Shown: piece by piece, positions 1 to 64,000 of the stretch
How positions within the stretch are numbered: position 1 is the first letter of the stretch
Layout of the letters: each line of letters opens with the position of its first letter
Origin: Chryseobacterium gleum
GTDB lineage: Bacteria; Bacteroidota; Bacteroidia; Flavobacteriales_D; Crocinitomicaceae
Length of the DNA stretch: 64,000 nt
Assembly: GCA_945897805.1 (NCBI GenBank)
Contig: CAMDFX010000009.1
Span: forward strand, 1 to 64,000
Direction of reading: 5' to 3'
Notes under the pieces: generated by a model
Told to the model about the DNA's origin: nothing
What the model saw: only the letters and a program-made list of their open reading frames with translations
Database searches by the model: none
Translations under genes and position numbers: made by a program

Positions 1-1592
1 CGGTATTCTACGCCCAAATTTACGTCTGCGATGAATCCCAGTTTTTGGGCAAATTGTCCGTCTTCTAAAGTCACGTTGGTGCCTTTTTCGTACACCAAGG
101 CTTTTCTTCCTCCTTCGTAATTCATGTCCAAATTGATGAGAAATTTGTCAAACAAATTGTAGCTTCCACGAGCAGTTAATTGAAATTGAGGTAAATTCCA
201 AGCAAACGAATTGTTTTTGGCATTGTATGAAAAGAACTTCGCAACGCCGTCAATTTTCAATTTTTCAGACATTTGATAAGAAATCGATCCTTCAATCGTT
301 GCGATGTTCATCGTGTCGTAAATCACCCTGAATTGATTTCTTCCTGTTGCGTAAACTGTATCGGTCACAAAAAGGGCCTTGTTTCTGTGGTTTGAGAAGC
401 TCGCGCTGGCGTTGAAAGCAATTCTTTTAGTCAACGTTCCTTTGAAACCAATGAAGGCGTTGAGCGTGTTGCTTTCGTTTTGCAATTGCACATTGGAAAG
501 AATGAATTCGTTTTCTAAACTCAAACTTTTGAAAGTGTTTTGCTTCAATCCGCCTTTGATTCCTGCGTAGGGAATTAAAATATCATCAAACATAGAATAC
601 TTGACTTCCGCCACCGGATAAATGTAAAACTTCGCTTTTTCTTGCGCGTCAATGGTGATGTCGATGCCAATTTGTGCTTTCAACTTGTTGTTCATCGCAT
701 ACGTCGTGATGCTTGGTTTCAAGTTTACAATCGTGTTGTTTTTGATGATTCCTGTATCCAAAGAACTCAACCCCGCATCTTTTTCGCCGTATTTGTAGCC
801 GTTGTAACGAATATTGAAATCTGCTGAAAAAACTTCCTTGCCCATTTGGTACCAAAAAGAACTCGTTGCTGCAACATAATTTTCTCGTCCTCTCCAATTC
901 GCCAAACTATCAATTTTGGATTTTTTGTCGTGAAAGTTGAAATATGCCAAGCCAACTTTGTAGTTCAAATTAGCGCTGTCTTTTTTGTGTGAAGCGAAAG
1001 AAAATTGTGCGCCAATTTCATTGAAACGATTTTGGATGCTGTCGCGGTCTGCTTTTTCATTCTTGAAACCGTATTGGTGCAAACCTCTATTGTTGTTGAT
1101 AAATTCGCCTCTAGCGGTGTAATCTTTCTCGTTGATGCCACCAAAAATATTCAAACTTGTGCGGTCATACTGCGCTGGAGCGTAGCCTTTGATATTTCCG
1201 AATGAACTCAAATGTTTCAAATGTCCGCCATAAACGTATTTTCGTGAGCGCGCATTGTTGTAATAAATTTCGCCCAAAGGCATGAAAGTTGAGCCAATTC
1301 CGACTTTGACATACGTGTTGTATAATTGGGGCAATTTATCAACCAATTTCACCGTTGCTGGTTCGATGGTATCCAAAATAATTTTGGTTTCATATTTCAA
1401 TGAAAGCAGTGGATATTCTACTTCCGATTGCGGAATTACCGTGTCGATAATTTTGGGCGATTCTGCAATTCTGTACGCTTCTGGAACCGTTCGATTTGCT
1501 TTTACCAAAACGTTTTCTTCGTCTTGCTTGATTTGCGCAAAACTTTTAAAACCAACGATAATAAATGCGAGTAAAATGAAATTTTTGAACAT
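1..1592 (-). CDS. Outer-membrane beta-barrel protein (3' end beyond window)
   Basis: The reading frame opens at an ATG at 1592 and stays open to base 1, so about 530 codons are visible and the C-terminus is missing. The N-terminus (MFKNFILLAFIIVGFKSFAQ) is a typical Bacteroidota signal peptide. The rest is rich in alternating aromatic/polar strands, Asn, Tyr and Gly, with phrases such as YVYGGHLKHLSS and NLDMNYEGGRKALVY, as in TonB-receptor-like barrels; I see no convincing plug domain. The start lies 2 bases after the stop of the upstream TPR gene, so the two are almost certainly co-transcribed. In Bacteroidota a large periplasmic TPR protein is often paired with such a barrel. Substrate is unknown. 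Confidence 0.75.
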   Translation of the reverse strand, partial: MFKNFILLAFIIVGFKSFAQIKQDEENVLVKANRTVPEAYRIAESPKIIDTVIPQSEVEYPLLSLKYETKIILDTIEPATVKLVDKLPQLYNTYVKVGIGSTFMPLGEIYYNNARSRKYVYGGHLKHLSSFGNIKGYAPAQYDRTSLNIFGGINEKDYTARGEFINNNRGLHQYGFKNEKADRDSIQNRFNEIGAQFSFASHKKDSANLNYKVGLAYFNFHDKKSKIDSLANWRGRENYVAATSSFWYQMGKEVFSADFNIRYNGYKYGEKDAGLSSLDTGIIKNNTIVNLKPSITTYAMNNKLKAQIGIDITIDAQEKAKFYIYPVAEVKYSMFDDILIPYAGIKGGLKQNTFKSLSLENEFILSNVQLQNESNTLNAFIGFKGTLTKRIAFNASASFSNHRNKALFVTDTVYATGRNQFRVIYDTMNIATIEGSISYQMSEKLKIDGVAKFFSYNAKNNSFAWNLPQFQLTARGSYNLFDKFLINLDMNYEGGRKALVYEKGTNVTLEDGQFAQKLGFIADVNLGVEY

Positions 1593-1594
1593 GA

Positions 1595-4500
1595 TTAATT
1601 TTCTTTTTCGTTAATTTCGTTAATTTCGATTTCTGTCGATTGCTTTTCTTCCACTACTTTTGGTGTGGTTTTCAACTGCATCAATTCGTCCCAAAGTTGG
1701 TTTGCTTCTAGTAAAATTCCGTCGTCTTGAACGGTATAATTTTCGATTACCGACTGCAAAGTGTGTTCTGCTTGAAACAAATCTTGTTTGGCAATCAGCA
1801 CTTTTGACTGTAAAATCAACGCTTTGGCAATCCAGTAATCGTAAGCAGGTTTCATTTTTAGCAAAGCGCGAATTTCAGTTTCTGCTTTCACGTTTTCTTT
1901 TTGCTTGTAATACATTTCAGACAAATAAAACTTCGATTCTGGAGCCATCACAGTCGTGGTGTTTTTGACCACCCATTCCAACGAAGGTTTCGCTTCCGTG
2001 TAATTTTCTAACTGATAGAATGAAATTCCTTTCACATATTCCGCTTCCAATTTAATGGTGGATGCTGTCAAAGTATTAGCGAGTACTTTTTTGGAATATT
2101 CTGCAGCGTTCATCCAATTTTCTAGGAAGAAATTACAACGCATCAAACCAATGTGCGTGTTGTGCAAAGTACTAGGTTGGGAAGTCACTTTTTCCAGTTT
2201 GGCATAATAGAACATTGCTGTTTCATAATCGCCGCTGTTATACAAGTTTTTTGAAACCCGAATCGCTGCTAATTCTGTAAATTCGGTGTTTGGTTTTTCC
2301 AATAAAGCGCGGTAAATTTCAAATGCTTTGGACTCATTTCCTGTTCTGAAATAGGCGTTTGCCAAATAGGCTTGCATTTCGATTTCATATTTTCCGCCTG
2401 GATATTTCGTCAAATATTTCTCCAAATCTGGAATTGCTTCTGTAAATGAACTGTCTTCATATGGCTCAAAAGCAGCGCTGTAATAGCTATCTTCTAAATC
2501 ATCAACCACTTCCTCAGAGCAGTTATAGATTTTTAATTCTTCAATTCTATCCAATTGTTTTTGCGCTTTGTAAATGTCGCTCAAACCTTTCACCCCATCG
2601 ATGCAAGTTTCACGGTCGGTGCCATATTCAGCCAAGATTTTCTTGTATAAATCTTCCGATTTGGCATATTCTTTTCTCTTGAAATAAATATCTGCGATGT
2701 CAATTTTCGCCTCGCGCACCAAAATATATGTTGGATAATCTGTTACTAATTGTTGGAAATAAGGCAATGCTTTGTCGTCTTGCTCTTTTGCCCTAAAGCC
2801 CATTCCAATTTCATAAATCGAAGCCATGATGTATTGCGAACGCGGATAATTGTTGACAATGTCTTGCAAATTTTTGATTTTATCGTCTAATCCTTTTTCG
2901 GTCAAACCATAAGTCAATGACATGAAATACAGCGCTTGATCTTCATTTCCGGCTTTCAATTCATACACTTCTTTGTAATTCTTGATGGCCAATTCGTTTT
3001 TCTTGGTGATGTAGTAATAATCCGCTAAACGCATATAAGCATCGGCGGTCTTGGATTTATTTTTCAAATTTGCTTGCGAAAGGTAGTTTTTGAAAGCATC
3101 TTCCAATTGCGGATTTTGCAGGGTTTTTTCTTTTTTCGAGGTGTTCAAATAAGCGTAACCTAAATTGTAATAGGCATCACCGCGCAAACTAGAGGAAACA
3201 TTTCCAGGAAGTGAAAGGAAATTTTTAAATCCTTGAATGGCTTTGGCATCATTTTTCAGCTGGTAATAACCATCAGCAATCCAGAATTTTGCTTTGGCTG
3301 CAATTTCTGCGTCAATTGGATATTTGTCTACCAATTCAAAGGCAGCAATCGCTTTTAGGTAATTTGATTTCTGAAACAATTCCACTCCGTGATTGAAGGC
3401 TACAATTTGATAAGCCGTTTTCAATCTAATGTCTTTCGTTACCAATTTATCTAAAGATTTCAGCGCCGCTTCGTAATTGTTGGTTGAAGTATAAACGTTG
3501 ACTAAATACTGATAAACTTCATTTTTTCGGTCTGAATTTGGATATTTTTTGAGATACAATCCCAAGGCTTCCACCGCTTCGTCATAAGGATTTACATCTA
3601 ATTTGTAAGATAAAATCGCATAATTGTATAAGGCATCTTCTTGGATTTTTGCGTCCACATCCATCACCGCAGCTTCTTCAAATGCAGTACGGGCATAAGC
3701 GTTGTTTCCTTTTTTGAGGTAACATTCGCCAATGTGATAAAACGAGATCTGGCCCAAAGTGTCTTTTACTCTCGAAACGCGGTCAAACAATTGAATCGCT
3801 TTGTCGAAATTTGAACTTCGGTAATAAGCGTAACCCAATTCATAATCTTCTTGTCGCGTTGTGTTGGCTTTTGAATTGTATTTTTCTAAATACATCACTG
3901 CTTCGTCGTATTTTCCTACGCGGTAAAAAGCGTCGCCAATCAGGTGATTCATGTTGCTCATACTGTTAGCTTTCACACTGTCAACCAACGCCGGCGCAAA
4001 TTTGGCAACATCTTCGTATCGACCTTGCAAATAATAAATTTGCGTCATGTAATAAGGAACGACTTCTCGGAAGCGCGTATCTCCTAGCAACTTTTCGAAA
4101 CCTTCCAAAGCTGTTTGGTAGGATTTTTCATTGTATGCAATGTGAGAATAATAATACAAAGAAGGAGCGCCATACTGCGAAGTGCTGTTTCTCACTTCAT
4201 AAAACGCAGCGCGGGAAGCAGGAAAATTGTTTTCTTGGAAATTAGCGTATCCTAATTTGAAGAAAAATTCATCTTTTTCGTCAGCTTCTAAATCCAAAGG
4301 ATGCAATTTATTGAACCAAGCGATGGCTTCTTTGAAGTCTTTTTTCTGGTAATAATATCTTCCTAATTTGTAGTAGATTTTGGTTCGGTAGATGCTTTCG
4401 GGATAATTTTTATTGAAATCTTCCAATAATTTTATGCCGTCATTGTTAAATAATTCCAAGGCTGAAACACCCTCATAATAAAGCGCTTTCAGATAAAAAG

Positions 4501-4687
4501 GATCGTTTTTTTGCGCAAAAAGATCGAGAAATCCACGAAACTCTTTTCTTGCTGCGCTGTATTGTTCTTTTTCGAATAATTCTTCTCCACGGAAAAAAGC
4601 AGCATATTCACTGTTGTATTTTTCAGAAGTTTGTGCGCCCAAATGCAGGGTAGCCAACACCGATAATATGACCAAGAAACGGTTCAT
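1595..4687 (-). CDS. Large periplasmic tetratricopeptide-repeat protein
   Basis: This 1030-residue protein starts with a signal peptide (MNRFLVILSVLATLHLGAQT) and is built almost wholly of TPR units (recurring patterns such as YYKLGRYYYQKKDFKEAIAWF around residue 110 and AYYNLGYAYLNTSKKEKTL around 500). It ends in an acidic, Glu/Lys-rich tail. TPR arrays are protein-protein interaction scaffolds; a secreted one probably acts in the periplasm or at the outer membrane. It is transcribed directly into the barrel gene, with 2 bases between them, so the two products probably form one envelope assembly. No catalytic domain is visible. Confidence 0.85.
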   Translation of the reverse strand: MNRFLVILSVLATLHLGAQTSEKYNSEYAAFFRGEELFEKEQYSAARKEFRGFLDLFAQKNDPFYLKALYYEGVSALELFNNDGIKLLEDFNKNYPESIYRTKIYYKLGRYYYQKKDFKEAIAWFNKLHPLDLEADEKDEFFFKLGYANFQENNFPASRAAFYEVRNSTSQYGAPSLYYYSHIAYNEKSYQTALEGFEKLLGDTRFREVVPYYMTQIYYLQGRYEDVAKFAPALVDSVKANSMSNMNHLIGDAFYRVGKYDEAVMYLEKYNSKANTTRQEDYELGYAYYRSSNFDKAIQLFDRVSRVKDTLGQISFYHIGECYLKKGNNAYARTAFEEAAVMDVDAKIQEDALYNYAILSYKLDVNPYDEAVEALGLYLKKYPNSDRKNEVYQYLVNVYTSTNNYEAALKSLDKLVTKDIRLKTAYQIVAFNHGVELFQKSNYLKAIAAFELVDKYPIDAEIAAKAKFWIADGYYQLKNDAKAIQGFKNFLSLPGNVSSSLRGDAYYNLGYAYLNTSKKEKTLQNPQLEDAFKNYLSQANLKNKSKTADAYMRLADYYYITKKNELAIKNYKEVYELKAGNEDQALYFMSLTYGLTEKGLDDKIKNLQDIVNNYPRSQYIMASIYEIGMGFRAKEQDDKALPYFQQLVTDYPTYILVREAKIDIADIYFKRKEYAKSEDLYKKILAEYGTDRETCIDGVKGLSDIYKAQKQLDRIEELKIYNCSEEVVDDLEDSYYSAAFEPYEDSSFTEAIPDLEKYLTKYPGGKYEIEMQAYLANAYFRTGNESKAFEIYRALLEKPNTEFTELAAIRVSKNLYNSGDYETAMFYYAKLEKVTSQPSTLHNTHIGLMRCNFFLENWMNAAEYSKKVLANTLTASTIKLEAEYVKGISFYQLENYTEAKPSLEWVVKNTTTVMAPESKFYLSEMYYKQKENVKAETEIRALLKMKPAYDYWIAKALILQSKVLIAKQDLFQAEHTLQSVIENYTVQDDGILLEANQLWDELMQLKTTPKVVEEKQSTEIEINEINEKEN

Positions 4688-4846
4688 AAAGTTCTATATT
4701 TTTTAAAAAGTATAAAGTTAAGCGACTTGAGGCTCTGTTTTGGAGAGGAGGGTTAAAAGTTTTAAACGCGGCTGTGTTCAAATTATTTTGAAATTCTGCC
4801 GGTAGATGGTGAATAAATCTGCAACTTTACCGTAAATCTTTCAGCT

Positions 4847-5560
4847 GTGGGACAAGTAATTCGATTAAAAGACGCCAAAATTTACCAACAAAAAGAGTTG
4901 GTCTTGAACAACATCAATTTTGAGTTACAAGCCAATGAAATCATTTACTTGATTGGTAAAACGGGAAGCGGAAAAAGCAGCTTACTCAAAACTTTGTTTG
5001 GCGAATTGCCACTCACAGAAGGAAAAGGCGATGTTGCAGGTTTTGATTTATTGACACTCAAACGCAAAGATATTCCAATGTTGCGCAGAAAAATTGGGAT
5101 TATTTTCCAGGATTTTCAATTGTTGATGGACCGTTCGGTGATTAAAAATTTGTACTTCGTGATGCAATCCACAGGCTGGAAAGACAAGCAACAAATGGAG
5201 CAACGAGCGACTGGTGTTTTGAAAATGGTTGGCATTGAGAGCAAAGCACATTTGATGCCGCATACTTTATCTGGAGGAGAACAGCAACGTGTAGCGATTG
5301 CCCGCGCCTTGGTCAACAAACCAGAATTGATTTTGGCCGACGAACCAACAGGAAACTTGGATCCAGAAACTTCAGAAGAGATTATGCGCTTATTGATTAC
5401 TGTGGCGAAAGAAGAAAAATCTTCAGTGATCATGGCCACGCACGACATGTCGATGGTCGAAAAATTTCCGGGGCGTGTTTTCCGGGTTGAAAACGGGGGA
5501 ATGAAAGAAGTGGATAATTTGAATCGTTTCGATCCTTTTAAGCCGCTTTTTAACGAGTAA
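4847..5560 (+). CDS. FtsE-like ABC transporter ATP-binding protein
   Basis: A 237-residue ABC ATPase of the FtsE/LolD/MacB group. Visible are Walker A (GKTGSGKSS, about residues 37-45), the Q-loop (IIFQDFQLL), the signature LSGGEQQR, Walker B with D-loop (LILADEPTGNLD) and the H-loop (MATHD). FtsE with FtsX regulates peptidoglycan hydrolysis at the septum; in Bacteroidota a stand-alone FtsE-like gene with ftsX elsewhere is common, and no permease is adjacent here. The start is a GTG; no in-frame ATG fits the family's N-terminus. It is followed by a heptamer repeat tract 12 bases after the stop. FtsE is the best match, but LolD-type assignment cannot be excluded. Confidence 0.85.
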   Translation: MGQVIRLKDAKIYQQKELVLNNINFELQANEIIYLIGKTGSGKSSLLKTLFGELPLTEGKGDVAGFDLLTLKRKDIPMLRRKIGIIFQDFQLLMDRSVIKNLYFVMQSTGWKDKQQMEQRATGVLKMVGIESKAHLMPHTLSGGEQQRVAIARALVNKPELILADEPTGNLDPETSEEIMRLLITVAKEEKSSVIMATHDMSMVEKFPGRVFRVENGGMKEVDNLNRFDPFKPLFNE

Positions 5561-5565
5561 TTTCA

Positions 5566-5630
5566 GAAGACATTAGACATTAGACATCAGACAAAAGACA
5601 CTAGATATTAGACAGAAGACATTAGACTGA
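5566..5630 (+). repeat. ATTAGAC heptamer repeat tract after ftsE-like gene
   Basis: Four exact ATTAGAC copies (5572, 5579, 5607, 5621) and several near copies such as ATCAGAC and AAAGAC fill the space after the ABC gene's stop codon. The same heptamer follows lepA and era in this window, each time in the sense direction of the upstream gene. Confidence 0.8.
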
Positions 5631-5751
5631 ATTTTTCTAATTGTCTGATAATCTATTATCTTAAATTAAACCTTAATAAAACGTTTTCTACAGACATCAA
5701 GATAATCTTAAGTCTAGCAACGTAAGCTCTGTGGAATGTAAAAGCGAAAAT

Positions 5752-6162
5752 TCAAATATCTTTTTCTTCCTCTTTCATTTCTGGATTCACAAAATCAATC
5801 AATTTCTCAGTCATTTTGCCTATAAATTCATGGATTTTATCGTGGTATTTGTGGTACAAGACGTGCAAAATTTCGCTTAAAATCAATGATTTTAGTGCTT
5901 CGCCTCCAGATGCGTCTTTTTTGAAGATTTTCCCGACCACAAAGTCGATTCCAGCATCTCCCGCCATCGTGCCAGCCGCTTCATTTTCTTCACGCACACG
6001 CAACAAGGCATTTTTCAATAGGTTTACAGGTTGAATAGATTGATACACTTCTTGAAAATTGGCTTTCAACACCAATTCTTGCGCTTCTTTTTGAGATTCT
6101 AAAATTGCAATTTGTTGCTTTAAAGCTAAATAATTGCTGATTGAAGGAGTTTTGTTTTCCAT
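5752..6162 (-). CDS. Hypothetical cytoplasmic protein paired with holin-like protein
   Basis: I chose the ATG at 6162 (MENKTPSISNY), giving 136 residues; an upstream TTG would add only three. The protein has an N-terminal helical, coiled-coil-like region (LKQQIAILESQKEAQEL), a central glycine/acidic segment and an acidic C-terminus (NPEMKEEEKDI). No signal peptide or catalytic motif is visible. It lies 9 bases downstream of the holin-like membrane gene, so they form a two-gene operon; this pairing of a holin-superfamily protein and a small soluble helical protein recurs in Bacteroidota. Function unknown. Confidence 0.75.
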   Translation of the reverse strand: MENKTPSISNYLALKQQIAILESQKEAQELVLKANFQEVYQSIQPVNLLKNALLRVREENEAAGTMAGDAGIDFVVGKIFKKDASGGEALKSLILSEILHVLYHKYHDKIHEFIGKMTEKLIDFVNPEMKEEEKDI

Positions 6163-6171
6163 AATTTTCAA

Positions 6172-6516
6172 TTATTGCTCCGATAAAATTGAACGAATCA
6201 AGTGGTTGCGCACAGGATTTACAATTAATGACTTTCGAAAAATCAAAACTGTTAAAAATAGCAAAAAGTAGCATCCCGAGAGTGTTAGAAAGCCCAAAGG
6301 GTAACTTCCCAGCCAATCTGAAAGAAAAAAGCCAATCGAAATGCTCAAAAAAAGTAAAAAAAGGGTGATAAAAACGCCCAAAATAACTGCCAAACTGGTT
6401 AGCGAGCCGATGGCAGAAACCTTGTCGGTAGTTTTCAAAACCGCTAAATCATAGCGCGTTGTGAGATATGCTTTCAGATTTTCATTCAAATCTTCAATGG
6501 GTGAATTTTCTTCCAT
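6172..6516 (-). CDS. Phage holin superfamily III (YqjE-like) membrane protein
   Basis: A 114-residue protein with two hydrophobic spans (about residues 36-62 and 72-92) separated by a short loop and followed by a basic tail, the pattern of the Phage_holin_3_6/YqjE family. Despite the family name, these chromosomal proteins are not shown to lyse cells and are often stress- or envelope-related. The downstream partner starts 9 bases after the stop. No phage structural genes are nearby, so a prophage role is unlikely. Confidence 0.75.
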   Translation of the reverse strand: MEENSPIEDLNENLKAYLTTRYDLAVLKTTDKVSAIGSLTSLAVILGVFITLFLLFLSISIGFFLSDWLGSYPLGFLTLSGCYFLLFLTVLIFRKSLIVNPVRNHLIRSILSEQ

Positions 6517-6694
6517 GGTTGAGGGACTTTGATTATAGTACTAAGTTACGGAAAAAGATTGGGTTAGGGTCCGGAATGATAATTATGTAAAAAAGCGTTA
6601 TTTATAAATTTTTAAAATCAAATTATATTCAAATTTTTTTGTAATTTCAATGAAAGAAGAAGTATTATAAACGATTAAAAAACATTCAATTAAA

Positions 6695-7534
6695 ATGACA
6701 AAAAAGAAAAACATCAAAGTCCAAGGTTTAATAATTGCAATCACCCAAATTGATAATTCTGATTATATTTCTTTGACTGACATTGCCAGAAGTAAAAATG
6801 CTTCAGAACCTAAGGACGTAGTAAAAAACTGGCTACGTTCTAAAAGTGTTCTGGAATTTCTTGGATTGTGGGAACAAATAAATAATCCTAAATTCAAAGG
6901 GGTCGATTTCGACTCCTTAATGTTTGAAGCGGGAAGTAATTCATTTACATTGTCGCCGACAAAATGGATTGAAACTACAAGGGCAATTGGAATTTTCACC
7001 AAAGTAGGGAATAACGGTGGAACCTACGCTCATAAAGATATAGCTTTCGAGTTTGCCTCTTGGATTTCAGCAGGCTTCAAATTGTACCTCATCAAAGAAT
7101 TCCAGCGCCTCAAAGACGACGAAAGCGACCGATTGAACCTTCAATGGAATTTTCAACGCACATTAGCCAAAGTCAATTATCAAATTCACACTGATGCAAT
7201 CAAGGAGAATTTAATTCCGAAAAACATCACTTCAGCTCAAAAGAATTCTATATACGCCAATGAAGCTGATCTGCTCAATGTGGCATTATTTGGCAAAACT
7301 GCAAAAGAATGGCGAGATGATACTTCGCCGGGTTCAATTTCAGAAAAAAATGGCAACATACGAGATGAGGCGACCATCGAACAGTTGGTGATTTTGTCCA
7401 ATATTGAAAGTATCAACGCGATGCTCATTCACCAAAATTTAGAACAAGCTGAAAGACTAGAAAAACTCAATGCAATTGCCATTACGCAAATGAAATCGCT
7501 GTTGAATAATAAATCAATGGAGAAATTGATGTAA
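6695..7534 (+). CDS. Orphan KilA-N domain protein
   Basis: A 279-residue protein with an N-terminal KilA-N domain (about residues 10-145): the phrases YISLTDIARSKN, VVKNWLRSKSVLEFLGLWE, GGTYAHKDIAFEFASWIS and FKLYLIKEFQRLK are diagnostic. KilA-N is a DNA-binding domain of large DNA viruses and phages, found in Bacteroidota as a single cargo gene. The C-terminal half is helical and resembles the usual partner region of these orphan proteins (AKEWRDDTSPG, LVILSNIESINAMLI). It stands alone between unrelated genes, with no integrase or phage genes, and is AT-rich, which suggests acquisition by transfer. Its role is unproven. Confidence 0.85.
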   Translation: MTKKKNIKVQGLIIAITQIDNSDYISLTDIARSKNASEPKDVVKNWLRSKSVLEFLGLWEQINNPKFKGVDFDSLMFEAGSNSFTLSPTKWIETTRAIGIFTKVGNNGGTYAHKDIAFEFASWISAGFKLYLIKEFQRLKDDESDRLNLQWNFQRTLAKVNYQIHTDAIKENLIPKNITSAQKNSIYANEADLLNVALFGKTAKEWRDDTSPGSISEKNGNIRDEATIEQLVILSNIESINAMLIHQNLEQAERLEKLNAIAITQMKSLLNNKSMEKLM

Positions 7535-7702
7535 AAATCATTAAAAATTAACCAGCTTTGCACTTTTCAAAACAAAACACCAGTTTGATGCGTTGTTGAA
7601 ATAAGGTAAAATTGAAACCCGCGCTATTTCAATATGCTATTTTCACAAATAAACCTTTAGCTGCTAAAAATTACTTTTAAAAAATAAATAGATCCAAACA
7701 AA

Positions 7703-8680
7703 ATGGCATTTGAACAAAAAATGGAAGTGATTGACTCAGTTGAATCTCATGTGAGCAAATTTATGGAAGATAACATGAAAACGCCCGAGGAATGCTGGCA
7801 ACCTTCAGATTTTCTGCCAAATGCCAACGAAGATGACTTTATCGAAAAAATCAAAATTCTACAAGAAAGCATTGCCAATGTGCCTGATTCTGTGATGATT
7901 TCTTTAATAGGAAATATGATTACGGAAGAAGCACTTCCCAGTTATCAAACTTTTTTCAACTTACTAAAAGGAATCAACGAAGATCGAAATGTTGCCAATC
8001 CAAATGCTTGGGTTAGGTGGTCTAGATTGTGGACAGCGGAAGAAAATAGACATGGCGACTTGTTAAATAAATATTTGTATCTCAGTGGAAGAGTGGACAT
8101 GAAGCAAGTGGAAACGACCATTCAACGGTTGATTTACAACGGTATTGATTTACAAACTTCAGCTGATCCATATCACGGGCTAATTTACACTTCTTTTCAA
8201 GAGCGCGCCACGAAGATAACTCACGTCAATACTGGTAAAATAGCGCACAAATCAGGCGATACAGCCTTGGGCAAAATCTGTAATTTGATTGCAGGAGAAG
8301 AAGCGTTGCATGAAAAAGCGTACAAGTTTTTCATGGGCAAAATATTTGACTCTGACCCCAACGGCGGCCTAATTGCTTTCATGCAAATGATGAAAAACAA
8401 AATCGTGATGCCTGCATCTTTAATGGATTTTGGAACAAATAAAAGGCAATACATTACGTATGCAAATATTTCGCAAAAAATCGGGGTTTACACCAGCCAC
8501 GATTACGCCAGCATCATTGAGCACTTGACAAAATTTTGGAAAATCGAAACACTTACAGGACTCAATGAAAAAGGCCAAAAAGCACAAGATTTTTTATCCT
8601 CTTTGGCGGAAAGATATTTGAAAGTTGCAGACAGAATGCAAGAACCGAAAGAAGTTGAATTGATTTGGTTAAATCGCTGA
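7703..8680 (+). CDS. Acyl-ACP desaturase (ferritin-like di-iron)
   Basis: This 325-residue protein matches the soluble stearoyl-ACP desaturase family, which inserts a cis double bond into acyl chains on acyl carrier protein using a di-iron centre. The two iron-binding motifs are visible: EENRHG (about residues 114-119) and EEALHE (about 200-205), plus an earlier helix glutamate in ITEEALPSY. Length and architecture are those of the bacterial and plastid enzymes. It would provide oxygen-dependent unsaturated fatty acid synthesis for membrane fluidity. It appears monocistronic; no ferredoxin gene is nearby. Confidence 0.88.
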   Translation: MAFEQKMEVIDSVESHVSKFMEDNMKTPEECWQPSDFLPNANEDDFIEKIKILQESIANVPDSVMISLIGNMITEEALPSYQTFFNLLKGINEDRNVANPNAWVRWSRLWTAEENRHGDLLNKYLYLSGRVDMKQVETTIQRLIYNGIDLQTSADPYHGLIYTSFQERATKITHVNTGKIAHKSGDTALGKICNLIAGEEALHEKAYKFFMGKIFDSDPNGGLIAFMQMMKNKIVMPASLMDFGTNKRQYITYANISQKIGVYTSHDYASIIEHLTKFWKIETLTGLNEKGQKAQDFLSSLAERYLKVADRMQEPKEVELIWLNR

Positions 8681-8786
8681 AATAAATGCAATTTAAAGAG
8701 AAAATTGATGCGTTTAAAGCCAGTGTATTTAAACTATTTTAACTGGTAACTTTTCAGTGTAGCGAAGTTGACTCTTTGCAAATTAG

Positions 8787-9629
8787 TTACTTATACAGTT
8801 TAATCAACTGTTGTATATAATCGCTTTCATTTTTCGGAACTGTTACCAATATTGATTCTCCTTTGCTGTAAAAGTATAAATATTTGATTTTTTGTCCTTT
8901 TAGTTTTTCGATTTGAGCTAGACTGAACCAATTATAATATGAATTTCCGTCGCAATTAAAATCATTCCAGCTTTCTAATACAATTTCAGTATTATTTTCA
9001 AGTGTTATTTGTAGTGTGCTGCCTTCTTCAACACATCCAATGTTGGTTTGTATGATGATTGATTTATCAGAAGTTGGCGTAAAATTAATGTAATCATTGT
9101 TGTCGTCGTAACAAAGGAGTGAGCGATTGATGTAAGGATTAAATTCAAGTTTTGATAATTTTATTTTATCTTCCAGAGAAGCAATTTTACTGTTTTGTAA
9201 GTAGAATGAATTTTGAGATTCCCCCTCAAGTTCATTTCCGTAACTGTTTTTTGCGATATAATTATAGCTCGCTAACACAAGTAAAACGTTTTCAATCTTT
9301 TTATTATTTCCAAAATAGTACAGCGAATCTTCTTTTATGACTGTTAATTTAACACTTTTAGGAAGAAAGCTGAGCGGATAATTTAAGCTATTTTTCGCCC
9401 GCAAACTTGATTCTTCAATGATTTTCTTCAAAACTGCAATGTCTTTAATGTTCGAATCGCAACCAACGCAATCAAAATTAATGGTGTCTTTTTCTCCTTT
9501 TCCGTTCAAGACTTCTATTTTACCGGATGCTAAAACAGTTTTTACATCAGCTTCTGTAGACCCATTTTTGCAAGAAAGCAGGATGTTAACTGCAGAAAAA
9601 AGCGCTAAGATGATTGTTGAATTTTTCAT
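8787..9629 (-). CDS. Hypothetical lipoprotein
   Basis: A 280-residue protein with a lipoprotein signal peptide (IILALFSAVNILLSCKNG, lipobox LLSC). A short Cys pair (CVGCDS, about residue 53) follows, then mixed strand-rich sequence with two further cysteines and a C-terminal Lys-rich end. I do not recognise the family. It is flanked by the desaturase (convergent) and the unknown gene at 9796, and is AT-rich compared with the housekeeping genes. It may be a species-specific envelope lipoprotein. Confidence 0.7.
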   Translation of the reverse strand: MKNSTIILALFSAVNILLSCKNGSTEADVKTVLASGKIEVLNGKGEKDTINFDCVGCDSNIKDIAVLKKIIEESSLRAKNSLNYPLSFLPKSVKLTVIKEDSLYYFGNNKKIENVLLVLASYNYIAKNSYGNELEGESQNSFYLQNSKIASLEDKIKLSKLEFNPYINRSLLCYDDNNDYINFTPTSDKSIIIQTNIGCVEEGSTLQITLENNTEIVLESWNDFNCDGNSYYNWFSLAQIEKLKGQKIKYLYFYSKGESILVTVPKNESDYIQQLIKLYK

Positions 9630-9795
9630 AATTTTAAATTTCTTGGATGATTGATTGAGTTGTTATTCAACAAAACCACCCCAGTTTCCCAGGGTTGGTT
9701 TTGGTTGAAAGGTTTAATAGACTTTTGAATTTTTATGAATATACTTTCTAATTTGTGTTTAACGTTGAATATGTAAGGGAATTATAAAATAGTTT

Positions 9796-10626
9796 TTAAG
9801 CAGATAACTGACGATTTAAGTCTTTGATTATTTCTATTTGATTATCAATTTGTTCTTGCTTTTTCTTTTCATTTCTTCCCAACTTCCATTTATTTATCTT
9901 TACAAGTTCACTCTCACCCACACTAATTTTAGTTTTTAGATCATTAATTATTTTTGAGATCAAGTTAATAGTTATTTTTAAAATTAATTTGTTTCGACTA
10001 AGCTCTCCTTGTGTAGTAATTTTATTATTATCATTGGTTATCAAATATTTTACTTCAGAAGTTATTTTTACAATTGCATCAGCGTCTAAATAAAATTCAT
10101 CCCCGCTTTGAGGTTTTCTTCGTAATATAATTTCATTCGAATTGTCGGTATTATCGATAGAATATGTTGCTGGATGCACTATAGCTAAAGTCTTCACATG
10201 CCTTCTAATAGCATCCCACCGTAAATCATATTTAACTACTTCATATGGATTTTCAACATCTACAGATATTGAATTTTCTGCATTTTGCTGTCTTACAACG
10301 CCTAACAGAACAGAAATTCCATTAAATAATGTTTCAATGTGTTTATTGGCTTTTTGTACTTCAATCATTTTATCAAAAGCACCTATTTTACGCCTAACTT
10401 CAATAATTATTTCTGTTTTATTTTCTAATAATGAATTTAAATTTATATCAACGTATACGCCCAAGGACAAAAACTCAAGTGTTCCAAAGGTGTACATATT
10501 TAACATATCATTTCTTTTTTCAAGAGTAAATTTGTTGACGAAGTAAGCAGGAACTTTTGTTAACGCACTTTTGATTTCAGCTACTGTAAAATCAATCGTA
10601 ATATTTTTTTTTGGATTTGGGATCAT
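9796..10626 (-). CDS. Hypothetical protein divergent from WYL regulator
   Basis: A 276-residue soluble protein without signal peptide. The first about 100 residues alternate strands and helices (KNITIDFTVAEIKSAL, TEIIIEVRRKIGAFDKM), loosely recalling SRPBCC-like folds. A middle region follows (DLRWDAIRRHVKTLAIV), and a charged coiled-coil C-terminus (NEKKKQEQIDNQIEIIKDLN). I do not recognise the family. It is transcribed away from the WYL regulator across a 173-base AT-rich spacer that probably holds both promoters, so it may be a regulated part of the restriction module, but this is only positional. Confidence 0.65.
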   Translation of the reverse strand: MIPNPKKNITIDFTVAEIKSALTKVPAYFVNKFTLEKRNDMLNMYTFGTLEFLSLGVYVDINLNSLLENKTEIIIEVRRKIGAFDKMIEVQKANKHIETLFNGISVLLGVVRQQNAENSISVDVENPYEVVKYDLRWDAIRRHVKTLAIVHPATYSIDNTDNSNEIILRRKPQSGDEFYLDADAIVKITSEVKYLITNDNNKITTQGELSRNKLILKITINLISKIINDLKTKISVGESELVKINKWKLGRNEKKKQEQIDNQIEIIKDLNRQLSA

Positions 10627-10799
10627 TTTAAGGTATTTTGAATTTATAGTTCATAATTTTTTATTTTGCACAAATGTCAATCTACTGATTGACAATTCAA
10701 GTCAATTAGCACTTCGCGCAAAAAAAATTCAGACAACTTAGGTCAAACTCTTGTATGCGAAGTTATTTAAATCTAATTTGACGCCTTAAATTAGTCCCG

Positions 10800-11618
10800 A
10801 TGTTAAATCAACACAAGATATTACGGGTTTTAAAACTCATATCGTACTTGGAACAGAGTCCCTCCAAATCAGTCGGACATTTAGCTGAAATATTAGAATC
10901 CACTGACAGAACGGTATATCGCTATTTTGATTTGCTTCGTGAATGTGGCTTTGATTTACAACGTGATCAATTCAATCGGTTTTTTATCCAAAACGATGGT
11001 GAAAAAGGAATTCGTTTTACCACCGAAGAAGCAGAATTTCTGAATCAACTTTTGCTCGCAACAGGGAAAAAAAATAAACTCAAAGATTCGATTCTTACCA
11101 AAATATATTTGGGCTCAGAAATTCAGTTGGTTGCTTCGCACTTAGTGAACGCAAAAAATGGTAAAGTAATTGAAAGATTGGCAATAGCTATAGGCAATAG
11201 AGAACAAGTGATTTTAAGAAAATATCAATCTATAAATTCTGAAACAATTGGTGATAGATTAGCAGAACCATTTGGCTTCACAGAAGACTACCAAACTGTG
11301 ATGGCTTTCGAAATCGAATCTAACAAAAACAAAACATTCAATATTGATCGAATTGCGTATGTTGATTTTACAGGGAAAAAATCAAAAAATAGCAAGCATT
11401 TCCAAAACCAAGTGCCTGACGTTTTTGGATTTAGCTTTTCAGGCAAAAATCATGAAATTGATGTTCAATTATGTCTCCGTGATGTACTACTATTGAAAGA
11501 ACAATATCCACAAACAGCACCTTTTATTCATTACAATCAGCAAAAAAACAACTATCAATTAAAATTAGTTGTGAATGATTTAAAACCCATCGAACGTTTT
11601 CTGAAAGGCATTGAGTAG
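10800..11618 (+). CDS. HTH-WYL transcriptional regulator of the R-M module
   Basis: A 272-residue protein with an N-terminal winged helix (residues about 5-60: LISYLEQSPSKSVGHLAEIL, ESTDRTVYRYFDLLRECGF) and a C-terminal region matching the WYL/WCX ligand-binding arrangement (VILRKYQSINSETIGDRLAEPFGF; C-terminal LKLVVNDLKPIERFLKG). WYL regulators commonly control defence operons (for example BrxR/CapW types) and sense nucleic-acid ligands. The stop is 77 bases before the MmeI-like gene on the same strand, so it most likely controls that gene and perhaps the divergent one. The ligand is unknown. Confidence 0.8.
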   Translation: MLNQHKILRVLKLISYLEQSPSKSVGHLAEILESTDRTVYRYFDLLRECGFDLQRDQFNRFFIQNDGEKGIRFTTEEAEFLNQLLLATGKKNKLKDSILTKIYLGSEIQLVASHLVNAKNGKVIERLAIAIGNREQVILRKYQSINSETIGDRLAEPFGFTEDYQTVMAFEIESNKNKTFNIDRIAYVDFTGKKSKNSKHFQNQVPDVFGFSFSGKNHEIDVQLCLRDVLLLKEQYPQTAPFIHYNQQKNNYQLKLVVNDLKPIERFLKGIE

Positions 11619-11695
11619 ATTTTATTTATCTGAATTACACGCCCATTAAGTCTGTTTTTTATCTTACTTTTATGCAATTAATTTAACTTTACACT

Positions 11696-14449
11696 ATGGC
11701 ATTAAGTTGGAATGAAATCAAAGATAGAGCTTTAGCTTTCTCCAAAGAATGGGAAGGAACACACAGTGAAGAAGCAGACGCTAAACCTTTTTTGGTCGAA
11801 TTTTTTAATGTTTTTGGAATCAACCAACGCAAAGTTGGATCATTTGAACACAAAGTCAAAAAGCTTGGTAATTCTGATGGATATATCGACATGCTTTGGA
11901 AAGGACAAATTCTTGTTGAGATGAAAAGTTTGGGGAAAGACTTAAACAAAGCTTACCAACAAGCAATCGATTACATTCATGGATTAAAGCAAAATGACAT
12001 TCCAAAATATGTATTGATTTGTGATTTCAATACTTTCCGTTTATACGATTTAGAAGAAGGAACAAAAGAAGATTTTTTGCAGTTCAAACTGACTGAATTT
12101 GTCAATCACGTGCAAAGTTTTGGTTTTATAGCTGGTTATCAAAAGAAAATATACAAAGACGAAGACCCTGTAAATATCAAGGCGGCTGAATTGATGGGAA
12201 AACTTCACGATCGATTGAAAGAAATCGGTTATGACGGGCATCCCTTGGAAGTATATTTGGTGCGAATGCTTTTTTGTCTCTTTGCGGAAGATACAACCAT
12301 CTTTGAAAAACAGCAATTTCAAGATTACATTGAACAAAGAACTTCGGAAGATGGAAGCGATTTAGCTTCTAAATTACAAGAACTTTTTCAAGTACTCAAT
12401 ACGCCTTTAGACAAGCGTTTTAAAAATTTGGATGAACAGTTAAATGCTTTTCCGTATGTGAATGGAAAACTATTTGAAGAAATTTTACCAAGTGCATTCT
12501 TTGACAGTAAAATGCGACAAGCTTTGCTAGATTGCTGTTATTTAGATTGGTCAAAAATATCTCCAGCCATTTTTGGATCGATGTTTCAAAGCGTCATGAA
12601 TCCCAAAGAACGAAGAAATTTGGGTGCGCATTATACCAGTGAAAAAAACATTCTGAAACTCATCAAACCGCTTTTTTTGGATGAATTGTATGAAGAATTT
12701 GAAGCAATCAAAACCAATCAAAACAAACTCAACGAATTTCATAATAAGCTTAGTAAATTAAAGTTTTTAGACCCCGCCTGTGGATGTGGAAATTTCTTGG
12801 TAATAACTTACCGAGAATTGAGAATGCTTGAAATTGAAGTGTTGAGAGCCTTGTATAGCAAAACTGGGCAACAAGTTTTAGACATTGAAAGTATCATTTG
12901 GCTCAATGTGGACATGATGAACGGCATTGAATATGAAGAGTTTCCGGCACGCATTGCTGAAGTCGCTATGTGGCTGATGGACCATCAAATGAACATGTTA
13001 ATTTCTCAAGAATTTGGACATTATTTTGCCCGTTTGCCCTTGAAAAAATCTGCGAAAATTGTGCACGCTGATGCTTTGGAAACAAACTGGGAAGACGTTG
13101 TTAGCAAAACAGAATTGACTCATATTATTGGAAATCCTCCTTTTATTGGTTCTAAAATCATGTCGCAAACTCAACGTGATTCGCTGGCGAGACAATTTGA
13201 TGGAAATAAAGGTTCGGGCGTTTTAGACTATGTGGCTGGTTGGTACATCAAAGCAGCAAAACTCATTCAAAACACTACAATTAAAGCAGCATTTGTTTCC
13301 ACAAATTCGATAGTACAAGGTGAGCAAACAGCGATTCTTTGGAATCCAATGATTAACAAGTATAGTATAAAAATTCACTTTGCGCACCGCACCTTTAAAT
13401 GGAGCAATGAAGCAAAAGGAAATGCAGCTGTTTATTGTGTGATTATTGGTTTTGCAAACATTGAAACGGCAAACAAACGTCTTTTCGACTATGAAGACAT
13501 TAAAGGAGAAGCACACGAAGTTAGAGTAAAAAATATAAATCCCTACTTAATTGATGCTAAATCAATTTTTATTGAAAAAAGGTCAACTCCAATTTGTACT
13601 GTGCCAAAAATGAGTTTTGGAAACATGCCTTTAGACGGTGGAAACCTATTGCTTAGTGATGATGAGAAAAATGAATTAGTTACTAAAGAACCAAAATCTG
13701 AAAAATTTATAAAGCCATTGCTTTCTGCATTTGAATTTCTAAATGGAAAAAAAAGATGGTGCATTTGGCTTGTTAAGGCAGAACCAAGTGAAATCAAACA
13801 GTTACCTGAAATAATGAAACGAGTTGAATTGGTTAAGAAGTTTCGCATTGATAGCGTTGCTCCTTCCACGCAAAAATTTGCCACAACGCCAACACTTTTT
13901 CGTGACAAAAACCAACCAAATACATATATACTTGTTCCAAGCACAACTTCGGAAAACAGAAAATATATTCCATTGGGGTTCTTCAGCAAAGACGATATTG
14001 CAAATAACAGTTGTCATACGGTTCCAAATGGAAATTTATTTCATTTTGGAGTGTTAATGTCGAAAATGCATATGGCATGGGTAAAAACCGTTTGTGGCAG
14101 ACTTAAAAGCGACTATCGCTACTCAAAAGATATTGTCTATAATAATTTCCCATGGCCAGAAAACCCAACCTCAAAACAAAAAGAAGCCATTGAAAAAGCG
14201 GCGCAAAAAGTATTGGATGCGCGCTTAGAATTTCCCACAAGTTCGTTGGCAGATTTATATGACCCTTTGACGATGCCTCCAGTATTGGTGAAAGCGCACA
14301 ATGAGCTAGACAAAGCTGTTGATTCGGCTTATAGCAAACAGACTTTTAATAGTGATGCAAAGCGGATGGAGTTTTTGTTTGATTTGTATGAGAGGTATAC
14401 GGCTGGGTTGTTTGTGAAGGAGAAGACGGGTAAAAAAGTGAAATTATGA
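11696..14449 (+). CDS. MmeI-family type IIL restriction endonuclease/DNA methyltransferase
   Basis: The 917-residue protein aligns nearly end to end with MmeI (919 residues), starting with MALSWNEI. Domains in order: an N-terminal nuclease with the D-x9-E-x-K site (D65, E75, K77); a helical spacer; an N6-adenine methyltransferase with motif I DPACGCGNF (about 360) and motif IV NPPF (about 480); a target recognition domain (about 620-810); and a helical C-terminus. One polypeptide both methylates one strand of an asymmetric site and cuts about 20 bases away. All catalytic motifs look intact. K804 and D806 replace MmeI E806/R808, the pair known to read the sixth target base. The gene overlaps the next by ATGA. 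Confidence 0.95.
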   Translation: MALSWNEIKDRALAFSKEWEGTHSEEADAKPFLVEFFNVFGINQRKVGSFEHKVKKLGNSDGYIDMLWKGQILVEMKSLGKDLNKAYQQAIDYIHGLKQNDIPKYVLICDFNTFRLYDLEEGTKEDFLQFKLTEFVNHVQSFGFIAGYQKKIYKDEDPVNIKAAELMGKLHDRLKEIGYDGHPLEVYLVRMLFCLFAEDTTIFEKQQFQDYIEQRTSEDGSDLASKLQELFQVLNTPLDKRFKNLDEQLNAFPYVNGKLFEEILPSAFFDSKMRQALLDCCYLDWSKISPAIFGSMFQSVMNPKERRNLGAHYTSEKNILKLIKPLFLDELYEEFEAIKTNQNKLNEFHNKLSKLKFLDPACGCGNFLVITYRELRMLEIEVLRALYSKTGQQVLDIESIIWLNVDMMNGIEYEEFPARIAEVAMWLMDHQMNMLISQEFGHYFARLPLKKSAKIVHADALETNWEDVVSKTELTHIIGNPPFIGSKIMSQTQRDSLARQFDGNKGSGVLDYVAGWYIKAAKLIQNTTIKAAFVSTNSIVQGEQTAILWNPMINKYSIKIHFAHRTFKWSNEAKGNAAVYCVIIGFANIETANKRLFDYEDIKGEAHEVRVKNINPYLIDAKSIFIEKRSTPICTVPKMSFGNMPLDGGNLLLSDDEKNELVTKEPKSEKFIKPLLSAFEFLNGKKRWCIWLVKAEPSEIKQLPEIMKRVELVKKFRIDSVAPSTQKFATTPTLFRDKNQPNTYILVPSTTSENRKYIPLGFFSKDDIANNSCHTVPNGNLFHFGVLMSKMHMAWVKTVCGRLKSDYRYSKDIVYNNFPWPENPTSKQKEAIEKAAQKVLDARLEFPTSSLADLYDPLTMPPVLVKAHNELDKAVDSAYSKQTFNSDAKRMEFLFDLYERYTAGLFVKEKTGKKVKL

Positions 14450-15114
14450 TTGATAAATTGCAAGATCAATTAGTACATGGTCTGGGATCAGATTTGGAAC
14501 TTGCTTATTACAATAGAAATATTTTATGGCAATTAAGGGTGATTCACCCAAGAATAACTGAACAAAAGTCCAAAGCTGTAATAGAACAGTTTAATTTTAT
14601 GCGCGACAACTCGAAAATAAATACTGTTCTTTATTTATCTAGAGTCTATGACAAGCCAAACAATAATAATAAAACTAGGTGTTTAGAAAAGTTAATCAAT
14701 CAATTAATAAGTAATAAAATGTCAAATGCTCCGGCAATAATTGCTGAAATATTGTGGGAGGAATTTAAAATGAAACATTTAAAGGCGTTCAAGTTTCTAG
14801 GAGGAAATATTGTCAAAAGTGACGAATTCTTAGCAAAAGTTGGTTGCTATATTACTACAACGAGAGAATCTAATGGAGCACCCTTAAATAAAGTAAAAGA
14901 ATGGCGCGACGGCTTTATTGCTCACAATGATTCCAAAAAGGACGACCCCTCTCTAACAGACATTCAAATAGAAGAATTATTGATTATAGCAGAAGCCGCA
15001 TTGTCCTTTATTAATGATTTCCTTGGAATTGGTGCTAGCTTTAATTTGAGAAAACCTGAAGGGGAATTTGTGGAGGAGATATTTTCACAGTTACTTTCAG
15101 GTAGTACAAATTAG
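14446..15114 (+). CDS. HEPN-motif protein (AbiU2/HEPN-like) coupled to the R-M gene
   Basis: A 222-residue, largely alpha-helical protein whose ATG overlaps the TGA of the MmeI-like gene, implying translational coupling. Near residue 160 it has EWRDGFIAHND, an R-x5-H motif of the kind that forms the RNase active site in HEPN toxins and abortive-infection proteins; the LKxWRDxxxAH phrase and helical layout recall AbiU2-type HEPN proteins. An antitoxin-like small gene is not visible. By position it is an accessory or back-up effector of the restriction system. Family assignment is moderate; RNase activity is inference. Confidence 0.7.
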   Translation: MIDKLQDQLVHGLGSDLELAYYNRNILWQLRVIHPRITEQKSKAVIEQFNFMRDNSKINTVLYLSRVYDKPNNNNKTRCLEKLINQLISNKMSNAPAIIAEILWEEFKMKHLKAFKFLGGNIVKSDEFLAKVGCYITTTRESNGAPLNKVKEWRDGFIAHNDSKKDDPSLTDIQIEELLIIAEAALSFINDFLGIGASFNLRKPEGEFVEEIFSQLLSGSTN

Positions 15115-15165
15115 AATCTCAGATTTTGTAAAAAACACCCCGAAAATCCGCATGTTGTGGGAAAA

Positions 15166-15269
15166 ACCATTGAAATGGTTTATAAATTCGGTTTTTATCG
15201 CCCTAGGGTCGGGATTAATCCCGACCCTAGGGAACGACAACCCGCCAACACAATCGTTTCAACGATTTA
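15166..15269 (+). repeat. RAYT-associated palindromic repeat, copy A
   Basis: Three inverted repeats in a fixed order: ACCATTGAAATGGT (15166-15179), a perfect 32-base palindrome of two 16-base halves (15201-15232, CCCTAGGGTCGGGATT then its complement), and AATCGTTTCAACGATT (15252-15267). The last overlaps the stop codon of the transposase gene. The same order recurs at copy B with a different central stem. Confidence 0.9.
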
Positions 15270-15716
15270 ATCATCAACCAATTTCACATCCTCAAACCCA
15301 TGCAATTCCATGAATTTGACATATTCCGATTCAAATGTGCGTTTTCGATGATGTTGTTTTTGATTTCGGATGTAATAATAAACATTATCAACGGCGGAAT
15401 GTGATACACCAAACACCCCAAAACCGCGTTGCCAAATAAATTTTTCAGGAATCAAATTGTTGCTATTGACATAATAAGAACTGCTCCCTTTCATTTGTTT
15501 GATAATATCTGTTATTGATTTTTGTGGATTGATTCCAAACAAACAATGGACGTGATCTGGCATTCCATTGACAATGCTCACCATACAACCCATTTTTTTC
15601 AATTCTTCTTTTAGAAAATCGAATAATTGTTGCTCCATTTGCGGATGAATAAAATGCGCCCTATTTTTTGTTGACCATACGGCATGCACCCAAATTTTTG
15701 AATAAGATTTTGACAT
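15267..15716 (-). mobile_element. REP-associated tyrosine transposase (RAYT, Y1_Tnp/IS200-like)
   Basis: The start ATG at 15716 (MSKSYSKIWVHAVWSTKNRA) gives 149 residues; an upstream frame extension lacks a good start. The metal-binding HuH motif is HVH in MPDHVHCLF (about residue 58) and the catalytic tyrosine lies in NVYYYIRNQKQHH (about 118). These are single-strand HUH transposases; the RAYT subgroup is domesticated and associated with REP-like palindromes. No TnpB is present, and the flanking palindromes (copies A and B) match the RAYT pattern rather than a simple IS. The sequence looks intact. Confidence 0.88.
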
Positions 15717-15811
15717 TTTGTAGATTTTCTTATTAAATTTAAGAAACAAATTGATTAAACACCAATCATTTTTTGATTAATTTTTCGTTTTTTTTGGATC
15801 ATTGGGGGAAA

Positions 15812-15918
15812 ACCATTGAAATGGTTTATGAATTCGGTTTATATCGCCCCTTAGGTGTGGGTTTAAACGCACACCTAAGGGTGTTGCATTATTAATTAAT
15901 AATCGTTTCAACGATTTA
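15812..15918 (+). repeat. RAYT-associated palindromic repeat, copy B
   Basis: It has the same order as copy A: ACCATTGAAATGGTTTAT (15812-15829), a 34-base near-perfect palindrome (15848-15881, one mismatch, CCCTTAGGTGTGG arm) and AATCGTTTCAACGATTTA (15901-15918). Outer parts are nearly identical to copy A, while the central stem differs in sequence but stays self-complementary, so the structure rather than the sequence is conserved. Confidence 0.88.
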
Positions 15919-16030
15919 CTCATCACCCAATTTCACATGCTCAAACCCATGCATTTCCATATATTTAATATATTCCGATTCAAATGACCGCTTTTGGTAA
16001 TATTATTTCTAATCACGAATATACCGACAC
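15916..16030 (-). pseudogene. Decayed C-terminal RAYT transposase fragment
   Basis: Read on the minus strand next to palindrome copy B, this stretch translates to a recognisable C-terminal RAYT sequence (YIRD, then stop, K, stop, YYQKRSFESEYIKYMEMHGFE), colinear with YYIRNQKQHHRKRTFESEYVKFMELHGFE of the intact neighbour. Two in-frame stops and the lost N-terminal part show it is dead. It indicates an earlier element, or a duplication, at this spot. Confidence 0.8.
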
Positions 16031-16091
16031 ACCATAATCGAAATGAAGTGAATTAAATTATTTCGATTTTCTAAATTTAAGTTCAAATTTG

Positions 16092-16099
16092 TACATTTG
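16092..16099 (+). promoter_or_regulatory. Candidate -7 box TACATTTG for TonB-domain gene
   Basis: A match to the Bacteroidota TAnnTTTG -7 element ends four bases before the ATG at 16103, which would make the transcript nearly leaderless. Sequence match only. Confidence 0.4.
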
Positions 16100-16102
16100 A
16101 GT

Positions 16103-16516
16103 ATGATAAAATGGCTTATTTTTTTTATTGCAAGCGGTGTTTTTAGTTCAAATGTCGCTGCACAAGGGGATAAAAATGCACAAGCCGTCGATTTATTCTC
16201 TGATATTGAGGTGGATAAACCCGCACAGTTTCCTGGCGGTGAAGCGGTGATGATGGACTTTTTGAGAAAGCAACTGGTTTATCCCGCAAGAGCCAAAGAA
16301 GAAGAAATCAGTGGCAAATGTTTTATACAATTTGTGGTCACAACTGAAGGATTGATCGCAAATGTAAAAGTACTTCGCGGCGTGGCGGGTTGCACAGAAT
16401 GTGACCGTGAGTGCATTCGTGTCATCAAATCCATGCCTTATTGGATTCCTGCGGTTAAAAACAATAAACCAGTAAATTCTTACTATACAATTCCCTTTAC
16501 ATTCAAAACAAATTAA
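16103..16516 (+). CDS. Secreted TonB C-terminal domain protein
   Basis: I start at ATG 16103 (MIKWLIFFIASGVFSSNVAAQ), giving 137 residues with a signal peptide. The mature part is a single TonB_C domain: PAQFPGGEAVMMDFLRKQLVYP, SGKCFIQFVVTTEGLIANVKVLRG and a closing YTIPFTFKT. In energy transducers this domain contacts TonB boxes of receptors, but this protein lacks the membrane anchor plus Pro-rich linker, so it is a free periplasmic version, common in Bacteroidota. It carries a CTECDREC cysteine cluster. The ArsC-like gene follows after 7 bases. Confidence 0.82.
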   Translation: MIKWLIFFIASGVFSSNVAAQGDKNAQAVDLFSDIEVDKPAQFPGGEAVMMDFLRKQLVYPARAKEEEISGKCFIQFVVTTEGLIANVKVLRGVAGCTECDRECIRVIKSMPYWIPAVKNNKPVNSYYTIPFTFKTN

Positions 16517-16523
16517 AGTTTTT

Positions 16524-16874
16524 ATGAAACGAATTTACCTTTTGAGTAGTTGTTCTACTTGTCAACGGATATTGAAGCAAATCAATCCAAGTGCTGATGT
16601 TGAGGTGATTGACATCAAAGTTCAAAATATCGATGCTGAAACCTTGGATTGGATTAAATCTAAAGTGGGCTCTTACGAAGCTTTGTTTTCAAAGCGCGCA
16701 ATGAAATTCAAAAGTTTGGGACTAAACCAAATGCAATTGACGGAGGCGGATTACAGAAAATACATGTTGGAAGAATATACATTTTTGAAGCGGCCTTTCA
16801 TGATTTTCGACGACCAAGTTTTTATCGGAAATACTGCGAAAGAAGTTGAAAAAGCAAAAATTGCCTTTGGGTAA
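16524..16874 (+). CDS. ArsC/Spx-family thioredoxin-fold protein
   Basis: A 116-residue protein with the N-terminal SSCSTCQ redox motif (Cys9, Cys12) and the ArsC/Spx fold (GSYEALFSKRAMKFKSLG; KRPFMIFDDQVFIGN). The family includes glutaredoxin-linked arsenate reductases and Spx-type regulators. The CxxC pair and the KRP segment fit the ArsC-like side, but no ars genes are near, so arsenate as the natural substrate is not established. It is 7 bases after the TonB-domain gene and probably in its operon. Confidence 0.8.
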   Translation: MKRIYLLSSCSTCQRILKQINPSADVEVIDIKVQNIDAETLDWIKSKVGSYEALFSKRAMKFKSLGLNQMQLTEADYRKYMLEEYTFLKRPFMIFDDQVFIGNTAKEVEKAKIAFG

Positions 16875-16919
16875 AAAAGGATTGTTGAACTAATTTAAGT
16901 CGAATTTGTACTGCATTCC

Positions 16920-17543
16920 ATGAAAAAATGGTTGACAGTGCTTTTCGCTCAATTTTGTGTTTTTGGATGCTTATTGGCCCAAAGCAAAGGGTTGATTTTG
17001 GGACGAAACTTTCCCTTGCCAGAAATTGACAGTTCAGTGCAACTCCAATATGCGACTTCATTTCCAAACGATTCATTAAAAATTTACGATTTCATTTTGA
17101 TTTTTTCTTCTTCCAATTCGAATCTTAACAATGGCAATATTTCTGATATTCAAGCGTATGTGAATCAAGGCGGGAATTTATATCTCGGAGCAGACAATTG
17201 GCCATTTGTGGAAGAAAGCAATCAATTGACACAAGTGTTTTTCGGAAAACGCTATTGGGGAAATCAACAATTGAACAAGGAATTGATGAATAAAAAAAAT
17301 TGCACGAAAGATATTTCTGAAAAAAATCAATATTTTGCAAACCAATCAATAGTCACATTTCCGATGGATTATCGGTTGAAAGTGGAAGTTTGGTCGGGCG
17401 ACGAGCCACTTATTCTCTCCGGAAATTTCGGAAAAGGCAAAATAATTCTAGATGGCGGCTACGCAAGATTTAATTTGGCACTGAATCAATCAGCCGAAAG
17501 CAAGCAAGTTTTCAATGAATTGATTGAGTTTTTGGTGAAATGA
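16920..17543 (+). CDS. Secreted protein with DUF4350/GATase-like fold (uncertain)
   Basis: A 207-residue protein with a signal peptide (LTVLFAQFCVFGCLLAQ). The body contains YDFILIFSSS, IQAYVNQGGNLYLGAD and GNFGKGKIILDGGYARFN, the pattern of DUF4350/ThuA-like class I glutamine-amidotransferase-fold proteins, which lack the amidotransferase triad. No catalytic Cys is visible at the expected elbow. It is 45 bases downstream of the ArsC-like gene on the same strand. Function unknown. Confidence 0.65.
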   Translation: MKKWLTVLFAQFCVFGCLLAQSKGLILGRNFPLPEIDSSVQLQYATSFPNDSLKIYDFILIFSSSNSNLNNGNISDIQAYVNQGGNLYLGADNWPFVEESNQLTQVFFGKRYWGNQQLNKELMNKKNCTKDISEKNQYFANQSIVTFPMDYRLKVEVWSGDEPLILSGNFGKGKIILDGGYARFNLALNQSAESKQVFNELIEFLVK

Positions 17544-17593
17544 ACCATTGAATTCACTGTTACTAAATTCCATTTGCGGAGATTATTTTTTCT

Positions 17594-17617
17594 ATTCACC
17601 GCATTTTTGCGGTGAAT
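17594..17617. terminator. Hairpin between convergent genes
   Basis: A perfect 10-bp stem (ATTCACCGCA / TGCGGTGAAT) with a TTTT loop lies between the genes ending at 17543 (+) and 17650 (-). There is no long T tract on either side, so it may be a bidirectional terminator or a weak one. Confidence 0.5.
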
Positions 17618-17649
17618 AATAATTGACTAGTTTTGCAAATAATCTAATC

Positions 17650-20600
17650 TTAATCAACATATTCATTTCTCACCAATCGGTCTTTAATTTCCTGCAAATT
17701 TTGCGCTTTTTTCTCGTTTCTTGCAGCTTTAGCCGTTTCCGTGAAATAGCGGTGACTCGTTAAAAAACCGACTTGAATTTCGTCCCATTTTCTATCACTG
17801 TCGATTTTACCGTACTCGCGAAATTCTCTTCGCAATTTATCGGCAATTTCATGAAAATCTGATCTTCCCAAATAGTCTAAATCCGCGTCACAAATTATTT
17901 CTTCCAAATGATTTTGAGGATTATGTGGAATTTGAGTCACATAAATTAATTCTTTTATTTGCTCAATATGGCTCGAAGAATATCCGAAACTGGGCAATAT
18001 TTCTTCAGCCAAGCGCGCGCCCACAGGTTCGTTATCTTCATAGCTCTCAACAAATCCAGCATCGTGATATGTGGCGGCAGATTTTAGTAAAAATAGTCCT
18101 TCATCTGTAATTCCCTCAGCGAGTGCAAGTCTTTCAATCGCTTGACAAACATCTTTGGTGTGATCAATACAGTGGTAATGTAACTTTGGAGAAAGTTTCT
18201 TTTCCAAAAATTTCATGATATGCTTTTCGGCTTTGTAATAATTGATGCTGCTATAAAAATGCAAATTCATTATTTGCTTGAACTTTTCATTTGGCACCAA
18301 TCCTTTGCCCTCCATCGACAATTCTGGTTTTATGCCTTCTAAGCTGTACATTTCTATGTAACCTTTGCTTTTTGACATCGCTTTTCCCCTGAAAACGCAA
18401 ACAAAATAGGGCTCAATGTACTTGAAGGTATTTCCTGAAATATTTACTTTTCCTGGTTCGCCCAACATTTCCATTCTCTGTGCTTGATTAACTGTGGAGC
18501 CCCAAATGTCGTATTGTAATTTTTCAGAACCAATGACTCCCGCTGTGACTTCGCCCGTATTTATTCCCAAGCGCAAATCCCAAATTACTTCGTTGTTTTT
18601 TTCTCGTTCGAGTCGAAGTGTTTTCACATAATCTTGAATTTGCAATGCAGCAATACAAGCATCAATTGGGTTGGTAATATTTCTTACGGGCACTCCACCT
18701 GCGCACATATATGCATCACCGATGGTTTTAATTTTTTCTAAATTATTTTTGATAATTATCTCATCAAATTTTCTAAAATAAATATCTAATTGATTTACTA
18801 ACTCAGAGGGTTTCATTTTTTCAGCAATCTTTGTGAAACCTACAAAATCTGTAAACATCACAGAAACAGACTTAAACGCCCTAGCTTGGGCTTTGCCTTT
18901 GGTTTTTAATTCTTCATAAGTTGATTCTGGAATAATGTTTTTCAATAGCTTTTCTGTTTTTTCTTTTTCTATTTCTAAAAGTTTTTTCTGTTCTTCTACT
19001 TTGTTTTTCTTTTCTTCAATCGTTCTTTTTTGCTTTTCAATTTTAACATTTTGTTCTCTTATTTCTTTGGTTCTTTCTGCTATTTTGATTTCCAATCGAA
19101 CTTGTTCTCTGCGTTCATTGTCTATTCTTTTTCGAATAAAAACAAAAACGGCCATTCCTATCAGCAGTGTGATAATGATCCAAAACCAGGCAGTTTGCCA
19201 AAAAGGAGTTGCAATCACAATTTCGAGCGTGGCAGGCTCTTCACTCCATTCTCCATTACCTAAACGGGCATAAACCCTCAAAACATATTCCCCAGGTTGC
19301 AAAGAGTTGAAGTGAATTTGATTGAAATTTCCCATAAAAATTTCACCCTCGTCTGAACCTTCAAGCTGATATTTGTAAGAAATTAAATCTGGATTACTCA
19401 AATCTATCGCCATTATTTTGAGTGTAAAACTCCGCTGTCTGTATGACAAATCAATGTGCGAAGTATTTGAAATTGTGGTTTTTAATATTTTTGTGTCATC
19501 ATTTGGTTTGAGCCAATTGGCATCTAATTTTATTTTCGTGAAACTGACTTCAATTTTTCGTGAGACATTGTTTATCGTCTTCGGATTGAAATAGTTAAAC
19601 CCTGAAATGCCTCCGAAAAATAACATGCCTGATTTTGAATTTAAAAATGCTCCTTGGTTAAATTCATTGCTCAAAAGTCCATCAACCTCAGTGAAATTAG
19701 TCGCTTCGTAAGTGAAAATATTGAACTTGGAAATCCCTTTATTCGAACTCAACCATAAGTTCCCTTTGTTGTCATTCAAAATTCCATAAATCACATTGTT
19801 TGGCAGTCCATTTTTCTTGCTGAAAATTTGTGCTTTTTGATTTTTTATGTCCAACCGAATAATTCCTGAACCCATTGTCCCAAGCCAAAAAACATTTTTG
19901 GAGTATTGATTTATGTGCGTGATGTAAGATTTTGAAAGATTTGAAATTACATTGTTGAATTTTGAAGGAACAATGGATAATTTATTTCCATTTATTTTTA
20001 ATTCATTCAGTCCACCAACGCTTGTTGTGAACCAAATTTTGCCGTCTAAATCTTTGTAAATCAACCTGCAAACACCAGGTGCAATTGTTTCATTTTTCTT
20101 TTTTGGATCGTGTTCGAAAACAGTAAATTTATTTTTGCTCCTGTCATAAAGCAGTACTCCGCCTTTGGTGGCTAAGAAATAGAGATTATCTTTCCAAAAA
20201 ACAATGTTGTAAACCCTTTCAAAATTGGATGGATTTGTGATTTTATCAAATTTTATTTTTTCATAATTACAACTGTTTCCATTGATTTTGAGCGCAAAAA
20301 GCCCATCTGTTGCACCAATTAAAAGGCTGTTTTCTGACAAAACATGAATGCTCAAAATGGACGTTTCACCATTGCTTACTTGCCCAAAATTTGGATTACT
20401 TTTAAAGTATTGTTGAAATTTTCCTTTCGATTTATCAAATTTTGAAATTGCATTGTCAGTGGCAACAAAAAGATATTTTGCATTTTTATCTTCTCCAAAA
20501 CACCATACGCTTGGCGAAGGAATTCCTTTACTTAAATCTCCACTTGCGCCGATGCTTAAAAATCCAGCATTGAAGGGGTCAAAACTTCCTAAACCACGAT

Positions 20601-21561
20601 TTGTACCAAGCCAAAAAGTACCTTTTTTGTCTTTAAAAATCACATTTAGATTATTATCAATTAAGCTGTTTTTTTGAAAAATATCATTGGTTGATTGCGT
20701 AATAATTGGTTTTCCAGCTCGAATTTCAATTGAAAAAAATCCTTGCGATTGTGAAGCGATAAAGAATCGACTGTCCGATTCAATTTCAAGGTCTGAAACA
20801 TCTAGTAATCCATAGTTTTTATCCAATAAAGTAAGGTATTCTACCGCATTTTTTGATCTATAATCCAAGAAATAAAGACCTTGATTAGAACCAATCATCC
20901 AAGAACCATTTTCGAGTTCACGCATTGTATTGACGCGAACAAAACTGCCTTTTTTGCCAGCAATTTTGATTGGAGAAGCTTTTTTGGTTTTGATGTCAAG
21001 TGCAAAAAGTCCTTTATCTTCAGTGCTCACAAAAATTTCGTGGTTGTTTTTAACTGCCAAAAACTTGATTTTAATGGAAGGTAAATTGGTTTTTAAACTT
21101 TGGATTTGTTTGCCGTTTTTTTTCAGGAAATACAGTCCGCTTGCCGCACTTCCGAACCAAATATTTCCCTGATTGTCTTCAACCAAACTTTCGATTTGCA
21201 GTGCTATATTTCCTTTTACTTGAAAGGTCTTAAAAACTTCAAGCAATGGGTCATAGCGCGTTAAACCGTTTGCAGTTCCAAACCAAAGTTTTCCATCTTT
21301 TGTTTTAATGGATGAATGAATGTAATCATTTTCAATTCCCTCAATTTTATCAGAAGTGAAGTTTTCAAAACTTTGCCCGTCAAATCGATTTAAACCATCT
21401 TGTGTACCAATCCAAAGTGTACCAATATCATCTTGAATAATAGTGGTAATAGCACTTTGAGATAATCCATCATTGATCGTGTAATTTCTGAAACGGTAAT
21501 TATTTTGAGCAATAATTTGACCAAATGCAGTGATGAATAATATGAAAAGCAGTTTTTTCAT
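17650..21561 (-). CDS. Propeller-sensor adenylate cyclase with C-terminal HD domain
   Basis: A 1303-residue fusion. It has a signal peptide (1-18), two seven-bladed-type two-component propeller repeats (about 20-690, DGLSQSAITTIIQD and IWFTTS-type blades), a Y_Y_Y domain (about 704-782), one membrane span (about 787-811), a coiled coil (815-890), a class III cyclase domain (about 895-1060) and an HD domain (about 1125-1290). In the cyclase, both metal Asp (FTDFVGFT, IGDAYM), the adenine-selecting Lys (EKIKTIGD) and Asp (YDIWGS), and the transition-state Asn/Arg (TVNQAQR) are present, so it should make cAMP. The HD motif is H...HD...D (DHTKD, TYHDAG, CDADLDYL). A periplasmic sensor thus faces a cytoplasmic cyclase plus a putative phosphohydrolase. 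Confidence 0.9.
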   Translation of the reverse strand: MKKLLFILFITAFGQIIAQNNYRFRNYTINDGLSQSAITTIIQDDIGTLWIGTQDGLNRFDGQSFENFTSDKIEGIENDYIHSSIKTKDGKLWFGTANGLTRYDPLLEVFKTFQVKGNIALQIESLVEDNQGNIWFGSAASGLYFLKKNGKQIQSLKTNLPSIKIKFLAVKNNHEIFVSTEDKGLFALDIKTKKASPIKIAGKKGSFVRVNTMRELENGSWMIGSNQGLYFLDYRSKNAVEYLTLLDKNYGLLDVSDLEIESDSRFFIASQSQGFFSIEIRAGKPIITQSTNDIFQKNSLIDNNLNVIFKDKKGTFWLGTNRGLGSFDPFNAGFLSIGASGDLSKGIPSPSVWCFGEDKNAKYLFVATDNAISKFDKSKGKFQQYFKSNPNFGQVSNGETSILSIHVLSENSLLIGATDGLFALKINGNSCNYEKIKFDKITNPSNFERVYNIVFWKDNLYFLATKGGVLLYDRSKNKFTVFEHDPKKKNETIAPGVCRLIYKDLDGKIWFTTSVGGLNELKINGNKLSIVPSKFNNVISNLSKSYITHINQYSKNVFWLGTMGSGIIRLDIKNQKAQIFSKKNGLPNNVIYGILNDNKGNLWLSSNKGISKFNIFTYEATNFTEVDGLLSNEFNQGAFLNSKSGMLFFGGISGFNYFNPKTINNVSRKIEVSFTKIKLDANWLKPNDDTKILKTTISNTSHIDLSYRQRSFTLKIMAIDLSNPDLISYKYQLEGSDEGEIFMGNFNQIHFNSLQPGEYVLRVYARLGNGEWSEEPATLEIVIATPFWQTAWFWIIITLLIGMAVFVFIRKRIDNERREQVRLEIKIAERTKEIREQNVKIEKQKRTIEEKKNKVEEQKKLLEIEKEKTEKLLKNIIPESTYEELKTKGKAQARAFKSVSVMFTDFVGFTKIAEKMKPSELVNQLDIYFRKFDEIIIKNNLEKIKTIGDAYMCAGGVPVRNITNPIDACIAALQIQDYVKTLRLEREKNNEVIWDLRLGINTGEVTAGVIGSEKLQYDIWGSTVNQAQRMEMLGEPGKVNISGNTFKYIEPYFVCVFRGKAMSKSKGYIEMYSLEGIKPELSMEGKGLVPNEKFKQIMNLHFYSSINYYKAEKHIMKFLEKKLSPKLHYHCIDHTKDVCQAIERLALAEGITDEGLFLLKSAATYHDAGFVESYEDNEPVGARLAEEILPSFGYSSSHIEQIKELIYVTQIPHNPQNHLEEIICDADLDYLGRSDFHEIADKLRREFREYGKIDSDRKWDEIQVGFLTSHRYFTETAKAARNEKKAQNLQEIKDRLVRNEYVD

Positions 21562-21667
21562 TTACTTCAAAATTAATAAACTCACTTTGAAATTACACTT
21601 TAATTTGCAATTATTGTTTATTAAGTGGAAGCGCTTGAGAATACATGATAGATTTAAACAATAAAAG

Positions 21668-21699
21668 AAGCCACTAAAAACCGAGGATTTTAGTGGCTT
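21668..21699 (-). terminator. Terminator of tryptophan dioxygenase gene
   Basis: A 12-bp perfect stem, AAGCCACTAAAA / TTTTAGTGGCTT, with an 8-base loop, 40 bases after the stop of the minus-strand dioxygenase gene and before the cyclase gene. The terminator of der uses the same GCCACT stem. Confidence 0.8.
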
Positions 21700-21738
21700 A
21701 CTAAGATTTGCAATTTAAAAATTGATAAGTTAACTTTA

Positions 21739-22701
21739 TTATATTTTTGGATCAGCCAAAACATTATCTACCCACGATTTTCCCCAGACAGCAATTTCAT
21801 CTTCAGACCAAATGGCTGGATAGAAAATTCTTTTTTGAAATCTTGGAGGCAAATATTCTTGCCAGTTTGTGCCACCTGTTGCAGCTACATCTGACGATTT
21901 CATTTGCAAATATCTTACAGCAGATTTATAATGTGCCAATGGCCAATTTACGTTTACGTTGATGTCATTTTGTTTTAACGCCAGAATGATTTGAGGATTT
22001 TTTTGCTCTTCGTCAGTCAATCTCAAATAGGCTTGCCAGAGATTTGTTTTTCTGTTTATTTTCGCCAACGTGATGAATTCATCTTTGTATTTAGCTTCAA
22101 ATTCAATCAAGGTCAAGGTTTTGGTTCCCGTTGCTAATTCTGTAGCGCCTTCTTTCCAATAAATTTGTTCAAACATCGCTTCAATGTCTTCAGAATTGAC
22201 AAACATAGCACGTTTATCTTTGTGAACTAAGTTTATAAATTCTGTTGAATACATTTCAATTTTTCTATACTGCGCCGATTGAAAACCACTCGCAGGAAGC
22301 AACGACATTCTGAATTTCAGAAATTGTTCTTTTTCCATGCCGTCAATCATGATTTGAAAACTGGTTGTCAACGCTTCAAAATATCGATTGATTCTTGTAA
22401 GTCTTTCCAAGAAAAATTTTCCGGTCAACGTTTGGTGATTTCCTATTTGTTCAAATTCATGTAATGCCAAATTGAAATACAATTCAGTAATTTGGTGATA
22501 CATGATAAAAATCTTTTCATCAGGAAAATTGGTGCGTGGATTTTGCAAGCCAAGCAAGCTGTCTAATTGAATGTATTCCCAGTATTTAACTGAATCGGCA
22601 TACAATAAACCATCCAAATAGGCATTCAAATCTTGCCCAATTAGGGCGTACTTTTCTTGCAATTTTTCAAGTCGTTCTTTTAATTCTGGTGTTATTTCCA
22701 T
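21739..22701 (-). CDS. Tryptophan 2,3-dioxygenase family protein
   Basis: A 320-residue heme dioxygenase-family protein. The diagnostic segments are MYHQITELYFNLALHE (about residue 67, holding the family's heme-ligand His region) and FRMSLLPASGFQSAQYRKIE (about 128). TDO opens the indole ring of L-tryptophan to N-formylkynurenine, the first step of the kynurenine route. No other kynurenine gene is adjacent. The family's residues in these motifs are mostly kept, but the W of ELWF is Y here. It lies downstream of the DUF3108 gene on the same strand, separated by a hairpin. Confidence 0.85.
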   Translation of the reverse strand: MEITPELKERLEKLQEKYALIGQDLNAYLDGLLYADSVKYWEYIQLDSLLGLQNPRTNFPDEKIFIMYHQITELYFNLALHEFEQIGNHQTLTGKFFLERLTRINRYFEALTTSFQIMIDGMEKEQFLKFRMSLLPASGFQSAQYRKIEMYSTEFINLVHKDKRAMFVNSEDIEAMFEQIYWKEGATELATGTKTLTLIEFEAKYKDEFITLAKINRKTNLWQAYLRLTDEEQKNPQIILALKQNDINVNVNWPLAHYKSAVRYLQMKSSDVAATGGTNWQEYLPPRFQKRIFYPAIWSEDEIAVWGKSWVDNVLADPKI

Positions 22702-22815
22702 TGTAAATGTTTCACAAGAGCAAATATAAACTTTACAACGACACTAAAATAGATAATTTTTGTTCAGAATTTAACATCCGTTAAATTTATTTGATTATCA
22801 ATTGTTTAAAACAAA

Positions 22816-22841
22816 AAATGACGCCTTTTTAAACGTCATTT
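22816..22841 (-). terminator. Terminator of DUF3108 gene
   Basis: The stem AAATGACG / CGTCATTT with a T/A-rich loop lies 24 bases after the stop of the minus-strand DUF3108 gene. Confidence 0.6.
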
Positions 22842-22864
22842 CTCAATTTTGTTAAAATTTGAAC

Positions 22865-23659
22865 TTATTTTACTTTGTTTATTTCGTGTTTTAATCCTTC
22901 CCATTCCACCAAGTGAAGTTTAACTGTACCCACAGGAATTTTGGCACGAATAAAAATTGGAATGCGATTTTCGTCGTTGGTCACCCAAAAATTGACATCG
23001 TTTTCGCTTTCAAAATACCTTCCTTTTTGGACTACTGGAACAAATTTCTTGCAATTGAATTTTCCTTTGCGGATGTGAATCACTTCATCTCCAACAAATT
23101 TGATTTTCAAAGGCCAAATTTCATCGTCCATGAAACACTTGAATTCAACGACATCACCAACCTTCATTTTTTTGAAATCCAAGGTTCTGGCGTAATAAAA
23201 AGAAGAAACCATATCTTGAATCGCCAAAGGAACTGTAAATTCTTTGCCTTTTCCATTGTTGACTTTCAGTTTGTCGTGTTTGAAAGTATAATCTTGTGTC
23301 ACTTTGTGTCCACCTTCATCTACCCTGCGCACAAATTGCCAGGGAAAAACGCCTTTTTTGTCGATGTAACTTTCATATACATCGTTGACTTTAAAGAAAG
23401 TATTGAAACCTCCCAAAGTTCTTCCCGTTCCTTTCATATGCAACAATTCTCTTTCGCCTGCTTTTTTGGTTGTTTTCTTAACTTCCAACACCGCTTCTCC
23501 GGCATCTACAAAACCATAAGTTATTCGATACCTCAATTTTTCTCCTGCTTGAAATGCTTTGTTTGTAATTGTTGGATATGTCACAACAGAAGTGCTGCTT
23601 GTCATTCCGAATACAAACGCAACCAAACTAACTGCAAAAAACCATCTTTTCATAATCAT
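22865..23659 (-). CDS. DUF3108 secreted protein
   Basis: A 264-residue protein with a signal peptide (MKRWFFAVSLVAFVFGM; the second ATG at 23653 is an equally good start). The mature sequence matches DUF3108: FQAGEKLRYRITYGFVDAGEA near the start, DVYESYIDKKGVFPWQFVRRV, and a C-terminal PVGTVKLHLVEWEG. The family is periplasmic, widespread in Bacteroidota and Proteobacteria, and of unknown function. It is separated by a terminator-like hairpin from the dioxygenase gene downstream. Confidence 0.82.
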   Translation of the reverse strand: MIMKRWFFAVSLVAFVFGMTSSTSVVTYPTITNKAFQAGEKLRYRITYGFVDAGEAVLEVKKTTKKAGERELLHMKGTGRTLGGFNTFFKVNDVYESYIDKKGVFPWQFVRRVDEGGHKVTQDYTFKHDKLKVNNGKGKEFTVPLAIQDMVSSFYYARTLDFKKMKVGDVVEFKCFMDDEIWPLKIKFVGDEVIHIRKGKFNCKKFVPVVQKGRYFESENDVNFWVTNDENRIPIFIRAKIPVGTVKLHLVEWEGLKHEINKVK

Positions 23660-23848
23660 AGATTTTAGATTAAAATCTGTAAAACAAAGTACATGCCAGA
23701 AAATAATTTTTTAGTTTGGTGAAGTAATTTAATATAAAAACTTCATTCTATTCAATTTGTTGTAGGTAGATTTTAATTTAACATTTTTAGTTTTAGAAAA
23801 TTAGGTGGCTTTCCACCAAAAGTCATGTTTACTGCTGGAGTGCTGGCG

Positions 23849-23856
23849 TAATTTTG
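23849..23856 (+). promoter_or_regulatory. Candidate -7 box TAATTTTG for DUF465 gene
   Basis: An exact TAnnTTTG match, 23 bases upstream of the ATG at 23880. Sequence match only. Confidence 0.5.
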
Positions 23857-23879
23857 TATCAAATCAATAAGATGTAAAA

Positions 23880-24110
23880 ATGGAAAAGCACGATCTTCGC
23901 CATGAGTTTCCTGAATTGGAACAAAAAATTCATGAATTAAAAGTTTCTGACAATCATTTCAGAAAATTGTTTGAACTATACGACGAGGTGAACCACGCAA
24001 CACACAGAATTGAAACTGGTGGAGAAGTGGCCTCAGATGAAGTTTTGAATGATTATCGTATGAAAAGAGTTCATTTGAAAGATGAACTTTACAAAATATT
24101 GACACAATAA
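23880..24110 (+). CDS. DUF465 (YdcH-like) small protein
   Basis: A 76-residue all-helical protein: HEFPELEQKIHELKVSDNHF followed by FRKLFELYDEVNHATHRIE and KDELYKIL, the classic DUF465/YdcH hairpin of two helices. Molecular function is unknown. It is a single gene with its own -7 box and a strong terminator. Confidence 0.85.
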   Translation: MEKHDLRHEFPELEQKIHELKVSDNHFRKLFELYDEVNHATHRIETGGEVASDEVLNDYRMKRVHLKDELYKILTQ

Positions 24111-24200
24111 GTCAAAAGCGCTGACCTTGAAGAATGAATTTTAGTAGTTATCAAATTCAATGGCAAGGTTTTCTAAGCATCAGTAGTATAATTAGTGTAA

Positions 24201-24235
24201 AAAAAGGGTCTCGTCAATTTGGCGAGACCTTTTTA
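24201..24235. terminator. Bidirectional terminator
   Basis: The stem GGTCTCG / CGAGACC (24207-24213, 24223-24229) is flanked by A5 on the left and T5 on the right, so it can terminate both the DUF465 gene (+) and the rhodanese-thioredoxin gene (-). Confidence 0.85.
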
Positions 24236-24259
24236 AACTATTTTAATCTTTAAGCTTTT

Positions 24260-24979
24260 TTATTTCAACTTTTCAATTTCAGAAACCATCGTTGCTTTTT
24301 CTGTAAAGCCAAGGTTATTCCAAGCCAATTTTTGGTTTTTATATAATTGAATGACAGGTAATCCTTCGATTTTCATGGCTGCGCACAATGCTGGATTGGC
24401 GTCTGCATCGATGCGAACAATTACCACTTGATCAGCCATTTCTTTGGAGATTTCATCCAAGGAAGGTTTCATTTTTTTGCAAGGTGCGCACCATTCTGCG
24501 TAAAAGTCAATCAAAACAATTTTGTCTGTTTGCAACAATTTGTCAAAATCTGCTTTGCTCATTCCTGCTGAAACAATTTTATTGTCAGTCGTTTCTGGCA
24601 ATTTAGCACTGCGCCATTGCATCATGCCGCCTTCCATTTCATAGACTTCTTTGAATCCTTGAGAACGCATTTGACTTGCCGCCGAACCACTTCTTCCGCC
24701 GCTTAGGCAATAAACCAAAATCGGTTGCGACTTGTCAAATTTCGAAATTTGCGCATCAAAATCACTTCCATTCCAATTGATGTTTCTGGCGTTTTGAAGG
24801 TGTCCATTGGCAAATTCTTCAGGAGAACGAACATCGATAATTGGCGCGCTTGGAAGTTCTTTGATTTTAGCGGCAAACCCAGTAGCAGCCAAAACTGTTT
24901 TGGTATTTTGCGATTGTCCGTTAGAGCATGCTGCGAAAAGCAATGCGGTTACAAATAAGAAAGGGAAAAGATTTTTCAT
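24260..24979 (-). CDS. Rhodanese-thioredoxin fusion lipoprotein
   Basis: A 239-residue protein with a lipoprotein signal (LFVTALLFAACSNG). The rhodanese domain (about 35-125) has the active-site loop CLSGGRSG, and the thioredoxin domain (about 135-239) has WCAPCKK and the cis-Pro segment GLPVIQLYK. Tethered in the periplasm, it could move sulfane sulfur onto or off thiols, or reduce disulfides. It is the last gene of the minus-strand sulfur/redox cluster, 44 bases after the DUF983 gene. Confidence 0.9.
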   Translation of the reverse strand: MKNLFPFLFVTALLFAACSNGQSQNTKTVLAATGFAAKIKELPSAPIIDVRSPEEFANGHLQNARNINWNGSDFDAQISKFDKSQPILVYCLSGGRSGSAASQMRSQGFKEVYEMEGGMMQWRSAKLPETTDNKIVSAGMSKADFDKLLQTDKIVLIDFYAEWCAPCKKMKPSLDEISKEMADQVVIVRIDADANPALCAAMKIEGLPVIQLYKNQKLAWNNLGFTEKATMVSEIEKLK

Positions 24980-25023
24980 GGAATATAAAATTGATTTTTA
25001 GAATTTTGACTCGTTGAAATACA

Positions 25024-25413
25024 TTAATTTTTGGCCTCTTGTAAAAGCGATTCTTTGTCAAATTTAGTAAAAAAGTTGATCCAAATCAATCGTGACCAGC
25101 GGTAAGTAAGTGGAACAGAAACAATCATTGCGGTTACCAAAAAAGTCATGTATTGCCAAGTTTCTGAATGAATCCACAAATTATCAATCACAAAAGAAGA
25201 GATAAAAAGTGCTGACATCAGTGCATAACTTACATACATCGCACCGAAGAAAAACCCAGGTTCTTTCTCGTATTTTACATCGCAAACGCTGCAATGTTCG
25301 TGCATTTTGTCAAACTTTTTTAAGTTGTAAGGATTTTTGTAGATAAAAACATCTCCTTGGTGACATTTCGCACATTTGTTTCTTACGACAGAATATACAA
25401 TATCTTTAATCAT
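25024..25413 (-). CDS. DUF983 membrane protein with zinc-ribbon-like N-terminus
   Basis: A 129-residue protein whose N-terminus carries two CxxC pairs (CAKCHQGD, CSVCDVKYE), followed by the DUF983 signature EPGFFFGAMYVSYAL and two membrane spans (about 50-75 and 85-110). The family occurs in Bacteroidota and alpha-Proteobacteria, and its function is unknown; the Cys pairs suggest metal binding. It starts 7 bases downstream of the small Cys-rich membrane gene, within the sulfur/redox cluster. Confidence 0.82.
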   Translation of the reverse strand: MIKDIVYSVVRNKCAKCHQGDVFIYKNPYNLKKFDKMHEHCSVCDVKYEKEPGFFFGAMYVSYALMSALFISSFVIDNLWIHSETWQYMTFLVTAMIVSVPLTYRWSRLIWINFFTKFDKESLLQEAKN

Positions 25414-25420
25414 GGCAATT

Positions 25421-25672
25421 TTATTTTACTTCTTCGAAAATGACTTCGTTGCTTGATTCATTAGAATGATTTTGGGGAACTGAACAATTTCCTGTACTGC
25501 AACTTCCACCAGTGCTGCAACCAACATTGGCAAATGCCTGATAGAGAAAAAAGAGTGCGATAAATCCAGTGAATGCGTCCCAGTGTTGAATTGCTTCAAT
25601 CGCAATGTAAATTCCGAGCGCTAAGCGAATAGATCGCATCCAATGCCAATTCCTCAAAAGTGCTGAAATCAT
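25421..25672 (-). CDS. Small membrane protein with Cys-rich motif
   Basis: The start at 25672 (MISALLRNWHWMRSIRLALG) overlaps the stop of the upstream rhodanese by ATGA and gives 83 residues; longer reading is out of register with the rhodanese. It has one or two membrane segments, followed by VGCSTGGSCSTGNC. The same VGCxxGxC pattern occurs in the DUF6132 protein of this cluster. It resembles the DUF2892/YgaP-type membrane partner of rhodaneses. A role in handling sulfane sulfur or metal is inference. Confidence 0.78.
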   Translation of the reverse strand: MISALLRNWHWMRSIRLALGIYIAIEAIQHWDAFTGFIALFFLYQAFANVGCSTGGSCSTGNCSVPQNHSNESSNEVIFEEVK

Positions 25673-25986
25673 GAGATTTTGTTTTGTAAACTCATCCAGC
25701 TTCCACCATTGTGAACAACAGCGTAACCTTTTGATTTTAAAATTCCTTTCGCACTTGCGCTTCTCATTCCAGAGGCGCAACAAGTGATGATAGGAAGGTT
25801 TTTGTTTGCTAATTTCGATAAATTACTTCCCAAAGCATCGACAGGAATGTTGATTGAATTTCGGATATGTCCTCCCGCATATTCAGCTTTAGATCTCACA
25901 TCCACGATAATTGCACCTTGTTTTACCAAGGCTTTGTAATCTACTTTCGGACCAAATCCAAGCAAATTTTTGATTGCTGTTAACAT
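25669..25986 (-). CDS. Single-domain rhodanese
   Basis: A 105-residue rhodanese domain: IIVDVRSKAEYAGGHIRNSINIP, then the active-site loop CCASGMRS and the closing GYAVVHNGGSW. No signal peptide, so it is cytoplasmic. Its stop overlaps the next gene's start. A second rhodanese with the same CCASGxRS loop lies just upstream at 26000, which suggests a local duplication. Confidence 0.9.
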   Translation of the reverse strand: MLTAIKNLLGFGPKVDYKALVKQGAIIVDVRSKAEYAGGHIRNSINIPVDALGSNLSKLANKNLPIITCCASGMRSASAKGILKSKGYAVVHNGGSWMSLQNKIS

Positions 25987-25999
25987 AACTTAGATGGTA

Positions 26000-26284
26000 T
26001 TAAATTGTTTGAGATTGAAAATAATTTACTTCCAACCAAGAACCGCCATTGTAGCATTCGATTCCTTGTTGTGATAACATTTGTGTTGCCATTCCGCTTC
26101 TGTTTCCAGATGCACAGCAAAGGATTAAGGGAGACTCCATCGCTTGGAATTCTTCTAATCTTGCGCCTACTTCTTGCAAAGGAATGTTGATTGAACCAGC
26201 AACGTGTCCGCCTCTGTATTCTTCAATTGAACGTACATCGACGATTGTTCCTTTTTTTTCTTTGATGATGTTTTCGATGTTCAT
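26000..26284 (-). CDS. Single-domain rhodanese (paralogue)
   Basis: A 94-residue rhodanese: TIVDVRSIEEYRGGHVAGSINIP, active-site loop CCASGNRSG, closing ECYNGGSWLEV. It is closely similar to the rhodanese 13 bases downstream. Both are on the minus strand between DUF6132 and the Cys-rich membrane protein. It likely carries persulfide sulfur. Confidence 0.9.
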   Translation of the reverse strand: MNIENIIKEKKGTIVDVRSIEEYRGGHVAGSINIPLQEVGARLEEFQAMESPLILCCASGNRSGMATQMLSQQGIECYNGGSWLEVNYFQSQTI

Positions 26285-26303
26285 GATGCGACTGTATTTG
26301 TAT

Positions 26304-26495
26304 TTATGATTTTTTGATAAAATTGCTGAATAATAATCCGCCCATAAATGCGCCGTACAAAGTGCTATTCAATGGTTTCGAAGTAATTGCACAGGTTCCG
26401 CTTGCACATCCGACATAGTAGTAGTAGATAAAACCACCCAATGCGCCAACGGCAGCACCAATGAGAACGAGCTTATATTTGAGGATAAAATTCAT
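26304..26495 (-). CDS. DUF6132-type small membrane protein
   Basis: A 63-residue protein with a first membrane span (LVLIGAAVGALGGFIYYYY), the motif VGCASGTCAITSKP and a second span (LYGAFMGGLLFSN). This matches the small Bacteroidota family DUF6132. Its start codon abuts the stop of the DUF2892 gene, so both are in one operon. The GCxxGxC motif parallels the one at 25421. Confidence 0.82.
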   Translation of the reverse strand: MNFILKYKLVLIGAAVGALGGFIYYYYVGCASGTCAITSKPLNSTLYGAFMGGLLFSNFIKKS

Positions 26496-26699
26496 TTATT
26501 TATTTTTGCGTGTTGAGATTCCAAAAGGAAGATACAAAGGACAAAAACTGATGAAGCTTGTCAATAAGAAAACTCCTCCAAGCACTAACAAAACAATTCC
26601 CAATGTTCCAGAAATTACTTTGGTGAAAAATAAAATTGCGATTACTGCTGCGATGATTGCTCTGAGCACTCTATCGACATTTCCCATATTTGCTTTCAT
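26496..26699 (-). CDS. DUF2892 (YgaP-type) membrane protein
   Basis: The ATG at 26699 (MKANMGNVDRVLRAIIA) is the natural start for this 67-residue protein: MGNxDRxLR is the DUF2892 opening, followed by two spans and CPLYLPFGIST, the usual C-P-x-Y-x-P-x-G-x-S-T close. DUF2892 proteins are found with, or fused to, rhodaneses (as in YgaP). It is the first gene of the operon after the Crp-type box. Confidence 0.88.
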   Translation of the reverse strand: MKANMGNVDRVLRAIIAAVIAILFFTKVISGTLGIVLLVLGGVFLLTSFISFCPLYLPFGISTRKNK

Positions 26700-26724
26700 A
26701 ACTTGATTGTTTGAATGTGTGATA

Positions 26725-26732
26725 CAAAGTTC
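26725..26732 (-). promoter_or_regulatory. Candidate -7 box for the DUF2892-rhodanese operon
   Basis: The minus-strand GAACTTTG differs at one base from TAnnTTTG. A start site a few bases downstream would put the Crp-type palindrome centred near -42, as for a class II activator. Speculative. Confidence 0.35.
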
Positions 26733-26753
26733 AGACATTTTCAAGTGAAAGTA

Positions 26754-26769
26754 TGTGACTATTGTCACA
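26754..26769. promoter_or_regulatory. Crp/Fnr-type operator TGTGA-N6-TCACA
   Basis: A perfect palindrome TGTGACTATTGTCACA lies in the 89-base gap between the crp/fnr gene and the DUF2892 gene. It equals the canonical CRP half-site arrangement and is the obvious binding site for the adjacent regulator. Confidence 0.75.
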
Positions 26770-26788
26770 CTCGCGAAAAAATAAAATT

Positions 26789-27409
26789 TTAGAGCATCGT
26801 AATTTTATTTCGCTCCTGCGCAATCACGCCTACATCGACCAATTGTTTCAATAATCTTGTAATGACCACGCGCACGGTGCCCAATTCATTGGCGATTTGT
26901 TCGTGGGTAATGTGCAAGGTTTTGCTATTTGTCAGTTTACATTTTTTATTCAAAAAATCCAGCAATCGTTCGTCCATTTTTTTGAAAGCGATGGCATTTA
27001 CGACTTCCAATAATTCTTCGAATCTTTTGTGATACAATCTGAAAATATAATCCAACCATTCGGGAAATTCACGAATCATGGAACTTACTTTGTCAATCGG
27101 AATGAATAGAATTTCTGAATCTTCCTCCACAATTGCTTTGATTTTGCTGGTGTCTTGGTGCATACCACCTAAAAAAGACATGATGCAACTTTCTCCGGCG
27201 ACGATGTAATACAACAAAATTTCTCTACCGTCAGGTTCCGTTCTGATTACACGAATGCTTCCTTTGGTCACAATCGGAATGGCGTTGATGTAGGCATTTT
27301 CGTTCAAAATTACAGCTCCAGCCTTAAATTCTTTGGCAATTCCATGTTCGCTCAGTTTCTCAATGATTCGAGGCGATGATTTAAACTCAACAATTGTATC
27401 TAATTCCAT
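26789..27409 (-). CDS. Crp/Fnr-family transcriptional regulator
   Basis: A 206-residue protein with an N-terminal cyclic-nucleotide-type beta-barrel (about 20-120: AVILNENAYINAIPIVTKGSI, YIVAGESCIMSFLGG) and a C-terminal winged helix (HITHEQIANELGTVRVVITRLLKQL). No Fnr-type Cys cluster is visible. The cNMP pocket motif (GE-x6-R-x-A-A) is not clearly kept (GESCIMSFLG), so cAMP may not be the ligand; a sulfur or redox signal is possible. It precedes and likely controls the rhodanese operon through the palindrome at 26754. Confidence 0.87.
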   Translation of the reverse strand: MELDTIVEFKSSPRIIEKLSEHGIAKEFKAGAVILNENAYINAIPIVTKGSIRVIRTEPDGREILLYYIVAGESCIMSFLGGMHQDTSKIKAIVEEDSEILFIPIDKVSSMIREFPEWLDYIFRLYHKRFEELLEVVNAIAFKKMDERLLDFLNKKCKLTNSKTLHITHEQIANELGTVRVVITRLLKQLVDVGVIAQERNKITML

Positions 27410-27615
27410 AGGCCTAAAGATAAGTAATGTTTATGTTTGCGTAACAAATTTCAATCCTTCTGGTTATTAAACTGAATAAAAGTTTTTGAAATAATGAAAT
27501 ATTAGAAATGCTTGGGTTTATTTTTAAACCCTCATTCCAATGCTTTTTCATTACTTTTAACTTCAAATAATTTGTGCTGAATTTTAGCAATTTTATTCAC
27601 TAAATTTATTAGTCA

Positions 27616-28251
27616 ATGTCAGGTTTAAACGCTTTTTGGATGAAATTTTGTTTGGTAAGTTTCATCATTTTCATCCAGACAATCGGTTTTGGTCAAGAAA
27701 AATTGCCTCGTTGGTTTTCGCTGGGAGCGCGCACCACATTGAGTGCTTTTGACCATGATGGAAACGGTTTGGGCACCGGTGGACAATTCAGAATTCAAGT
27801 CAATAATCGCGTAAATACGGATTGGTTTGCAGATTACATCACCATCAACATGGACGACAAAGTGAGAAGCGATTATTACCACATCGGTTGGTCGGTTTTA
27901 TTTTACCCTTTTGAAGGATTGCATTATCCGAAACGTTTTCAACCGTATATTTTGGCGGGACATTGTTTTGATTACAATCGTAAAACGGCGATTTTAGATC
28001 CTTCAAATACCAAAGATCGCTGGGGCTCGGCAGTGCAAGCTGGATTAGGGACACATTTAAATTTGACAGAAAGATTTGATGTTTCGCTGACTTGCCAATA
28101 CATGATTCACTTGACCAAGGAAATTGAAGCAGAAATTGATGGAAATATCGTCACGATTTCAGACCAAAAAAGTCGTCATCTAGAAGGTCATTTGTTGACT
28201 ACCTTGAGTTTAAACTACAAAATTTTCAAATTATGGAAGCAAAAAAAGTAA
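27616..28251 (+). CDS. Predicted outer-membrane barrel protein
   Basis: A 211-residue protein with a signal peptide (FCLVSFIIFIQTIGFGQ) and barrel-like strands (GGQFRIQVNNRVNTDWFADYI, FQPYILAGHCFDYN, RFDVSLTCQYMIHLTKE). It resembles small OmpW/OmpA-barrel-like proteins. The C-terminus overlaps the start of the next gene by 19 bases, so the two are co-translated. Specific family and ligand are unknown. Confidence 0.72.
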   Translation: MSGLNAFWMKFCLVSFIIFIQTIGFGQEKLPRWFSLGARTTLSAFDHDGNGLGTGGQFRIQVNNRVNTDWFADYITINMDDKVRSDYYHIGWSVLFYPFEGLHYPKRFQPYILAGHCFDYNRKTAILDPSNTKDRWGSAVQAGLGTHLNLTERFDVSLTCQYMIHLTKEIEAEIDGNIVTISDQKSRHLEGHLLTTLSLNYKIFKLWKQKK

Positions 28252-28799
28252 TCTATTGGATTTTATTGCTTGTGTTTCCAATTTGTTTGAATGCACAGGA
28301 AAAGATAAGTATTCCAACTGGCTTGGTTAGCGGACAATTGACACTGGCGCCAAGTTATATGTTTCAAGATCGCACAGGACAGTTTTATGCGCATGGAAGT
28401 TTGGAGGTTTTTTTACATCCGAAAGTGTCATTTATCGGTGAAGGATTTTACCATTTGGGTTCTTTGGACGACAAAAAAACGTTTGATGCCAACCACAACA
28501 TTTTTTTCGGCTTGGGTTATCACTTCACCAAAGGAGGCCATGATTTGCTTATTGCTTTGCAGCCTGGCGTTTCATTTACCCAATTGAATGAACAAGAAAA
28601 TAAATTGATTCAGTCTCATTTTGGAGTCAATCCTGTGGTGGCGCCAACTGTTGGTTACACATTTTACATGAGTAGATTTTTCCACTTTTTTGTGCAATCT
28701 AAATTGGTGATTGGCAGTCACAAATACGATGTGCAAAAGAGTCTGACTGAATTTCGATTTTCAGCAGGATTAGGATTCAATATCAATGCGTTGAAGTGA
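28233..28799 (+). CDS. Predicted outer-membrane barrel protein (partner)
   Basis: A 188-residue protein with a signal peptide (KVIYWILLLVFPICLNAQ) and barrel-type strands (VSFIGEGFYHLGSLDD, IFFGLGYHFTKGGHDLLIALQPG, closing RFSAGLGFNINA). The start lies inside the upstream gene (19-base overlap). Both genes encode small secreted barrels and form a two-gene unit. Function unknown. Confidence 0.72.
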   Translation: MEAKKVIYWILLLVFPICLNAQEKISIPTGLVSGQLTLAPSYMFQDRTGQFYAHGSLEVFLHPKVSFIGEGFYHLGSLDDKKTFDANHNIFFGLGYHFTKGGHDLLIALQPGVSFTQLNEQENKLIQSHFGVNPVVAPTVGYTFYMSRFFHFFVQSKLVIGSHKYDVQKSLTEFRFSAGLGFNINALK

Positions 28800-28804
28800 A
28801 TTTC

Positions 28805-29023
28805 TTATTTTAATTGACAAGATTGATAATCTTGCCATCCAAATGAATAGCCCAAAGATTTGCATTGTGATTCTGCATTCTTTTTCGTGTCTTTAAGCGC
28901 ACTGTTTGTCACGATTGGGTTCCAATCTTCTCCATTTACAACCCTTCTGCATTCACATTGGTATGATTTTTTGCAGGAGAAAGAAACTAGGCAAAGCGCT
29001 GAGAAAATGACAATTTTTTTCAT
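28805..29023 (-). CDS. Small Cys-rich lipoprotein
   Basis: A 72-residue protein starting MKKIVIFSALCLVSFSCKKS, with lipobox SFSC. The mature part has four more cysteines (YQCECRRV, SQCKSLGY, SCQLK), suggesting disulfides. The frame extends six codons upstream, but this ATG best fits the signal peptide. Family unknown; similar tiny Cys-rich lipoproteins are common in this phylum. Confidence 0.7.
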   Translation of the reverse strand: MKKIVIFSALCLVSFSCKKSYQCECRRVVNGEDWNPIVTNSALKDTKKNAESQCKSLGYSFGWQDYQSCQLK

Positions 29024-29067
29024 GGGATTAATTTTAGTCAAAAGTATAAAAATAGATTAGTTTTTGA

Positions 29068-30195
29068 TCAACTTTTTTCGAAAACTTCTTGTATTGTATC
29101 CCAAATCATGGAAGTGGTTTTGTCCCAATTAAAGATTTTGCTTCGCTCCAAAGCCAATTTGGAAAGTTCCGCGCACAATCCCTGATTGGAGTCAATTTGC
29201 AACATCGCGTTTGCAATAGCTTCTACATCAAAAGGATCGACCAATAAAGCTGCATCTTCCACAACTTCTGGCAAGGAAGTCAAATTTCCCGAAATGATTG
29301 GAATACCGCAGCGCATTGCTTCTACCAGCGGAATGCCGAAACCTTCAAAATAAGGAACGAAGACAAATCCTGATGAAGCAGCAACGGTTTTGGCGAGTTT
29401 ATCGATTTTCAAATGTCCTGTAAAATGGATTTTTGATTTCGCATGTTCGCTGATTTTCTCGGTGTAATTGTTGTTGGTTTTCCATAAATTCTCACCAACA
29501 ATGACCAAATCATTTTTTCCTCCTTGTTGTAAATACAATTCAAAAGCTTGCAACAAACGTCCTACATTTTTTCTTGGATGCAAGGCGCCAACAAAAGAGA
29601 AATAAGGATTTCCTTGAGATATTTCCTGCTGAATTTCTTGTTTTTCGACGGCATCAATTGGCTTGAAAACATCAGAAACGCCATTCCAGCCAACATTGAT
29701 TTTTTCTGGGTCGATGTTGTATTGTTCCACGATGTCTTTTTTCGAATAATGCGAAACAGTGACAATTTTAGCAGCTTTTTTGGCAAATTTCGGAAAGAAA
29801 AAACGCAAATATTTGCGCGTTGCCCATGGAATATCAGCTGGATTATGCTCAAAGTTTAGATCGTGAATAACAGGAATTTGCGGAACGTTGGAGCGCAAAC
29901 TCAAATATCCGTCTGGTGAGAAAAAAACGTCTGCCTTGTATTTTTTCAACGCACGAAAAACGGCCCATTCAAACCAAATGACAAATAAAATTGGATGTCT
30001 AGCCGGCGGATTGAGCACAACAGGAATTGTATTTGGACCGAAGATAAATTGCTCGTCAAAAGGCCGGTCGAAAAATAGGATAAACGTGTGTTCTGGATGC
30101 TTTTCAACCAAGCGTTTAGTGGTCTCAAAAGTGTACCATCCAAAACCTTCCATTTTGTGTGAAAGTAAAAACCGTGTATTTATGGCGATTCGCAT
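29068..30195 (-). CDS. GT4-type glycosyltransferase
   Basis: I start at MRIAINTRFLLSHKMEGF (30195), giving 375 residues. It has the GT-B fold: an N-terminal acceptor half, DPEKINVGWNGVSDVFKP at the linker, and the C-terminal donor half with FEGFGIPLVEAMRCGIPI (E-x7-E motif) and LLVDPFD. GT4 enzymes transfer a sugar from a nucleotide donor with retention. It is probably involved in surface polysaccharide or glycan synthesis; a flippase gene lies divergently, 740 bases away. Substrate unknown. Confidence 0.88.
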   Translation of the reverse strand: MRIAINTRFLLSHKMEGFGWYTFETTKRLVEKHPEHTFILFFDRPFDEQFIFGPNTIPVVLNPPARHPILFVIWFEWAVFRALKKYKADVFFSPDGYLSLRSNVPQIPVIHDLNFEHNPADIPWATRKYLRFFFPKFAKKAAKIVTVSHYSKKDIVEQYNIDPEKINVGWNGVSDVFKPIDAVEKQEIQQEISQGNPYFSFVGALHPRKNVGRLLQAFELYLQQGGKNDLVIVGENLWKTNNNYTEKISEHAKSKIHFTGHLKIDKLAKTVAASSGFVFVPYFEGFGIPLVEAMRCGIPIISGNLTSLPEVVEDAALLVDPFDVEAIANAMLQIDSNQGLCAELSKLALERSKIFNWDKTTSMIWDTIQEVFEKS

Positions 30196-30634
30196 CTGTG
30201 CGAAGTTAGTAAAGTTTGGCAAAAAAAAGTGCTTTTGCGAGAATTCTGGTTTGATTCAGAAGTAGAGATTATCGGGAGATTTCGCCTCTTCAAGGCTATT
30301 TTTTCGTCGAGGAAATTCAAATGCACTAAATTATAATTCTGTAATTCATCGCCTAAAGGGACACATCTTAAATCCAATGTTTTTAAATAAAAAGTGTAAA
30401 CGAAAGAGATAGCGATAGCTCATCGATAGAAGTCATAACATTAACCAATTCATTTTAGTCCAATCAAAAACCAATATAATGCCGATATAGTTTGAAAATA
30501 GTCCAGTTCATTGGACTATATTGAAAACATAATCGGTATCACTTTTTAGAAGTTTTAAAAATGCTATAGTTTACGGAAGCAAGTTCAATCACGAAGACTT
30601 GAATTACCTTCGGTGCTACTGCGTGGTTTCTTTT

Positions 30635-30668
30635 GTTACTTTTCTTTCATCAAGGAAAGAAAAGTAAC
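30635..30668. repeat. 14-bp hairpin GTTACTTTTCTTTC
   Basis: A perfect inverted repeat with a six-base loop. Hairpins of this GTTACTTTT type are recurrent intergenic elements in Bacteroidota genomes; here it sits next to a dispersed-repeat copy. Confidence 0.75.
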
Positions 30669-30687
30669 AATCTGGGATGAAAGACCA

Positions 30688-30757
30688 TTTTGATGTTTAA
30701 CGTAAATTTATAGTCAGCACCTCAAAATACTTATGGTGAGTTTACCGAAGTAAAATA
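30688..30757 (-). repeat. Dispersed intergenic repeat, copy 1
   Basis: The minus strand aligns with 62639-62712: shared blocks are TTTTACTT-GGTAAACTCAC, CTGACTA and TTTACGTTAAACA. Neither copy is inside a gene. Confidence 0.7.
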
Positions 30758-30936
30758 AATCCCCATTTACCCGAAAAACTGCTAACTTTTTCTACTTTTG
30801 ATGACTTACAGAAGAAGGTGATAGATTCAATCAAATACAGATTGCAAAGTTTACTTGGTTTTCAGAGGTATCTTTTTGTGTTTTCACTTTAATAGCCAGA
30901 TAGTCTGGTTTGAAATCGTATTTTTGAACTGAGAAC

Positions 30937-32370
30937 ATGCAGCGCAAATTTTTGAATAACTTAATGCTGATGGTTTTACTCAATTTATTGGTAAAGCCAC
31001 TTGCCATTTTTGGCATCGATGCAACAGTTCAAAGTCGCATTGGCGCTGAGGAATATGGATTGTATTTTTCCTTGCTCAATTTCACGTATTTTTTCAATAT
31101 CATTCTCGATTTAGGAATCACCAATTACAACACCAAATATGTGGCGCAACATCCGCATTTAGTGAAGAGATACATGGGAAAAATCTTGCCTTTGCGTCTT
31201 GTGCTTTTCTTTGTTTACATTTTTATTTCCTTGGTTTTAGCTTACTTTTTAAATTATGAAGGCAGACAATTCATTTTCCTTGGGATTTTGATTTTCAATC
31301 AGTTTTTGATCAGCGTTGTGCAATATTTGCGGAGTTATTTCGTAGGTTTAATGCTCTTCAAAGTCGATACATTGTTGTCGGTTTTAGATAAAATTTTGCT
31401 GATTTTTATAGTCGGATATTTGTTATACAGTCCTTCGTTTGAAGGGAAATTTAAATTGAGTTGGTTCATCGGCGCGCAAACAATTAGCTATTTTATTACC
31501 GTTTTGTTGGCTGTTAGTTTGGTCGTATTGAAAATTGGAATTCCAACGATGAAATGGTCTCCAGCATTCAACAAAGTGATTCTAAAACACAGTTTTCCTT
31601 ACGCGATTTTGATTTTGTTGATGATGTTATACAATCGTGTCGATGCGGTGATGATTGAGCGTTTGCATCCTTCAGGAGCAAGAGAAGCAGGAATTTACGC
31701 CCAAGCATTTCGGATTTTAGATGCTTTTGTGATGTTTGGCATGTTGTTTACTAACATTTTGTACCCGATTTTTTCGCGTTTAATAAAGGAAAAAACGAGT
31801 ATAAAACCTTTGCTCGATTCGGCTTCCAGGCTGTTGTTTGCATTCGCTTTTGTGGGAATCATCATGTGCTTTTGTTTTCCCGCGATGATTCTCAATTTGA
31901 TTTACACCCAAAACATCGAGGAAGCTGTGCCCATTTTTCAATGGATCATGTTGAGCTTTTTGCCGATTTGTGTCATCATGATTTTTGGAACACTTTTAAC
32001 CGCCAATGGAAGTTTAAAAACATTGAATTATTTATCGCTTTTTGGCTTGATTTTAAACATCGGACTGAATGTGTTTTTCATTCAAATCTGGGGCGCTTGG
32101 GGCGCAGCGTTGGCAACATTGATAACCCAATCAGGATTGGCAATTTTGCAATTATTTTTCGTCTGGAAATATTTTGACTTGCAATTCAATTGGCCACAAT
32201 TCGGAAGATATGCCGGATTTGTCGCTTGGTTGATAGGAACAATTTTTGTCATTCAACAAATCACCATTTCCACCTGGAGTTTGCTTTACTTCACTATTTC
32301 AGCGGTGATTGCGACTTTCGTTTTCCAAATGTTTCAATGGAGAATGTTGCTTCAAACGATGAAGAAATGA
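30937..32370 (+). CDS. MOP-superfamily polysaccharide flippase (Wzx-like)
   Basis: A 477-residue integral membrane protein with about 12-14 spans and the polysaccharide-synthase pattern: an opening NNLMLMVLLNLLVKPLAIFGI, ARGE-type VMIERLHPSGAREAGIYAQAF, and a second half with IWGAWGAALATLITQSGLA. It would flip lipid-linked oligosaccharides across the inner membrane. It is divergent from the GT4 gene. A -7 box TATTTTTG ends 10 bases before the ATG, implying a very short leader. Confidence 0.85.
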   Translation: MQRKFLNNLMLMVLLNLLVKPLAIFGIDATVQSRIGAEEYGLYFSLLNFTYFFNIILDLGITNYNTKYVAQHPHLVKRYMGKILPLRLVLFFVYIFISLVLAYFLNYEGRQFIFLGILIFNQFLISVVQYLRSYFVGLMLFKVDTLLSVLDKILLIFIVGYLLYSPSFEGKFKLSWFIGAQTISYFITVLLAVSLVVLKIGIPTMKWSPAFNKVILKHSFPYAILILLMMLYNRVDAVMIERLHPSGAREAGIYAQAFRILDAFVMFGMLFTNILYPIFSRLIKEKTSIKPLLDSASRLLFAFAFVGIIMCFCFPAMILNLIYTQNIEEAVPIFQWIMLSFLPICVIMIFGTLLTANGSLKTLNYLSLFGLILNIGLNVFFIQIWGAWGAALATLITQSGLAILQLFFVWKYFDLQFNWPQFGRYAGFVAWLIGTIFVIQQITISTWSLLYFTISAVIATFVFQMFQWRMLLQTMKK

Positions 32371-32659
32371 TTGATGTTAAGTTTCTTGCGACAAAAAATT
32401 CAATTTCAGGTGACATGATTATAGTCCGACTTATATTTTTTGTTCCTTTTGCTTGATCAAAACGAACCCAAAATCAAGGCTGAGTCATCAAGTTAAAGCG
32501 CAAATTTTTGCACGCAATCAAATTTTTCAGTGCACTTTGAAAAACCTTTCTTCAAAGGCCACAAGACTAAAACTACTAATTTAAGCACCGCCGAATTTAA
32601 ATCTCCCTCAGTAATTTGATTTTATCAGAGTAGATCGATTTTTTTGAACACTTTAATGA
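32371..32659. other. Intergenic region with partial dispersed repeat
   Basis: No gene seen. It contains the fragment at 32441-32485 that is the reverse complement of 62731-62773 (TTTTGCTT, AACGAACCCAAAATCAAGGC). Confidence 0.65.
32441..32485 (-). repeat. Dispersed intergenic repeat, fragment copy
   Basis: GTTCCTTTTGCTT-GAACCCAAAATCAAGGCTGA; the same sequence in inverse orientation at 62731-62773, next to repeat copy 2. Confidence 0.7.
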
Positions 32660-33541
32660 TCATTCATAAGCGACACCGCTGGATTTCAAAATCATGTAAA
32701 ATCCCTCTTCCGAAGTTGGCTGCATATCTTGCGGCATGTGTTCATTTCCGTAAAGTGGCACCCAAACCAAGACGTAATCATCTCCTGCGGGACCAAAAGT
32801 CGCCACAAAATAAGTGACATATTCTTTGATTTGCTCAGCAGCTGCCAATCTGCTATCTAAAGTTGAAATGCCACTAGGCCAGCTATTTTCTGTTGACATT
32901 GAAGCCAAATAGGAAAATTCTTCCTCGGTCAAAATTTCGGAACCAACCATCACTTCATGCGCATTTTCATCTCCATTTAAATCAAAAGTAGAAAACAAAT
33001 CTCCAGGCGCTGTGATGTAAACTTGTGCTTCCACATTTTCACCTTCTTCTTCCATGACATAATCGCCTTCAGCGTAGGTGTCTTCCCCGTAAACCTCTTC
33101 TGTTTCAACGGTTCTTACAGCAATATTCCCTTCAAAATCAACGCCTACAGTTTCCATGATAAAGTAAATATCTCTGGTAGGTTTGAATTTAGCATCCAAG
33201 TTTCTGTTTTCAGCAGCTGGTACAACTAGGATACAATAATCTGCGGTCGCAACAATTTTGTACACCGTATATTTAAAAAATTCTTCACGATTTGCAAGTC
33301 TAGAATCTAAGTTATTTAATCCTTCTGGCCAACTGCTTTCTTGCGAATAGATGGTAATGTCTGTCAAAATTTTACCCGCACCTTGCAATTTTGCTGCAGG
33401 TTTAAGCATTCCAATATCTTCCGTGAAATCATAAGTGCTAAACAACGAACCCGGATCAACGATGGTCGCGTTCACTTTCAAAACTTGCGCTGAAAGAGTG
33501 ATTGGCAAAAGAAAAAGGAGCATCAAAAGATTGAATTTCAT
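32660..33541 (-). CDS. Secreted protein with two tandem copies of an unknown domain
   Basis: A 293-residue protein with a signal peptide (FNLLMLLFLLPITLSAQ). The mature part is an internal duplication: the first unit (about 20-135) has VDPGSLFSTYDF, ESSWPEGLNNLDSRLANREE and IYFIMETVGVDFE; the second (about 175-293) has TAPGDLFSTFDL, ENSWPSGISTLDSRLAAAEQ and GFYMILKSSGVAYE. The units are joined by an acidic Glu/Tyr-rich linker. I do not recognise the domain. The repeated SWPxGxxxLDSRLA block is the best search seed. Function unknown. Confidence 0.75.
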   Translation of the reverse strand: MKFNLLMLLFLLPITLSAQVLKVNATIVDPGSLFSTYDFTEDIGMLKPAAKLQGAGKILTDITIYSQESSWPEGLNNLDSRLANREEFFKYTVYKIVATADYCILVVPAAENRNLDAKFKPTRDIYFIMETVGVDFEGNIAVRTVETEEVYGEDTYAEGDYVMEEEGENVEAQVYITAPGDLFSTFDLNGDENAHEVMVGSEILTEEEFSYLASMSTENSWPSGISTLDSRLAAAEQIKEYVTYFVATFGPAGDDYVLVWVPLYGNEHMPQDMQPTSEEGFYMILKSSGVAYE

Positions 33542-33690
33542 GGCGAAAGAGTTTATAAATAATATTTAAAGGTAGAATAATTTCGGAAATTAATTGAAAA
33601 GGTTCTTCAATTTTTCATGATTATAATTTTGGAACTAAATCTCCCTCATAAGTTCACTGCCCAAAATTCATTTTGCGCACGAACTTTTCT

Positions 33691-33698
33691 TATTTTTG
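33691..33698 (+). promoter_or_regulatory. Candidate -7 box TATTTTTG for dxr
   Basis: An exact TAnnTTTG match ending four bases before the dxr ATG, implying a leaderless or near-leaderless mRNA. Confidence 0.4.
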
Positions 33699-33702
33699 TG
33701 GT

Positions 33703-34860
33703 ATGACAACAAAAAAAGGTATCGCCATTCTTGGTTCAACTGGTTCGATCGGAACGCAAGCATTAGAAGTAATTGAAGCTTATCCAGATTATTTTGATTT
33801 GCAGGTTTTGACCGCTAATAGCAATGCAGATTTACTGATTGAACAAGCCAAAAAATACAAACCGAATAGCGTTGTCATCGTGAAAGAATCTTTGTATGAA
33901 GAAGTGAAAGCGGCTTTGATTGATGAAGACATTCACGTGTACACAGGAGCTGAAGCGATGTCGCAGGCGGTGACTCACACTGATGTTCATGTGGTTTTGA
34001 CTGCCTTGGTTGGTTATGCTGGATTGAAACCAACATTGGCGGCGATTGAAGCCAAAAAAGACATTGCGCTGGCCAACAAAGAAACGCTCGTTGTAGCTGG
34101 TGAATTGGTTACAAAGATGGCGAGAGAAAACGGCGTCAATATTTATCCTGTTGATTCAGAACATTCTGCCATTTTTCAATGTTTGGTGGGCGAATTTCAC
34201 AATCCAATTGAAAAAATATATTTGACTGCTTCCGGTGGACCTTTCAGAGGTTGGGATTTGGAAGCGTTGAAAAATGTCACGCCGCAACAAGCGTTGAAAC
34301 ATCCAAATTGGACGATGGGCGCAAAAATCACCATTGATTCTGCTTCGTTGATGAACAAAGGCTTGGAAGTCATTGAAGCGAAATGGTTGTTTAATTTAAA
34401 ACCGGAGCAAATTGATGTCATCGTGCATCCGCAATCGATTGTGCATTCTTTGGTGCAATTTGAAGATGGAAGCATGAAAGCGCAAATGGGTTTGCCTGAC
34501 ATGAAATTGCCGATTCAGTTTGCATTGACTTATCCAGATCGATTTAAGACAGATTTTCCGCGCTTCAATTTCATGGATTATCCGCAATTGACGTTTGAAA
34601 AACCAGACCGAAAAACATTCAAGAATTTAGATTTGGCATTCGTCGCGATGGATTTGGGCGGAACGGCGGCTTGTGCGTTGAACGCAGCCAATGAAATTAC
34701 TGTACAGGCGTTTTTAGAAACGAAGATTGGATTTTTGCAAATTGCCGAAATCAATGAGCAAGTGATGAAAACGTGTTCGTTCGTGCAACATCCGGTTTAT
34801 GAGGATTTTGTGTCAGTAGATGCCGAAGCGAGGAAAATTGCTGTAAAGCTAATCGAATAG
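33703..34860 (+). CDS. dxr: 1-deoxy-D-xylulose 5-phosphate reductoisomerase
   Basis: 385 residues from MTTKKGIAILGSTGSIG (33703). It has the NADPH-binding GSTGSIGTQ motif, LANKETLVVAGE, the metal-binding VDSEHSAIFQ, the flexible loop/active site TASGGPFR and GAKITIDSASLMNKGLEVIEA, and the IHPQS-type IVHSLV segment. It makes 2-C-methyl-D-erythritol 4-phosphate in the MEP isoprenoid pathway. The ten extra upstream residues available in frame are not part of the family. It appears monocistronic. Confidence 0.97.
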   Translation: MTTKKGIAILGSTGSIGTQALEVIEAYPDYFDLQVLTANSNADLLIEQAKKYKPNSVVIVKESLYEEVKAALIDEDIHVYTGAEAMSQAVTHTDVHVVLTALVGYAGLKPTLAAIEAKKDIALANKETLVVAGELVTKMARENGVNIYPVDSEHSAIFQCLVGEFHNPIEKIYLTASGGPFRGWDLEALKNVTPQQALKHPNWTMGAKITIDSASLMNKGLEVIEAKWLFNLKPEQIDVIVHPQSIVHSLVQFEDGSMKAQMGLPDMKLPIQFALTYPDRFKTDFPRFNFMDYPQLTFEKPDRKTFKNLDLAFVAMDLGGTAACALNAANEITVQAFLETKIGFLQIAEINEQVMKTCSFVQHPVYEDFVSVDAEARKIAVKLIE

Positions 34861-34904
34861 TATTTTCTGCCGAATATTTTAAAGAATCGTGATTTCACGC
34901 GCAA

Positions 34905-35138
34905 GATTTTCGTGAAGCGTCTAACGTATTAAAATCTTATGTCTTCTCTCTAAAATCTAATATGTTCTGTCTTGCCCATTCTCGGGCATTGTTCATAGAA
35001 AAATAAATCGTAAAGGTCAAAAATACATCGTCTTAATCTAATATCTTAACATCGTAATGTCTAAAATCTTGTGTCTAATGTCTAATGTCTTGTGTCTAAT
35101 GTCTTGTGTCTAATGTCTAATGTCTCTTCTGTCTAATG
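34905..35138 (-). repeat. ATTAGAC heptamer repeat tract after lepA
   Basis: On the minus strand, directly after the lepA stop, six exact ATTAGAC copies lie between 35073 and 35137, with degenerate copies reaching back to about 34905 (TCTAAT and TCTTGTGTCT variants on the plus strand). No gene in this 278-base gap. Confidence 0.8.
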
Positions 35139-36935
35139 TCAATCGTTCAACTTCAAAACAGCCATGAAAGCCTCTTGCGGTACTTCTACACGTCCGACTT
35201 GGCGCATGCGTTTTTTACCTTCTTTTTGTTTTTCTAACAATTTACGTTTACGGGAAATATCTCCTCCGTAACATTTGGCTGTTACGTCTTTACGCAAAGC
35301 TTTGATGGTTTCACGGGCGATGATTTTTGCACCAATCGCTGCTTGAATTGGAATTTCGAATTGTTGTCTTGGGATCAATTCTTTCAATTTGATGCAAATT
35401 TTCTTTCCAAGTTCGAAAGCGTTACTTCTGTGAACCAAGGCTGAAAGTGCATCCAAAATTTCACCGTTTAACATCAAATCCATTTTTACCAAATCAGAAG
35501 TTTTGTATCCAATTGGGTGGTAATCAAATGATGCATAGCCTCTTGAAACGGATTTCAAACGGTCATAAAAGTCGAAAACGATTTCTGCCAACGGCATTTC
35601 AAAAGTGATTTCAACACGGTCTTGTGTCAAATAAACTTGGTTTTTCAATTCGCCACGTTTTTCGATACACAAACTCATTACCTGACCGATATATTCAGAT
35701 TTGGTGATGACTTGCGCTTTGATATATGGTTCCTCAATGCGCTCCATCGCTGAAGGATCTGGCAATTCAGAAGGATTGTTTACAAGGATTGCTCTTTCAG
35801 GATCGCGGCGCATGTATGTGAAATACGACACGTTTGGAACGGTTGTAATTACGGTCATGTTGAACTCTCTTTCCAAGCGTTCTTGGATGATTTCCATGTG
35901 CAACATTCCTAAGAATCCACAACGAAAACCGAAACCAAGTGCAGCAGAAGATTCTGGTTCGAAAACCAAAGATGAATCATTCAATTGCAATTTTTCCATC
36001 GAATAACGTAATTCTTCGTAATCGTCTGTTTCTACAGGATAAATTCCTGCAAAAACCATTGGTTTTACATCCTCAAAACCTTTGATTGGCGTATCGCAAG
36101 GATTTGCAGCCAAGGTAATCGTGTCTCCCACTTTGACCTCGTTTGCTTGCTTGATTCCAGAAATAATGTAGCCAACATCGCCTGCCCGAACTTCATTTCT
36201 AGGACTTAAATCCATTTTCAAAATTCCGATTTCGTCAGCGTTGTATGTTTTTCCTGTGTTGAAAAATTTCACTTTATCTCCTTTGCGAAGCACACCGTCT
36301 TTTACACGGTAATAAGCAATAATTCCACGGAACGCGTTGAAAACGGAATCGAAAATCATTGCTTGAAGTGGCGCGTTTTCATTTCCTGAAGGCGCTTTGA
36401 TTCTTTCAATAACAGCGGATAAAATTTCTTCAACGCCCAAACCAGTTTTTCCACTTGCTTGAATTACCTCTGAAGGATCACAACCTAGCAATTCAACAAT
36501 TTGATCTGTCACTTCCTCTGGGTTTGCACCAGGAAGATCCATTTTATTCAAGATTGGAATGATTTCCAAATCGTGCTCTAAAGCCAAATATAAATTCGAA
36601 ATGGTTTGTGCTTCAATTCCTTGAGATGCATCTACAATCAATAAAGCACCCTCACAAGCAGCGATTGAACGTGAAACTTCGTAAGAAAAATCGACGTGTC
36701 CAGGTGTGTCAATCAAATTCAAGATGTAATCTTCACCTTTGTATTTGTAATTCATCTGAATCGCGTGACTTTTAATCGTAATTCCGCGTTCGCGTTCTAA
36801 ATCCATGTTATCCAACGCCTGATTTTGCATGTCTCTGTCGGAAATTGTGCCAGTAGTTTGCAATAATCTATCCGCCAAAGTGCTCTTACCATGGTCGATG
36901 TGTGCGATAATACAGAAATTACGTATGTGCTTCAT
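35139..36935 (-). CDS. lepA: Elongation factor 4 (LepA) GTPase
   Basis: 598 residues, full length. G-domain motifs: [40 protein letters not shown]. The C-terminal LepA-specific domain ends [20 protein letters not shown]. LepA acts on ribosomes in back-translocation or initiation, and is optional under normal growth. The Bacteroidota-type upstream region has no partner gene. The heptamer repeat tract follows directly. Confidence 0.97.
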
Positions 36936-37151
36936 GTGTGTTTTTAAAACTGTTGATTCCTAATAAAAGGAGTACAAAATTAAGGTAAAAAGTTGGGATA
37001 TCAAATGAAAACAAATTATTGAATTGTGTTGAGATGAGAATTATTTTCAAACTTATCTAGAATCATTCTAAAATACCTTTTTTGTGGTATTGCCAAAAGT
37101 CTGATGTGTCCGTTTCTTTGCAAAATTATTATTTATCAAATTCATTTTATA

Positions 37152-39374
37152 ATGGTTTTCAGTCGAAATATTTTGTTGCTTTTTTCTGGTTTGTTTTTTT
37201 CAGTAGCTGTTAATAGTCAGATTGATACACTAAAAAGGGACACCATTAAAAGTCAAAATTTGCCTGAAATTCAAGTTATTGAAATCTCAATAAATAGAGA
37301 TGTCTACTATTTGAATGAAATCGATGGATTGAGAATTTTATCTGGAAAGAAGAATGAAATAATCAATATGGGCGCATTAGATGCAGATTTATCGACGAAC
37401 AATGCGCGACAAGTTTTTGGAAAAGTGCCAGGTGTGACCGTTTGGGAAAGTGATGGCTCTGGAATTCAGGTTGGAATTGCTACTCGCGGATTGAGTCCGA
37501 ATCGTTCTTGGGAATTCAATGTGCGCCAAAATGGTTACGACATCAGTTCGGAAGCTTACGGTTATCCTGAAGCATATTACACGCCGCCGATGGAAGCGCT
37601 GGAGCGGATTGAAGTGATTCGCGGCGCTTCTTCTTTGCAATACGGAACGCAATTTGGCGGTTTGTTGAATTATGTGGTGAAGAAAAATCAAACCAACAAA
37701 ATTTTCAGTTTTGAAACGCAACAAACGACTGGTTCTTATGGACTTTACAATGCGTTCAACGCAATCAGTGGGAAATACAAAAAGTTCTCTTATTATGGCT
37801 ATTTCCACCACAGAGTTGCAGATGGCTGGAGAGAAAACAGCGAATACAAAACCAATACTGGCTACATCAATTTCAATTTTGAATTGACCAAAAAGTTGAA
37901 TTTGAGCATCGAATATACACGCATGAATTACCAAAGTCAGCAGCCTGGTGGATTGACAGATTCAATGTACAATGCTGATGCAAGACAAAGTTTACGCGCC
38001 AGAAATTGGTTCAGCACGCCATGGAATTCAACTGCTTTGAATTTGGATTATACAATCAATGCAAAAAGCAAGTTGAATGTCAAAATTTTCAGTACCATCG
38101 CCCAAAGAAACAGCGTTGGATTTACGAAAGCAATCACCATTGCGGATACGTTCAACACGGCGATTGGTTCTTTTAATCCACGTCAGATTGACAGAGACAA
38201 TTACAACAATTTGGGAGCGGAAATTCGCTATTTGCAGTCGTATTCGCTTTTCAAAAACACACATTCATTGGCGGCAGGCGTGCGCGTTTATCAAGGAAAA
38301 ACAAACCGCAACCAATTGGGAATTGGAACAACTGGCGACGACATTGATTTTTCAATCTCAGCGCTGAGCAGTGGAAAAGATTATGGTCGTTCGTTGGATT
38401 TCACCACCAAAAACATGGCAGTTTTCGCTGAGAATTTATTTAAGATTGGTAAGAACTTGAATGTTACGCCAGGTGTGCGTTACGAAATGATTCAGTCGAA
38501 CGCCAAAGGATACATCAACACTTCCTCAACGGGAAATATCAACGAAAATCAAGCGGATAGAAATGTGATTTTGCTAGGTTTGGGATTGGAATATAAAATC
38601 AAAAACACGAATGTATATGCTAATTTCAGTCAATCTTTTCGTCCTGTGACTTTTTCTGAATTGACGCCTTCAGCAACAACAGACGTGATCGACCCAAATC
38701 TCAAAGATGCCAAAGGATACAACTTGGATTTTGGATACAGAGGATATGTGAAAGCGTTTTTGACTTTTGACATTGGTGGTTTTTTCGTGAATTACGACAA
38801 CAGAATTGGTGTAATTTCCCAAAATGGCGCTGCTTTCAAAACAAACATCGGTACTTCCGAAAGCAAAGGAATTGAGAGTTTTGTAGAATTAGACCCGATT
38901 CGCATTTTCAGATCAACTTCCAAAATTGGGAATTTCAAGTTGTTTGTGAATTATGCTTTTGTGGATGCGAAATATACGCAATGGAATAATCCAGCGATTG
39001 CCAATGATGCGAGTAAATCGATTGAAAACAAACGTGTTGAAAACGCACCACGCCAAATTTTGCGCTATGGATTGAATTACAAATACAAACAGTTTTCAGC
39101 TACTTTTCAAGTCAATCAAGTGGATGCGATTTACACAGATGCAGCCAACACAGAATTGCCAAACGCACTTGCAACGATTGGAAAATTAGACGTATATACC
39201 GTGATGGATGCCTCTTTCACCTATTTGTTTCAAGGAAAATTTAACTTGAAAGGCGGAGTGAACAACCTGACAAACGAAAAATACAGCACCAGAAGAGCAG
39301 GAGGTTATCCAGGACCAGGAATTTTACCAGCGAATGCGCGTACTTTTTATGTGGGGATTGGGGTGAAGATTTAG
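37152..39374 (+). CDS. TonB-dependent receptor, FecA/siderophore-like
   Basis: 740 residues from MVFSRNILLLFSG (37152), with a signal peptide. The plug has NNARQVFGKVPGVTVWE, IATRGLSPNRSWEFNVRQNG and EALERIEVIRGASSLQYG, typical of iron-siderophore receptors, and the protein closes with a C-terminal aromatic strand (TFYVGIGVKI) at the end of a 22-strand-type barrel. There is no CarboxypepD_reg N-terminal domain, unlike the two receptors at 40357 and 43296. It likely imports ferric chelates. It is monocistronic and of higher GC than the phosphonate locus next to it. Confidence 0.85.
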   Translation: MVFSRNILLLFSGLFFSVAVNSQIDTLKRDTIKSQNLPEIQVIEISINRDVYYLNEIDGLRILSGKKNEIINMGALDADLSTNNARQVFGKVPGVTVWESDGSGIQVGIATRGLSPNRSWEFNVRQNGYDISSEAYGYPEAYYTPPMEALERIEVIRGASSLQYGTQFGGLLNYVVKKNQTNKIFSFETQQTTGSYGLYNAFNAISGKYKKFSYYGYFHHRVADGWRENSEYKTNTGYINFNFELTKKLNLSIEYTRMNYQSQQPGGLTDSMYNADARQSLRARNWFSTPWNSTALNLDYTINAKSKLNVKIFSTIAQRNSVGFTKAITIADTFNTAIGSFNPRQIDRDNYNNLGAEIRYLQSYSLFKNTHSLAAGVRVYQGKTNRNQLGIGTTGDDIDFSISALSSGKDYGRSLDFTTKNMAVFAENLFKIGKNLNVTPGVRYEMIQSNAKGYINTSSTGNINENQADRNVILLGLGLEYKIKNTNVYANFSQSFRPVTFSELTPSATTDVIDPNLKDAKGYNLDFGYRGYVKAFLTFDIGGFFVNYDNRIGVISQNGAAFKTNIGTSESKGIESFVELDPIRIFRSTSKIGNFKLFVNYAFVDAKYTQWNNPAIANDASKSIENKRVENAPRQILRYGLNYKYKQFSATFQVNQVDAIYTDAANTELPNALATIGKLDVYTVMDASFTYLFQGKFNLKGGVNNLTNEKYSTRRAGGYPGPGILPANARTFYVGIGVKI

Positions 39375-39409
39375 TGTGTAGGTTAGATAGAATTGAAATT
39401 TTGGAATTT

Positions 39410-39982
39410 TTATGCATTAATCATGTAGTAATTTACTAAGATTTTGGTTTCGACATCTAAATTGTTTTTCATACTGTGCGGAAAATTCCCATTATAATAA
39501 ATAAAATCTCCTTCTTTTAATATTATTTTTTCATCTGCTAATTCATATTCAACTTCCCCAGAAATAATATAATCACTTTCCCAGCAATCAGTAACGATTT
39601 TTTCTCTATAAATACCTGGATGTACAGTAACAAGAACTGTTCTTAAATATGAATTAGGGATTGAGTCTGAAAATAGCACTTCATAATTTACGCCATTTGA
39701 ATCATCTCTTTCTTCATTTTCTCCTTCATTTTTGCGAATTAAGATGTAAGCAATTTCATTTTCGGATTTAACTTCTCTAACTAATTCAAATAAATTTACC
39801 TCTAGTGCAATTGAAATATTTTGAAGTACAGGCAAAGAAGGCATTGTTCTGAAATTTTCAATTTTAGACAACAAACCAGCAGTCACATTGCTTTTTTCAG
39901 CGATCTCTTTTAAGCTTTTGTTTCTCTCTTTTCTTAATCTTTTTATTGTTTTTCCAACAGAACTTAATGTATCGTTTTTCAT
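39410..39982 (-). CDS. XRE-cupin regulator, divergent from the phosphonate locus
   Basis: A 190-residue protein with an N-terminal HTH (about 1-62: KTIKRLRKERNKSLKEIAEK, VTAGLLSKIENFRTMPSLPVL) and a C-terminal cupin (about 110-190, with EGDFIYYNGNFPHSMKN). XRE-cupin regulators usually sense small metabolites in the cupin and repress or activate a neighbouring pathway. Here it faces away from the receptor and phosphonate genes across a 374-base spacer, so the likely effector is a phosphonate compound. This is inference from position. The sequence is AT-rich like the locus. Confidence 0.85.
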   Translation of the reverse strand: MKNDTLSSVGKTIKRLRKERNKSLKEIAEKSNVTAGLLSKIENFRTMPSLPVLQNISIALEVNLFELVREVKSENEIAYILIRKNEGENEERDDSNGVNYEVLFSDSIPNSYLRTVLVTVHPGIYREKIVTDCWESDYIISGEVEYELADEKIILKEGDFIYYNGNFPHSMKNNLDVETKILVNYYMINA

Positions 39983-40263
39983 ATTCTTTATAAAGATGAT
40001 AGTACAGAAATGTATGAGTAAAAGTTATAAGCAGTTATTTTTTAAAGCATAAACATTTACAAACTCCTTTTTTTTGCAATAAAGATAGTTTGTTTAATCA
40101 AAATATAAAAAAGCATAGTCGGGGATATATCGATAAATTTCTTTTGGCATTATATTTTCGACTAATAATTATAATATATGTCAATTTTAAAACAAAAAAA
40201 TTACCTATATTAATGTTTTCTTAATATTTAAAAGTGAATATTTAACAATAATGTAATCATAGA

Positions 40264-40278
40264 TATAGTATAAGTAAA
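40264..40278 (+). promoter_or_regulatory. Shared motif TATAGTATAAGTAAA, site 1
   Basis: The identical 15-mer occurs upstream of the HAD gene (52988-53002), with a 12/15 match upstream of the NPP gene (46286-46300). Each sits just upstream of, or overlapping, a -7 box; a shared operator or -35-region element. Confidence 0.55.
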
Positions 40279-40290
40279 ACTAGCAGGATT

Positions 40291-40298
40291 TAATTTTG
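40291..40298 (+). promoter_or_regulatory. -7 box TAATTTTG of first receptor gene
   Basis: An exact TAnnTTTG match 13 bases after the shared motif; the ATG is at 40357. Confidence 0.5.
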
Positions 40299-40356
40299 TG
40301 CTTTAAATATTGAATGAATTTGAAGTGATTTCAAAGTTGTTTTAAAAAATAAGAAA

Positions 40357-43293
40357 ATGAAAAACACACTTGTATTAATAGCAGTTATATTTTTGAATAC
40401 ACTTTTATTTGCTCAAAGCAGTAACATTAGAGGAATAGTTTTAGATACAAAGGGTGGAATACCAGGTGCTTTGGTTAAGTTTCAAAATTCAAACATCAAA
40501 ACTTTAACAGATATTAATGGTGAATTTTCATTCAATGATATTTTGAAGGGAGATTATACATTGGAAATAGAGGCTTTAGGATATGAAGTTTTGCTTTTTA
40601 ATTTTAATAATGATGGATTAGAAGATAAAAACTTGGGAAATCTTCAATTGAGTCAAGTTAATAAAATTGAAGAGGTTTCAGTAACTGCAAACGCAAAGAA
40701 TACTGAAAATAAGGCAATAAATATGACTAAAAATGCGGTACAAATTGTAAATGTTGTGTCTGCTGAAACAATCAGTAAATTGCCAAACAAAAATGGTGCT
40801 GATGTAGTTGCCAGAATTTCAGGTGCTTCTGTCACAAGAAACAAAGGTGAAGGAAGTAATATTTCTCTTAGAGGAACACCAATAGATTGGACCGCAACCT
40901 TTTTAAATGGTGATAGATTACCAGTTGCCGACGAGGAAAATACAACAAGATCATTTGATTTTCAGATTCTTCCATCAAACATGATTGATTATGTAATTGT
41001 CACTAAGAGTAATACTCCAGATATTGAGGCAGATAACATTGGAGGAAGTATCAATTTTTTATCAAAAAGTTATGTAAATAAAAGAACGTTTGGTTTAAAT
41101 GTTGCTGGTGGCTACAATCCGTTGGCTCAAAAACCACTGGGTACTTTGAATTTTCTTTATGGAGATATCACAAAAAACAAGAAGTTTAGTTTTGTGGTTA
41201 ATGGTTCGACTTTTGCCAGAAATTATGCAACTGATGCGACGAAAATTATTTATGGTAGTAATTTTAACCATGGGCTAAATAGATTAGAACTAAAGAGATA
41301 TGATGGTATAAGAATAAATACATCAGCAAATCTGGCATTTGAATATAGACCAAATAAGAAAGTGAAGATTGGGTCACACATGGTTTACAGCAATATGAAT
41401 GACAATAAATATCAAAAAAAGCAAAGTTTTAATTGGTATGAAGGTTCTGGTCAGCGAGTGAGACTTCAAAGTATTCATGGTGAATTATTGCGACAATTAT
41501 ATGGAGGTGATATTTTTACAGAAATTGCCATTTCTTCCAAGTTAAAAGTGAAGGCCAAATTTGCCACCTACAATAACAATTTTCATTATGGAAATGTGCC
41601 TATCGATGATAAAAAAGATAAACGAAATGGATACTACACAATTGAATTTATAAGTCCACTTTTGCAATTTTCAGATCAAGATATTGTCAGTTTATATGGA
41701 CAAACAATAGATCCAAATGATCCAAATGGCTTTCCAACAAAGTTAATTGGAGGTGATAATCCATACGGAAATGGGGATTCGCCGTCTAATATTCAGCCCC
41801 AATTTGCGCAGATTTTTCAAAACAAACCATTAGAAACTAAGGATTTTGAGTTTTATAAAGCTTACACTGAAACAAATAACACAAATGAAAGAGACAAAAT
41901 TGTTTCGCAATTAGATTTTGAATACAAAGCGTCAAATAATTTAAAATTAAAAGTAGGTTCAAAATACAGAAACAAAGAAGGTTACAGACACATTTCTTTA
42001 CATCAATGGTTTCAAGATTATTCAATTCCCGGAAACAATAGTCCTATTAAATTACAGGATTTTGAACTGGAAAATTTTAGTCAAACTCCAGGTGGATTTT
42101 TAAGAGAGACTGGAGCAAATTATCAAAATAGTTTGTTTCCCTTTTTAACTTTAAATGAGGCGGCATCTTTTTTAGCGAAAACAAATGGCAAAATGAGAGA
42201 AGTGGAAATGGACAAATTTAACCAAGAATTTGCTCAATGGGTTGGTTCAAGTTATGACTACAAGGAGAAGCAGTTTGATGCTTATGGAATGGCTGAATAT
42301 TCTTTTAAAAATTTCAATTTCGTGGGAGGGGCAAGATTTGTGCATACTAATTTGTACGAGACATCAGATACATTGACTGCTGAATTAGCATACGATTCCC
42401 TTTCAGGTTCGATTTACAATGTTCCTGCTCAAAGAGTAACATCCAAAATTTACAATAAATTATTGCCTTCGCTTAATATCATTTACAACCACAAAAAAAA
42501 TCAAAACATCAAATTTGCATTTTCACAATCATTGAAACGACCAAATTTTGAACAAACGAAACCAGGAGCTGCTGTGGTGAAATATAATGATTTGATTTAC
42601 ATCTACGGAAATCCAAATTTAAAACCGACCACAGCTTTCAATTTTGATTTGTGCTACGAGTATTATTGGGGTAATAAAGGAATGTGGTCAGTGGGCGGAT
42701 ATTTTAAAAGTGTATATGATAATATTTTCACTGTAACAACTGCCGATATTGATCCTGCATCTGGATTAATGATTAAAAAGTACCAAAATTCTGACAAGGC
42801 AAAAGTCTACGGAGTCGAAATTACTTTTATTAGAAAATTCGATTTCTTACCTGGTGTTTTGAAAAATTTTGGTCTAAACACAAACATAACACTCTCTGAT
42901 TCTAGAATGAATGTTCCTGGAAGACCAAAGGCACAAAAAATGACTCAACAAACACCAGTAATTTATAATGTTGCTTTGACATATGAAAAGGGAGGATTTA
43001 ATTCAAGGGTAGCTCTGAATTATATAGGAAGACACCTTCAAGAAGTGAACTTGGCTTCCTTGGCTGGAATTGGATTACTGCACAAGGATTCTGACTTTGA
43101 TATTTTTATGAATCAGTATTATAATTTAGATATTCAATGTTCTTATACATTCAAAAAGATTTATACATTTTATTTAGAGGGAATTAATTTGCTAGATTTC
43201 CCACAACAAACATCCGTTGGTCAATCTTGGAGAAGCTTAAGAACAGAATATTATAGAATGAGAGGTCAAATTGGTTTTAAAATCGACATTTAA
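40357..43293 (+). CDS. TonB-dependent receptor 1 of phosphonate locus
   Basis: A 978-residue protein with a signal peptide (TLVLIAVIFLNTLLFAQ), a CarboxypepD_reg-like domain (about 23-100: GIVLDTKGGIPGALVKF, DGEFSF-like turn), plug (about 115-235: ISLRGTPIDWTATFLNGDRL, ADNIGGSINFLSK) and a C-terminal barrel ending with an aromatic-free strand (IGFKIDI). It belongs to the TonB-Xanth-Caul/CirA-type group rather than SusC; no SusD is adjacent. It likely imports the phosphonate-bearing substrate. The paralogue starts 2 bases downstream. Confidence 0.87.
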   Translation: MKNTLVLIAVIFLNTLLFAQSSNIRGIVLDTKGGIPGALVKFQNSNIKTLTDINGEFSFNDILKGDYTLEIEALGYEVLLFNFNNDGLEDKNLGNLQLSQVNKIEEVSVTANAKNTENKAINMTKNAVQIVNVVSAETISKLPNKNGADVVARISGASVTRNKGEGSNISLRGTPIDWTATFLNGDRLPVADEENTTRSFDFQILPSNMIDYVIVTKSNTPDIEADNIGGSINFLSKSYVNKRTFGLNVAGGYNPLAQKPLGTLNFLYGDITKNKKFSFVVNGSTFARNYATDATKIIYGSNFNHGLNRLELKRYDGIRINTSANLAFEYRPNKKVKIGSHMVYSNMNDNKYQKKQSFNWYEGSGQRVRLQSIHGELLRQLYGGDIFTEIAISSKLKVKAKFATYNNNFHYGNVPIDDKKDKRNGYYTIEFISPLLQFSDQDIVSLYGQTIDPNDPNGFPTKLIGGDNPYGNGDSPSNIQPQFAQIFQNKPLETKDFEFYKAYTETNNTNERDKIVSQLDFEYKASNNLKLKVGSKYRNKEGYRHISLHQWFQDYSIPGNNSPIKLQDFELENFSQTPGGFLRETGANYQNSLFPFLTLNEAASFLAKTNGKMREVEMDKFNQEFAQWVGSSYDYKEKQFDAYGMAEYSFKNFNFVGGARFVHTNLYETSDTLTAELAYDSLSGSIYNVPAQRVTSKIYNKLLPSLNIIYNHKKNQNIKFAFSQSLKRPNFEQTKPGAAVVKYNDLIYIYGNPNLKPTTAFNFDLCYEYYWGNKGMWSVGGYFKSVYDNIFTVTTADIDPASGLMIKKYQNSDKAKVYGVEITFIRKFDFLPGVLKNFGLNTNITLSDSRMNVPGRPKAQKMTQQTPVIYNVALTYEKGGFNSRVALNYIGRHLQEVNLASLAGIGLLHKDSDFDIFMNQYYNLDIQCSYTFKKIYTFYLEGINLLDFPQQTSVGQSWRSLRTEYYRMRGQIGFKIDI

Positions 43294-43295
43294 AG

Positions 43296-46214
43296 ATGTT
43301 TACTTGTAGCAATAAATCAATCTTATTTTTTTTCATTTTCTTTTTTGGATTCTCCTCATTTTCACAGGACCAAAAAGGAACAGTGAAAGGGCAAATTGCA
43401 GATTTTTATGGACCAATTTCAGGTGCCTATTTGAGAATTGATTCCCTAAATATAAAGGTAATTTCAAATGTGAATGGGGAATTCTACTTTTTTAATTTAG
43501 ATTCTGGAAAATACAATTTGACGATTCAACCCATTGGGTATATTGAAAAAAATGTCAAATTTGAAATTAAGTCAAGTGACATTCTTGATTTAGGTCAAAT
43601 TTTAATTGATCAAGTTGTTAATTTAGAAGAGGTTCTAATTAATACGAAAAGGAATAATTCTGTTAACCAGATTAAAAGCAATATCAATATTGTTTACATT
43701 AAAAACAAGGATGAGATTCATAAATTACCTGTGAAAAACGCTGCCGATATCGCCTCGAGGTTACCAAGTGTTTCTTTATTTAGAAATAAAGGTGAGAGCA
43801 GCATGGTTTCATTGCGTGGAACTCCAACTGACTGGACTGCTGTATTAATTAATGGAGATCGTTTGCCTGTAGCTTGTGAAGACAATACCACTAGAAGCTT
43901 TGAATTTGAGGCATTTCCATCCGATTTTGTTGATCAGGTTGTTGAATCCAAAACAGTTACACCTGATTTAGAATCTGACAATATTGGCGGAAGCATCAAT
44001 TTTTTAACTAAGCCTGCGGTGACAGAAAAACTGATGGAAATAAATATTGCCGCTGGGTTCAACTTTTTGGCCAAAAAACCAACAGGTACATTTAGTTTTA
44101 TTTACGGCAATTTATCTAAGAATAAAAAATGGAGTTTCATTTCGAATTTGACATATTTCGGAAGGAATTATGCAAGTGATGCCTATAAAATAATTTACGG
44201 TAGCAATTTAAATCATAGTGTAAATCGATTAGAATTAAGAAGATACGATGGGTTGAGGACGACAGTTGGAGCGCACACTTCTTTGCAATATAAGTTGAAC
44301 AGTAAAATTAAAATTGAATCAAATCTATTTTGCGGCTTCATGCAAGATGATAAAAATATGAAAAAGCAAAGTTTTAATTGGTATGATGACGATGGTCAGC
44401 GGTTAAGGCTACAGAATACAAAGGGAATATTGAATCGTAAAATTGTTGGCGGTGACTTATGTTCTGAAATAAATTTAAGTCCTAAAGTAAAACTAGAATT
44501 AAAGGTAGCCTCTTACAGTAATCAATTCAAATTTGGCCAGTCTCCTTTCTCAAAAAATGATTCTCGCAATGGTTTTTTCGTGACTGAATTTATGAGTCCA
44601 ATGTTACAATTTCAAGACTTTTCAGCGGTTGATATCAAAGGAAACATTCCTGACATAAACTCTACGCAGAATATTTTGGTAAAATTGATTGGTGATGATA
44701 ATCCATACTCAGCAGGGGATAGTCCCTTGAATGTTCAACCGAAATTTAGTAATATTTTAACTCCTGAAATGTTTCATTTTTCTAATGCCTATACGGAAAT
44801 CAATCATACGAGAGAGGGAGATCCGATTGTTTGCAAGGCTGATTTGGAGTACACTTTAAACAATAAAATAAAATTGCAGTTCGGAGCAAAATTTAGACAT
44901 AAAATTGGTTTTAGAAATATTTCAAAGCATGGATGGCTTCAAGATTTCAGTACAGGTAATTCAACTCCAATTTTGCTGACTGATTTTAGTAACCAGTTGT
45001 TTAGTGTTTCGAAGGAAGGATTTTTAAAAGAACTTGGCGCCAATTATGAAAAACTCAATTATCCTATGTTATCGGATCAAAGTCTCTCTAACTTCTTGGA
45101 ATTAAATCAAGGTAGGTTGAGAGAGGTGGAGATGAATAAATTGAATTATGAATATTATCAGTGGGTTGGTTCCAATTATAATTATACTGAAAATCAGCAT
45201 GCAACTTATGCGATGATTACTTATTCATATAAAAAAGTCGCTTTTTTGACAGGATTTAGAATTGAAAATACGCACTTACGAGAATCATCAGATACCTTGA
45301 CTTCCAACATTGCCTTTGATAGTTTGTCAGGAACTTACTTTTCAATTCCTGAAACAAGGACAATTCAAAGGCGATATATAGGTTTTTTACCATCCTTCAA
45401 TTTAAATTACTACATCAATAAAACCTCCACATTGCATTTGGCTGTGTCAAGAACTATGCACAGACCAAACTTCGAAGAAACAAAACCAGGAGCGGCTGTG
45501 ATTAGATTCAATGATTTGGAATACACATTCGGAAATCCAAATTTAAAACCCGTTTTTTCCTCTAATTTTGATATTTCTTATGATAAATTTTGGGGAAATA
45601 AAGGAATGTTTTCGATTGGGTTATATTTTAAAAATATTGAAAACCATATTTTTTCCGTGGTCACAAATAGTTCAGATGTAATTTCTGGAATCACAATGAA
45701 AAGATTTGAAAATGCAAATAATTCTTGGGTAAGCGGAATAGAATTGCTGTTCAATAAAAATTTAGATTTTATCAGTTCAAAATTGAAGAGATTTGAGATT
45801 AATTCTAATTTGACATATTCAATTTCAAGAATGAAAGTTAAAGGAAGGGAAAACTTTCAAGCGATGACTGAGCAAACTCCCTTGCTTTACAACTTATCAT
45901 TAAGTTATGAAGGTAAGAAATTAGCTATTTCAACTGGTCTATTGTACAATGGTAAATGTTTGACAGATTTGAATTTAGCAAGTATTGGAGGAGAATTACT
46001 GCATAAAAATTCCGATTTTGACATCTACCTGAATAGCTTTTACAGCCTTGATCTAATGCTTACTTTTCAAATATCCAAGCACGCAAACATTTATTTGGAA
46101 ATGAATAATTTACTTAATTCTCCAGAAAGAAAGTATGTCGGAAAGGACTGGCGTGTTGCTTCTACGGAGTACTACAGAAGTAGAAGTCAACTTGGAATAA
46201 AATTTGAATTTTAG
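43296..46214 (+). CDS. TonB-dependent receptor 2 of phosphonate locus (paralogue)
   Basis: A 972-residue protein, same architecture as its neighbour and clearly homologous along the whole length (e.g. VSLRGTPTDWTAVLINGDRL, SDNIGGSINFLTKPA, FGNPNLKPVFSSNFDISYDKFWGNKG split across the barrel, closing RSQLGIKFEF). The signal peptide is at the N-terminus (LFFFIFFFGFSSFSQ). A tandem duplication with divergence suggests two related ligands. Its start is 2 bases after the stop of receptor 1, so they are co-transcribed. No lipoprotein partner. Confidence 0.87.
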   Translation: MFTCSNKSILFFFIFFFGFSSFSQDQKGTVKGQIADFYGPISGAYLRIDSLNIKVISNVNGEFYFFNLDSGKYNLTIQPIGYIEKNVKFEIKSSDILDLGQILIDQVVNLEEVLINTKRNNSVNQIKSNINIVYIKNKDEIHKLPVKNAADIASRLPSVSLFRNKGESSMVSLRGTPTDWTAVLINGDRLPVACEDNTTRSFEFEAFPSDFVDQVVESKTVTPDLESDNIGGSINFLTKPAVTEKLMEINIAAGFNFLAKKPTGTFSFIYGNLSKNKKWSFISNLTYFGRNYASDAYKIIYGSNLNHSVNRLELRRYDGLRTTVGAHTSLQYKLNSKIKIESNLFCGFMQDDKNMKKQSFNWYDDDGQRLRLQNTKGILNRKIVGGDLCSEINLSPKVKLELKVASYSNQFKFGQSPFSKNDSRNGFFVTEFMSPMLQFQDFSAVDIKGNIPDINSTQNILVKLIGDDNPYSAGDSPLNVQPKFSNILTPEMFHFSNAYTEINHTREGDPIVCKADLEYTLNNKIKLQFGAKFRHKIGFRNISKHGWLQDFSTGNSTPILLTDFSNQLFSVSKEGFLKELGANYEKLNYPMLSDQSLSNFLELNQGRLREVEMNKLNYEYYQWVGSNYNYTENQHATYAMITYSYKKVAFLTGFRIENTHLRESSDTLTSNIAFDSLSGTYFSIPETRTIQRRYIGFLPSFNLNYYINKTSTLHLAVSRTMHRPNFEETKPGAAVIRFNDLEYTFGNPNLKPVFSSNFDISYDKFWGNKGMFSIGLYFKNIENHIFSVVTNSSDVISGITMKRFENANNSWVSGIELLFNKNLDFISSKLKRFEINSNLTYSISRMKVKGRENFQAMTEQTPLLYNLSLSYEGKKLAISTGLLYNGKCLTDLNLASIGGELLHKNSDFDIYLNSFYSLDLMLTFQISKHANIYLEMNNLLNSPERKYVGKDWRVASTEYYRSRSQLGIKFEF

Positions 46215-46285
46215 CACTTAATAATTTATTAATTTTTGTGAGAAAATCATCATAATTTATTAATATGATATTTTATGGCTTAAAT

Positions 46286-46300
46286 TATACTTGAAGTAAA
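46286..46300 (+). promoter_or_regulatory. Shared motif variant TATACTTGAAGTAAA, site 2
   Basis: A 12/15 match to the motif at 40264, in the 109-base gap before the NPP gene; it merges with the -7 box TAAATTTG. Confidence 0.4.
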
Positions 46301-46304
46301 TTTG
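46297..46304 (+). promoter_or_regulatory. -7 box TAAATTTG of NPP-type hydrolase gene
   Basis: An exact TAnnTTTG match, 19 bases upstream of the ATG at 46324; suggests an internal promoter in the locus. Confidence 0.45.
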
Positions 46305-46323
46305 TTTAAAATAAAAATTAGCC

Positions 46324-47559
46324 ATGAAAAAATTTATTACTTCCATTTTTGCACTTCTTTCTTTGAATGTTGCATTTTCATCCCAACCAAGAAAAGTACT
46401 TATAATTGGTATAGATGGACTTAGAGCCGATGCGCTTCAACAAGCGAATACTCCGAATATTGACAATCTGATTGCAGGAGGTTTTTATACTTATGAATCA
46501 TGGCATGAAGGAATTACAGTTTCTGGTCCTTCATGGTCAACAATTATGACAGGTGTTGAATATGAAAAACATGGTGTTACTAGTAATTCTTATTCTGGAA
46601 GTAATTATAATACCTATCCCTATTTTCCAACATTGGCTAAAACTTGTTTACAAGATTTGTATGCTGTTCAAATCGTACAATGGGCGCCAATGAGCGACAA
46701 TGTGTACAATGATGGATGGGATTTAAAATTAAAAGTTTGTGATGGTTGCGGTGCCAATAGTGTTTCAGCAACACAAACTCAATTAGCAAACCCTAATTTA
46801 GACGTTTTATTTACTTATTTTGATGAATGTGATCTAACTGGTCACTCTAGCGGTTTTAGCCCGCTAAATCCTGCGTATATGTCAGCAATTGAAACAGTTG
46901 ATGCTCATATTGGAAACATTATGACAGCCCTTTACAACAGACCAAATTATGCCAATGAAGATTGGATTGTACTTCTTACAACTGATCATGGTGGAATTGG
47001 AAATGGACATGGAGGAAATACTAATCTAGAAAGAAAAATTTGGTGGATTGGAAGTGGAAATAATCCTGTTGCTAATCAACTGACAGGTATTCAAGATCCA
47101 GGAAGTAGAGCGCTTGGGAATTTCAATGCAACTTTGGCGATACAAAATCCTTCTCAAGATGATATCGCAGTAACTGCTTTGGATCATTTATTTAGAGGAA
47201 CAGCTTGTAATCCATTTAATCCAGCTTGGGATTTTGATGGACAGTCTTGGTTGGATTCATTACATCAAGAAACATCAACCAATTCGCTAGCTAATATAAT
47301 TTCCAATGATTTTAATTTTAAAACCTTCCCGAATCCAAGCACAGATCTTGTTTCGGTTTGGTTTGAAAATGAAGCAAATGAAGCAATCAATTATAAATTA
47401 GTAGATAATCTTGGAAATATTGTGGAAGAGAAAAATAATGTTTCGCCAATGACTAAAAATAAATTAAATATTGACGTTTCAAATAAATCTGCTGGTGAGT
47501 ATTTTATTACCTTATTTATTGGAGGAAAAAGTAAAACAAACAAAATAATCATTAAGTAA
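46324..47559 (+). CDS. Secreted NPP/alkaline-phosphatase-superfamily hydrolase with T9SS tail
   Basis: A 411-residue protein with a signal peptide (ITSIFALLSLNVAFSSQ). The type I phosphodiesterase/NPP domain (about 24-315) keeps a two-metal site: the Asp of GIDGLRAD, the Ser/Thr nucleophile in ITVSGPSWSTIMTG, DECDLTGHS, TTDHGG and the later GHGG histidine. The last about 75 residues form a T9SS type A sorting domain (FKTFPNPSTDLVSV). The superfamily includes phosphodiesterases, NPPs and phosphonoacetate hydrolase. In this locus it may release phosphonate monoesters or free phosphonate outside the cell. Substrate is inferred from context only. Confidence 0.87.
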   Translation: MKKFITSIFALLSLNVAFSSQPRKVLIIGIDGLRADALQQANTPNIDNLIAGGFYTYESWHEGITVSGPSWSTIMTGVEYEKHGVTSNSYSGSNYNTYPYFPTLAKTCLQDLYAVQIVQWAPMSDNVYNDGWDLKLKVCDGCGANSVSATQTQLANPNLDVLFTYFDECDLTGHSSGFSPLNPAYMSAIETVDAHIGNIMTALYNRPNYANEDWIVLLTTDHGGIGNGHGGNTNLERKIWWIGSGNNPVANQLTGIQDPGSRALGNFNATLAIQNPSQDDIAVTALDHLFRGTACNPFNPAWDFDGQSWLDSLHQETSTNSLANIISNDFNFKTFPNPSTDLVSVWFENEANEAINYKLVDNLGNIVEEKNNVSPMTKNKLNIDVSNKSAGEYFITLFIGGKSKTNKIIIK

Positions 47560-47580
47560 ATTACTTAAAATAATCATGTT

Positions 47581-49581
47581 ATGAAAAATTTAGTACTTTT
47601 TAGTTTACTATCAGTTTTCAACTGTTTTGCTCAAGTCAATTCTGTCGGTTCTGGAAATTGTTTAGATTTTGAATCCAACACTGCGAACAACAATTATTGT
47701 GATTTAGGAAATTTAACTCAATTAAATACTAGCGATTTTACTTTTGAATGCTGGATGAAAGTAAATACTGTAACTGATGATGAAGCTTTCTTTTCAAATA
47801 AAGATTGGTCTTCAGGAAATAATACAGGGTTTGTTTTTGATGTGCAAGATAATGGTTCGGTTATGAAATTTAATTTTAAAGACCCTTCTAATCCAAGAAA
47901 GGACTTGACTTTGAATGTTGACGAAGTGAAATTGGATTGGTTTCATCTTGCAGCAACGTACAAAAGAGGAGGGTATTTTACAGTTTACATAAATGGCGTT
48001 GCCAAAGACAGTTTAGATGTAAGTTCTATCACAGGATCTTTTTTGTCAGCTTACACATATAAACTTGGGCAAGACGGAACTGGAAATTATTTTTGGAATG
48101 GAGCTAACCCGAAATTCAATGGTAAAATAGACGAAGTTAGAATTTGGGATGATATTAGGTCTGTCAATGAAATCAGAACAAATATGTGTAAAAAAGTAAG
48201 TCCTTCAGCGGCTAATTTGTATGCATATTATACTTGTGACGAAACAGCAGGAACAACATTAACCGATAGCTCAGTAAATGGATTTAATGGGTCGTTAATT
48301 AATTCAATTAATTCAATTTGGAAAATTTCGGGAGCTCCTATAGGAGATGAAAGTCTTTTCTTGTATGGTGCAAATATTGGTGCAAATACCTTCGAATTTA
48401 CCAGTTCAAATTTAGGGAATTTTAAACTTTCAAACATCTTAAATTCAACGGGAATTCATTTGTATAAAGTTGCAAATGTTCCTGTGATTTCAAATGGATT
48501 AAATTTATTGGTTGCTGACAATAGTTATTATGGTGTGTTTTCAGTTGATACAAATGCACAACTTAGCTATAAATTTGAAAGTAATTATGCTACAAATAGT
48601 TCCGCGCTATTAAATGAAGCAAACTTACTTTTATACAACAGAGTGAAAAGTGACGCACCAGTTTGGAGTATTTTTCAATCAAATCTAGACTTAGCAAACA
48701 ATATTATCAGCAAATCAGAAATCAATTACAAAAAAGAATTCATACTTGGTTTGCAATCTACTGCTTCTTGCGATTTTCCAACAAATATTTTAAATGTGAG
48801 TTCAACAATTAATTCTGCAACATTTAGTTGGGTAAATGGTTCTACTCCAGATAATAATATCCAATGGGGGCCGCAAGGATTTGTATTAGGGAACGGAACT
48901 GCAATTGTAAATACTTCCACTAATCCTACTACCATCGCTGGCTTGATTGCGAACAATTTATATGACTTTTATATTCAAGATACGTGCAATGCATCAGGAG
49001 CAAGTACTTGGGTTGGACCATTTCCGTTCACCACTTTGACTTGTGCGATTCCCTCAAATCTCTCAGCGACAAATATTACTTACAACGCAGCATTATTGTC
49101 TTGGACATCAACTAATCCACAAGCTAATTTTGATATCGAATGGGGTCCGTCTGGTTTTACTTTAGGATTGGGAATTCCTGTTTCTGGTATCTCAGGTTCT
49201 ACATCCTATTTGTTAAATGGATTAGCTGCAAACACTGAATACGCTTATTATGTGAGAACTAATTGCGGTGGAGGAAGTACTAGTTTTTATGCCGGACCGT
49301 TTATTTTTACAACAACCATAAATGATGCCGGCGTTGAAAGCTTACAGTCTGAAAGTCGTTTCAAAATTTTCCCTAATCCATCCAAGGGTAATTTTAACCT
49401 AGAATTTTCAGACAACCAAGCCAAATCGCTTAAAATCGTAAATGTATTAGGTGAAACAGTTTACCAAGAAAATCAGATTAATTCCGCTAAAAGTCTTAAA
49501 ATTGATTTAAGCGAAACTGAAAAAGGATTGTATTACATCATTTTAGACAATCAGTCAATTCAAAAATTGATTTTGAACTAG
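47581..49581 (+). CDS. LamG/FN3 surface protein with T9SS tail
   Basis: A 666-residue secreted protein. It has a signal peptide (LVLFSLLSVFNCFAQ), a concanavalin/LamG domain (about 20-225: FTFECWMKVNTVTDDEAFFS, GKIDEVRIWDDIRS), a middle region, two FN3-like repeats (about 395-580, sharing WGPxGFxLGxG phrases) and a T9SS sorting domain (about 590-666: FKIFPNPSKGNFNLEF). It is not an enzyme by sequence and probably binds a glycan or particle at the cell surface. It lies 21 bases after the NPP-type gene and ends at a terminator-like hairpin. Confidence 0.85.
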   Translation: MKNLVLFSLLSVFNCFAQVNSVGSGNCLDFESNTANNNYCDLGNLTQLNTSDFTFECWMKVNTVTDDEAFFSNKDWSSGNNTGFVFDVQDNGSVMKFNFKDPSNPRKDLTLNVDEVKLDWFHLAATYKRGGYFTVYINGVAKDSLDVSSITGSFLSAYTYKLGQDGTGNYFWNGANPKFNGKIDEVRIWDDIRSVNEIRTNMCKKVSPSAANLYAYYTCDETAGTTLTDSSVNGFNGSLINSINSIWKISGAPIGDESLFLYGANIGANTFEFTSSNLGNFKLSNILNSTGIHLYKVANVPVISNGLNLLVADNSYYGVFSVDTNAQLSYKFESNYATNSSALLNEANLLLYNRVKSDAPVWSIFQSNLDLANNIISKSEINYKKEFILGLQSTASCDFPTNILNVSSTINSATFSWVNGSTPDNNIQWGPQGFVLGNGTAIVNTSTNPTTIAGLIANNLYDFYIQDTCNASGASTWVGPFPFTTLTCAIPSNLSATNITYNAALLSWTSTNPQANFDIEWGPSGFTLGLGIPVSGISGSTSYLLNGLAANTEYAYYVRTNCGGGSTSFYAGPFIFTTTINDAGVESLQSESRFKIFPNPSKGNFNLEFSDNQAKSLKIVNVLGETVYQENQINSAKSLKIDLSETEKGLYYIILDNQSIQKLILN

Positions 49582-49590
49582 AAATCAATC

Positions 49591-49623
49591 AGCAGTAGTT
49601 TTTAAAAGGACTACTGCTTTTTA
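49591..49623 (+). terminator. Hairpin terminator inside the locus
   Basis: AGCAGTAGT / ACTACTGCT (49591-49599, 49610-49618) followed by a T run, just after the LamG gene. It would partly or fully separate the extracellular genes from the PHP-DUF5690-oxidoreductase genes, which then need a promoter or read-through. Confidence 0.75.
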
Positions 49624-49636
49624 AACTTTAAACAAT

Positions 49637-50506
49637 TTGTGGACTAATTATCATTGTCACAGCAATTATTGCGATGGAAAATCCAATTTGGAGGAATATG
49701 TTATTTCTGCAATTGAGAAAAATTTTATGTCGATTGGTTTTTCTTCTCACACTCCCTTGCCATTTGAAAATGAGTGGAGCATGAAAGAAAGTAATCTTGG
49801 AAATTATGCTAATGAAATTGCATATTTAAAGGAGAAATATCAAAAGAAAATTGAAATTTATAGGTCATTAGAAATAGATTATATAGATCAAATTTTTGAT
49901 AAAAATCATTCAATTTTAGCAAATATTAAATTAGACTACACCATTGGTTCATTGCATTTTCTTGGACAATTTGAAAATGGAAAACATTTTGAAATCGATG
50001 GGAATACTCAAATTTTTGTGAAAGGATTGGAAAGAATTTGGCAAAACGATCAAGATTTTTTGGTAACTAATTACTTTGAATCAATTTCAAAAATGATTGC
50101 AAACACAGCACCTACCGTCATTGGGCATTTCGATAAAATTAGATTTCACCAAGATTTAAATCAGAAATCAATAATTGATATTTATTCTGAGACGTACCAG
50201 AAAGAAGCGATAAAGTGTTTGACGACACTTTCTAAATCAGAATCTTTTTTGGAGATAAATACAAGAGGAATGTATAAGAAAGATCTTTCGGAACCATATC
50301 CTTCTTTAGATTTAATTCGCATTGCCAATGAACTCAATATTCCCTTATTACTAAATAGTGATTCGCACGCGCCTGCTGAAATTGATTCAAAATTCGCAGC
50401 GCTTGCGCCGATTTTAATTAAAAATGGTGTTCAGAAATTGAAAGTTTTAAAAGAAGGGTTTTGGATAGATGCCAAATTAACTGAAAATGGTTTAAAAATT
50501 CTTTGA
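49637..50506 (+). CDS. PHP-family phosphoesterase (histidinol-phosphatase-like)
   Basis: 289 residues from a TTG start; an in-frame stop lies just upstream, so no longer start exists. Metal ligands of the PHP barrel are visible: H6-x-H8 with CDGK, SSHTP, YRSLEIDYI, GSLHF, VIGHFD and NSDSHAP. HisK-type PHP enzymes hydrolyse phosphomonoesters, and some relatives act on phosphodiesters. No histidine gene is near, and it is 1 base ahead of the DUF5690 gene, so here it more likely cleaves a phosphonate or phosphate ester in the AEP route. Substrate unproven. Confidence 0.82.
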   Translation: MWTNYHCHSNYCDGKSNLEEYVISAIEKNFMSIGFSSHTPLPFENEWSMKESNLGNYANEIAYLKEKYQKKIEIYRSLEIDYIDQIFDKNHSILANIKLDYTIGSLHFLGQFENGKHFEIDGNTQIFVKGLERIWQNDQDFLVTNYFESISKMIANTAPTVIGHFDKIRFHQDLNQKSIIDIYSETYQKEAIKCLTTLSKSESFLEINTRGMYKKDLSEPYPSLDLIRIANELNIPLLLNSDSHAPAEIDSKFAALAPILIKNGVQKLKVLKEGFWIDAKLTENGLKIL

Positions 50507-50507
50507 A

Positions 50508-51794
50508 ATGTCAGCTAAAACTAAATTATTTCTGTCGAATTCAAATCCTAAAATCTTGACAATTTTTGCCACACTTGCGGCCTTTTGTATTTACACTTCC
50601 ATGTACGCTTTTAGAAAAGCATTTTCTGTGGCGGAATTTGAAAACATCACTTTTTTTGGCATCGATTATAAAATAATCTTGATTTCGGCTCAAATTATTG
50701 GGTATACAATTTCAAAATTTATTGGGATCAAAATAGTTGCTGAAATTACTTCAAAAAATAGGGGGAAATTGATTCTAGCTTTGACATTAATTTCAGGTTT
50801 TTCGCTTTTTCTTTTTGCCGTGATTCCTCAACCTTATAATATTATTTGCTTGTTTTTAAATGGATTACCTATTGGAATGATTTTCGGATTAGTTTATACC
50901 TATCTGGAAGGCAGAAAAATAACAGAAATATTGGTTTTGGGTCTTTCATTGACTATGATTGTTTCCTCAGGATTCATTAAATCAATTGGAAAATTGATTT
51001 TAAGTTTAGGTGTTTCTGAATTTTGGATGCCATTTGTGGTCGTTTTAACGTTTTTGCCTTTGCTACTTTTAGCTGTATGGATGCTCAATCAAATACCTGC
51101 GCCCTCAGAGGAAGACATTGAAAAACGTACAAAAAGAAATCCGATGCATAAGGCGGAACGAAAGCGCTTTTTGAGGGAGTTTAAGTTAGGTTTGATTTTT
51201 TTCCTATTGGCTTACACAATTTTGACTATGTTCAGAGACTTCAGAGATAATTTTGCAGTTGAAATTTGGAAAGATTTAGGTTTTGGCGATAATATTTCTA
51301 TTTATTCCAAAACTGAAATTCCAATTGGGATCTCTGTTGTAATCGTAATGACTTCGCTCAATTGGATCAAAAACAATACTAAAGCTTTTTATGTAATACA
51401 TTTAGTATCCATAGTTGGCGCAATGTCGATCGGGATTTCAACTTATTTATTTGAACTGCAAATAATATCTCCTTTTTTATGGATGACATTATTGGGTCTT
51501 GGTTTATATATTTCTTATATTCCAGCAAATACAATCTTTTTTGAGCGTCTAGTTTCTTCATTCAAGTACATCAGCACTGCTGGGTTTATGGTAACACTTG
51601 CTGATTTTTATGGATACTTCGGTAGCGTGGGAATTCTTTTTTATAAAAATTTTGGAAATAGTCAATTGAGTTATCTTAGTTTCTTTAAATCTGCAAGTTA
51701 CATTATTTCTTTTGCTGTTTCTTTCTTGTTCGTATTGTCATTTTTATATTTTTATACTAAAGTGAGAAGCCAAAATCAATCTTCAAATAAATAG
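50508..51794 (+). CDS. DUF5690 membrane transporter, OPA/GlpT-like
   Basis: A 428-residue protein with about 12 membrane spans. It matches DUF5690; the first span has FCIYTSMYAFRKAFSV, which strongly resembles the Y-x-x-M-Y-x-x-R-K opening of the organophosphate:phosphate antiporters (GlpT/UhpT), and a basic intracellular loop (KRTKRNPMHKAERKR) splits the two six-helix halves. In this locus it is the only inner-membrane transporter, so it is the best candidate importer of AEP or an AEP ester. The start follows the PHP stop by 1 base, and the oxidoreductase follows after 6. Confidence 0.8.
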   Translation: MSAKTKLFLSNSNPKILTIFATLAAFCIYTSMYAFRKAFSVAEFENITFFGIDYKIILISAQIIGYTISKFIGIKIVAEITSKNRGKLILALTLISGFSLFLFAVIPQPYNIICLFLNGLPIGMIFGLVYTYLEGRKITEILVLGLSLTMIVSSGFIKSIGKLILSLGVSEFWMPFVVVLTFLPLLLLAVWMLNQIPAPSEEDIEKRTKRNPMHKAERKRFLREFKLGLIFFLLAYTILTMFRDFRDNFAVEIWKDLGFGDNISIYSKTEIPIGISVVIVMTSLNWIKNNTKAFYVIHLVSIVGAMSIGISTYLFELQIISPFLWMTLLGLGLYISYIPANTIFFERLVSSFKYISTAGFMVTLADFYGYFGSVGILFYKNFGNSQLSYLSFFKSASYIISFAVSFLFVLSFLYFYTKVRSQNQSSNK

Positions 51795-51800
51795 GATATT

Positions 51801-52910
51801 GTGAAATATGATGTGTGTATTGTTGGAGCTGGAATTGTTGGTTTATCCCATGCTTATTGGTGTTCAAAAAAAGGGTTAAAGGTTTTAGTTGTCGACAAAG
51901 ATCAGTCTTGTCTGGGTGCTTCGATAAGAAATTTTGGCTTGTTTTGGGAAATTGGACAAGAGAAAGAATTTTCAGATATGGTCCAAATTTCTAAATCCGT
52001 TTGGAATGAATTTTTCACTGAAACAAATGCTTGGTACAAAAACAATGGTGCTTTAGGATTGGCATATCATGATGTTGAATATGAGGTTATTAGAGAATAT
52101 GTAAATGAATCATACGACCAATCTCACCAACTTTTAAGTAGCAAAGAAGTTGAAGGTTTATTCCCATATGTCAACGCTAGCAACTTGAAAGGGGCATTAT
52201 TGAGTAAAAATGAAAAAACAATAAACAGCAGGGAAACAATTCCCAAAATTAAAGAATGGTTAAAGGACAAATATAAAGTTGAGTTTTTAAATAATACCTT
52301 GATTATTGGAGAATCACTGCCAATCATTTTTACAAATCAGGGACAAATTAATGCGGAAAAGTTGATCGTAACCACTGGGTCTGATTATGAATATTTATTT
52401 CCAGAAGTATATAAAGGTGAAAATATTACAAAGTGTAAACTACAAATGCTTAAAACTAATCCAATAGTGACTAGAATTGAGCCAACACTTTTTTCGGCAA
52501 CTTCCTTTATTCATTATAATTCTTTTTCAATTTGCAAATCTTTAGAAGACTTAAGAAAACGAATAGCTAAGGAAAGTCCAGATATTATTTCTAATGGCAT
52601 AAATATATTGATTGCTCAAAATAATCACAATGAGTTATTGATAGGTGATTCACATATTTATTCAGATGCTGTTTCTCCCTTTAATTCTGAAAATATTGAT
52701 AATTCAATTTTAACAGGTGTTCACTCACTTTTGAAGAATGAAAAGCTTGAAATAAAAGAAAGATGGACAGGTGTTTACACTAAATCGATGGATAAAAAGT
52801 ATCTAGTTAAAAAGATAAGCGATAATATTTTAATAGTCAATGCTTTAGCAGGAGCTGGAATGACATTGAGTTTTGGATTAGCAAAAAAGACCATGGAAGA
52901 TTTTTTATAA
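51801..52910 (+). CDS. FAD-dependent oxidoreductase (TIGR03364-type) of phosphonate metabolism
   Basis: 369 residues from a GTG start. The N-terminus has the dinucleotide-binding CIVGAGIVGLSHA and LVVDKDQSCLGASIRNFG; the C-terminus has LIVNALAGAGMTLSFGLAKK. It belongs to the DAO superfamily and matches the TIGR03364 subgroup, which typically sits beside phnW and phosphonatase genes; relatives oxidise N-modified or other aminoalkyl phosphonates. Here it could bring a modified AEP into the pathway. The start sits 6 bases after DUF5690. Confidence 0.87.
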   Translation: MKYDVCIVGAGIVGLSHAYWCSKKGLKVLVVDKDQSCLGASIRNFGLFWEIGQEKEFSDMVQISKSVWNEFFTETNAWYKNNGALGLAYHDVEYEVIREYVNESYDQSHQLLSSKEVEGLFPYVNASNLKGALLSKNEKTINSRETIPKIKEWLKDKYKVEFLNNTLIIGESLPIIFTNQGQINAEKLIVTTGSDYEYLFPEVYKGENITKCKLQMLKTNPIVTRIEPTLFSATSFIHYNSFSICKSLEDLRKRIAKESPDIISNGINILIAQNNHNELLIGDSHIYSDAVSPFNSENIDNSILTGVHSLLKNEKLEIKERWTGVYTKSMDKKYLVKKISDNILIVNALAGAGMTLSFGLAKKTMEDFL

Positions 52911-52987
52911 AGTGATGTTCCACTGTTAAATCTAAATTAAACTCACAACATATTTATGTTATAAATAGGAAATAATTAGCTTAAAAT

Positions 52988-53002
52988 TATAGTATAAGTA
53001 AA
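52988..53002 (+). promoter_or_regulatory. Shared motif TATAGTATAAGTAAA, site 3
   Basis: Identical to the 15-mer at 40264-40278; eight bases before the -7 box of the HAD gene. Confidence 0.55.
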
Positions 53003-53009
53003 TTTAATG

Positions 53010-53017
53010 TAGTTTTG
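53010..53017 (+). promoter_or_regulatory. -7 box TAGTTTTG of HAD-phnW operon
   Basis: An exact TAnnTTTG match, 17 bases before the ATG at 53035; suggests a second promoter in the locus. Confidence 0.5.
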
Positions 53018-53034
53018 TAAAAAAATAAATTGAA

Positions 53035-53730
53035 ATGGGAATTAAACTAGTTGTATTAGACATGGCAGGTACGACTGTTCATGATGAAGACTTTGTAAAC
53101 GTTGCTTTACAAAACGCTTTGATGGAACAAAATGTTGATTGTTCAAGAGACGATATAAACTCTGTAATGGGAATGGCTAAACCTTTAGCTATCAAACTAT
53201 TGTTAGAAATGCGTGCTAAGGATAAAGAATCAATCACTAATGAATTAGTAAGTGAGATACACACTTCTTTTCAGAATAAAATGGTTGATTTTTATGATAA
53301 TTCGCAAACAATCAAAGAAATTGAAGGTGTTTCTGAAGCTTTTCGTCAGTTTAATAAAATGAATATCAAAGTTGCGATAGATACTGGTTTTGACAGAAGA
53401 ATTGCCAACGCTATTTTTCAAAGAGTAGGTTGGATTGAAAATGGATTAGTTGATTACACTGTAACCAGTGATGAAGTTGAAAACGGAAGACCGCATCCAG
53501 ACATGGTTTTTAAAGCAATGAAACATTTTGACATTTCTGACGCCAAGGAAGTTGTTAAAGTGGGAGATACACCTTCAGATTTGAACGAAGGAAATAATGC
53601 TGGTTGTGGGTTGAATATTGCTGTTTTATCTGGTGCTTGCACAAAAGAGGAACTTATTATTTGCCCACATAGTCATATTTTAGATAGTGTTGCCCAAATT
53701 CCAGAACTTTTAAAAGGTTTGCTTTTATGA
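53035..53730 (+). CDS. Phosphonatase-type HAD hydrolase (PhnX-like)
   Basis: A 231-residue HAD protein. Nucleophile loop LDMAGTTVHDEDF (D9), SDEVENGRPHPDMVF with the Lys/Arg-type loop, and KVGDTPSDLNEG. It matches the phosphonatase-like subgroup. In the cap, M45-G-M-A-K49 keeps the Met-x3-Lys spacing of PhnX (M49...K53), so the Schiff-base lysine needed for C-P cleavage of phosphonoacetaldehyde is present. Product would be acetaldehyde and phosphate. The stop overlaps the phnW start (ATGA), coupling the two steps. Confidence 0.88.
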   Translation: MGIKLVVLDMAGTTVHDEDFVNVALQNALMEQNVDCSRDDINSVMGMAKPLAIKLLLEMRAKDKESITNELVSEIHTSFQNKMVDFYDNSQTIKEIEGVSEAFRQFNKMNIKVAIDTGFDRRIANAIFQRVGWIENGLVDYTVTSDEVENGRPHPDMVFKAMKHFDISDAKEVVKVGDTPSDLNEGNNAGCGLNIAVLSGACTKEELIICPHSHILDSVAQIPELLKGLLL

Positions 53731-54848
53731 AAAGATTATTTACTCCCGGCCCTTTAAATACCAGTGAAACTGTTAAAAGGGCGATGCTAACAGATGTTGG
53801 TTCTAGAGATATCGAATTCATTGATGCTGTGAAAGAAATAAGAGCAAAACTCTTACAAATTGGTAATGTTTCTCCAACCGAATTTTCAACAGTCATCATT
53901 CAAGGCTCGGGTACTTTCGGCATTGAAAGTGTCATAAAGAGCTCTATTAAGGAAGGTGATAAACTATTAATTTTGATTAATGGTGCTTACGGTGAGCGTA
54001 TTTTAAGAATAGCAAATATTCACAATATTCCAACCGAAATTATTCGTTTCAATGAAAATGAAATAATTGATGCAGAAATTGTTAAAACTGTTTTAGAAAC
54101 AAAACAGGATATTTCACATGTTGCTGTTGTTCATTGTGAAACAACTACTGGCTTAATGAATCCGATTCAAGAAATTGGAACGTTATGCGCCCAATTTGAA
54201 AAGACATATATCGTTGATGCAATGAGTAGTTTTGGTGGTGTGACTATTGACATTAATAAATGCAAAATCGATTTTTTAGTTTCTTCCTCTAATAAATGCA
54301 TCGAGGGTGTACCAGGTTTTTCTTTTGCCATTTGTAAAATTGTAAAATTAAATGATTGCAAAGGAAAAGCAAAAACACTAACTTTAGATCTTTACGAACA
54401 ATGGTTAGGTCTGGAAACTTCTGGGCAATTTAGATTTACGCCTCCAACTTTGGCAATCATGGCTTTCAATCAAGCAATCGATGAATTAATAGAAGAAGGT
54501 GGCGTTGAAGCAAGAGAGAAAAGATACCAAAACAACCAAAAAGTTTTGTTGGCAGGAACGTCAAAACTAGGCTTGAAAGAATATTTACCTAAAGAAATTC
54601 AAGGTCACATTATCAATTCTTTTTTATATCCAGAAGATGTAAATTTCAATTTTGAACATTTTTATAATAAATTAAATGACAGAAATTGTGTCATTTATCC
54701 TGGCAAATTGAGTAAAGTAAATGCCTTTAGAATTGGCAATATTGGACAACTTTTCGAAGAAGACATGAAGTACCTAGTAAGTTGCATGTCCGAAATATTT
54801 CAAGAAGAAAACACGATTATTTCTTATGAAGTTACTTCCAAAGGTTAA
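53727..54848 (+). CDS. phnW: 2-aminoethylphosphonate-pyruvate transaminase
   Basis: A 373-residue class V (fold type I) aminotransferase. PGPLNTSETVKRAML and VGSRDIEFI open the protein, and the PLP lysine is in SSNKCIEGVPGFSFAIC (about residue 192), as in PhnW. It converts AEP plus pyruvate to phosphonoacetaldehyde plus alanine. It is last in the locus and translationally coupled to the HAD gene, giving the full phosphonatase route. A clear terminator follows. Confidence 0.95.
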   Translation: MKRLFTPGPLNTSETVKRAMLTDVGSRDIEFIDAVKEIRAKLLQIGNVSPTEFSTVIIQGSGTFGIESVIKSSIKEGDKLLILINGAYGERILRIANIHNIPTEIIRFNENEIIDAEIVKTVLETKQDISHVAVVHCETTTGLMNPIQEIGTLCAQFEKTYIVDAMSSFGGVTIDINKCKIDFLVSSSNKCIEGVPGFSFAICKIVKLNDCKGKAKTLTLDLYEQWLGLETSGQFRFTPPTLAIMAFNQAIDELIEEGGVEAREKRYQNNQKVLLAGTSKLGLKEYLPKEIQGHIINSFLYPEDVNFNFEHFYNKLNDRNCVIYPGKLSKVNAFRIGNIGQLFEEDMKYLVSCMSEIFQEENTIISYEVTSKG

Positions 54849-54892
54849 AATTTTAATTCAAGTTTATAAATAAGCGTCTTTTCAAAAGCAAG

Positions 54893-54925
54893 AAGTCAGT
54901 ACTCTAAATTGGGTGCTGACTTTTT
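54893..54925 (+). terminator. Terminator after phnW
   Basis: The stem AAGTCAGTAC / GTGCTGACTT (one G-T pair), then TTTTT, 44 bases after the phnW stop. Confidence 0.85.
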
Positions 54926-54971
54926 GATGCTTAATACATCTTATGGATTCATTTTGATAAATTTTCATCAA

Positions 54972-57596
54972 TCAAAAAATCACATGCACAAATCCATGTA
55001 ATGTAACCCATTTCTCGCCGCTCAGCGTATTGATTTTCATTTTGCACAAATAAGTATAAACGCCATCTGTCACTCTTTCACTGGTTTTTTGGTCTCTGCC
55101 ATTCCAGCCAATCATGGGATCTTTGGTTTCAAAAATGGTGTTTCCCCAACGGTTTAGAATGACGAAATCTACCGCGTCGATGAATTTGTAGGGAAGCAAA
55201 GGTTGAAAAACGTCATTGTTATCGTCATCATTTGGGGTGAAAATGTTTGGCAAATCATAAGATGGATCGCAATTTTCTATGCAAATCAAGTTGGAAGCCA
55301 GACTTTCATTTTGATTGGGTAATGAATCATACGCCGTCAGATAAAAACAACCCGCCAAATTACTCGTGTCACTGAAAATGAAACCAGTGGAATTTGAGGG
55401 AAAATCGGCAATGACCTCAAAATTTCCGTCAGTTGTTGGAGAATAATAAACGCGATAACCAACCACGTCTTCAGCACAAAAAGCTGGGTTTTGCTCCCAA
55501 AAAAGACTGTTTTGAAAGTTTTCACAATTTTGGGTCAAGTTGCCTAAATTGGGTGCACATGGCGCAGTTAAATCTGTTGGCTGCGCACAAGCAATGTTCG
55601 ACCAATTCAGCAAAGGCGAAACAATTCCGGGCAAAGAATAAGCGCCAATGCTGCGCACTTTGTAGCAATAAGTAGTTTCGTTCAACAAGTTTGAATCGAT
55701 GTAGCTTTTTTCTGAAATAATGTCGAGTAACACAAAATTCCCAGAATTGGTTGGCGATTCTTTCCAGATTTCATAGAGTGAATTTGTCCACGGTACAATC
55801 TCATTCCAAGCTAACTGCAGTTGATTGTCGTTGGGAACCAAACTCAAGAAAATCGTCGTCGCCGTTGGACTGAATCCCAATTCTTGTCCGTTGTCGATCA
55901 ATGAAACTTTGTATTGAAAAGCATTGGTGGAAGTGGGCAAATTTTGGTTGATGAAAAATGTATCGCATTGCGTCAATGTATTTTGCGGACCAGTGGTGAA
56001 AACGGGCACAAAAGTAAGTGAATTTGAAGTTGATTGATATAAGCGGTATTGATACGGCCCGGCATAAATGTTTAAATCCAATTCTTTCGGATGCGTCCAA
56101 CGAACCGTGTCAACGCCTAAAGTTGGATCTGTGAAGCCAATTGTTGCATGCGTAAGTACAGGAATCTGAAAATTCATTTCACCACAAACTTGATTGGAAA
56201 TGCAACTTTCAGCGCCATTTTGAAAAACTGCGGTGACCAAATAGCAATATTGATTTCCGACAACCAAATTGCTTGAATCTGTGAAAGTTGTCGTTTGTTT
56301 TCCGTCAATTTCCGCCAAAAGTGTGTAGCCAATGCTCAACGGGAAATTGGGCGTACAACAGTTTTCAGGATTTAAAGCGGTGCTATCGTTGCTTTTATAC
56401 AATTTATAACCAACTACTTGCGGACAATCTGCCGCGTCCCAATTAAGTTCAAATGCGTTCAATGATTCTGTCAAAGTTAAATTTTGAACGGGCGGCGCAT
56501 TTACCGTGATGTTGAATGTTTCCAAGGCTTTCAAAATCACGTTTGGACCAGCGTCTGTGGCTTCCAAGGTAAAAATGTAGCTGTTGTTGCGCACCGCTTC
56601 ACAGCCCGGTTGCCAGTGAAAATCGCCTGTAATTGGATTTCCGTTGGGCGAAGTATTGAATGTGGCGGCATTATTTTCCAAGAAAAAACCTTCGCCGAAA
56701 TATTCCCAATGCAATACAGGGTTGTCTTGCACGGTTGCTTGGTCGTCTTGCGCAAACGCTTGAAAATCTATATTTTCGTTGGCAAATACACAAGTATCAT
56801 TGATGGCAGAAACCATCGGTGCATTGTTCAAACAAACGCCTTTTACGGTCACTTGCATGTCGCGAATCACAAATCCGATGCGAATTCCACGGCGGTATTC
56901 CGTGACGACAACCGCTAAATTGTATTCGCCAGAAATTGTTGGTGCGTTCCAAAAAAGTGTTCCTGTCAGCGGATCAAGCGTGAGCAAACCGCCGCCCACT
57001 TCTTGCGGATATTGATAGACGTCAGGCATCGACATATCAAAACAATCTTCGCCTTTGCAGGGAATCAGCTGGTAAGACAAACTGTCGCCGTCAGGATCAT
57101 AAGCGCCAAAATTGTAAATCCACGGTTGGCCAGTGCACGTTTCCTCCGGACAAGGACAATCAACCAATTGCAAACTGTTGTTTGGCGTTCCCAAAAAGGG
57201 AGAAATGATGAGCAAAGTTTGAATGCAAAAGATTTTATCGACTGAATTGGCGATATTCAGCACATTGGCGTTGCGGTTTGGATCTTCGCACTGAATCAAA
57301 AATGTACCCGGACCGGTGTAGGTGTGCGTTCCAACGTAATAATTTTGTTTGGTGTCGGTGGCCGGGAAATCGTAAAAAAGGACCCTTGGAATGGTGTCAA
57401 TCACGCCATCGCCATATTGAATTTCCAAGTCATCGCGGTTGGCTTCGCTGGTTAATTTGGTACAAGTGGTGATGGTAAATTCGTAGGTGTTGCCATACAA
57501 ATGTCTGTAAGTTATTTCTCCCGAGCGGTTATGGGTAGCATGTGCCTGCAAAGCAATGCAAATTAGCATGAAGGAGAAAATTCTTTTTAGCAACAT
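54972..57596 (-). CDS. T9SS type B (CHU_C) secreted protein
   Basis: An 874-residue secreted protein. Signal peptide (IFSFMLICIALQAHA), a long stretch of Ig/FN3/PKD-like beta domains with many Cys pairs, and a C-terminal gliding-motility-associated domain (PNIFTPNDDDNNDVFQP; VVILNRWGNTIFE-like). It is 41% rich in small polar residues by eye, as is usual for adhesins. CHU_C domains send proteins through T9SS without cleavage in a type A manner. Role likely surface adhesion. It is convergent with phnW and of higher GC than the phosphonate locus. Confidence 0.85.
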   Translation of the reverse strand: MLLKRIFSFMLICIALQAHATHNRSGEITYRHLYGNTYEFTITTCTKLTSEANRDDLEIQYGDGVIDTIPRVLFYDFPATDTKQNYYVGTHTYTGPGTFLIQCEDPNRNANVLNIANSVDKIFCIQTLLIISPFLGTPNNSLQLVDCPCPEETCTGQPWIYNFGAYDPDGDSLSYQLIPCKGEDCFDMSMPDVYQYPQEVGGGLLTLDPLTGTLFWNAPTISGEYNLAVVVTEYRRGIRIGFVIRDMQVTVKGVCLNNAPMVSAINDTCVFANENIDFQAFAQDDQATVQDNPVLHWEYFGEGFFLENNAATFNTSPNGNPITGDFHWQPGCEAVRNNSYIFTLEATDAGPNVILKALETFNITVNAPPVQNLTLTESLNAFELNWDAADCPQVVGYKLYKSNDSTALNPENCCTPNFPLSIGYTLLAEIDGKQTTTFTDSSNLVVGNQYCYLVTAVFQNGAESCISNQVCGEMNFQIPVLTHATIGFTDPTLGVDTVRWTHPKELDLNIYAGPYQYRLYQSTSNSLTFVPVFTTGPQNTLTQCDTFFINQNLPTSTNAFQYKVSLIDNGQELGFSPTATTIFLSLVPNDNQLQLAWNEIVPWTNSLYEIWKESPTNSGNFVLLDIISEKSYIDSNLLNETTYCYKVRSIGAYSLPGIVSPLLNWSNIACAQPTDLTAPCAPNLGNLTQNCENFQNSLFWEQNPAFCAEDVVGYRVYYSPTTDGNFEVIADFPSNSTGFIFSDTSNLAGCFYLTAYDSLPNQNESLASNLICIENCDPSYDLPNIFTPNDDDNNDVFQPLLPYKFIDAVDFVILNRWGNTIFETKDPMIGWNGRDQKTSERVTDGVYTYLCKMKINTLSGEKWVTLHGFVHVIF

Positions 57597-57819
57597 ATTG
57601 GAATAAAGGTACGCAAAAGTAAAGAAAAAGAAAAAACTTCAACTAATGATTAAAGTGTTGGAATTATTTTATCTCGGTAAACCAACTATAAACCTTTACC
57701 ATTTTAGAGGTTTGCCCCACGCATTGCTCATTTTTTTGTGTTTTAATTTGAATTTTTTTTGAAAAACACCTTTCAATCTGCACTTTATTCTTATCTTCAT
57801 TAGCAAATTAACAAAAATA

Positions 57820-60114
57820 ATGTCACAAACATCAGATCCTGCGGAATTTACAACTCGTTTTATCAACCAAACTCAACGTTCCGTTTTTCTAACTGGTAAA
57901 GCCGGAACAGGAAAAACAACTTTATTACACAAAATAATTGCTTCTACGCACAAACAAGCGGTCATTGTTGCACCTACTGGAATCGCAGCGCTCAATGCAG
58001 GCGGTGTAACCATTCATTCCATGTTTCAATTGCCTTTTGCTGGATTTATTCCAGAATTTGGATCGGCACCTAATTTTTCAGATCGGGCCAAATTGGAGAC
58101 GAAAGACACGTTGATGCGCCATTTCAATATGAATAAACAACGCAAAAATGTATTGCTCGGCATGGAACTTCTGATCATCGACGAAGTGAGCATGTTGCGC
58201 GCAGATTTGTTGGATGCGATTGATTGGACATTAAGAAATGTAAGAAAAAACAATGCGCCATTTGGTGGAGTACAAGTTTTATATATAGGAGATTTATTGC
58301 AATTGCCCCCAGTGGTTAAAAACGAGGAATGGGCAGAATTGCGCAAATATTATCCTGGAATTTTCTTTTTTCATTCGCGGGTGATACAAGAAAATCCGCC
58401 CTTGTATATCGAACTGACGAAAATATACAGGCAATCGGATGAAAAATTTATTCACATTCTGAATAACCTGAGAAACAATTCGATAACAGCGCAAGATGTG
58501 GAGAATTTGAATGAATTTGTACATCCAGATTTTGATTTGAAAAACAATGAAGGATACATCACTCTGACCACCCACAATTCCAAAGCGGATGAAATGAACG
58601 CCAAATCTTTGGCGGAATTGAAGGGTAAAAGTTTCAAATACGAAGCCACAATCACTGGTGATTTTCCTCCACACATGCATCCTTTGGAGGAAACCTTGGA
58701 ATTAAAAAAGGGCGCTCAAGTGATGTTTATCAAAAATGACACTTCGGCTGAAAAAAATTATTTCAACGGAAAAATGGGTGTAATAAAATCACTTTCTGAT
58801 GGTGAAATTTTGGTTTATTTTCCCGAAGAAAATAAAACGATAGAGGTAGAAACGCACGAATGGCAAAATATTCGCTATTCGTTGAATGAAAACACCAAGG
58901 AAATCAATGAAGATGTTTTAGGTTCGTTTGTTCATTTTCCGCTGAAATTGGCATGGGCGATAACCGTGCATAAAAGCCAAGGTTTGACATTCGACAAAGC
59001 AGTATTGGATGTTTCACAAGTTTTCGCTCCCGGACAAGCTTACGTCGCACTTTCAAGATTGCGCTCCCTCGACGGCTTGGTTTTACTTTCGCCCATGCGT
59101 ATGAATGGATTGAGTAACGACCAACATGTGATGCAATTTGCCAACAACAAAGCAGATGAAAAACAATTGGAAAATAGCCTTGAAATAGAAACTAAAAATT
59201 TCTTGTTAAATACCTTAAAAGCTGCTTTTGAATGGCGCGAATTGAACGATGCTTGGCGAATTCATGAAGCTTCTTACGCCGGTTCAGGTTCGAAAACTGA
59301 AAAATTCAAACACAAAGTTTGGGCGCATCGGCAAGCTTCTAGTATGAATGATTTGATTGATCCTTCTCAGAAATTCATGAATCAATTAGACAATATTTTC
59401 AGAAAAGAACCTTTTGAAATTGAATTTATTTCTGAAAGGTTTCAAGCTGCTTTTGACTATTTCTACAAAACATTAGATGGTTTAGTTTACAGCACTTTAA
59501 AGAAAATTGAAGAAATCAAAAAGTTGAAGCAAATCAAAGCCTATGTAGAGGAATTAGAAGAGATTGACGTTAAACAAATCTCGGTTGTCCTCAACTTAAA
59601 ACGCGCTAAAATTTTGTTAGAAAACGTTTTAAACGGAAAAGAAATTAACAAAGAGACCGTTTTCAATTCAGAAATATTGAATTATAAAATCGCTAAAATT
59701 GCTTTAATCAAGCAAGAATCTCGACAAAATCCTTCCTTGATGGACATTGACCAGAGCTTTGAGGAAACGGAAATCATCGATGTCAAAGTGGCAAACAAAA
59801 CGAAAACAAAAGAGAAGAAAGAGAAAAAATCGAGTGTTGATTTGACTTATGAAATGATTCAAGCAAACAAAACCGTTGCACAAATTGCCGCGCTGAGAAT
59901 GCTTTCTGAATCAACGGTTTTAGGTCATTTGGCAAACCTTATCAAACAAGAATTGCTAGAAATAGAACAAGTTTTATCGCCAGAAAGATTGGCGGCTTTG
60001 CAAACTGCTTTTGATGGTTATACAGAAGAATCACTTTCGCCATTAAAAGAAAAATACGGAGACGAATTTTCTTGGGACGAATTGAAGTTGTATCGCGCAA
60101 GTTTGTTGAAGTGA
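57820..60114 (+). CDS. Pif1/RecD-like helicase with C-terminal HTH_40 domain
   Basis: A 764-residue SF1B helicase. Motif I TGKAGTGKTTLLHK, motif Ia IVAPTGIAALNAGG, motif II LIIDEVSM, and motifs V-VI AWAITVHKSQGLTFD and AYVALSRLRSLDGL are present. The C-terminal half is helical and ends with a helix_turn_helix_40 domain (about 690-764: TYEMIQANKTVAQIAALRML, STVLGHLANLIK), as in Bacteroidota helicases of this type. It likely unwinds DNA at forks or during repair. Followed closely by era. Confidence 0.92.
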   Translation: MSQTSDPAEFTTRFINQTQRSVFLTGKAGTGKTTLLHKIIASTHKQAVIVAPTGIAALNAGGVTIHSMFQLPFAGFIPEFGSAPNFSDRAKLETKDTLMRHFNMNKQRKNVLLGMELLIIDEVSMLRADLLDAIDWTLRNVRKNNAPFGGVQVLYIGDLLQLPPVVKNEEWAELRKYYPGIFFFHSRVIQENPPLYIELTKIYRQSDEKFIHILNNLRNNSITAQDVENLNEFVHPDFDLKNNEGYITLTTHNSKADEMNAKSLAELKGKSFKYEATITGDFPPHMHPLEETLELKKGAQVMFIKNDTSAEKNYFNGKMGVIKSLSDGEILVYFPEENKTIEVETHEWQNIRYSLNENTKEINEDVLGSFVHFPLKLAWAITVHKSQGLTFDKAVLDVSQVFAPGQAYVALSRLRSLDGLVLLSPMRMNGLSNDQHVMQFANNKADEKQLENSLEIETKNFLLNTLKAAFEWRELNDAWRIHEASYAGSGSKTEKFKHKVWAHRQASSMNDLIDPSQKFMNQLDNIFRKEPFEIEFISERFQAAFDYFYKTLDGLVYSTLKKIEEIKKLKQIKAYVEELEEIDVKQISVVLNLKRAKILLENVLNGKEINKETVFNSEILNYKIAKIALIKQESRQNPSLMDIDQSFEETEIIDVKVANKTKTKEKKEKKSSVDLTYEMIQANKTVAQIAALRMLSESTVLGHLANLIKQELLEIEQVLSPERLAALQTAFDGYTEESLSPLKEKYGDEFSWDELKLYRASLLK

Positions 60115-60188
60115 AATTTTCTACCTGGACTAAAATAGGATAAGAAACAGATTATTCGTTCCTTTGTAGTTCAATTTAGAATACAAGA

Positions 60189-61067
60189 ATGTCACATAAA
60201 GCAGGATTTGTCAATATCGTTGGCAGCCCAAACGTTGGTAAGTCGACGTTAATGAACCAATTGGTAGGAGAAAAACTATCGATTGTAACATCCAAAGCAC
60301 AGACTACTAGACACAGAATTCACGGAATCGTTAACGAAGAAGATTATCAGATAGTTTTTTCTGATACGCCAGGCGTGGTGAATGCTGCATATAAATTGCA
60401 CGAAGCAATGATGAGTTATGTTGAAAGTTCTTTCAAAGATGCAGACATTTTACTTTTCATCACAGATATTTACGAAAGCGAAATGAATCACGCAGCTACT
60501 TTGGTGCGCATTCAAAAATTGAATATTCCCGTTTTGGTGATTATCAATAAAGTGGATTTGGTTGCAGATCAATCGCAAGTGACAGCGAGAATGAATTTTT
60601 GGCAAGAAAAACTTCCCAAAGCGGAAATTATTCCTGTATCAGCTTTGCACGGTTTTAATAAAGAATGGGTTTGGGACAGGTTGTTGGAATTGCTACCTGA
60701 ATCGCCTCCATACTTTGACAAGGAAGAATTATCAGACAGACCAGTTCGTTTTTTCGTCTCTGAAATGGTTCGCGAGAAAATTTTCTTGTTTTGCGACAAA
60801 GAAGTTCCTTATTCTTGTCAAGTAGAAGTAGATACCTATTTGGACGAAGAAAAAATCATCAAAATTCGCGCAGTTATTGTTGTGGAGAGAGATTCTCAAA
60901 AAGGAATTATCATCGGAAAAGGTGGTGCCATGCTGAAGAAAATCGGGCGTGAAGCACGAAAAGACATTGAAAATTTTGTCGGTAAACAAGTGTTTCTAGA
61001 AACTTTCGTCAAAGTAGACAAAGATTGGAGAGCTTCGGAAGTGAAATTGAAGAAATATGGATATTAA
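60189..61067 (+). CDS. era: GTPase Era
   Basis: 292 residues. G1 [12 protein letters not shown]2 T of QTTRH, G3 DTPG, G4 NKVD and the KH domain (IIGKGGAMLKKIGREARKDIE) are all visible. Era binds 16S rRNA during 30S maturation. The gene sits 74 bases downstream of the helicase; a heptamer repeat tract separates it from der. Confidence 0.97.
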   Translation: MSHKAGFVNIVGSPNVGKSTLMNQLVGEKLSIVTSKAQTTRHRIHGIVNEEDYQIVFSDTPGVVNAAYKLHEAMMSYVESSFKDADILLFITDIYESEMNHAATLVRIQKLNIPVLVIINKVDLVADQSQVTARMNFWQEKLPKAEIIPVSALHGFNKEWVWDRLLELLPESPPYFDKEELSDRPVRFFVSEMVREKIFLFCDKEVPYSCQVEVDTYLDEEKIIKIRAVIVVERDSQKGIIIGKGGAMLKKIGREARKDIENFVGKQVFLETFVKVDKDWRASEVKLKKYGY

Positions 61068-61074
61068 GGAAGGT

Positions 61075-61206
61075 ATTAGACTTTAGATATTAGACTTTAG
61101 ACATTAGATAATAGACTTTAGACTACAGATATGAGAATTTAGAAGATAGATTTTAACTGAAAATTAAAATCAGTCTAATGTCTTCGGTCTAATGTCTTTG
61201 TTCTTT
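61075..61206 (+). repeat. ATTAGAC heptamer tract between era and der
   Basis: Two exact ATTAGAC copies (61075, 61089) with TTTAGAC variants on the plus strand just after era, followed by two exact inverse copies GTCTAAT (61173, 61187) just before der. The two blocks could pair as a long imperfect hairpin. Confidence 0.75.
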
Positions 61207-61225
61207 AGTCTTTAAAAAAGAAATT

Positions 61226-62533
61226 ATGAGCAATATTATAGCCATTGTAGGGCGTCCAAATGTGGGGAAATCGACCTTGTTTAATCGATTGACAGAATCG
61301 ACAAATGCGATTGTAAAGGAAATTAGTGGTGTGACGCGTGACCGAATTTATGGTCGTGGGGAATGGAACGGAATGCCTTTTTCGGTGATCGATACTGGCG
61401 GTTATGTGCATGGGTCGGAAGATATTTTTGAGGGCGAAATTCGCAAACAAGTGAAATTGGCTATCGAAGAAGCGAGTGTCATCGTCTTTATGGTGGATGT
61501 AACTACTGGAATCGTTGATTTAGATGAAACGGTTGCTGCGATGTTGAGAAAATCTAAAAAGAAAGTTTTCATCGTTGCTAATAAAGTGGACAATACACAA
61601 CGTTACGGTTTATCGGCTGAATTTTATCAATTTGGTTTGGGTGATGTGTATGACATGTCGGCCACAAATGGTTCAGGAACAGGAGAATTATTAGATGATA
61701 TCATCAATGCCTTTGATCCAAATGCGCAATTTGAAGAAGTTTCAGATTTACCGAGAATTGCGGTCGTTGGTAAACCAAACGTTGGAAAATCTTCTTTGAT
61801 AAATGCTTTCACAGGACAAGAAAGAAATATTGTGACTGACATTTCAGGAACAACGAGAGATGCGATAAACACCCGTTTCAAGGCTTTTGGATTTGACTTT
61901 ATGTTGATCGACACTGCTGGAATTCGCAAGAAAGCGAAAGTTACCGAAGACATTGAATATTATTCAACTTTGCGTTCAGTGCGCACAATTGAAAATGCAG
62001 ATGTTTGTATCTTTATGATTGACGCCACAGAAGGAATTCAAAAGCAAGATTTACACATTTATTACATGATTGAAAAAAATCACAAAGGCGTGGTTGTTTT
62101 GGTCAATAAATGGGATTTGGTGGAAAAAGACCACACCACCATGTTGCAATACGAAGAAAAATTGAGAGAAGAATTGGCGCCTTTTAACGATGTTCCAATT
62201 ATTTTTACATCAACTTTGACCAAACAACGGATTCACAAAGCGCTAGAAACAGCGATGGAAGTGTACGAAAATCGCATCAAAAAAGTGCCAACTTCAGAAT
62301 TGAATGATTTGTTGTTGCCAATCATCGGTGCCACTCCGCCACCGTCTTTGAAAGGAAAGTATATCAAGATTAAATATATTACGCAATTGCCAACCCACGC
62401 GCCAGCATTTGCGTTTTTCTGTAATTTACCGCAATATATACCAGATAGTTACAAAAGATTTTTGGAGAATAAATTGCGTGCGAATTTCAATTTTACAGGT
62501 ATTCCAATTCGTATTTTCTTTAGGAAGAAATAA
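61226..62533 (+). CDS. der: GTPase Der (EngA)
   Basis: 435 residues with two tandem G domains: [15 protein letters not shown] with DTGG and NKVDN, then [15 protein letters not shown] with DTAG and NKWD; it closes with a KH-like domain ([10 protein letters not shown]). It is essential for 50S assembly. The start lies after the heptamer repeat tract. Confidence 0.97.
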
Positions 62534-62553
62534 CTTAGATTTTCAAATACGAA

Positions 62554-62587
62554 AAAGCCACTAATCTGTAAAAGATTGAGTGGCTTT
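62554..62587 (+). terminator. Terminator after der
   Basis: AAAGCCACT-AATCT pairs with AGATT-AGTGGCTTT around a short loop, 21 bases after the der stop; the same GCCACT stem occurs after the tryptophan dioxygenase gene. Confidence 0.75.
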
Positions 62588-62638
62588 GTGATTGACTACG
62601 TCTGGGCTTCGCGCGCACTTCGCGGCTACCTTCGGTGG

Positions 62639-62712
62639 CTATTTTACTTTGGTAAACTCACTACAATTACTTTAAGGGACTGACTAAAATTTTACGTTAA
62701 ACAGCAAAATTG
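62639..62712 (+). repeat. Dispersed intergenic repeat, copy 2
   Basis: Aligns with the reverse complement of 30688-30757. A preceding TACCTTCGGTG block also occurs at 30605 in the same orientation. The tail 62731-62773 is the inverse of 32441-32485. It fills the 263-base gap between der and the aspartate-semialdehyde dehydrogenase gene. Confidence 0.7.
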
Positions 62713-62796
62713 TCTTTACATTCTTGATTATTCAGCCTTGATTTTGGGTTCGTTTTTATAAAGCAAAAGGAATGAAAATGAAAATTAGACAAAAAC

Positions 62797-63789
62797 CTAC
62801 ATCTTCAAAAACCCTTTTTGGATCAATAAATGTGCAATTTGAACAGCGTTGGTTGCCGCGCCTTTTCTTAAGTTATCAGCAACAACCCACATATTTAACG
62901 TTTTTTCTTGACTTTCGTCTCTTCGAATTCTTCCTACGAAAACATCGTCTTTTCCTTCAGCATATTTCGCCATAGGATAAGTATTCGTTGTAGGATCATC
63001 CTTCAATGTAACACCAGGAGAATCGTGCAAAAGTTTTCTCACATCTTGAAGTTCGAATTCTTTGTCAAATTCTACATTCAATGCCTCAGAATGTCCGCCA
63101 ACAACAGGAACTCGCACCGCGGTTGCAGTCACTCTAATCGATTGATCTAGAATTTTCTTCGTTTCTTGGGTTAACTTCATTTCTTCTTTGGTGTAGCCAT
63201 TGTCCAAGAAACTATCGCAATGCGGGATACAATTTTTATCAATTGTATAAGGATAAGCCATTTCTCCTTCAATTCCACTACGTTCATTTTCCATTTGCTT
63301 CACCGCTTTCATTCCAGTGCCGGTGATGGATTGGTAAGTCGAAACAACGACTCTTTTCACAGTATACGCTTTATGCAAGGGAGCCAAAGCAAGCATCATT
63401 TGAATGGTACTGCAATTTGGATTGGCAATAATTTTGTCATCTTCAGTCAATAAATCACCATTTATTTCAGGAATGATTAACTTTTTGGTTGGATCCATTC
63501 TCCAAGCTGAGCTATTGTCAATCACAAAAGTGCCAACTTTAGCAAATTTAGGCGCCCAAAGTAAAGAGGTTTCTCCTCCAGCGGAAAAAATAGCCAAATC
63601 AGGCTTACTATCTACAGCAGCTTGCAAACCTACTACAGTATAGGAAATTCCTCCAAATTCAATTTTCTGGCCTACAGATTTTTCAGAAGCAACAGGAATC
63701 AATTCCGTTACTGGAAAATTTTGTTCACGCAACACTTTCAGCATCACCTTTCCTACCATTCCAGTAGCGCCAACTACAGCTATTCTCAT
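62797..63789 (-). CDS. asd: Aspartate-semialdehyde dehydrogenase
   Basis: 330 residues. N-terminal NADP-binding GATGMVGKVMLK, catalytic Cys in IANPNCSTIQM (about 128), GGHSEALNVEF with the substrate-binding segment, and a full-length C-terminus. It makes aspartate semialdehyde for Lys, Thr, Met and peptidoglycan precursors. It is on the opposite strand, convergent with der. Confidence 0.95.
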   Translation of the reverse strand: MRIAVVGATGMVGKVMLKVLREQNFPVTELIPVASEKSVGQKIEFGGISYTVVGLQAAVDSKPDLAIFSAGGETSLLWAPKFAKVGTFVIDNSSAWRMDPTKKLIIPEINGDLLTEDDKIIANPNCSTIQMMLALAPLHKAYTVKRVVVSTYQSITGTGMKAVKQMENERSGIEGEMAYPYTIDKNCIPHCDSFLDNGYTKEEMKLTQETKKILDQSIRVTATAVRVPVVGGHSEALNVEFDKEFELQDVRKLLHDSPGVTLKDDPTTNTYPMAKYAEGKDDVFVGRIRRDESQEKTLNMWVVADNLRKGAATNAVQIAHLLIQKGFLKM

Positions 63790-63935
63790 TTTAGTAACTT
63801 TAGAATATCGAAATATTAAATGAAATCAAATCTTAAAATTTTTAAAACAATGATTATCAACAAAGAATAATTCCGAATAAATTTATAAATACAAACTCAA
63901 AATTACTATATTTAAGGTCTTATTGTAAACTATCT

Positions 63936-64000
63936 ATGAAACACTTTCTTAACATTGCATTTTTAATACTTCCATTGTTCGTGTTTTCGCAGGTGCTGGA
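63936..64000 (+). CDS. 5' end of a secreted protein gene (truncated by window)
   Basis: From ATG 63936 the frame reads MKHFLNIAFLILPLFVFSQ, a clean signal peptide, and is still open at the last base. Only 21 codons are visible, so no family can be named. Confidence 0.55.
   Translation, partial: MKHFLNIAFLILPLFVFSQVL

Follow-up and report, generated by a model that had tools for sequence, protein, structure and literature searches.

PhnCDE, PhnSTUV and AepXVW are ABC systems, and in this they are unlike DUF5690, the protein considered here, although the task they perform is the one that we propose for it. Once in the cell, 2-aminoethylphosphonate (AEP) is converted to phosphonoacetaldehyde by PhnW, and phosphonoacetaldehyde is cleaved by PhnX-type enzymes. 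AEP is said to be the commonest phosphonate in nature (PMC10590968), and its use has been followed by counting uptake genes in ocean metagenomes (PMC8316502). PbfD1, the assayed member of the TIGR03364 oxidoreductase family, makes phosphonoacetaldehyde from N-methyl-AEP, and oxidizes N-methyl-AEP better than AEP (PMC10590968). PhnW, PbfD1 and the PhnX-type enzymes are cytoplasmic, and hence some transporter must supply them. The GlpT-like permease AepP is reported to be essential for Pi-insensitive growth of Pseudomonas putida BIRD-1 on AEP (PMC8316502). An OPA protein, then, is able to import AEP, and DUF5690 most likely does likewise: we consider it very probable that this protein is an OPA-type secondary transporter of the inner membrane, representing a separate and divergent family, that imports aminophosphonates (AEP and N-methyl-AEP).

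The window—the whole stretch of 64,000 nucleotides that was analyzed—contains an operon on the + strand in the order PHP phosphoesterase, DUF5690, TIGR03364 oxidoreductase, PhnX-like hydrolase, PhnW. The genes of the operon are given below, preceded by two upstream genes whose membership in the locus is putative.

43296..46214, + strand: TonB-dependent receptor (Pfam), a possible outer-membrane partner; SusC-/TonB-type receptors recur in DUF5690 loci
46324..47559, + strand: T9SS-secreted type I phosphodiesterase-like protein (PF01663 plus a T9SS tail), a possible release enzyme; similar enzymes recur in DUF5690 loci
49637..50506, + strand: PHP-domain (HisJ-family) phosphoesterase, TTG start (TIGR01856, 159 bits, cut-off 90)
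50508..51794, + strand: DUF5690 protein, 428 aa, ATG start (PF18943, E 2.9e-151, whole profile); proposed inner-membrane aminophosphonate transporter of OPA-like MFS fold
51801..52910, + strand: FAD-dependent oxidoreductase TIGR03364 (the family of PbfD1), GTG start (368 bits, cut-off 285)
53035..53730, + strand: PhnX-like HAD hydrolase (TIGR03351, 213.9 bits, just under the cut-off of 218.9)
53727..54848, + strand: PhnW, 2-aminoethylphosphonate-pyruvate transaminase (TIGR02326, 451 bits, cut-off 400.8)

Upstream of the operon there is also a T9SS-secreted LamG/fn3 protein (Pfam). The PHP protein is, by its sequence, of the HisJ family, and its role in the locus is putative. The PHP ORF ends at 50506, 1 base before DUF5690, and the oxidoreductase ORF starts at 51801, 6 bases after it; an earlier, sequence-only reading of this DNA had given gaps of just these lengths, and the ORF coordinates bear them out. 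DUF5690 scores 504 bits with PF18943 (cut-off 25) across profile positions 1–382, and the other four proteins of the operon belong to soluble enzyme families (Pfam/NCBIfam scans). The same scans found no component of PhnCDE, PhnSTUV or AepXVW among the eight ORFs of 43296–54848, so the earlier statement that the locus lacks transporters of these types holds. Rival transporters were sought throughout the source genome (3.19 Mb in 25 contigs, 99.9% complete) with PhnD-family, PhnE-family, SBP_bac_6 and OPA models. The PhnD family (TIGR01098) has no match anywhere in this genome, and the PhnE family has weak matches only, of 22.7 bits at most against a cut-off of 216.7. SBP_bac_6 has one match genome-wide (44.2 bits), a lipoprotein-like ORF on another contig, and the best match to an OPA model, 62 bits, is likewise on a different contig from the DUF5690 locus.

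DUF5690 and aminophosphonate genes go together in Bacteroidota, the phylum in which the window is placed by its relatives. In a set of 392 genomes, with DUF5690 and PhnW counted above their cut-offs and TIGR03364 at E 1e-40 or better, DUF5690 occurs in 44 genomes and in 33 of 179 genera; these 44 genomes, and the 49 loci within them, leave out G268, which falls under the Pfam cut-off, and a DUF5690 fragment in G361. PhnW occurs in 14 of the 392 genomes and TIGR03364 in 35 (34 of them above the curated cut-off), and DUF5690 is present in 10 of the former and 32 of the latter. Genomes with either marker have DUF5690 in 37 cases of 41, versus 7 of the 351 others (Fisher 3e-40, the genomes being treated as independent though they are related). 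Viewed from the other side, 37 of the 44 DUF5690 genomes encode PhnW or TIGR03364, and seven encode neither; G065, one of the seven, has a sub-cut-off PhnW match (303.5 bits) elsewhere in its genome. PhnW itself is above its cut-off in just 10 of the 44, and the TIGR03364 oxidoreductase is therefore the better partner. Because it is, and because PbfD1 prefers N-methyl-AEP, the cargo is, by analogy, probably aminophosphonates rather than AEP alone.

The genes are close to one another as well. Measured start to start, 25 of the 35 TIGR03364 genes and 7 of the 14 PhnW genes lie within 3 kb of DUF5690, and chance would place about 0.2 of the 35 TIGR03364 genes within 12 kb, assuming genomes of 4.2 Mb. 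Of the 49 DUF5690 loci, 34 start no farther than 12 kb from a PhnW or TIGR03364 gene, and 15 have neither in that range. A DUF5690 mostly found without phosphonate genes would have told against the sequence-only reading, by its own terms; with markers in 37 of 44 genomes and nearby in 34 of 49 loci, this did not come true. The association extends to Alphaproteobacteria: among 377 genomes, DUF5690 is found in five and TIGR03364 in 24, and both are found in four of the five DUF5690 genomes versus TIGR03364 in 20 of the 372 others (Fisher 6e-5, or 8e-4 without the center genome, which was picked for having DUF5690). Three alphaproteobacterial DUF5690 loci were scanned; oxidoreductase and hydrolase adjoin in one, and no marker is present in two. 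TIGR03364 is encoded by 6 of the 14 genomes behind non-typical DUF5690 loci.

Clustering of neighboring proteins reveals a recurrent set around DUF5690: the TIGR03364 oxidoreductase, PhnX-like hydrolase, an HTH-cupin regulator, SusC/SusD and phosphodiesterase-like enzymes, joined in some neighborhoods by PbfA, PhnA, PhnY or an HD-domain protein. Representative neighbors exceed the curated cut-offs for PbfA (NF049939), PhnA (TIGR02335) and PhnY (TIGR03250), and the HD neighbor scores 206.5 with TIGR03276 (phosphonate-degradation oxygenase), just short of its cut-off of 214.6; one protein cluster, ‘c2’, mixes phosphodiesterase-like proteins with others that have a T9SS tail, and its counts are rough. 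Eighty related loci with organism names (an 81st, L056, was subtracted) were scored with marker models built in this analysis, the training of which omitted the second aminotransferase of L041 (PbfA model) and one of L055 (PhnY model). A core catabolic gene (TIGR03364, PhnX-like, PhnW, PbfA, PhnA or PhnY) is present in 46 of the 80, with the oxidoreductase in 39, PhnX-like in 37, PbfA in 5 and PhnW in 4; among non-core genes, the HTH-cupin regulator is present in 39 and the HD protein in 24. In the remaining 34 the scan, which ran to 9 kb or to the end of the contig, met no core marker; some of these loci have regulator, SusC/SusD, phosphodiesterase-like or HD genes. By organism label, the loci with core markers include Cytophagales, Chryseobacterium, Mucilaginibacter, Saprospiraceae, Balneolaceae, Ignavibacteriales, Caulobacter, Stenotrophomonas and a deltaproteobacterium. 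Public annotation gives minimal, three-gene DUF5690–phnX–phnW clusters in Bacteroides finegoldii (L204 8881–12219) and Parabacteroides distasonis (L205 4267–7550), and the gene order DUF5690–TIGR03364–phosphonoacetaldehyde hydrolase in Novosphingobium; in Stenotrophomonas the order is hydrolase–DUF5690–oxidoreductase.

A PHP phosphoesterase gene adjoins DUF5690 in marker order in 14 of the 80 related loci (L086–L088, L090–L095, L097, L098, L100, L110 and L153), which mostly bear Cytophagales-type labels. DUF5690 is also repeatedly accompanied by receptors (SusC/SusD or TonB) and by secreted enzymes resembling phosphodiesterases, in the window (40357–49581) and in L046, L138, L150 and L151, and this recurrence suggests a utilization locus for phosphonate-bearing glycans or lipids.

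Might the cargo, then, be something else that the locus yields, for instance a phosphonate ester from the secreted phosphodiesterase-like enzymes, and not free aminophosphonate? DUF5690 loci do repeatedly contain PHP phosphoesterases and SusC/SusD, as well as type I phosphodiesterase-like enzymes, and if the cargo were esterified, a PHP enzyme in the cytoplasm would make sense. We consider this unlikely, however, given the two minimal clusters, which are DUF5690, PhnX and PhnW alone; the known substrates of these enzymes are phosphonoacetaldehyde and free AEP.

Import of aminophosphonates by DUF5690 leads one to expect that a single slot in these clusters could be filled either by DUF5690 or by an OPA transporter, and this is what is found. 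Four genomes have PhnW without DUF5690 (G179, G215, G258 and G341), and in each of them an OPA transporter is encoded 1.3 to 5.9 kb from PhnW or TIGR03364, start to start. These four OPA proteins (L173–L176) occupy the same slot in the same kind of catabolic cluster as DUF5690, but, unlike the DUF5690 of the window, they match TIGR00881 clearly (163–247 bits), this being their best NCBIfam model. In the 10 PhnW genomes that do have DUF5690, no TIGR00881 match reaches 100 bits at a distance of 16 kb or less from PhnW or TIGR03364, a count limited by PhnW contigs of only 15–21 kb in three genomes, and by the 27 kb that separate PhnW from DUF5690 in G353. The exchange, 4 of 4 versus 0 of 10, has a Fisher value of 0.001; G014 has a 29-bit MFS match ∼8 kb from PhnW. 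A Hymenobacter record from a plasmid collection is a further instance of the same exchange: the 17 kb displayed encode an OPA protein, SusC/SusD, phosphodiesterase-like proteins and an HD oxygenase annotated as acting on phosphonates, but no DUF5690.

Three of these Bacteroidota genomes have clusters of PhnW, phosphodiesterase-like, PbfA, PhnA, PhnY and TIGR03364 genes (L173 632–15025, L175 1516–10664 and L176 1268–10405), the names coming from models built here and the PbfA of one being confirmed by NF049939. The pbfA–phnY–phnA combination is stated in PMC12366243 to be confined to Proteobacteria; AEP clusters with putative transporter genes are mentioned there, in passages that do not name the DUF5690 family. 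Annotated phosphate transporters adjoin certain clusters as well, an inorganic phosphate transporter in the case of the P. distasonis DUF5690 cluster (L205 886–3141), and a Na/Pi symporter in the case of the Hymenobacter OPA cluster (L206 6285–7265), and these may handle the phosphate that is set free.

Not all members of the family keep such company. One subfamily of paralogues, in which helix 1 reads IFGFRKS (L038, L055, L059, L062, L063 and L068), keeps the helix-1 and helix-7 motifs, and TIGR03364, PhnX-like and PhnW genes are all missing from the 8 kb around it; in the four of these six loci that were scanned, the neighbors are of pirin, Omp85, acetyltransferase, PfkB and TatD types, or unmatched. 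The cargo of the DUF5690 family may therefore extend to other phosphorylated compounds. One could go further, and suppose that DUF5690 carries organophosphates or phosphate in general, being kept by chance beside phosphonate genes and exporting, for example, the phosphate released in catabolism. The paralogues would fit, as would the residues kept in DUF5690, which correspond to the phosphate-binding ones of OPA proteins; AEP used as a nitrogen source leaves surplus phosphate, moreover, and Pi export on AEP is reported in Stappia stellulata (PMC8316502). That this is the whole story strikes us as quite unlikely, nevertheless. A transporter of the GlpT/AepP type stands in clusters without DUF5690; P. 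distasonis already has its annotated inorganic phosphate transporter 1.1 kb upstream of DUF5690–phnX–phnW, leaving DUF5690 for the phosphonate; and the cluster of B. finegoldii has no other transporter inside it, an MFS gene close by being on the opposite strand.

An aminophosphonate transporter of OPA type should look like one, and in its predicted fold DUF5690 does. The structure model, from 78 sequences (mean pLDDT 90.7, pTM 0.89), has the 12-helix MFS fold: 12 membrane-length helices were counted by eye, the fourth of them interrupted, and the loop that joins helices 6 and 7 itself contains short helices. The sequence-only reading had described a 12-span layout with a basic central loop. 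The top six Foldseek matches are all G6PT (SLC37A4; E 1.0e-7 to 2.2e-7, 15–17% identity), and sialin and FLVCR1 come next. In VIA, SLC37A4 is again in the first row (Z 33.7), with DgoT at 33.2, sialin at 32.7 and SPNS2 at 32.4, and GlpT (1pw4) is ranked 42, with Z 29.3 over 395 residues. DgoT, sialin and SPNS2 are about level with SLC37A4 and above GlpT, and OPA could not be picked out from the fold by itself.

Compared by hhalign with eight OPA sequences (GlpT, UhpT, UhpC and five Bacteroidota OPA proteins), DUF5690 scores Prob 96.8 (E 2e-10), with a set picked after an eleven-sequence one (Prob 94.1) had been seen, by dropping three sequences that score 44–63 bits on a model of three E. coli proteins. 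L177, the best TIGR00881 match among the OPA proteins found (279.8 bits), was one of the three. Over nine changes of the OPA set, Prob ranges from 94.1 to 97.3; it is 96.2 with L177 added back, and 94.5 to 97.3 when each of seven sequences is left out with the GlpT head kept. Seven control MFS profiles, thinner than the test profile (five pairs, one triple and one of 12 sequences), reach Prob 6.7 at most. Smaller OPA sets give 30.6 (the three E. coli proteins), 27.4 (with one added), 1.3 (those four with three others) and 2.4 (the four cluster OPA proteins alone), and the profile match to OPA thus depends on the mixed OPA set. Single-sequence hhalign comparisons with 13 E. coli transporters were rejected as a means of deciding: UhpT scores 27.9, UhpC 24.8, GlpT 19.1 (in the wrong register) and the others 20.2 or less. 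Among 18,950 NCBIfam models the lowest E, 2.4e-5, belongs to the OPA model TIGR00881, which is matched by 2 of the 78 members; the DUF5690 of the window does not match it, and the cluster OPA proteins fall under its curated cut-off (407.75) too. PF07690 has weak matches in 7 of 39 members (best 7e-4), the protein of the window not among them, BLASTP of this protein against GlpT gives no real match (best E 0.38), and the DUF5690 profile, run against the sequences of PDB chains, gives nothing at E 1 or better.

The first helix carries the motif YTSMYAFRK (residues 29–37), as was noticed from the sequence at the outset (Y-x-S-M-Y-A-F-R-K). Site residues align with those of GlpT as follows, the counts being of 130 sequences that are not all independent, for the locus sets overlap, and L142 and G329 are apparently one genome (identical TIGR03364 coordinates).

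50613..50618, + strand: codons of R36-K37, aligned with the R45-K46 ‘RK’ motif of GlpT, helix 1; R36 in 130/130, position 37 K in 121 and R in 9
50703..50717, + strand: codons of Y66 to K70, aligned with GlpT Y76 to K80, helix 2; Y66 in 128/130, K70 in 130/130
51234..51236, + strand: codon of R243, aligned with GlpT R269, helix 7; 130/130

The same correspondence of GlpT R45, K46, Y76, K80 and R269 with R36, K37, Y66, K70 and R243 appears in four GlpT-headed profiles, and R45, Y76, K80 and R269 map identically in all ten set-varied GlpT-headed profiles. A fold without the arginine pair of OPA members (R45 and R269 in GlpT), the other result that would have told against the sequence-only reading, is therefore not what DUF5690 has. 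These site positions are named as OPA determinants in PMC13046256. GlpT Y266 is not kept in the DUF5690 alignment, and H165 appears not to be; the GlpT 165 column has no His in DUF5690, and Tyr or Phe in the cluster OPA proteins, in a mapping that shifts between alignments. The helix-7 Arg is missing from L177, an OPA-model protein of the set. A signature shared by DUF5690 and the cluster OPA proteins at GlpT positions 165, 266 and 299 was considered and discarded: the H165 mapping moves, one alignment places E299 differently, and the four cluster proteins on their own align poorly.

The site residues of UhpC are identical to GlpT's, and UhpT and UhpC are the best, though weak, of the 13 single-sequence comparisons. 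DUF5690 could accordingly be imagined as a UhpC-like membrane sensor, an OPA relative that signals instead of transporting. The operon in the window contains no histidine kinase, however, the recurrent regulator of DUF5690 loci is the HTH-cupin protein, and it is OPA transporters that replace DUF5690 in clusters without it; a sensor seems to us highly improbable.

As an importer of aminophosphonates, DUF5690 would bring AEP and its N-methyl form into the cytoplasm, where the TIGR03364 oxidoreductase and PhnW would convert them to phosphonoacetaldehyde, and cleavage of this by the PhnX-type hydrolase would yield acetaldehyde and phosphate. If GlpT is a guide, R36 of helix 1, K70 of helix 2 and R243 of helix 7 would hold the phosphonate group between them, and import would probably be paid for by phosphate efflux. 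We infer transport itself, its direction, the cargo and the phosphate exchange from what is observed of the family, the operon, the co-occurrence, the replacement by OPA proteins, the predicted fold and the conserved site residues. A broader proposal, for which we would wager evenly for and against, is that DUF5690 is an old, separate family of aminophosphonate:phosphate antiporters, interchangeable with AepP-like OPA transporters and with N-methyl-AEP as a main cargo, that forms the core inner-membrane part of a Bacteroidota SusC/SusD-type locus comprising secreted phosphodiesterase, outer-membrane uptake, DUF5690, and TIGR03364/PhnW/PhnX.

The claim assigns a function to an unnamed family: neither ‘DUF5690’ nor ‘PF18943’ occurs in open-access full texts, subscription papers and preprints lying outside this search. 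If DUF5690 is an importer, counts restricted to phnD, phnS, aepX, aepS and aepP miss many Bacteroidota. The sequence-only reading had proposed a new family of AEP transporters; the family is new, and fold and co-occurrence support the proposal, but the kind is already known from AepP (PMC8316502), and the cargo is probably wider than AEP. What is new is the DUF5690 family and its spread; the GlpT-like AEP permease as such is already published.

DUF5690 has in common with the OPA family (GlpT, UhpT, UhpC and G6PT/SLC37A4) the 12-helix fold, the RK of helix 1, the Tyr and Lys of helix 2, and the Arg of helix 7. It differs in that the protein of the window is only 14–17% identical in structural alignments, matches no OPA model, and has replaced GlpT Y266 and, apparently, H165. 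AepP of P. putida BIRD-1, as described in PMC8316502, is, as DUF5690 is proposed to be, a single-protein, GlpT-like MFS transporter encoded among AEP catabolic genes, and it keeps the Pi-binding residues of GlpT but not those that affect the glycerol moiety. AepP is 27.75% identical to GlpT (PMC8316502), whereas DUF5690 is tied to GlpT by profiles and fold alone, and it is by these descriptions that the two are set apart.
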